A DNA stretch of 64,000 nt from the NCBI GenBank assembly GCA_034401795.1, contig CM067370.1, positions 52,917,380 to 52,981,379 on the forward strand, read 5' to 3'. A program made the translations under genes and the position numbers. Shown here piece after piece: positions 1 to 64,000 of this stretch. How positions within the stretch are numbered: the first letter of the stretch is position 1; each line of letters opens with the position of its first letter. Under the pieces are notes generated by a model. The model was not told the origin of the DNA. It searched no databases and saw nothing but the letters and a program-made list of their open reading frames with translations. Origin of the DNA: Chaetoderma sp. LZ-2023a. Lineage: Eukaryota > Mollusca > Caudofoveata > Chaetodermatida > Chaetodermatidae.

Positions 1-2
1 GG

Positions 3-800
3 GCAAGATGTCGTATTCCGCGGGGGGAATACGACAGGTATGGTGTAGTCCCGTCGGTCACGGAGGATGACCGATGGGTATTGGGAGTCCAGAGTGCCGG
101 GTCGGGTGGCCCCGGTCCGGCACTAGTGGATAAATCCCAAGTACACCAGGAAGAAGTCCTGTCCCTATGTGATGAGGGTGTGAGGGCAGCTATGAGTGCT
201 GTCAACCACTCTTATCGTCTACTTCAGTCGGTGTGGGCTGAAGCGGGGGCAGGCCACCCTGTGCCACCTGTGGCGCTTTCATGTGTTAATGATGACTTGG
301 TGCTGTCAATGGACGCATTGGCAAGGGTGCAAGCGCGAGTGACGAAGTCCAGGAGGCAAATGGTCATTGACCATATGCGTCCGGCTACGGCAGTCAGGGA
401 GCGTCTTCTTGGGACACCCCTGACAGGGCCTAGCATCTTCGGTGGCCAAGCGCGGGCCATCTTAGAGGACACCGCCAGTATCGCGCAGAATCGGTTAGCG
501 GTAAACTTACAGCTAGAGCTAGTGCGGCAAGCGCACGCACTAGGGGCTGTGGGGAAACCGCTAACGGGACAGCCTTCAAAGAAGCAGAAGAAGCATAAGG
601 GCAATGCGAAACCCAGGCCTGTTGCGACTTCTGCTTCAGCTGGGTTTTCAGAGCCGCCGCCGGCGAAGAAGCCTAGAAAGGTTGTAGAGGCGCCTACCCT
701 CCCCAATGTTGCTCCTGACCGCCCTAGGGGCGGGAAGGGCAAGGGGAAGGGTAAGGGTAAGGCCTCAAAGGGCGGACAGAAGGGGCCGAAGCGTACCTGA
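3..800 (+). CDS. DIRS ORF1, gag-like protein (5' partial)
   Basis: The frame is open from base 3 to a TGA at 798-800, so the protein probably begins outside the window; no ATG in this frame is a convincing start. About 265 codons are visible. The middle is a moderately hydrophobic helical region. The C-terminus is strongly basic, with Lys/Arg-Pro clusters and a terminal Gly-Lys repeat run (residues from about 720 to 797 nt), fitting a nucleic-acid-binding gag tail. I do not see a CCHC zinc knuckle. Its identity rests on position: it lies just upstream of a DIRS RT and recombinase, where ORF1 always sits. A short stem (arms at 11-20 and 26-35) lies inside the reading frame near the window start. 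Confidence 0.7.
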   Translation, partial: ARCRIPRGEYDRYGVVPSVTEDDRWVLGVQSAGSGGPGPALVDKSQVHQEEVLSLCDEGVRAAMSAVNHSYRLLQSVWAEAGAGHPVPPVALSCVNDDLVLSMDALARVQARVTKSRRQMVIDHMRPATAVRERLLGTPLTGPSIFGGQARAILEDTASIAQNRLAVNLQLELVRQAHALGAVGKPLTGQPSKKQKKHKGNAKPRPVATSASAGFSEPPPAKKPRKVVEAPTLPNVAPDRPRGGKGKGKGKGKASKGGQKGPKRT

Positions 801-956
801 GGGTACGAAAGCTCCCTTCATATCCGCCTGGACCGCGCCTGTGCGACAGGAACAGCGGTGCCAGTTATACCCGTCGTGCCTAGAACGAAATGGTTCTCAC
901 TCTCTCTCGTTAAGAAGGGGGGGGGGGGGGGGCGGACTGCGAGCCGGACAACCCTG

Positions 957-3019
957 TTAGATGTCGAGGCGTCTATGGTGGGTGGAAGGCTCATGCGTTT
1001 CGTCGAGGCCTGGTGAGGTGTGACGTCAGACAGTCTGGTCCTGGGATGGTTATCCCAGGGTTACATGCCGGAGTGGTGGGACTTTCCGCCACAAAATCTG
1101 TCTTTGGCACCTGTCTGGACACCCGTACCAAGGGAGCCAGACAAGTTAGAAGCCGTTCAAAAGGAAGTGTCGGGTTTGCTTCTGAAGGGAGCAATAAAAC
1201 CAGCAAACCGAAACACTCCAGGCTTCTATTCAAACATGTTCCTTGTCCCCAAGAGCACAGGGGGATGGAGACCCATACTCAATCTCAGGCCATTAAATTG
1301 GTTTATCCATACGCCTCGGTTCCAGATGGAAACGCCGAGGTCGGTAATGGCGGGATTGAGGAGAGGAATGTGGTGTGTATCGATCGATCTGAAAGATGCA
1401 TATTTTCACATTCCTATGAATCGGAGTTGGCACAGGTTTCTGAGATTTGCGTTTCAGAATCAAGTATGGGAGTTTACAGTTCTCCCGTTCGGCCTGTCGA
1501 CAGCTCCGAGGGTTTTCACAAGAGTGGTCCTTGCGGTGACAGCGTTTCTCAGAAAAGAGAACGTGGCGCTACACACCTACATAGACGACTGGCTGCTCAA
1601 GGCAGACTCGGCAGCCAGGTTGAACGTGGATACTGCTCTGACTCTGAAGTTACTTTCAGATCTAGGCTGGATAGTCAACGAGGAGAAATCCGAGTTGACG
1701 CCCCTCAACATTTCGTTTATTTGGGGATGCGATTCGACCTCGAGGAGGGCAGGGTTTACCCGTCAGAGCCCAGAGTGGTGTCTCTGTTAGCCATCCTCAC
1801 GAGTTTTCGAGTGGGAAACCACATTCAGGCGAGGCGGTTCCTTCGGATGCTGGGTATGATGGTCTCCATGGAGCACGTTATCCCGTACGCTGCTCTAATG
1901 CGAAGGCCTATCCAGTTGTATCTGATGTCTCTGTGGAAACAGAGAACAGAACCCCTGTCAAAACTGGTGCCAGTTTTGGAGCCGATAATATCGCATCTTC
2001 TATGGTGGAAACAGCGTCAGAATCTCCTATTAGGGGTTTCGCTGCACCTACCCCACCCCCAGCTGTCTGTCTACACGGATGCATCGCTGGAAGGGTGGGG
2101 TGCCTGCCTGGGAGAACACCAGGTCTCGGGCACATGGACTCTCCCGGAGAGTCAGCTGCATATCAATCTGTTGGAAATGATGGCAGTGGAACTGGCGTTG
2201 GAAGAGTTCCTTCCGATGATCAGGGGCAAGGTGATATTGATACGGTCGGACAATTCGACAGTAGTATCATATATAAATCGCCAAGGCGGGACCAGGTCGC
2301 CCACCCTGTGCATCAGGGTGTGGCACTTGATTCAATGGTGCAGGAATTACTCGGTTGTTTTGAAAGCAGCTCATATTCCTGGCCGATTGAACATTCTGGC
2401 GGATGCTTTGTCTCGCAGACAGAGAATTTTGCCAACAGAATGGTCCCTCAACCCTCCGGTTCTGCGACGGATCTTCGAGCATTGGGGCAAACCCAACGTG
2501 GACTTGTTCGCCACAAAGGAAAATGCTCAAATCATGACATATGTCTCGCCGATTCCAGATCCAAATGCCGTCGATACAGACGCTCTGGCGATAAGCTGGA
2601 GAGGGATGCACGCTTACGCGTACCCACCCACCATTCTTCTACCGAAGGTATTGGTGAAGGTCAGGGAGGAACCGTGTCTCGTCCTGCTAATAGCGCCGTA
2701 TTGGCCGAGCAGGGCGTGGTTCACGGATCTTCTAGATCTGCTGGTGGAAAATCCTGTGCAGTTGCCCGAGATTCCGAACATAATCTCCCAGGCCAAGGGA
2801 CGCTTCCTACACGAGCGTCCCGAAATGTTCAAATTGACTGCGTGGATGTTGTCAAACAACGTTCCACGTCGGAAGGCTTTTCTCGACAGGCTGCTGATTT
2901 CATCGCAGCTGCGAGAAGGAGGTCAACCTTCAAGTCATATAACAACAAGGTTAACAGATTTGCAGACTGGTGTGAAGAAAAGGGTATTGATACCTTTCAA
3001 TCCACTATTCAGCAAATAG
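957..3019 (+). pseudogene. DIRS reverse transcriptase-RNase H polyprotein, broken
   Basis: The RT is read in one frame from about 957 to 1710. It has typical fingers and palm motifs, including DLKDAYFHIPM (about 1387) and the catalytic box YIDDW (about 1579). The frame carries a TGA at 1014-1016 in the N-terminal part, then shifts near a short C run at about 1700. The remainder continues in another frame to 3019. That part has an RNase H domain (about 2060-2425; motifs YTDAS, a Glu in INLLEMMA, RSDNSTVV, and AHIPGRLN with DALSR) and then the conserved post-RNase H DIRS region (DLFATKEN, about 2500-2800), often described as methyltransferase-like. Two disabling lesions make function unlikely unless they are assembly errors. 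The 3' end overlaps the recombinase frame by about 180 bp. Confidence 0.88.
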
Positions 3020-3861
3020 CAGACTTTCTCTGTGAGCTGTTCTTTTCAGGACTAGCTCCCGTCACAGTTGCTGGATACAAGTCAGCTTTGGCATCAGTTA
3101 TCCCTTGTCTAGCCAACAGGGATAGTCCAGAGGTGGCCCAGTTAAATGTGATGTTGAAGGGAATGAGCAATCTCCGCCCGAGACAACCGGTAGTCATTCC
3201 AGCCTGGAGTCTATCTTTAGTGCTTAATGTACTGGCCAAGCACCCTTTCGAACCGTTGCGTTCGGCTAGTCTAAAGCATTTGACTCTAAAGGCGGTCTTT
3301 CTATTGGCAGCTTCCTCAGCTAGAAGGCGCAGTGAGATCCATGCGCTTTCGGCAGAGAGGAACCGATTTATTGTTTCTGGAGAAGGTCTGCGTCTTCTGC
3401 CAAGAGCAGAGTTTATGTCAAAGAACCAATCTTTGAGATATCCCGGCAAACCGATCATTATACCGAAGTTAACTAGGTTTGATCGTGATGCCAGTGTCTG
3501 GTGCCCGGTCCGTGCTTTGACTAAGTACAAGAAACGGACTGACTCGTTACGGTCGAACGATAGACATCTGTGGATCTGCCATAAAAAGCCTTATGGCGCC
3601 GCATCCATGGATACTATCTCTCGCTGGGTGGTCGAATGCATTCAGACTACTCACGAGATGGCGACTGGGCACCAGGTGCAGGGCGTAAGGGCACACGATG
3701 TCAGAGGAATAGCCGCCTCGACTGCCCTTTACAATGGTGTTCCGTTAGAGTACATCATGGCCGTTGCACAATGGCACTGTGAGTCCTCATTTACGGATTA
3801 CTATATGAGGGATGTGTCAGACTCAGCCAATCCACTCGCTTTAGCTGTTTTGAAACGATAG
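2839..3861 (+). CDS. DIRS tyrosine recombinase (YR)
   Basis: About 340 codons in a frame different from the upstream RNase H, ending with TAG at 3859-3861. An N-terminal SAM-like core-binding region (around RRRSTFKSYNNKV, about 2910) is followed by the catalytic domain: Arg box RRRSEIH (about 3325), H-x-x-R box HDVRG (3693-3707), and the nucleophile Tyr in FTDYYMRD (about 3790). All four expected catalytic groups are present and the frame is open. In DIRS elements this enzyme inserts the circular cDNA without a target-site duplication. No ATG occurs near the domain start, so synthesis would need frameshifting, splicing or an upstream start. The start given is where similarity becomes plausible, not a proven start codon. 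Confidence 0.85.
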   Translation, partial: CVDVVKQRSTSEGFSRQAADFIAAARRRSTFKSYNNKVNRFADWCEEKGIDTFQSTIQQIADFLCELFFSGLAPVTVAGYKSALASVIPCLANRDSPEVAQLNVMLKGMSNLRPRQPVVIPAWSLSLVLNVLAKHPFEPLRSASLKHLTLKAVFLLAASSARRRSEIHALSAERNRFIVSGEGLRLLPRAEFMSKNQSLRYPGKPIIIPKLTRFDRDASVWCPVRALTKYKKRTDSLRSNDRHLWICHKKPYGAASMDTISRWVVECIQTTHEMATGHQVQGVRAHDVRGIAASTALYNGVPLEYIMAVAQWHCESSFTDYYMRDVSDSANPLALAVLKR

Positions 3862-4403
3862 TTAGTGACCACACTGCTTTTCCCCTTTTTTCACTTTGGT
3901 AAGAAAAGAACCTAAAGCAGGCATGGTCAGGCGAGAGGATGTCAACCAGATTGTGTCACTGATGGCCGAACCGGTGAATGGTTGGAGGCCGTACGTCTGA
4001 AGTCCTGTTATCATAAGGTAATTCAATAAGTGAGAGTTTTTTGTATTATGTATATGTATCATGTTCATTCATCTTATATATTCATGCTCATTCCCAGGCT
4101 AATACATGGAATATGCAGGGAGTAGTTAACCCTCTTGGCATATTGGTGTTTTCAGGCGAGATACATGTTCGTTAGTTCTCTCCATTTTCTTAGGAGGAAA
4201 AAGGGGGGGGGGGCTGTGACGTGAATGTGATTCGGTTCCGTGAACTTGACGGTCCTTTTAGGTCTCCGTTAGTCAAGTTTGAAGTCTAAAATCTTTCTCC
4301 AAGGGGCAAAATTAGCATTTATGGCTTGCCCCTTCCCACCAGGTTACTGATCAAATCTGGTGTATATCAGAAGTAACAGAATGGTGAGTATTGATCGAAG
4401 GAG
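3862..4403 (+). other. 3' non-coding region of DIRS copy A
   Basis: No coding potential seen. It contains a short G run (about 4204-4213) and a first copy of the terminal motif at 4373-4393, which matches the start of the 60-bp repeat arm at 4654. Confidence 0.5.
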
Positions 4404-4713
4404 AATGCAGGAAATGTCAATTTCCCTTTCTCCGAGATCTAACAATACTCACCATTCTGTTACGGACCCAGCCTCCCAGCCCCACGGAGGCAAGCCATAG
4501 TTTTCTCTTGTTTGGTGGCTATGCAAACAATATGAGCTCTATGGTAAACGGGTACTCGGCAGTTGGGAGCCGAGTACCCGGTTCCCAGGAGTCGGTAAAG
4601 CTTTCTAAGTCTATAATCCTAGAGCCGCTGTCAAGGCCAGCTGTATATCAGAAGTAACAGAATGGTGAGTATTGTTAGATCTCGGAGAAAGGGAAATTGA
4701 CATTTCCTGCATT
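4404..4713. repeat. 60-bp perfect inverted repeat at DIRS-A right end
   Basis: Bases 4404-4463 are the exact reverse complement of 4654-4713, separated by 190 bp. A partial third copy of the same motif lies in direct orientation at 4373-4393. The spacer contains a 4550-4585 block where a GTACTCGG-type motif is itself inverted. The pattern resembles terminal repeat plus internal complementary region of DIRS elements. Confidence 0.85.
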
Positions 4714-4910
4714 TTGTTAGAAATATAACGATTTAAAAATAGCAAAACAAGCCAAAGACCATTTACTAAGCACATCCTGCCAGTTTTGCTAGACTGTATG
4801 TCTGTCAGAAATGGTGAGAATTTTTGTTTAATTTTTATCCTTGTTTTATGATTCTCAAATCTCCACCCACCAAGGGTTAGTAAGTGAGGCACTGACCAAT
4901 TCTACGGGTT

Positions 4911-5284
4911 TAGCTAGTAGTGATTGAATGGTATAGATGTTTTTGTGGTGTATTAACAACCCCCAACAGACCCCCATTGTGGGATGGTCTGCACATGTAG
5001 TTTTATTAACCACTATAAAACATACTTACCATTCAATCACTGCGACCCGGCTTCTACCACACCGTTCCATTGTGCATGCGTGGTCATGTGCAGTGACAGG
5101 TGTCACAGAGGAGCGAGTATAGACTGGTGCCAGTCTCTATTAAGGCATATGCTGGGGGTGTTCCCTACCAGTAGCCTGGTTGAGGGTGTGATGAAGTGGA
5201 ATAGGCATATGGGGCATGTAAGCAAAGCTTATTCTGGTGGCTAAATGCAGAGTAGTTGATTTAGCAAGTAGTGATTGAATGGTA
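4911..5284. repeat. Direct-inverted-direct repeat trio, possible solo DIRS-like terminus
   Basis: An 18-23 bp motif built on GTGATTGAATGGTA occurs forward at 4911-4933, inverted at 5027-5041 and forward again at 5262-5284. This is the same forward/inverted/forward layout as the DIRS-A right end just upstream, but with a different sequence. No protein is recognisable inside. It may be the terminal remnant of another DIRS-like element; this is inference. Confidence 0.5.
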
Positions 5285-5566
5285 ACAAGGGCTGTCTGTT
5301 GGAGGTTTCCAGACAAATTACTGTCAAAATGTTCAACAGCTTTTAATGTGTATAGTTAATTTGAAATTTAGATGAGCACTGAGAATTCAGCTGTCAAAGT
5401 TTCAAATTCATTCCAACACATTTAACAAATCTGGGTAGCTTAAGTAAAATAGTTGATGCATAGCGACAAATAGATTCCTCTGTTATTTCTACTTACATGT
5501 ACATGTAAGTGAATCTTTTTATGGACACCAACGTGTTGATAGTGGTCATGAAAAGTCATCATTTTT
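5285..5566. other. Intergenic, nothing recognised
   Basis: AT-rich sequence without recognisable gene. It contains the palindromic TACATGTA-type motif at about 5492-5508. Confidence 0.5.
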
Positions 5567-5995
5567 AGCTCAACTTCCCGTAAAGATCAAGTGAGCATAT
5601 GCTCTGGCAACCGTCTGACATTTGTCATTCACCTCCATTTAAACTTGTTCTTCTCAGCCATCTTGCATGTTTGTCGATTTTTAGAAGCATTAAAAATCTC
5701 CGGAACTGCTTGGACATGTTGGGGGAGTGAATTGAAACACATGAAATATCAGCTGCGGCAAGAGCTGAACCAAGTTTGTTCAATGGAACTTGATTAGCCA
5801 AATGCTTTGGTTGCCTTCTTGGACGACATAGTTTTCGCTACTTCTCCAGAACCACTGAAGAGATTGGGCCAAAATTGGAAATATGATTAGGCACTTAGGG
5901 CAATTAAAGTTTGTTCAAGGGAAGTTGATACATCAAAAAGAATGGCTGCTATGGACCAATCAAAATGTAGTGTGTTTTGCGACCATATTGTGTTT
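5567..5995 (+). repeat. Truncated copy of repeat family A (AGCTCACC family)
   Basis: It starts with a degenerate version of the family-A 5' hairpin and continues with the family phrases seen at 20203 and 46863, such as AAGTTTGTTCAA and GGCCATCTTGGAT-like blocks. It breaks off before the family's 3' end. Confidence 0.65.
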
Positions 5996-6867
5996 TTTTA
6001 GTTGGTGAATTTTAAAGCCAAAATAGGTTTTATATTGGTTTTTGCATATCTGCTGATTTCAAATTTGTCACTGACATGTTTGATGTCAAATTTTTTTATT
6101 TTCAGATTAAATTAAAGGATGACCGGGTGTTCATTTTTCAACTAATCTGGTGGAAGATTATGAGTGTGTCACAGCAACATCATCCACCAAAATTATTGAA
6201 AAATGTACACCGGTTTCTTTTTTGTTGACACAGTAAAAGACTGAATATTGACATCAGAGTGGTAATTATTACCGTAGTATAATATTGAAATATATTTGAC
6301 AGACTGATCAGATCTGTTTTATTTATATTTTATTCATAAATACAAGTTAGACAACTCAGCCATTCCACTAAAAGTGCACATAAGCTAAAGTGATGTCTCT
6401 AGTTTATCAATATCTAAGACATTTTCAATTCTGACTTCTAGTTCACAAATTTTACCCACATGTAGTACTGAAAGTTAGGGTCACAGAGTGCATTATTCAT
6501 GAGCTGAAACAGCCCAACTGATTGGTGGCAGCAGTATTATTTAGATAACTGCTCCCTGTGTTGCAACAGGCATTAATACTTTGCAGATACAGATTGATTT
6601 ATAGGACATAGGGAAATATATTCATCCTCATTTACCAAGTCACACAAATGACAAAATTACGTGAATTATTTTTTAATATTGAAATAACTGAAGATAGAAA
6701 TCTTTAATAGGGGCCTATTATGCAAGTTAATAACCTAGTAGTAAGCCATAACAACACAAGTTTAAAAGTTAAGTTATTGCATTTATCCTCCTGTGTAAAA
6801 ATCTCCCTCAAGCTCAAGTCACGCAGGTCACGTCACGCAAGTCTCGCTTAGTGTAATAATTGTAATC
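5996..6867. other. Intergenic, nothing recognised
   Basis: AT-rich, no convincing open frame, no repeat I can match inside the window. Confidence 0.5.
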
Positions 6868-6950
6868 AACCCTTTGCTGCTCAAAAGGCAAAGGTGGATT
6901 ATATATACATGTATATAATCCACCTTTGCCTTTTGAGCAGTAATGGGTTA
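6868..6950. repeat. Near-perfect foldback beside the TA array
   Basis: Arms centred on a TATATACATGTATATA core. The sequence CTGCTCAAAAGGCAAAGG at 6877 is mirrored exactly by its reverse complement ending at 6940. Two mismatches occur as the arms extend to about 6868 and 6950. Confidence 0.85.
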
Positions 6951-6959
6951 ATCACAGTA

Positions 6960-8873
<1,914 letters not shown>

Positions 8874-8936
<63 letters not shown>

Positions 8937-8975
8937 TGAACCAAAAAAGTTTAGCAACATATATATTTTGGTTCA

Positions 8976-9032
<57 letters not shown>
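8874..9032. repeat. (TA)n blocks between the two Tc1-like elements
   Basis: Two TA runs (about 8875-8933 and 8979-9032) flank a 45-bp foldback at 8934-8978. Probably one ancestral TA microsatellite split by insertions. Confidence 0.95.
8934..8978. mobile_element. 45-bp foldback made only of Tc1-B type ends
   Basis: The left part (CTGAACCAAAAAAGTTTAGC, from 8936) is identical to the left TIR of the element at 9033. The right part is the inverted outer tip of the same TIR. No internal sequence remains, so this looks like an extreme deletion derivative or an abortive-excision product. Confidence 0.75.
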
Positions 9033-9033
<1 letters not shown>

Positions 9034-10332
9034 TGAACCAAAAAAGTTTAGCAACACTGAGAATATTACTGTATAAATGTTATTTAACAAAAACAATAAA
9101 TTGATTCAAATATATTATTTAATTGATAGGTCATTTTCCAATTTGAACAACAGTCTCTTGTTACTGTAATGCTAGCATCGCGCCTTTAACACAGCATCAT
9201 TCAACGGAAGGGTCAAATTTAAATAATGACACTGAGATGTCAATACCAGTTGTGACCTCCTCACGCATTAACCACCGCCGTACATCGCTTTCCCATGGTT
9301 CGAATTAAGCGCCTGATGTCACGAAGCGGAATCGCATCCCATTCCTGGAGCAGTGCAGCTTCCAGCTCCCTCACGTGAAGATGTGGATGGTCCTCACGCA
9401 CCATATGGCTAAGAATGTCCTACACATGTTCGATAGGAGACAGATCCGGTGATCGCTCGGGCCAGTCCAACACCGGAATGTTGTTAGCATCAAGAAAATC
9501 ACTGGTGACCCTAGCTGAATGAGGACAGGCGTTGTCATGCTGGAACATAAAGTCTGCATGATGCTGCATAAAGGGGATGACAACATGGGCGACAACTTCT
9601 TCACAGTAACGTTGAGCCATTAAATTTCTGTGAATCACAGTAAGATCTGTTTTGCCATTTTCATGGATTCCAGCCCACGCCATGATACTGCCGCCACCAA
9701 ATCTGTCGTGCTGAATGATGTTGGCTGCATCATACCGTTCTCCTAAACGTCGCCAAACCCGTTGCCTACCATCTGCCACATCCACAAAACCTCAACTCAT
9801 CACTGAACAAAACGTGGCTCCATTGTTGAGCACGCCATCGCTGATGAGTTTTTGCCCATGCAAACCGATTCTCGATGTGACGCTCTGTAAGCGGAACAGC
9901 AACAAGTGGACGACAGGCATGCAGTCCAGCATCATGGAGTCTGTTTCGCCCAGTTTGTGCATGCACTGTAGTGCCGGTAGTGGTGTGCAAATTACTGGAC
10001 AGCCGCGGCGCAGTCTCAAACCTGTGACGTCGTGATGATGTCACTAAGTAGCGGTCTTCTCGTGGTGTTGTTGCTCTCGGTCTGCCAGATCGTGGTCGGT
10101 CATTAACATGTCCAGTTTCCTGCTCACGTTGGTGGAGACGGGAATTGGTTGAGGCGTGAACATTTTCACATGCAGTAAGCGTGCGGCCGAGAAATGCAAG
10201 AAATGATTTGCATTTCTTCATGATCAGCGAGACATTACATTGACGAAACATGCCTGCAAATTTGGTTATAAATGGACGCATAGTTTTAATACAACAAACC
10301 AAACTTCACTATTCCTAAACTTTTGTCGCTCA

Positions 10333-10333
<1 letters not shown>
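9033..10333 (-). mobile_element. Tc1-like element with broken transposase (Tc1-B)
   Basis: Imperfect TIRs of about 30 bp at 9033 and ending at 10333 (CTGAACC... against CTGAGCG...), flanked by TA on both sides. Contains a minus-strand transposase remnant. Its family differs from Tc1-A: the TIRs are unrelated. Confidence 0.85.
9261..10302 (-). pseudogene. Tc1-family transposase, frameshifted with a premature stop
   Basis: The N-terminal part (9766-10302) shows NDRPRSGRPR and LFSDELRF, containing the first catalytic Asp. It then shifts frame at about 9770-9790. The second part (9420-9785) continues with VADGRQRVWRRL, FGGGSIMAW, the second Asp in FQHDNACPH, and the Glu in LSPIEHV. A TAG follows directly where a Trp is normal, yet the same frame continues recognisably to a TGA at 9261-9263. 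Thus all DDE residues are still readable, but at least one frameshift and one nonsense change disable it. The N-terminal HTH is also degraded. Confidence 0.88.

Positions 10334-10382
<49 letters not shown>
10334..10382. repeat. (TA)n microsatellite
   Basis: Short TA run abutting the right TIR of Tc1-B. Confidence 0.95.
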
Positions 10383-10389
<7 letters not shown>

Positions 10390-10460
10390 TTAATGGCCAT
10401 TAAATGGAAGGGTAAAATGTATTCCTGTATAGCCAGGCATATGGTCAGTAAAAGGCATTT

Positions 10461-10478
10461 AGCTCACCTAGGTGAGCT
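10461..10478. repeat. 18-bp perfect palindrome equal to fused family-A ends
   Basis: AGCTCACCTAGGTGAGCT. Its two halves match the outer ends of repeat family A (AGCTCACCTGG at the 5' end, CCAGGTGAGC near the 3' end). Confidence 0.8.
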
Positions 10479-10479
10479 T

Positions 10480-10807
10480 AAATAAACAATCACGATTTGT
10501 CTGTCTTGTCTGATGTCTGTCAGCAATTGTGGAACGTTTCGCCATTTGTTGATGTATTAAAACTAGATTTGGCAGATATGTTCCTTTTGGCAATATCTAT
10601 TAGGGCTATGAAGATGAAGAGGCCACATCAACAAATAGTGTAATAGAAGCCTATTGCCTATAGGGAAAATACATTTGTGGAAGATTTCGCCTTTTATCAA
10701 TTGATTAAAGCAAAATTTGACAAATGTGTTACTTTACGCAATATCTATTGGGGCTATTAAGATGAAGTGGCCCCGCCCACCAATATTAGAGTTATACCTA
10801 CCCCTAA
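10480..10807. repeat. Dispersed repeat interrupted by DIRS-B
   Basis: Two about 170-bp related units with phrases such as TTTGGCAGATATGTTCC and CAATATCTATTRGGGCTAT. The same phrases resume at 14825-14910 beyond DIRS-B and recur at 53487-53540, so DIRS-B probably inserted into this repeat. Confidence 0.6.
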
Positions 10808-10848
10808 GATACTTACCTCCTCTAATACTATTTGCTATATAGATCCGG
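10808..10848 (+). repeat. Left ITR of DIRS-B
   Basis: 41 bp, exact reverse complement of 14686-14726. Confidence 0.95.
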
Positions 10849-11287
10849 GTATCTATTATATCCAGAAAAAACTTCAGCTGACTCTGCCGTCCTCATATTA
10901 CTTCATTTTATTCCTAATATCACATCCAAATGTCGTTCAGATATTCCCTTTGGTACTTCTGACCATTCATCGGCTAAGAAGTCTAAACCTTTTCCATCCA
11001 GGATTTTCGTTAATTCAAATCGATCCCGTCGTTCGAGTCCCTCCAGTCGTAGGTCTGCCTCAGATGCCTCCAGTTCTCCGACTTCATCTCCTTCTCGGCC
11101 TCAGAGGAAATCATTGTCTTCAGTCTATGGCCAGTCCCGTTTCGATGAAACAGTTGTAGCTCGTCCTCGTCCTCAGTCTTATGAGCCTTCCTCCAGCCAG
11201 TCTTCCTCATCATCCAATCATGGGTCATCTTGTCGAGGCAGAGGTCGTCGTGGTTCTTTCAAGAAGTCTTATCAACAGCGTTTTTGA
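10832..11287 (+). pseudogene. DIRS-B ORF1 (gag-like) remnant
   Basis: About 150 codons ending with TGA at 11285-11287. Very Ser-rich (from about 11000), with a basic tail CRGRGRRGSFKKSYQQRF at the stop, like the Lys/Gly tail of DIRS-A ORF1. It overlaps the ITR and is much shorter than copy A's ORF1, so the N-terminal half is probably deleted. Confidence 0.55.
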
Positions 11288-11290
11288 CGG

Positions 11291-13230
11291 TCCGCTCTCG
11301 ACACCCCTTCTATGCCAGTGGGCTTTCTATGTTCTCATCCCTCCATTCCTGTAAGGGCCCATCTGAGTCATTTCTGGCATCAGTGGTCTCCCCTGTCTCG
11401 GGACAATCAGTGAATTATTTCGGTTCTTCGAGGCGTTTTTTCTCCGGAATGGCTTCAGGATCCTCCTCCTTTATCTCTGATTCCAAAATGGACTCACATT
11501 CCCAAGGACTCCTCCCAATTATTTACCTTGGAAGAGGAGTTTTGGTCGTTAGTTCAAAAGTCGGCAATAGAGGAGGTTCTGGATTGGACTACCAATACAG
11601 GGTATTATTCCACCGTCTTTCTACTCACAAAGAAAACTGGGTGGTGGTGCCCCATCATCAATTTCAAAACTCAACAAGTTCATATTGACTCCTTCATTCA
11701 AAACGGAAACCATCCAGTCGGTGATTGCATCCCTAGATATCAGTATGTGGACCTGCTCAATCGACCTGAAGGACGCTTACTTCCATATTCCAATGCACTC
11801 ATCCTTCCGGCTGTATCTTCGTTTTGCCTACAGAGACAAGGTGTGGCAGTTTCGTGCTCTTCCATTTGGCCTTACGACTGCCCCCTTTCTATTTACTCAA
11901 ATAGTGTCTCTGGTGGCATCCTTTCTTCATCACCAGGCTATACACCTCTCTGTCTAAATAGACGACTCGCTCCTCAAAGCGTCATCGGAATCAACTTTCA
12001 ACCAGCAGTTAGTTTGCATCATTCCCCTAATCACAGACTTGGGCTGGATCATCAATCTAGAGAAATCCAGTCTCTCCTTCTCAACTTTTCAATCATCTTG
12101 GAGTTCGATTCGATCTAGTCCAAGGGAAAATTTTCCGTACCGTTTCCTTGCTGGAATCTCTCCAGTTTGCGGTTTCGATTCTGGTCAATCAAAAGGTGGT
12201 ATCAGCTTGCTTTTTTCTGAGAGTCCTTGGTCGCATGGTGTCGGTCGAAAGAGTTATTCCTTGGGCGGCAGCCATGAGACATCCTCTCCAACTCTATCTC
12301 ATGTCCTTTTGGCGCCAATTCAGAGGTCCCCTGTATCAACTGATTCCGATTCGTCCTCCTCTCCTGGAATTTCTTCCGTTTTGGCTAGACTCTGATTGTC
12401 TCTCGATAGGAGTCCCTCTTCGGAAACCTCTTCCATCGGCAACTATTTTCACTGATGCCTCCCTAGATGGATGGGGAGCTCTTTGGGACTCCTGTCATCT
12501 TTCAGGTCTTTGGTCCCATCAAGATTCTCTTCTTCATATCAATCTTCTGGAACTTTTAACTGTTTCGAAAGCCCTCCATTCTTGGGTTCATCTTCTTGTG
12601 AATCAGCACGTTCTTATTCGATCAGACAACACAATGGTAGTGTCTTATCTCAACCGCCAGGGAGGTACCAAATCCCCTTCTCTGTGTGCCAGGTCCTTTC
12701 ATCTTCTGATGTGGTGCCAAGATCACATTTCCCTCTCAGCAGCTCATATCCCTGGCCGTCTGAACTTCATTTCCGATCAACTGTCCAGACCAAACAAATT
12801 CGCGCACAAAGAGTGGCAACTGAAGAGAGGTTGCCAGATCGATTTTTCTCCTGCTAGGCTTCCCGTTGATAGACCTGTTTGCAACCTCTCTCAATACCCA
12901 GCTTTCCACTTACATGTCTCCCTTTCCAGAGGAGTCGGCCCAGGCGGTGGATGCTCTAATCCAGCCATGGATCGGTCTACATGCGTATGCCTTTCCCCTG
13001 ACAATCTTGGTCCCTCCTGTGCTCCGCAAGTTCGGCAGGAGGAATGTCTTGTCCTCCTGATAGGCCATTTTTGGGCCAAGAGGGGCTGGGTCCTGGATCT
13101 ACTGGTAGACTTCCCATACCTTCTCCCGTCCTCCCCGGACCTTCTGTCTCAGCTCAGAGGTCGCTCAGCTCAGAGGTCGTTGTCTTCACCCAAACCCCAG
13201 TCTGTTCAACCTCTGCGTGTGGAAGATATC
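11291..13230 (+). pseudogene. DIRS-B reverse transcriptase-RNase H, multiply broken
   Basis: RT motifs are spread over several frames: TGYYSTVFLLTKKTGWW (about 11597), SIDLKDAYFHIPM (about 11758) and FGLTTAPFLFTQI (about 11868). The catalytic box reads stop-IDD: a TAA at about 11956 directly precedes IDDSLL, so the active-site loop itself is interrupted. RNase H follows in 12148-12790 (FTDASLDGWGA, INLLELLTV, RSDNTMVVSYLNRQGG, AHIPGRLNFISDQLSR). The post-RNase H DIRS region (MIDLFATSLN, HAYAFPLTIL) is at 12866-13060. At least four frame changes are needed to follow it. Confidence 0.88.
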
Positions 13231-13235
13231 AAATG

Positions 13236-14283
13236 CCCAGTCTCTTCGAGAAGGTTTTCTTCTAGATTTCAAGAGATCCTTGCCCAATCCAGGAGGCCAG
13301 CCACTAGGAATGTCTACAGAGGTTGAGTTAAGATTTTTAATCAATGGTGTGCAGACCACAATATCCTGCCCGATTCGGCATCTTTATCAGAGGTGTTAGA
13401 CTTTTTTACTTACCTTTTTGACACTTTACACCTGTTAGAGGCTATCGTTTCGTGCTAGCTCAGTCTGTCCATTCTATTTCAAATGCCTCTCCAGCGGATG
13501 TTTCTACTCTTAACAATTTTGTTAGAGGCATGTCCAACATTCGTCCAGTGGTCAAGGCTCCTCTTCCTTCCTGGAATTTGTCTCTGGTCCTACAAGTCCT
13601 TAACAGCAAACACTTCGAACCCCTAGGATCTGTTTGTCTTAAGTTTCTTACTTTCAAGACTATTTTTCTGGTGGCCGCTGCCTCTGCCCGTCGTCGTTCA
13701 GAACTTCATGCTCTTTCAGCGAAAAGTGACCGCTTTTGTGACTCTGGGAATTGTCTTACTCTCTACTCCAGAAGGGAGTTTCTTTCCAAAACACAAACTC
13801 TTCGTCATCCGGCAGAACCCATTGTTCTTAGGAAATTGTCTTTGTTTTCACCAGGTGACAAGCTCTGGTGTCCGGTCAGGGCCTGAAAGATTTATAAAAC
13901 CCGAACCTCTTAAACGTCCTGACAATAAACATCTTTGGGTCACTTACGCTCCTTCTATTAACCGTGCGGCGTCCCTTAAGACTATTGCAAAATGGATAAC
14001 CGAGACTATGCATCCCGGCGATAGGCAGATAGTAGGGATTAAATCTCATGATGTCCGGGGTCTTTCTACTACCCTCGCCCACTTAGCAGGCTCATCCATC
14101 TCAGATATTATGCAAGTCACCGGCTGGAGACAGGAGTCCACCTTTATAAATTATTATCTTAAAGATCAGAGCCCATCTTCAGCTTTCTTTCGCAATATCA
14201 TTAATCTATCTTCACAAGCCATTCCGCACTTGCCGTGTGCTTCTTCTACAACATCTCATCTCTCAACGTCGTCTCATTCTTAA
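13236..14283 (+). pseudogene. DIRS-B tyrosine recombinase, broken
   Basis: N-terminal region from about 13236 (FQEILAQSRRPATRNVYR), interrupted by a stop at 13324. The catalytic domain lies in two frames: 13452-13886 carries the Arg box ARRRSELHALS. After a stop at 13884-13886 and a frame change, 13890-14283 carries HDVRGLST, GWRQESTF and the tyrosine pair in INYYLKD. All catalytic boxes are still visible. Confidence 0.88.
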
Positions 14284-14685
14284 TGTGGTGAGAATTTTAT
14301 CATCATCTTTATCACGTGTGGTACTAACAATCACGTTGTGTGTGAATTATGCACCTTTTCTCATTTTGCTGACATGCCGCCTCTTGCGATTTACCTACCC
14401 TCCATATTAGAGGAGAAAGTTAGTCATATTATACCCTTCAAGATTCGGGTTAATCTATGATCATGACAAATTCTGGGGTTATAGCAAATAATAGGTATAA
14501 CGACCCCAGACTTCCCCCCTTTAGGTGGTGGTAGTCTGGTGTTATAGCTCCCCCCCCCCTCCCCCTGGTGGATACTTATCTCCTCTAATACTATGGCCCT
14601 CCTCAACCACCCCTCGTTTAAAATTGCGTCTCGAAGTATTTTTGTTTTGTTTTTTCGATGTAAAAATAAAATATGAAGTTGCTAG
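14284..14685 (+). repeat. DIRS-B 3' non-coding region with internal terminus copy
   Basis: Contains the direct copy of the left terminus at 14571-14594, C runs at about 14550-14566, and a short inverted echo of the same AGAGGAG motif at about 14410. No coding potential. Confidence 0.7.
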
Positions 14686-14726
14686 CCGGATCTATATAGC
14701 AAATAGTATTAGAGGAGGTAAGTATC
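14686..14726 (-). repeat. Right ITR of DIRS-B
   Basis: 41 bp, exact reverse complement of 10808-10848; followed by a G-rich stretch. Confidence 0.95.
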
Positions 14727-14958
14727 CACAGGGGGGTGGGGGTGTGGGGGGGGAGTCTGGGTGTCATTATGGCCCTTACTATAGTTTCAAAGTACTGTTC
14801 AAAGTCTTTTGGGAAAATACATCATTAACATGTATCAATTGATTATAACCAAATTTGGCAGACATGTTCCTTTAGGCAATATCTATTTGGGCTATAAGGA
14901 TGAAGTTGCTACACCCTTAAACAAGGGCCATAACTTTGGTTCATTATTTCGTTTTTAT

Positions 14959-15530
14959 CTCACCTGGCATGAGAGGCCAAGTGAGCTTATGTCGTGGTGA
15001 CCGTCCGACGTGTGTCCATCATCCGTCCGTCTGGCAATTTTTCCTTTGAAACGACTTCTCAAGAACCGCTGGAACGATTTCAATTATATTTGGCAGGAAG
15101 CATTCTTAGGGCATAGGGTTCCAAGTTTGTTCAAACGAAGCCGATCAGCCAATTTGGCCGGCGGCCATCTTGGATTTTGGCCGATTTTTAGAAGCGACTT
15201 TAAAAATCTTCTCCGAAACTGCTTGAGGGATTGAAGCAAACCTCATGAAATATGATCTATGGCAAGAGCTGAACTGAGTTTGTTCAAGGGAACTTGATTG
15301 ACCAAATGGTGTGGCAGCCATCTTGGATGACCTAGTTTTCACAAAAACAACTTCTTCCACAAAACCGCTGAAGCGATCGGGCTGAAATATGTGATATATG
15401 ATTAGGAAATAAGGGCCATTAAAGTTTGTTGAAAAGAAGTTGATCCGTCAAAAAACATGTTTGTCGTGGGCCAATCAAAATATAGCGTGTTTGGCAGCCA
15501 TACTGGATATGGAGATGCATTATAATCAAT
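14959..15530 (+). repeat. 5' fragment of repeat family A
   Basis: Begins with the family hairpin (CTCACCTGG... GGCCAAGTGAGC). It continues with the CCGTCCG tract and the GGCCGGCGGCCATCTTGGAT-type blocks shared with 20203-21888, and is cut off near 15530. Confidence 0.75.
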
Positions 15531-16370
15531 TTGGCCTTTTAACCCCTGCCATGCCCCATTGTTGGCGGAGCCTAATCTAAATATTGTCTTGCAAATTGCA
15601 ATGCTATGGGTAACCTACTTACCAAATTTAGTTGAATTCCACCCAACAGTTTGGGAGGAGTTCGCGTGACGGATGGACGAACAATCAATTTGACCCTTTG
15701 GCCCTGTCACGCCCCCTTGAGGACAGAGCCTAATCTCTATCTCGTCTTGCAAAGCACATTCCTATTAGTAACCCATATACCAAATTTGGTTGAATTCCAC
15801 GCAACGCTTTGGGGTGAGATGCATTATAATCAATTTGACCTTTTAACGCCTGCCATGCCCCCTCCCCTCCCCCCCCAAGGGGGTGGAGCCTAATCTAAAT
15901 GTATGGCAAAGCGCATTCCTATGGGTAACCCACATACCAAATTCGGTTCACTTCTGCTCAAGGTTAGCATGACAGACAGAAGGACAGACAGATGGACGGA
16001 AGCGATTACAATATCCCCAACGTTTTTTCGAAACGTGGGGATAATAATGTTAATGACACTAATATTTTTGCATTTCCTCATCCAATCTTTTTTACTGTGA
16101 CCATTGTCCGGTTGGAAATGTCATCGGCTGGGTCAATAATGTCATGGATGGCTGCCCCATTGATCAAAGGTGCGTTTCACATTTGTCAAAAATGTTAATG
16201 ACACCAATATTCCTGCATTTCATCATGAAATTTTCTCACTGTGACCATCGTCCAGTTGGTAAATGTCATCTGCTGGGTCAATAATGTCAGGGATGGCTTC
16301 CCCATTGGTCAATGGTACTTTTCCCATTGGTCAGTAGTGTCAAGGACACCAATATTTTGGTGAGATATTA
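15531..16370. repeat. Mixed dispersed repeats
   Basis: 15531-15960 holds two to three diverged units with CCATGCCCC, GGAGCCTAATCTAAAT and ACCAAATTTGGTTGAATTCC phrases. 16080-16350 holds about three units around AATGTCATCTGCTGGGTCA. No gene seen. Confidence 0.6.
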
Positions 16371-16690
16371 TGTGATGGTGCCATCTGACAGGCGGTAGAG
16401 TGGTTTCCGGATGATAACTGTTACCGTTTATCAGATCACTTGAAACTTCATAGGGTGGTTGGACTAGGTCTGTGGAAGAAAACTTTCGAAATTGACAATG
16501 ATCTGAAATCCAAGGTGGTCGCGATAATCGCAGATCCAAAGATGGCCGCCAGCCAAGGGTGTCCATCTTGAAAATTGGTATCCAGATGATAACTCCATTA
16601 TGGTTTATCGGATTGCTTTGAAACTTGATAGGGTGGTAGCTCTGGAGAATGAAACTATTGAAGTCAATGATGATCCTAAATCCAAGATGA
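16371..16690 (+). repeat. Dispersed repeat, GGTTTCCGGATGATAAC family
   Basis: Two units of about 170 bp with phrases GGTTTCCGGATGATAACT and GAAATTGACAATGATCTGAA. Also present as about three units at 40100-40545. Confidence 0.75.
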
Positions 16691-17293
16691 CTACTGTACA
16701 TGTACCAATAAGTCCTAGGCAGAAATGCATTTTTTTAAGAGGTTTTCTTAGAATTTTGTGATGAAGGTACTACAACTGTAAGTAAACTGCCACTTATAGG
16801 AAATGTTGCAAATGTATCAAGTAAATGTTTTTATTGTTGTCATGCACTATAATTTGCTTCTGGTTGTTGTCACAGTCAGGGATGTACCAGTGAAAACATA
16901 CCTGCAAAGGTATTATTTAGTCATGGGCGTCAAAAAATGCTATGTACATGTATGTAGCATTTAAATTTGTGGAGATCCATCTTCCAAATGTGCTCGAGAT
17001 CGGAAACTGCTTAAAGTGTTTGCCTATCAATCTATTATGCCATCATAACTTCATATTCTGAATGCAGTACACTAGATGTACAGACTTCAGAAATTCCATT
17101 CATGCCAGTATAGCCAAGTTCCAGCTTCTGGTTTGATATCTTCTAATAAAGCTACCTGCTGCTCTTCCGGATTTGATGCTCAAAGATATGAATTTCATGA
17201 AAGCTACAACGTAGCACCTACTGAATATGACGATTTTTTTACGTCACATGTACATGTATTGCACCTGCTGAAGATGACGATTTCTTCATTACA
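16691..17293. other. Intergenic, nothing recognised
   Basis: No convincing gene; short open frames have no recognisable motif. Confidence 0.4.
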
Positions 17294-17301
17294 CCAGCCA
17301 C

Positions 17302-17696
17302 TAGGCTTGCGCGATTACGTGATTAAATCGAAAGTCGCGATTATGTTTTAAATCGTGAATTTATATGATTAAAAATTAAATAATTGAATAATCGTGAATA
17401 TTTTCTATCGCATAAAATCTTTCAAAACTTAACTTTCAATTACTTTTTAATGCGATCGGTCACGAAAAATGGCATTTTGCTTAGTGAATGTATGTCCATT
17501 TGCAGGGCAAGAGACGACTATTTTTGAAAATGTATTACTGAAATGACTGGCTCGAGAAACACCATTGCAATTTTCGTCATTGATATTCTTTTGTTGTTAT
17601 GTCTTAGAATTTGTATCCAAGTTGATTAATCAAGTAATCACGATTATCTTTTAATAATTGATCGCGATTACTCAGCGCAATAATCGCACAAGCCTA
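17302..17696. mobile_element. hAT-type MITE, 395 bp, with perfect 8-bp target duplication
   Basis: Flanked by CCAGCCAC on both sides (17294-17301 and 17697-17704). Terminal inverted repeats TAGGCTTGCGCGATTA / TAGGCTTGTGCGATTA with one mismatch. An 8-bp duplication and short TIRs are the hallmark of hAT elements. It has no coding capacity, and the interior is rich in further inverted CGATTA motifs. Confidence 0.88.
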
Positions 17697-17704
17697 CCAG
17701 CCAC

Positions 17705-18487
17705 ATGGATACAGTGGAAAGCAGTCAATTGCAGACAAACAAGTATGAGCAGAGAGGGAAAGAACTTTACAAATGAACTTTATGGATACTTTTGTTCTGT
17801 TGCTCTTTAATTTCTCATGCACTGCTTTGTGAAAAGAAAACAAACTGAGAGATATGAAATGGAGAAGACTGAAGCACTGTAATCCAATTCCATGATGGGA
17901 GTTCTGGATTTTGCTGAAAACCTCTAGGCCTATTTGCACTCAAGTTGAGGTATCATTAACCTACATGTACTGGAATCCGACTCAAGTTACACTCTAAACA
18001 TACATGTAGGTCTGTTAAATTTGGTTTCACGGAAATATTTCACTCTATGTACTTATCAGTAACAACATGCACCATGAGAAAATGTCATCAGTACTTTTTA
18101 TTGGTGACATTTGTCAGGGATACCTTCAAGGGTAAAAGAACATTGAACTTGGACAGGCCAACCAGAGAGCCAATTCAAAATCAACTGTGTAATGTCTATC
18201 TCCCATTCAGCCACTTTCACAAAAAACATAAGAAATAACAGAGGCATAACTGAAAATGAGCCCTTGGACATGTTGGATGAAATAGGCAATGAAGCTCTTA
18301 AGTTTGCTTGGAATATAAACTGTTTATTTCGAATGACTCAACAAGTTATAGCAGCGTTGTGTTCACTGACTGGTAAACTTTCAAATACACATGTATGTTC
18401 ACTAGTCGTTATTCATTTATAATACTTATCTCCTGTTAATGTTCAGGCATTTTTAGCCTAGTAGCTCAAGTTATTTTATGGTTTTTA
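17705..18487. other. Intergenic, nothing recognised
   Basis: A short open stretch at 18192-18420 has an ordinary-looking amino-acid mix, but I find no motif, splice context or family; not called as a gene. Confidence 0.4.
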
Positions 18488-20141
18488 TTGTCTTGCCTGC
18501 GAAGCAGGATCGAGACATAGCTATCACATTTCCGGCGGCGGCGGCGTAAACTTTTAAGTTAAGTTTATATCTCAGCAATGCCTCATCCAATTGGAACTAA
18601 ACTTGGGTGCATGATAATATACATCAAAAGGAAGCATCCCACCGATAAAAAGGCCATGAAGTCAAGGTTACAGGAGTCAAAGGTTACAGTATAATCTTTG
18701 TTAATATTTTACGTTATGTTTTTGCGTTAAACAAAAGTTATTGTCTTATATCTCAGCAATGCGTGATCCAATTGGAACCAAACTTGGGTACATGATGATA
18801 TCCATTGAATGGAAGCAGCCCACCAATAAAGCGCTCATGACGTCAAGGTTATGGGTTCAAAGGTCACAGTATAATCTTTGTTAATATTTTACGTTATGTT
18901 TTTGCGTTAAACAAATGTTATTGTCTTATATCTCAGCAATGACTGATCCAATTGGAACCAAACTTGGATACATGGTGATTTACATTTAACGGAAGCAGCA
19001 TGCTGATGCAGACATCATGAGGTCAAGGTTATGGGGTCAACGGTCACGGTATAATCTTTGTTAATATTTTACGTAAAGTTTTGGCGTTAAACAAAAGTTA
19101 TTGTCTTATATCTCAGCAATGCCTGATCCAATTGGAACCAAACTTGGGTACATGGTGATATACATTGAATGGAAGCAGCCCACTGATAAAGCCATCATGA
19201 CGTCAAGGATATGGGGTCAAAGGTCACAGTATAATCTTTGTTAATATTTTATGTTAAGTTTTTGCGTTAAACAAAAGTTATTGTTTTATATCTCAGCAAT
19301 CTCTGATCTAATTGGAACCAAACTTGGGTACATGGCGATATACATTGAATGGAAGCAGTCCACCGATAAAGCGGTCATGACGTCAAGGTTATGGGGTCAA
19401 AGGTCACAGTATGATCTTTGTTAATATTTTACGTTAAGTTTTTGCGTTAAACAAAAGTTATTGTCTTATATCTCAGCAATGCCTAATCCAATTGGAACCA
19501 AACTTGGATACATGGAGATATACATCAAAAGGAAGCAGCACGCTGATGCAGGCATCATTCCTTCAAGGTTATGGGGGTCAAAGGTCACGATATAATCTTT
19601 GTTAATATTTTACATTAAGTTTTTTAGTTTAGCAACTTTTCAGCTTATATTTCAGGATTGGTTAAGCCTATTGCAACTAAACTTGGATACCTGGTTATCT
19701 ATAATGATAGGAAGTGGCATGATTATGTTGGGGTCGCAAGGTCAAGGTCACTGTGACCTTGATATAGAACTGCTATTTCAAAAGTTTTTGCGTTTAGCAA
19801 AACTTCTCAGCTTATATTTCAGGATTGGTTAAGCCTATTGCAACTGAACTTGGATACATGGGTACCTATCATGTTAGGAAGCACCATGATGTTGGGGTAC
19901 ACAAGGTCAAGGTCACTGACCTTGATACAGAACTGCTTTTTCAACATTAAGTTTTTGCGTTTATCAGACCCTTTCACCGTATATTTCAGGATTGGTTAAG
20001 CCTATTGCAACTAAACTTTGATACCTGGTTACCTATAATCTTAGGAGCGGCATGATAATATTGAGGGCTGAAGGTCAAAGGTCAAGGTAGCTGTGACAAA
20101 TAGGAGACAGGCGAGACATTTAATTCCGCGGAGTTCTTGTT
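18488..20141 (+). mobile_element. Repeat family B: tandem-core non-autonomous element, about 1.65 kb
   Basis: It begins with GTCTTGCCTGCGAAGCAGG (a small hairpin) and ends with CAGGCGAGAC, a GC hairpin (TTCCGCGGA) and CTTGTT. The first and last decamers are near inverted copies. The core is six 180-bp units (the CTCAGCAATG anchor recurs at 18571, 18752, 18932, 19112, 19292 and 19472), then three related 167-bp units (anchors about 19641, 19808, 19975). This architecture resembles the tandem-core, Helentron-related elements known from bivalves; that assignment is inference. Confidence 0.7.
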
Positions 20142-20202
20142 GTATTTAAACATTTTACATCATGCGAGACACTTTTTTTAAAGTGTGCCTAATAAAATTA
20201 TT

Positions 20203-21888
20203 AGCTCACCTGGCCTGAACGGCCAAGTGAGCTTATTTCGTGGCAACCGTCCGTCCGTCATCCATCCATCAACTTTTCCTTTAAACGACATCTCAAGAAC
20301 CGCTGGGCCAATTTCAGTTATATTTGGCAGGACGCAGCCTTAGGGCATAGGGATCCAAGTTTGTTCAAATGAAGCCGATCGGCCAATTAGGCTGGTGGCC
20401 ATCTTGGATTTTGGCCGATTTTTAGAAACGTCTTTGAAAATCTTTTTCTCCGAAACCGCTTGAGGGATTGAAGGAAACCTCATGAAATATGATCTAGGGC
20501 AAGAGCTCAACCAACTTTGTTCTAGGGAACTTAATTGGTCAAACAGTTCGGCAGCCATCTTGGTTGACCTAGTTTTAACGAAAATAACTTCTCCAGAACC
20601 GCTGAAGGGATCAGGCCGAAATTTTGCAAATATGATTAGAGACTAAGGGCCAGTAAATTTTGTTCAAGAGAAATTGATCCGTCAAAAAACATGGCCGCCG
20701 TGGGCCAATCAAAATATAGCATGTTTGACAGCCATATTGGATTTTTTTGATTTGATGGATTTTGAGGCCAAAATTGTTTTTTATATAGGTTTTTGGGTAT
20801 TCTGATCTCAAATTTGCAATTTTCGAAACTGTCGGATAAACGGTTGGCGGCCATCTTGGACCATTTTCCCGCCAAAAGCTCCCATACTAAAGCAATGGGA
20901 AATTTAAAATATCTTCTCGAGAACTATTGGGCTGATTTCAATTATATTTGGCATGAACCATCCTTAAGGCATAGAGATTCAACTTTGTTCAAGGGAACCT
21001 GATCGGCCAATTTGGCCGTCGACCATCTTGGATTTTAGCCAATTTTTAGAAATGTCTAAAAATCTTCTCCCAAACTGTTTGAGGGATCGATTCAGAACTC
21101 ACAAAATATTATCTAGGGTAATAGCTGAATCAAGTTTGTTCAAGGGAACTTGATTGACCAAATGGCTCAGCGGCCATCTTGGAGGACCTAGTTTTCACAA
21201 AAATGACTTCCCCAGAACCACAGCGATCAGGCCGAAGTTTGTGATATATAATTAGGGATAAGGGCCATTAAAGTTTGTTCAAGAGAAGTTGATCCGTAAA
21301 AAGAAATGGCCTCTATGGGCCTATCAATATATAGCGTGTTTGGCGGCCATAATGTATTTTTTATTTGATTGATTTTGAGGCAAAAATTGGTTTTATGTAT
21401 TTTTGTGCGTATTGTGATTTCAAATTTGCCATTTTCGAGACTGTCGGATAAACGGTTTAGCGGCCATCTTGGATCATTTACCCACCAAAATCTCTTTAAA
21501 GATCAATTCAAAGCGCATGAAATATCATTTATGACAAGAGCTGCACCAAGTTTGTTTAAGGGAACTTGATTGGCCAAATGGTTTGGCGGCTATCTTGGGT
21601 AACCTATTTTTTACCAAAACAACTCCAGAACCACTGAGCGGATTGGGCCGAAATTTTGGAAATATGATTAGGCACTGAGTGCCATTAAAGTTTGTTCAAG
21701 GGAAGGAGCTTAGTCAGAAACATGGCAGAAGTAATCAATCAAAATGTAGCGTGTTTGGCGGCCATATTGGACGTGCAAAAATGTCCACAAACTCATTTAA
21801 ATTACTACTCCTAAGCCACCCACCAACAATTTTGACAAAAATACACAGTGCTCCAGGTGAGCGACACAGGCCCGTTGGATCTCTTGTT
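20203..21888 (+). mobile_element. Repeat family A, full-length copy, about 1.69 kb
   Basis: Starts AGCTCACCTGGCC...GGCCAAGTGAGCT (hairpin) followed by a CCGTCCG-rich tract. Ends CCAGGTGAGCGACACAGGCC, a weak hairpin and CTTGTT at 21883-21888. The interior repeats a roughly 550-600 bp module containing GGCCATCTTGGAT blocks and GTTCAAGGGAACTTGATTGG. No protein is encoded. Also at 46863 (near full length) and as fragments at 5567 and 14959. Confidence 0.75.
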
Positions 21889-22625
21889 TCTATTGACAGT
21901 GATACACATGTACATGTATCATGGTCAGTTCATGATCACATATGTCACCATAGTTTTAACAATTATCAAAGTCCTTCATTGACCATGATATATCATGGTC
22001 AACCATGGTTACTGGACAATTTCAATGTTATTCCTATTGACAGTAATATCATGGTCAGAGATGACACCCAATATCTAAAAAAATATTACTGAAGAACACT
22101 ACTTAAACTTAAGGTCTTAAAATGTTCCTAAGCTGAAGATTTTCAGGAACAATAGAAGAACAGTTCTTAAACTTTAAACTTTTTAAAATGGCCTTTTTAA
22201 AGCTGTTCCTCAATATTATCAGGAAGAATTGTTTTGAACATGGTCAGTATAATTTAATAAGGGAGGCAACTTTTTCACTGAAAAACATGTCTTTTTGCTT
22301 TTAAAGTCTTAATGATTCTATTGCATATAAATTGTCATCATCATTAATTATGACATTTGAATAGTAAATGCCATGCATAGTTATTTCAAACAATGCCAAT
22401 GTAAGTTAGCCATTCCAGTAGTTCAATGTTAAATGTAGGCTTACAGTCTGGCACATGTACACTTTGTTGCAAAAGTGGAGCTCAGAATTGTTGACCAATG
22501 GTCAACCATGCAGGTTAAATGGCACCAACCTTCAGACCATGGTCTGACCATGCAGGTTAAATGGCACAACAGTTATGGTCAAATGTCGAGCTTCAAACCA
22601 TGGTTGACCATGTTCTGTTTGACCC
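21889..22625. repeat. CCATGGTCA-rich flank of the satellite
   Basis: Multiple copies of CATGGTCA / TGACCATG and ACCATGGTT in both orientations (about 21915-22050 and 22485-22625). Between them lies unremarkable AT-rich sequence. The satellite's unit boundary motif appears to derive from this. Confidence 0.65.
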
Positions 22626-24606
22626 TGGTCAAACCATGGTTTGTCACCGCCCATCAAACATGGTTTGTCACCGTCCATCAAACATGGTTTGTCACCGCCC
22701 ATCAAACATGGTTTGTCACCGTCCATCAAACATGGTTTGTCACCGTCCATCAAACATGGTTTGTCACCGTCCATCAAACATGGTTTGTCACCGCCCATCA
22801 AACATGGTTTGTCACCGCCCATCAAACATGGTTTGTCACCGCCCATCAAACATGGTTTGTCACCGCCCATCAAACCATGGTTTGTCACCGCCCATCAAAC
22901 ATGGTTTGTCACCGTCCATCAAACATGGTTTGTCACCGCCCATCAAACATGGTTTGTCACCGCCCATCAAACCATGGTTTGTCACCACCCATCAAACATG
23001 GTTTGTCACCGCCCATCAAACATGGTTTGTCACCGCCCATCAAACCATGGTTTGTCACCGCCCATCAAACATGGTTTGTCACCGTCCATCAAACATGGTT
23101 TGTCACCGCCCATCAAACATGGTTTGTCACCGCCCATCAAACCATGGTTTGTCACCGCCCATCAAACATGGTTTGTCACCGTCCATCAAACATGGTTTGT
23201 CACCGCCCATCAAACCATGGTTTGTCACCGCCCATCAAACATGGTTTGTCACCGCCCATCAAACATGGTTTGTCACCGCCCATCAAACATGGTTTGTCAC
23301 CGCCCATCAAACCATGGTTTGTCACCGCCCATCAAACATGGTTTGTCACCGCCCATCAAACCATGGTTTGTCACCGCCCATCAAACATGGTTTGTCACCG
23401 CCCATCAAACCATGGTTTGTCACCGCCCATCAAACATGGTTTGTCACCGCCCATCAAACCATGGTTTGTCACCGCCCATCAAACATGGTTTGTCACCGCC
23501 CATCAAACATGGTTTGTCACGCCCATCAAACATGGTTTGTCACCGCCCATCAAACCATGGTTTGTCACCGTCCATCAAACATGGTTTGTCACCGCCCATC
23601 AAACCATGGTTTGTCACCACCCATCAAACATGGTTTGTCACCGCCCATCAAACATGGTTTGTCACCGCCCATCAAACATGGTTTGTCACCGCCCATCAAA
23701 CCATGGTTTGTCACCACCCATCAAACATGGTTTGTCACCGCCCATCAAACATGGTTTGTCACCGCCCATCAAACCATGGTTTGTCACCGCCCATCAAACA
23801 TGGTTTGTCACCGTCCATCAAACATGGTTTGTCACCGCCCATCAAACATGGTTTGTCACCGCCCATCAAACCATGGTTTGTCACCGCCCATCAAACATGG
23901 TTTGTCACCGTCCATCAAACATGGTTTGTCACCGCCCATCAAACCATGGTTTGTCACCGCCCATCAAACATGGTTTGTCACCGCCCATCAAACATGGTTT
24001 GTCACCGCCCATCAAACATGGTTTGTCACCGCCCATCAAACCATGGTTTGTCACCGCCCATCAAACATGGTTTGTCACCGCCCATCAAACCATGGTTTGT
24101 CACCGCCCATCAAACATGGTTTGTCACCGCCCATCAAACATGGTTTGTCACGCCCATCAAACATGGTTTGTCACCGCCCATCAAACCATGGTTTGTCACC
24201 GCCCATCAAACATGGTTTGTCACCGCCCATCAAACCATGGTTTGTCACCGCCCATCAAACATGGTTTGTCACCGTCCATCAAACATGGTTTGTCACCGCC
24301 CATCAAACCATGGTTTGTCACCGCCCATCAAACATGGTTTGTCACCGCCCATCAAACATGGTTTGTCACCGCCCATCAAACATGGTTTGTCACCGGCCAT
24401 CAAACATGGTTTGTCACCGCCCATCAAACATGGTTTGTCACCGCCCATCAAACATGGTTTGTCACCGCCCATCAAACCATGGTTTGTCACCGCCCATCAA
24501 ACATGGTTTGTCACCGCCCATCAAACATGGTTTGTCACCGCCCATCAAACATGGTTTGTCACCGCCCATCAAACATGGTTTGTCACCGCCCATCAAACAT
24601 GGTTTG
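22626..24606. repeat. 24/25-bp satellite array, about 81 copies
   Basis: Unit of the form ATGGTTTGTCACCGCCCATCAAAC plus minor variants: an extra C making a 25-bp unit with the palindrome CAAACCATGGTTTG, ACCGTCC, ACCACCC, and a 1-bp deletion (CACGCCC) at 23520 and 24151. Because 24 is a multiple of three and 25-bp units shift the frame, all three plus frames stay open for about 2 kb; these are not genes. Variant order repeats, showing internal segmental duplication. Confidence 0.97.
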
Positions 24607-25289
24607 ATCATGGTCATTTGAGAAATTTGTTTGTAGCATTTGCCTTTCTGTCAGACTTGTGCCAGTAGTAATTGTACTGCATGTTACTACCACGCAGCAA
24701 GGCTTTAAGGTTGAGTCTCTAAGCTATGCTTGCATGAAACCCATACTTGCCCGTTGGGTAGTACCATGGGTATATTGATTTGACAAGTGGATTGTTAAAT
24801 TTCAAAATGAGACTGGTGGTCCATCATATCCTGTGATGTACAATTAATATACAGGTAAGCTATTTACTATCTTCTGATAGATATTATTCTATATATGTAC
24901 ATGGCTTGGACATTATTTTTACATAGAATATTTATTTAGTCCAGTGCAGACCGGGTCCTGTAGCAACATTAGAAGACGAGATATTTGGTATCTTCTGATA
25001 CCTCTTGTTATACTATATCATAAATAACATAACAGCTGACATAATTGTAGACTAAATGAATGAAACAACATAGCAGAGGACTTACATTTTATAATAAACA
25101 CGCTATATTTACTCAGTTTCATTTTTATCTCTCATTTTCACGAATGTTGAAAAAAGAGATTTTGGGAGATTGGGAAAAAATGTTGGCGTCGGCATTGGCG
25201 TTGGGACAGGTTAATCCTTTTTAAAATAACATTTGTGGTTATCCGATTTAAAAAGACATTACACAGATAGATGTGTTCTATGGGATGCT
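24607..25289. other. Intergenic, nothing recognised
   Basis: AT-rich. Contains a phrase (GCTATTTACTATCTTCTGATAG, about 24857) that recurs at about 29099, on the other side of the triplication, so both may belong to one older repeat. Confidence 0.5.
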
Positions 25290-28200
25290 ATCGTGCCCAA
25301 GAAATATTTGACTAAATAATAATATTGTTTATATTTAATGTAAAAATAATTTTATCCAAAAAAAACCATTGTGTACAGTCTACACTGGTTTGAAGTCAGT
25401 GGCACTAAGCAGCTCATCAAGAAACAATAGCATATTTACAAGGATGTATTACCAGTTATTATTGAACTGAATTGTTAAATAATCTGCTAGTTCTACAGAC
25501 CACCAGCTACTAAGTCATTAATTGACCCATTGTGTTTGAAGAAACATACAACCAGCACAGGAGAGTATTAACCCTTTGAGCCTTACAGCATACATATATG
25601 TATTGCAATTTATGATGTTATACTTATTCTGCTGAACATTTGGGAAATGATTTAATTGAAGGTTGTTGCTGCCAGGGTCAGCAAACATTTTCTGTTAAAT
25701 TATTTGAAAAATATTCAATAGTTGCTTTGTATGAATGTTATAAAAAGTAAATACAATTAGTACAGCATTGAAATGAAAGGGTAAATCCTCATACTATGGA
25801 TATATTTTAAATATAGAGATTTAACCATTATACTGCTGAACCCAGATATTAACAATTTATAATTCTAAAATGGAATCTGTATTGCTGGCAGACCAGTCTG
25901 CCTGCAATAATAATTTAATTCAGTAAATTCAGCATTACAATGGTTAAGTAGCTACATGAGGTTTAAGCCCGATATTATTAAGGATTGTATTTAATTGAAT
26001 ATATTGCTGAAAATTCATGTTTTTACAAATTATTGAATAGACATGTTTGAATGGTGAAAGTTTGTTTGCCTGGAAACTAGTATGCTATATATGTGTGAAA
26101 TTATTTTTAAAAAAAAGAGTGAGAGCTAGGAGAGCATGTCAGTGAGTAAGTTTGTAAATGCAGAGAGTTATGTAGAATTTTGAATATATAAAGTTGCTAT
26201 GTAAAGTTATTGAATTTGAATTTGAAAAACAAAGTACAAGTTAAGACTGCGTTGTTGTCGCTCTAGTGAAGAATTTTATAGCCAACCTCCAGAATAAAGA
26301 AGGCTCGCCCCTAGAGCTACAATACAAACCCCGGTTACCAGCGGAAGGAAATTATCGTGCCCAAGAAATATTTGACTAAATAATAATATTGTTTATATTT
26401 AATGTAAAAATAATTTTATCAAAAAAACCCGATTGTGTACAGTCTACACTGGTTTGAAGTCAGTGGCACTAAGCAGCTCATCAAGAAACAATAGCATATT
26501 TACAAGGATGTATTACCAGTTATTATTGAACTGAATTGTTAAATAATCTGCTAGTTCTACAGACCACCAGCTACTAAGTCATTAATTGACCCATTGTGTT
26601 TGAAGAAACATACAACCAGCACAGGAGAGTATTAACCCTTTGAGCCTTACAGCATACATATATGTATTGCAATTTATGATGTTATACTTATTCTGCTGAA
26701 CATTTGGGAAATGATTTAATTGAAGGTTGTTGCTGCCAGGGTCAGCAAACATTTTCTGTTAAATTATTTGAAAAATATTCAATAGTTGCTTTGTATGAAT
26801 GTTATAAAAACTAAATACAATTAGTACAGCATTGGAATGAAAGGGTAAATCCTCATACTATGGATATATTTTAAATATAGAGATTTAACCATTATACTGC
26901 TGAACCCAGATATTAACAATTTATAATTCTAAAATGGAATCTGTATTGCTGGCAGACCAGTCTGCCTGCAATAATAATTTAATTCAGTAAATTCAGCATT
27001 ACAATGGTTAAGTAGCTACATGAGGTTTAAGCCCGATATTATTAAGGATTGTATTTAATTGAATATATTGCTGAAAATTCATGTTTTTACAAATTATTGA
27101 ATAGACATGTTTGAATGGTGAAAGTTTGTTTGCCTGGAAACTAGTATGCTATATATGTGTGAAATTATTTTTAAAAAAAAGAGTGAGAGCTAGGAGAGCA
27201 TGTCAGTGAGTAAGTTTGTAAATGCAGAGAGTTATGTAGAATTTTGAATATATAAAGTTGCTATGTAAAGTTATTGAATTTGAATTTGAAAAACAAAGTA
27301 CAAGTTAAGACTGCGTTGTTGTCGCTCTAGTGAAGAATTTTATAGCCAACCTCCAGAATAAAGAAGGCTCGCCCCTAGAGCTACAATACAAACCCCGGTT
27401 ACCAGCGGAAGGAAATTATCGTGCCCAAGAAATATTTGACTAAATAATAATATTGTTTATATTTAATGTAAAAATAATTTTATCCAAAAAACCCCATTGT
27501 GTACAGTCTACACTGGTTTCAAGTCAGTGGCACTAAGCAGCTCATCAAGAAACAATAGCATATTTACAAGGATGTATTACCAGTTATTATTGAACTGAAT
27601 TGTTAAATAATCTGCTAGTTCTACAGACCACCAGCTACTAAGTCATTAATTGACCCATTGTGTTTGAAGAAACATACAACCAGCACAGGAGAGTATTAAC
27701 CCTTTGAGCCTTACAGCATACATATATGTATTGCAATTTATGATGTTATACTTATTCTGCTGAACATTTGGGAAATGATTTAATTGAAGGTTGTTGCTGC
27801 CAGGGTCAGCAAACATTTTCTGTTAAATTATTTGAAAAATATTCAATAGTTGCTTTGTATGAATGTTATAAAAAGTAAATACAATTAGTACAGCATTGAA
27901 ATGAAAGGGTAAATCCTCATACTATGGATATATTTTAAATATAGAGATTTAACCATTATACTGCTGAACCCAGATATTAACAATTTATAATTCTAAAATG
28001 GAATCTGTATTGCTGGCAGACCAGTCTGCCTGCAATAATAATTTAATTCAGTAAATTCAGCATTACAATGGTTAAGTAGCTACATGAGGTTTAAGCCCGA
28101 TATTATTAAGGATTGTATTTAATTGAATATATTGCTGAAAATTCATGTTTTTACAAATTATTGAATAGACATGTTTGAATGGTGAAAGTTTGTTTGCCTG

Positions 28201-28557
28201 GAAACTAGTATGCTATATATGTGTGAAATTATTTTTTTAAAAAAGAGTGAGAGCTAGGAGAGCATGTCAGTGAGTAAGTTTGTAAATGCAGAGAGTTATG
28301 TAGAATTTTGAATATATAAAGTTGCTATGTAAAGTTATTGAATTTGAATTTGAAAAACAAAGTACAAGTTAAGACTGCGTTGTTGTCGCTCCCTGGAATA
28401 ATTATAGTCAACCTTCAGAATAGAGAAAATAACATCGGTCTATCCAGTAAATAGTCTAATAGACATTCATCAGTCTGTCCGTCTGTCACTCCATCCGACA
28501 GAACGTATAGTCACAGGCTCGCCCCCAGAGTCAACAACAATACAAACCCTGGTTACC
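25290..28557. repeat. Near-identical 1064-bp tandem triplication
   Basis: The anchor ATCGTGCCCAAGAAATATTT recurs at 25290, 26354 and 27418, giving two periods of exactly 1064 bp. Only scattered mismatches separate the copies by eye. The third copy's end (about 28390-28557) diverges and has about 90 extra bp with GTCTGTCCGTCTGTC before the shared GCTCGCCCC...CCCTGGTTACC end. Each unit holds an imperfect palindrome (AACCATTATACTGCTGAA paired with TTCAGCATTACAATGGTT, about 130 bp overall) and no coding capacity. Confidence 0.95.
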
Positions 28558-29045
28558 TTAATGCTTTGGACTAGTCTGCATCAAAATTATATTCATTTTA
28601 TTATTTTTCCATACTTTTATCATGTTTTAACATAGAATATTTTATGTGTCAAGAGTTATCTTTCTTGGCTGCATTGAGCTTTTTTAAAATGACATTTGCA
28701 CCCACAAGGGGATATCTGAATTTTAAAAAAGCATCACGGATTTGTTCTATATGCTTAGGATCAGTCCACATCAAAGAGAAATCAACTTTCAAATTTTTCC
28801 AGATTTTTTTGGCGTTTGAACTTTGATTATTTTAGTGTGAATTTGTATGCAGGTTATATCCTGATTATGGTTCTTGACTGTGTTAAACTTTTTTCGAATG
28901 ACATTTACACCCACAAGGGTATGGGCGATTTGAATAAAACTTCACAGATTTGTTCTATACAATGCTTAGGACTAGTCCACATCAAAAGGAAATCGACTGA
29001 CATTTTTTTCAAGATTTTTTGACCATTTAAACTCTGATTATTTAG
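28558..29045. repeat. About 200-bp tandem repeat, 2 or more copies
   Basis: Shared phrases ATGACATTTGCACCCACAAGG, CACGGATTTGTTCTAT and GTCCACATCAAA occur about 225 bp apart. A related piece sits at 25215-25280 before the triplication, suggesting the triplicated unit expanded inside this repeat. Confidence 0.7.
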
Positions 29046-29939
29046 GATGTTTCTACTACTACAGCCGCAGAATACAGTAATCATACATACACACAGGTAA
29101 GCTATTTGCTATCTTCTGATAGATCTTGTGGAATTTTAGTATGACCCCAGGTGTACAGCTCTGGGGGTGAGAAATGTGGGGTAAAAAATAACATTTTTCC
29201 AAAGGTGGTCATGTTGCATATCGTTTTGAAGCCAATGATGAGTAGACTACAGTACAAGGAATTATTTTGATCTTGGGTCAAACTGAGGGTAGGGGGCGGA
29301 GTCAAAAGTGGGCACCAATCGATTGTAACGCAACTCCTCCTAGACCATTTCCCTTAGAAACTTGAAACTTTCGCTATGATTACACATATGGCCAGGGATG
29401 TGCCTGACCCATTGGAATTTTAATATCCCCCCGCCCAGGGGCAGGGGTGGGGGGAAATGGTGGGCAGAAAATAAATTTTATCAACGAGTCCTGCGGCAGC
29501 CGGATCCTGCAGTTAGTAGGGCAGATATGTGAAAAAGATGTTCCATTCTAGCAGAAAGCATGAAATTTGGCATATAGGTGGTTTACGGTATCCTGATCAT
29601 AATTAGATGCGGTGCCACGTGATTCTACCAAGGGAACCCATTCAAAATTGCGGATTCAAAATGGCCGCCTTCCCAGTGGAAAATTCGCATTACTCAAGCT
29701 CTAGACCGAGTAGAGAGATGGGATTAATATCAAATTAGGGGTTTCATGGGTCAATCGTTATAATTCTACTCACTACAATACTCTAAATATGTAAATATCA
29801 ATCCTTCCATAGTGACCACATGTGTTTGATGTCAAAAGACGGTGGCTCTTTAAGATGTGTTATCTAAAAAATCCATCTCTTGAGAACAAAAGCAATATAG
29901 CATCTAGGAAAAGTTTAAATTACTTGATTTCTTAATATC
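29046..29939. other. Intergenic with dispersed-repeat fragments
   Basis: Contains G-rich GGGGCGGAGTC-type and GGCCGCCTT-type phrases typical of the other dispersed repeats. No gene seen. Confidence 0.4.
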
Positions 29940-29972
29940 GAACCAAGTAATGGTCGTTATAGATACGTTCAA

Positions 29973-30170
29973 TTATCCTATTAGAGGAAGAAAGTTTGCT
30001 GTCCGTATGGCTAGGACTACGACGCATGTATCTGTAGCATGAATCATTATTGTTCGATAACCTTGGTGATATGCATGGAAGGCGTGGAGCAACATTCTAC
30101 CATCTGCTTCATCTTGCATGCATGGCGCGAGTTGTGATGTCTTTGATACCCCATGAAATACCTTTTCCAT
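29973..30170 (-). pseudogene. Fragment of a repeat-associated protein with an EADGRMLLHA...DTCVVVLA motif
   Basis: About 65 codons with the pattern E-A-D-x-R-x-x-L-H-A, then Gly-Tyr-Arg and I-x-x-x-D-T-x-V-V-V-L-A. In many invertebrate genomes this pattern (EEADTR...HA...DTDVxVL) occurs in long repeat-borne proteins that look nuclease-like. I recall the pattern but cannot name the family securely. No flanking exons or further domains are recognised, so this is most likely a TE fossil. Confidence 0.4.
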
Positions 30171-30204
30171 TTTAAGCCATTTATTTAAGTAATAATAAGT
30201 TGAA

Positions 30205-30420
30205 TGAGTAATTTAAGTATTCTTAATGCTGTTTGTTAGTAATTGCGTCCATTCTTCTTAATTTACTTGTCAAAGCAATACTACACGTACAGGTTTTCCT
30301 TGTCATTTATCTTAACATACAAGGGCAGCCTTAGCATGCGGCGGGTAACCTGAAAATGTCAGTAATGGCATCATACATTGCCCTGGGGAAACTCGATTTT
30401 TCATTTTACCCTGTATCACA
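30205..30420 (+). repeat. Partial copy of the GGCAACC element (family G)
   Basis: Shares CCATTCTTCTTAATTTACTTG, GGCAGCCTTAGCATGCGGCG and GTAACCTGAAAATG with 42598-42955. Confidence 0.65.
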
Positions 30421-31875
30421 ATATACTAATTCTTTCGGTGTCAATAGGAGAAAGACTGGTGTTCATTGTGTTAACAATTTTGCAGAAACCTGGTGCTGTC
30501 TATTATTATAGTAGCATTGCTTCCATAGGGAACACCAGTTATCATATAAATGGGAATTAAATTTAAGAATTTAAAGATTTATTGCGATCTAAGGCTTCAT
30601 GGTCAAGTCAGTCTAACATGTCAAAACAGGCTTTTGTAGTGGTCTTGAGAAATATCTATTTGCACATGCGCTCATCCATCTGTCTGTCATCCGTCAACTT
30701 TTGCTGATAACGTACATCTACACCGCATGAAAGATTTTACTGAAGACAAGTAGACAAGTGAGAATTTTCCAGCGTCCTTAGGATTTTCGTAAAATGTTCT
30801 AGAATAATCTTAAAATGCAAATCCTCCTTAATCAATGTCCCATTATTCCAATTAAACTTTGGTGGCGCAGGCAGCTATGGTGGTAGGCTTCAACACTCCT
30901 TTAACAGGGATTTTAATTGGTCAGTCTTTTTGGTGGCCGTCTTGAATTTCCTAAAACTTCTGGAAATCCTCGTAAACGACATGGCAGATTTTACCTCTAT
31001 TTGCCTAGAAGGTACATGTATAGTGATAGGCACTAAACCCTCAAGTCAGAATTTTGATTGGTCAAGTCTTTTGGCATCCATCTTGGAAGTTGGATTATCT
31101 AATGATTAAAAAGAATTCCTTTACAATATACATCCTAAACTGTCTTTAAAATTAGTCCTTAAGCAATGGCCCGACTGCAGCAAATTATGTATAATATATA
31201 ATTTATATATTTATACGGTATAAGAACCAGCAAATTATATATCTTTTGCTTTAAGAGGTAATTTCTCATTAACTTATTGGCAGATTTTAAACAAATTTGA
31301 CTGGAAGATCACTAGAGTGGTAGCGTTCATAACATCACTTCTATTTGGAATTTTGATTGTTCAATTTTCTGGTGAACATTTAAGATTTTCTGAATTTGTC
31401 AATATCTTTGGACATGTTGTTGGAGTGTTTCCCACCTGCTAAAGAGTCTGCAGAGTCAACTTTTGCCTAATGAAAATAGTTTTCTAGAGGGGACCGCTCT
31501 GTAATAATCTAATATCTGCTAAGATGTAAACTAAATTTGTACTATGAAATAATCATCTCACCTATAGAGTTTTGTTAGATTTCTACTTTCAAATTCAACG
31601 TTTTACTGGACAGAAACGTGATTGGTCAAATTGTCAGGCGGGATTTGCTAGCATCTCATTTTTTTCCTGAGAACATTATTTTGTATTAAGGTATAATTCT
31701 AGAATCTCTGTCGGTCTGTAGAGTTTTAATGAAATCTTTTCCTGAAGTATGACGCATTTCAAATATTGATGTTGCATGTGAGTAACATGCCATTTACACG
31801 TAAGGCCTCAAAGGATGCTGACTACTTACAGCCCTGCATGGGGAAAGCTGCTACAGTACATGTACATGCAGCTCA
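30421..31875. other. Intergenic, degraded repeats only
   Basis: A stretch at 30598-30680 matches the start of the palindromic family D (GTGGTCTTGAGAAAT). 30690-31700 looks like old, diverged repeat sequence (CATCCGTCAACTTTTGCT, TTTTGGTGGCCGTCTTG). No gene recognised. Confidence 0.4.
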
Positions 31876-32164
31876 TAATGGACCTTTCCACTTTATCCAT
31901 CCATAATATGATGTCATAATCAACTGTTTGACCTGTAGAATGTCATCATAATGAATGACGTAATAGTCATAATTATGACATCATGAATGACGTGGATAAG
32001 TATGTCACAAACACATATTTGAAGATGGACTATGCATTGTTATGTGAATTGTATGTCTTTATTATTTAATAAATATTCTGTTGAATATTTTGAAACTAAT
32101 TTAACTAGGGGCTTGCTGCCATAGGCAGTGGGCGGGGCATAGCTAAAACTGGAAAGTTCCATTA
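31876..32164. mobile_element. MITE family F, copy 1 (289 bp)
   Basis: Terminal inverted repeats TAATGGACCTTTCCA and TGGAAAGTTCCATTA (one mismatch). The interior is rich in TGATGTCATAAT and includes half of the family E palindrome. An inverted related copy lies at 50288-50692. Confidence 0.75.
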
Positions 32165-33606
32165 ACAAATAATTAAATTAACATGTTTTTAAAACAAAAC
32201 CAGAAACATGCTAAAATGATTAGTACAATTTTGAACATGATGTAAGAACTGTTCTGTTGAATATTTTGAACATAATCCTGATAATTGGATTGAAAGACAT
32301 TGCTGCCTTAACCCTTTCATACCCGGCCTCAGTGAAAAAGTACATATACCTGAAAGGCCGGAATTCCGTCTGTGAACATATCTATGATTATAGGCTCGCG
32401 TGAAAACAACATAGTCTGAAAACTTGGCGAAACCTAAGAATTGATTATAGGCTGACATATGTCATAAAAGAAATTAAGCATATGCACATGGAGCCAGGAT
32501 TTCTGACATTTAGTGTATACATGTATGTACATGTACTCTCACTGTATGGGTGGAGGGGGGGGGGGGTTGCTATGTATAATGTTAAAAATTGAAATTTTGG
32601 CAATGCTATCACTACAAAATCAAGGTTGACGTGGTGACCACAGAAATAAATTCAGGGTTCAAAGGCGGCAATATCTTCAAATCCAGTTACATATGTGTAC
32701 AAAATATTCAATGTTATTTTGTTTTGGAAACATATTCATTTTTTTCTGAGACCTGTACTGTAGTGTGGTCTGTGTACCGTTATATTGTAGCGTCATCGCA
32801 TCTGCGTGGTTCCTTGTTATTCCTTGTTATGAGGGTCTGGTCCGTGCGCGAGGTACGCATCGGCCAGACGAATGTGCTGGTTAGACCTCGGGGATTCCCG
32901 TTGTATTTATATGTGTGTACGTGCTGTATTATGAGGAATGGTTGGTCAGTTTCCACAGATACGGGTCACGCGGATTCTCCAAATTAATTAAGTTAGGCGG
33001 ATGCTGCTGTAGTTAGCGGTCCTTCAAGAGGAGCCGAACCTAATGTTTTGAAACAGAGATTTAATGCCACAGAGGCCTACCACCCTAGCCTACCGTTTAT
33101 AACAGGTTTCATTTGCTTGGCCAAGGTGAGCTCTAACCTCCCGTATGATTCGACTGTGGAGCAAAGCCAACAAACAGACTGCGCGTTACAGATGCTACTC
33201 TAGAGGCAGGGGACCGAGTCGAAGAGAGACTCTTCAGCCTGTGTCCACTAGAGCAACCACAACATGACAAGTCAAGGACAAGACAATACACAAGCGTTTA
33301 CAAGCACCATAAAACTACATGTAATTAAGGCTTGGTCGAAGAAACCTGCCAGACCAAAGATGACTTTGACATTTAGAAAGCGTGGAGGGCCCACTTGACC
33401 CTTCTAAGTTATCAGAGAATTGGTCTGCCGAGTGTGTCTTTTACCGTGAGCCAGAGTGTCGAAATCAAACCACCGATTTGGAGTATATATAAAACCGAGA
33501 TCCAAGTCTCTGCTACATTACTTCAGTGATCAGATTTATCTCCGTTATATATAGATATAGCAATAACTAACTAAGCTATAGCCATTGTATATATAGATCT
33601 GGGAAG
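32165..33606. other. Intergenic, nothing recognised
   Basis: Includes a 12-G run near 32540 and a less AT-rich stretch at 32760-33500 with no motif I can name. A 132-codon open stretch at 32589-32987 lacks coding signs. Confidence 0.4.
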
Positions 33607-33910
33607 TACTTGGTGGGTCGATTTTTCTTCAAATAACACATGTTTTCGGACCCAACAAATTATATATATATAAATTCCAATGTTTAGAGTGAGTATATGG
33701 ATTAAGACCTACTAAAAATATTAATTAGACCTAAATACATTAAATCAGCAAAAAGAACGTGAAAGGCGCAGTTTATAGTGATTTTGATTCATGACCTGAT
33801 AATTTAGGACCCAATAAATGATGACAATTGTTGGGTCAGTGACCCACTAATTCAAACAAAGACCCGACAGCTCAAAAAAGGGTCGACAACTGCTGTACGA
33901 CCCACCAGTA
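33607..33910. mobile_element. Candidate MITE, GGTGGGTCG ends
   Basis: Inverted ends TACTTGGTGGGTCG and CGACCCACCAGTA (reverse complement TACTGGTGGGTCG, one indel). The interior has several GACCCA/TGGGTC motifs. No clear target duplication. Confidence 0.5.
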
Positions 33911-35509
33911 ATAGTAAGAAACTTATGAACGTCCTGACAATATATGTAATAGAGTAATTTGAGACAAGAATATAATTATACGATGTTCAATGAGAGAACG
34001 GCACAGGCCATGAAAAAGTTACAGGCGAGAATTTAGAAATAGGCTGAACCTGGCTGTAAAAACATGCCTACATGTAATAGTCATCGGCGTAAGATTAACA
34101 AAAGATGATGGCACCAATTGGCTGTAGGTGCATATGGGTAAACGAATCGTAATCATGCCTAATGGTTGTCGGCGAGAGAAAGATGGTACAATGAGGAAAA
34201 TAAAATGACTTTCAAATTGCCCTTTTAGTCATCAGCTCTTAAAAGGAAAAGTTGGTGCCGAGTTGCAAATTGCACAAAAACAATATAAATGGAAAAAGGC
34301 AGAACAGTTGAAGAACGATGATCAAAAGTAAGAGTGAAGAAGTCCGAGTATAACTGGAAGTCTGTGGAGACGAAACAGGCAGATTGAGTTGAACATAGTG
34401 TGAGTTCGGCGAAGTAGCTCTGAGACTTCCGACGAGTACAGGAGTTCGGCACAAGACAAATGATGCGGCAAGCTCAGGTGCTGCACAGTAGGCAATGTTC
34501 TGAACAGTGAAGGAAGGCTCAACAGTAGTAACGCTTCAAGCTTGGGAAGAATCGACTGAGTTGACACAGTTTTTCGGCACAAAGTGTAACCGGAAGTTAA
34601 GTTAGCACAGTTTTTCGGCATTACTAAATGAAGTTACATTTTTTGTAGTTAGCCCACTTTTCAGTCATGGTACAGATAAGATCAATGGCGAGATAGAAAT
34701 CGTAGCTATAGATGGCTCACGAGTCTGTTTGCAAGAAGAGTTTTGAGTACGAGTATACTGAAGATAGTATTTTTGCGGTATGCGCTGTGCAGAAGACTGG
34801 TGCGCTCTCAGTTAGCTGAATTTGGCTCAGGCCGATTACGTTAGGATTTTAGCCCCAGTTTGGGCTGCAAAAATTAGGTTTTGGCGTGTGTTTTTCGAGC
34901 ATCTTCAAATCGGCATTAGGAATTGCGCCGGTGTAGATGCTCCAGCACTCCGCCTCACCCAATCCACAACTACATGTAGCTTGTAACAACCAAGCAATGC
35001 AGTCATGTGTTATGACATCATAGGTATTACAGGGTCTACTCTTCGTGCGAGTATGTAGTACATGCACCTATTTTATGGCATACAATATCCTCAGTGTCTG
35101 TTTTGATTTTAATTTGGAAGACAGATCTGGATTCCTGGTGAAATTTGTGGTAAGATTCTCCCAAAGATGGAGTGAAAGGGACCCGTATTAACAATTTTGA
35201 GAACACAGGAAATATATACACAAAAGATGCCAGCTCCATACCTACAGTACAGCGTACTTGGCCTATCTGAATTATCGCGCATGCGCGGTAGGCGATCTCA
35301 CGAACTCTATCGTTTTCTAAGCGTGTTACGACACACACGCTATGCATACAGACCGCTATGGTCGTATTAGAGAGGTGAAGAAAAAAGTGCTTGTATAGGC
35401 CAGTCTCTGGCCTGGCCCTATGCGATCCGTGTTAAACCATCATGTTTGCAGTGTGAATACTGATTAATTGTTTTTATCCTCCAGCATTTCTCCTTCCTCT
35501 TTATTTCAG
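33911..35509. other. Upstream of first recognised GPHR exon; no exon found
   Basis: I looked for a coding stretch ending in the expected LFxDYE-type motif before a GT donor and found none. 34440-34620 contains short CACAGTTTTTCGGCA repeats. Nothing else recognised. Confidence 0.4.
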
Positions 35510-63200
<27,691 letters not shown>

Positions 63201-63270
63201 GTAGGTTCTATTCTCATCACTGTTCATTCAGATTTCTGAACTACCTGATCCCTAATAAGTGTGAAAACTG

Positions 63271-63338
63271 ATGAATATTTTGAAAACAACTTGACTGAAA
63301 TTGCTGTTGGTTTTGGCAGCAACAACTACAGTTAAATC
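63271..63338. repeat. Palindromic foldback family E, diverged copy
   Basis: ATGAATATTTTGAAAACAAC arm, GCTGTTG ... GGCAGCAACA middle; the second arm is truncated. Confidence 0.6.
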
Positions 63339-64000
63339 TTCTGATGGCTCTTGTTTGTTCTGTAAACACAGTAGATGGTCATTTGATATGAGAAATTGTC
63401 TGGATAAGATTTGTTGATTAAATGGTTAAGTTTTACTTAACTTGTTCATCCCCGAAATCCTATTGTCACAATTTTAAGGCAATGATACAAACTATTGCTG
63501 GCTTTGCAATATACCGGTACAATATTGAAGACTTGTACCGTAGTTATGGCGCTACTCATAATGAAATGAACTAATACTGAAATATCAACTTTGTGCAATA
63601 ATGCTTGAAAGATTTGAACTGCGACAAAGTTAGACTGGTATTTTACACTGACCCCCGCAAAGTTAAATATGTTATGGAATGTGTTTTCTGAATCGGCTAT
63701 AGAGAAATTATAATTCACATTGCTTCAAAACATGTATATTTCATACTTTTAGACACTAGAATTACAAAATTAAGAAAATAGTCTACTGTATGTCATAGTG
63801 AATAGTTGTCCTTGTTACAAGCATTCATTTCCAAATCAAATTCATTCTCATCTGTTCTTCAATCGAGCGTGAAATGAAGAACAACCACTGGCTGAACGAG
63901 ATTCCCTATTGTTAAACATAGTAAATGTGATTATCCTGATATAAGCAATATTTCAGGGGACAGTAGTATTTTTATTCACTAAAACATTCAGCAATATTAA
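63339..64000. other. Intron, no further GPHR exon
   Basis: I looked for the next conserved block of the family (an FFY-type start after LTLTR) and did not find it before the window ends. Confidence 0.5.

Follow-up and report, generated by a model that had tools for sequence, protein, structure and literature searches.

Two neighboring elements in the genome of Chaetoderma sp. LZ-2023a, here called families A and B, are very probably nonautonomous Helentrons (HINEs, of the Helitron2 group) that depend for copying on the Rep-helicase-endonuclease encoded by full Helentrons like those present in the same genome. Elements of this kind, satellite-carrying HINEs, are already described from oyster and flies. 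A and B are further families, and either may already be named in Repbase. The new detail is a modest one: the 5′ flanks of both families tend to follow RTTWTT, which has the NTTNTT form of their own 3′ terminus, CTTGTT. The window referred to below is the whole 64,000-nucleotide stretch analyzed, and plain positions are those of the window.

Structure of the two elements

We read the window copy of family B, a complete candidate HINE at positions 18490 to 20141 of the plus strand, as delimited by direct reading, Tandem Repeats Finder, and copies elsewhere in the genome. It opens with a hairpin (18490 to 18516), recognized by a fold test, arm pairing, and its presence in copies, the first arm of which is the 5′ asymmetric or subterminal inverted repeat (subTIR) GTCTTGCCTG (18490 to 18499). 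Folded as DNA, positions 18487 to 18522 gave -7.2 kcal/mol (z of -2.9), a value equaled by 2 of 200 shuffles. After a GGC microsatellite-like run, identified by eye at about 18534 to 18546, the tandem core (18565 to 20046) begins with period-180 units (18565 to 19624, 5.9 copies) and continues with period-167 units (19606 to 20046, 2.7 copies), according to Tandem Repeats Finder. The 3′ subTIR, CAGGCGAGAC (20108 to 20117), was identified by self-comparison and in copies. Nine of its 10 positions pair with the 5′ arm, and 24 nt separate it from the 3′ end of the element. A palindrome (20122 to 20135), with one change in this copy, and CTTGTT (20136 to 20141) complete the element; both were read directly and recur in copies. 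The 3′ hairpin of the window copy folded no better than shuffled sequence (z of 0.2).

Family A, likewise a complete candidate HINE on the plus strand (20203 to 21888), was delimited by direct reading, self-comparison, and copies elsewhere. Its 5′ hairpin (20203 to 20233) contains the inverted-repeat arm AGCTCACCTGG, starting at 20203, and is indicated by its fold, by copies, and by arm pairing. The fold reached -12 kcal/mol (z of -6.1), which none of 200 shuffles equaled. A GTCC/ATCC microsatellite-like run was seen by eye at about 20248 to 20270. Self-comparison resolved the tandem core (20291 to 21769) into units of approximately 625 bp, the third of them partial; the first two (20291 to 20881 and 20915 to 21494) are 80.6% alike. 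The 3′ subTIR, CCAGGTGAGC (21853 to 21862), supported by self-comparison, copies, and arm pairing, matches the 5′ arm at all 10 positions and lies 26 nt from the 3′ end. The palindrome at 21868 to 21882, which is decayed in this copy, and the CTTGTT at 21883 to 21888 were recognized by reading and in copies. Here too the 3′ hairpin of the window copy was no better than shuffles (z of 0.5).

The two elements lie in the same orientation with 61 bp between them, as read directly. Both have the same order of parts: a hairpin on a 10- to 11-bp arm, a microsatellite-like run, a tandem core, the reverse complement of the arm, a palindrome, and CTTGTT. No stop-to-stop open reading frame (ORF) of at least 150 amino acids was found overlapping 18490 to 21888. 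Direct reading thus bears out the original prediction of one shared layout (5′ hairpin, tandem core, inverted repeat, 3′ palindrome with CTTGTT, no long ORF). The accompanying claim that A and B are unrelated in sequence also holds, their best mutual blastn match having an E value of only 0.34. CTTGTT alone is not enriched (38 occurrences against 51 expected). Since it is no commoner than chance, evidential weight lies only in the recurrence of the whole arrangement among copies.

The window holds more of these sequences. On the plus strand, self-comparison revealed a further A copy at 46863 to 48613, with the 5′ arm and the 3′ subTIR and ending in CTGTTGTT, in which the second arm of the 5′ hairpin has been lost, and a truncated A copy at 14957 to 15508 that retains the 5′ hairpin. 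Two additional 3′ ends, also on the plus strand, follow the same grammar: one at 24971 to 25009 (GACGAGATATTT, the palindrome GGTATCTTCTGATACC, and TCTTGTT) and that of a related element at 29090 to 29130 (CAGGTAAGC, the palindrome CTATCTTCTGATAG, and CTTGTG). No 5′ end was found for the element ending at 24971 to 25009 or for the one ending at 29090 to 29130. In addition, self-comparison showed B-like units without recognized B ends at 54870 to 55590 and 36154 to 36406.

Constancy of the ends among genomic copies

Copies of both families were sought in the 2.44-Gb assembly (2,753 contigs). The search with B returned 4,734 first-look candidates, 40 of which were scored, giving 85 matches; the search with A returned 21,817, and scoring of 40 of these gave 83 matches. 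The first-look figures are not scored counts. The B sample comprised the window copy and 20 best-match copies, many of them chosen because the match began at the start of the query. For A, 17 5′ ends and three 3′ ends were selected because the matches reached the ends.

The comparison of copies that had been proposed showed these selected copies to share their ends. In the best-match sample, 18 of the 21 B copies had the 5′ end and 17 had the 3′ end; for A, the 5′ ends agreed in 17/17 and the 3′ ends in 3/3. Because the copies are selected and well preserved, this uniformity applies to copies of that sort. In 15 of 18 B copies the 5′ arm reads GTCTCGCCTG, a perfect partner of the 3′ subTIR from which the window copy differs by one change; together with the flanking T, this common arm pairs over 11 bp. 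Seven of 17 B 3′ ends have the exact palindrome, AATTCCGCGGAATT; in the remainder, a single position is altered or the edge of the locus interrupts it. After CTTG, the B 3′ ends continue with TT in 13 of 17 cases, TA in two, and TC in one, and in one case nothing precedes the locus edge. Of the three fetched A 3′ ends, one has a clean palindrome (AGGCCC..GGGCCT), and only one has CCAGGTGAGC exactly. The end sequence of A presumably resembles repeats that are common in several marine invertebrates.

Insertion flanks and empty sites

We compared the 5′ flanks of the same copies. TT occupies positions -2 and -1 in all 17 A and all 18 B flanks. In B, T was found at positions -5 to -1 in 17, 18, 16, 18, and 18 of the 18 flanks, and G at -6 in 11. 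The A flanks read R-T-T-W-T-T, with T at -5, -2, and -1 in 17/17 and at -4 in 16/17, while position -3 is A in nine and T in seven; T at -3 is thus a feature of 16/18 B versus 7/17 A flanks. A purine occupies position -6 in 16/17 A flanks (P = 2e-5) and 14/18 B flanks (P = 0.01), each against the family's own flank background, in a test whose position was chosen after viewing the data and whose copies are best matches, a nonrandom sample. GTTTTT is the commonest hexamer in B (11/18) and occurs in 5/17 A flanks, and ATTATT occurs in 6/17 A flanks. RTTWTT and the terminal CTTGTT both fit NTTNTT. If true of a random sample, the RTTWTT rule would sharpen a target that is otherwise loosely called "T-rich."

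The exact 5′ base of A and B is ambiguous within the flanking Ts, and the same ambiguity over which Ts belong to the element is described for mite HINEs (PMC4067079). At one A copy (locus L057), the 5′ flank matches a dispersed repeat, uninterrupted copies of which read ATTTTTG in four of five cases and have four Ts in the fifth. This indicates that RTTTTT preexisted in the target there. The 3′ flank of this copy gave no match to the host repeat, so that only the left half could be compared.

The original prediction also called for a test of insertion between Ts without duplication of the target. Fourteen distinct B insertions with both ends were searched against the window and the fetched loci for empty sites, and a match across the joined flanks was obtained for two: L024, which is usable, and L009/L002, located within a local repeat and with a ragged left side. 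At L024, B is inserted in an A core, uninterrupted relatives of which (73 to 79% alike) are present in the window and in L006. The left flank reads AAATTGGTTTTATT, and the right flank, following CTTG, reads TATATGTG; at the equivalent site, the uninterrupted cores have AAATCGGTTTTATATG in L006 and AAATTGGTTTTATGTA in the window. The joined flanks require no duplication and show none of more than 3 bp. The ambiguity is 0 to 3 bp, with an overlap of at most TAT, and some of the alignments have small gaps near the junction. The hexamer before this element, TTTATT, departs from the R rule, and the uninterrupted relatives lack its last T. A true 3-bp duplication (TAT) was considered for L024; it is not a general rule, as several other copies lack matching triplets on the two sides. 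The TT flanks stand in every selected copy of both families (17/17 and 18/18), and the absence of duplication is consistent with the one usable site, within its 0- to 3-bp ambiguity.

Helentron proteins in the genome

The Pfam domain Helitron_like_N has 103 matches in the genome. One uninterrupted ORF of 2,463 codons (F1; C12:45787635-45795023, minus strand) carries Helitron_like_N, PIF1, and Exo_endo_phos, and a second copy is 97.8% alike over 3.6 kb. This second copy also holds a 2.2-kb insertion that looks LINE-like by eye. Another uninterrupted ORF (F2; C1:24534401-24542449, 2,683 codons) carries a tegument-like deubiquitinase, OTU, and DUF6570 in addition to Helitron_like_N, PIF1, and Exo_endo_phos. 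An endonuclease fused to the Rep-helicase is described as the defining trait of Helentrons (PMC4067079). DNA comparison sorted 20 fetched Rep loci into about four groups.

An autonomous Rep/helicase element ending like A or B, the partner that had been anticipated, was not found in the stretches around the Helentron ORFs and Rep loci. Within 1.5 kb of 20 of the 103 Rep matches, one of these loci being cut by a contig end, no convincing A or B ends were present. That scan returned only a 12-nt match to the B arm with two mismatches, in the Rep region of L033, and two coding hairpins before CTTGTT. Neither were A or B ends found in 15.5 kb around the 2,463-codon F1 ORF, and in three stretches of 3.8 kb located 3′ of other Rep loci, the sole hit was a match to the A arm with up to 3 mismatches, on the opposite strand at L082. 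The similarity between the F1 copies runs to the fetched edges on both sides, so no end of F1 could be fixed. For F2, similarity reaches or passes the upstream edge in two further stretches, one on C1349 and one a C4 copy; the C1349 stretch, with 98 to 99% identity, may represent the alternative haplotype of the C1 copy. A further C4 copy is incomplete on the 5′ side, and nothing in the first C4 copy matches the 3′ part. In the C1 and second C4 copies, similarity ends at a common point, F2 position 13842; no hairpin with CTTGTT was seen there, and F2 likewise yielded no fixed end.

F2 carries A-like sequence at 744 and at 11144 to 13700. The latter stretch opens, following CCATTATT, with the 5′ hairpin of A, and nothing in it matches the 3′ end of A. 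A-like sequence lies downstream of the ORF in two F2 copies (11315 to 13842, 94.8% alike), which is most simply read as an A insertion that would predate the split of the two copies. We considered F2 itself as the partner of A and set this aside as the less likely reading, as its A-like stretch resembles a nested, truncated insertion.

A proposed model of transposition

The features described above suggest the following model. Rep would nick within the T-tract at the 5′ end of the element, and the helicase would peel one strand off. The 3′ inverted repeat would then pair with the 5′ arm, and the 3′ palindrome with CTTGTT would halt and cleave the strand. Insertion of the single-stranded copy would take place in a T-tract, often at RTTWTT. 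The satellite-like core would be cargo, expanding and shrinking. The 5′ hairpin has a flaw that is kept in both families, a mismatch in A and a two-base bulge in B, at a place where the 3′ subTIR offers the 5′ arm flawless pairing. In A, the flaw (GGCCAAGTGA) is present in 14 of 17 copies; one copy is flawless, one is different, and in one the hairpin was not found. The AT bulge of B is present in 18/18 copies, whose hairpins were found by a pattern permitting substitutions only. In one published proposal, 5′-3′ pairing displaces the 5′ hairpin and so ends replication (PMC3627910). A kept flaw would suit such displacement, a correspondence that is suggestive only, as the copies share descent.

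One machinery or two

The original prediction went further and attributed A and B to one rolling-circle machinery. Its class assignment, rolling circle of the Helentron type, is well supported by the structure of the ends and their recurrence among copies, the T-rich flanks, one empty site lacking a clear duplication, and the presence of full Helentrons. Because no A or B ends were found on Helentrons in the stretches read, one machinery for both is something we infer. It is plausible, as the two families share the end grammar and CTTGTT and follow a similar flank rule. In addition, their subTIRs agree at 7 of 9 positions; random pairs agree as well as this in 2.3% of trials. The differences between the subTIRs are matched in both arms (GCTCACCTG/CAGGTGAGC and TCTCGCCTG/CAGGCGAGA). 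An extended version, which we regard as improbable, is that one Helentron machinery reads a modular code, composed of a variable subTIR pair and palindrome and a fixed CTTGTT, with Rep taking NTTNTT in two roles. These roles would be the 3′ terminus (CTTGTT) and the flank immediately 5′ of the insertion site (RTTWTT). The TTTATT at L024, which is not wholly target, makes the modular code less likely. If true, it would mean that one machinery moves several families with unrelated satellite cores.

Alternatively, A and B could both be HINEs that belong to two Helentron lineages, each reading its own subTIR, in which case CTTGTT and the T-rich flank would be general Helentron features. We consider this a serious possibility, although we lean slightly away from it. 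The Rep loci fetched do form about four groups, the subTIRs disagree at 2 of 9 positions and the 3′ palindromes are not the same, the likeness of the subTIRs is just modestly beyond chance (0.023), and the preference for T at -3 (16/18 in B, 7/17 in A) separates the families. Against it stand the similar spacing, identical terminal hexamer, and similar flank rule of A and B, as well as the grammar of the further 3′ ends of the window (24971 to 25009 and 29090 to 29130), which is the same.

Comparison with known systems

The assignment of A and B to nonautonomous Helentrons rests on several published descriptions. The subTIRs of HINEs are given as 11 to 12 bp in oyster (PMC7492417) and 12 to 15 bp in mite (PMC4067079); those of A and B pair at 10/10 and 9/10 positions, A falling one base under the oyster range. 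In both families a complementary inverted repeat stands beside the 5′ subTIR and is followed by a microsatellite (a GGC run in B and a GTCC run in A), a palindrome follows the 3′ subTIR (exact AATTCCGCGGAATT in 7/17 B copies, clean in 1/3 A copies), and insertion is T-rich with TT in the selected 17 A and 18 B flanks. Helitron2 elements are described as having asymmetric terminal inverted repeats (ATIRs) of 8 to 15 bp, the 5′ one in a hairpin 0 to 2 bp from the terminus and the 3′ one 20 to 30 bp from the 3′ end, just before a hairpin, with algal insertions beside T-tracts (PMC3627910). A and B have the 5′ ATIR hairpin and a 3′ ATIR 26 and 24 nt from the end, respectively, and the 10-bp repeat of A falls inside the 8- to 15-bp range of Helitron2. 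Canonical Helitrons (Helitron1) have a 5′ TC, a 3′ CTRR, an A|T target, and no 5′ hairpin, whereas A and B have a CTTGTT 3′ end, a 5′ hairpin, and a T-rich flank.

Tandem-repeat MITEs moved by a DDE transposase would also be short, noncoding, abundant, and furnished with inverted repeats, as A and B are, and the bivalve Pearl element was formerly classed as a MITE (PMC7492417). We nevertheless find this origin very unlikely: the inverted repeats are asymmetric (the 5′ one terminal, the 3′ one 24 to 26 nt inside), the one usable empty site needs no duplication, and the 3′ palindrome recurs among copies. It is harder still to credit that A and B represent pieces of satellite that recombination has dispersed and whose end structures arose by chance. 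The B-like units outside recognized B ends (54870 to 55590 and 36154 to 36406) would fit such scattering, but the 5′ ends of 18 B and 17 A copies are the same although their flanks are unrelated.

The closest likeness is to Cg_HINE of the Pacific oyster (PMC7492417), a comparison made with its published description and not by sequence. Like A and B, Cg_HINE is described with a subTIR pair, a complementary inverted repeat, a satellite-like core, a 3′ palindrome, T-rich/TT insertion, and several families with unrelated cores. Its 5′ microsatellites are of the GTCY, GTCC, and GTCK types, and A has a GTCC run. Its subTIRs are 11 to 12 bp, versus 10 bp in A and 11 bp in B counting the flanking T, and the approximately 625-bp unit of A is a further difference. 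Cg_HINE insertions are reported to be without duplication, while for A and B this comparison has one usable site, ambiguous by 0 to 3 bp. The same source ties the spread of satellite-like arrays to HINEs. There, the oyster HINEs could not be traced to an enzyme source, and ten autonomous Repbase elements are mentioned that could not be linked. The oyster assembly report gives no evidence of autonomous Helentrons (PMC7992393), whereas the Chaetoderma genome has uninterrupted Helentron ORFs. With abundant HINEs, such ORFs, and F1 copies that are 97.8% alike, the partnership is testable in the Chaetoderma genome.

The HINE/DINE-1 elements (PMC4067079) share with A and B subTIRs, central repeats, and a 3′ palindrome, and are described as having at least two Ts on each side and no change to the target. 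Their Helentrons have a Rep-helicase fused to an endonuclease, as do those of Chaetoderma. Their partnership was shown by shared sequence, whereas A and B share no ends with Helentrons in the stretches read. Helitron2 resembles A and B in its terminal 5′ ATIR within a hairpin and its 3′ ATIR upstream of a hairpin (PMC3627910); its Rep-helicase is described as being without an endonuclease (PMC4067079), while the Helentrons of the Chaetoderma genome carry one. Finally, FoHeli of Fusarium (PMC5148889) differs from A and B in being fungal, in having many autonomous members, and in its motifs. It is like them in its ATIRs, in terminal hairpins in some subgroups, and in a fixed short 3′ motif, and its extended target preference, TNAT, can be compared with the extended flank of A and B.

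Helentron ORF and adjoining A-like element

The F2 lineage of Helentrons carries an uninterrupted ORF of 2683 codons (G000:C1:24534401-24542449, covered by the joined loci L072+L035+L071). A herpes-tegument-like deubiquitinase domain and OTU, DUF6570, Rep, PIF1 and endonuclease domains are all contained in this single frame. An A-like element with its own 5' hairpin occupies positions ~11144 to 13842 of the joined stretch (in L071). Since such an element lies directly 3' of the ORF in two F2 copies, a HINE, as the non-autonomous families A and B are termed, may be carried along with a Helentron.

Neighboring elements and tandem arrays

Elsewhere in the assembly, a second A element starts ~40 bp past the 3' end of another A (L069, 60-171). 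This A-after-A order parallels the A-after-B order in the window, and existing element ends may be favored as neighboring insertion sites. Relatives of the B core units were also seen outside recognized B ends, at window positions 54870-55590 and 36154-36406. The sequence flanking another genomic A copy (L052) is 81% like window 54828-54885.

Further tandem arrays were observed in the window. A 24-bp unit forms a 2-kb array (22629-24606; 96% matches), in which three frames are open because of the array period. A 1064-bp unit occurs three times in a row (25289 to ~28390; 99% identity where compared), and this array is placed 3' of the element end at 25009.

Other transposon-like ORFs

Overlapping long ORFs were found at 914-3861 and 11414-14283, along with a minus-strand ORF of 343 aa (7539-8570). 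Inspected by eye, the former read like a putative DIRS-type reverse transcriptase and tyrosine recombinase, and the latter like a putative Tc1/mariner transposase.
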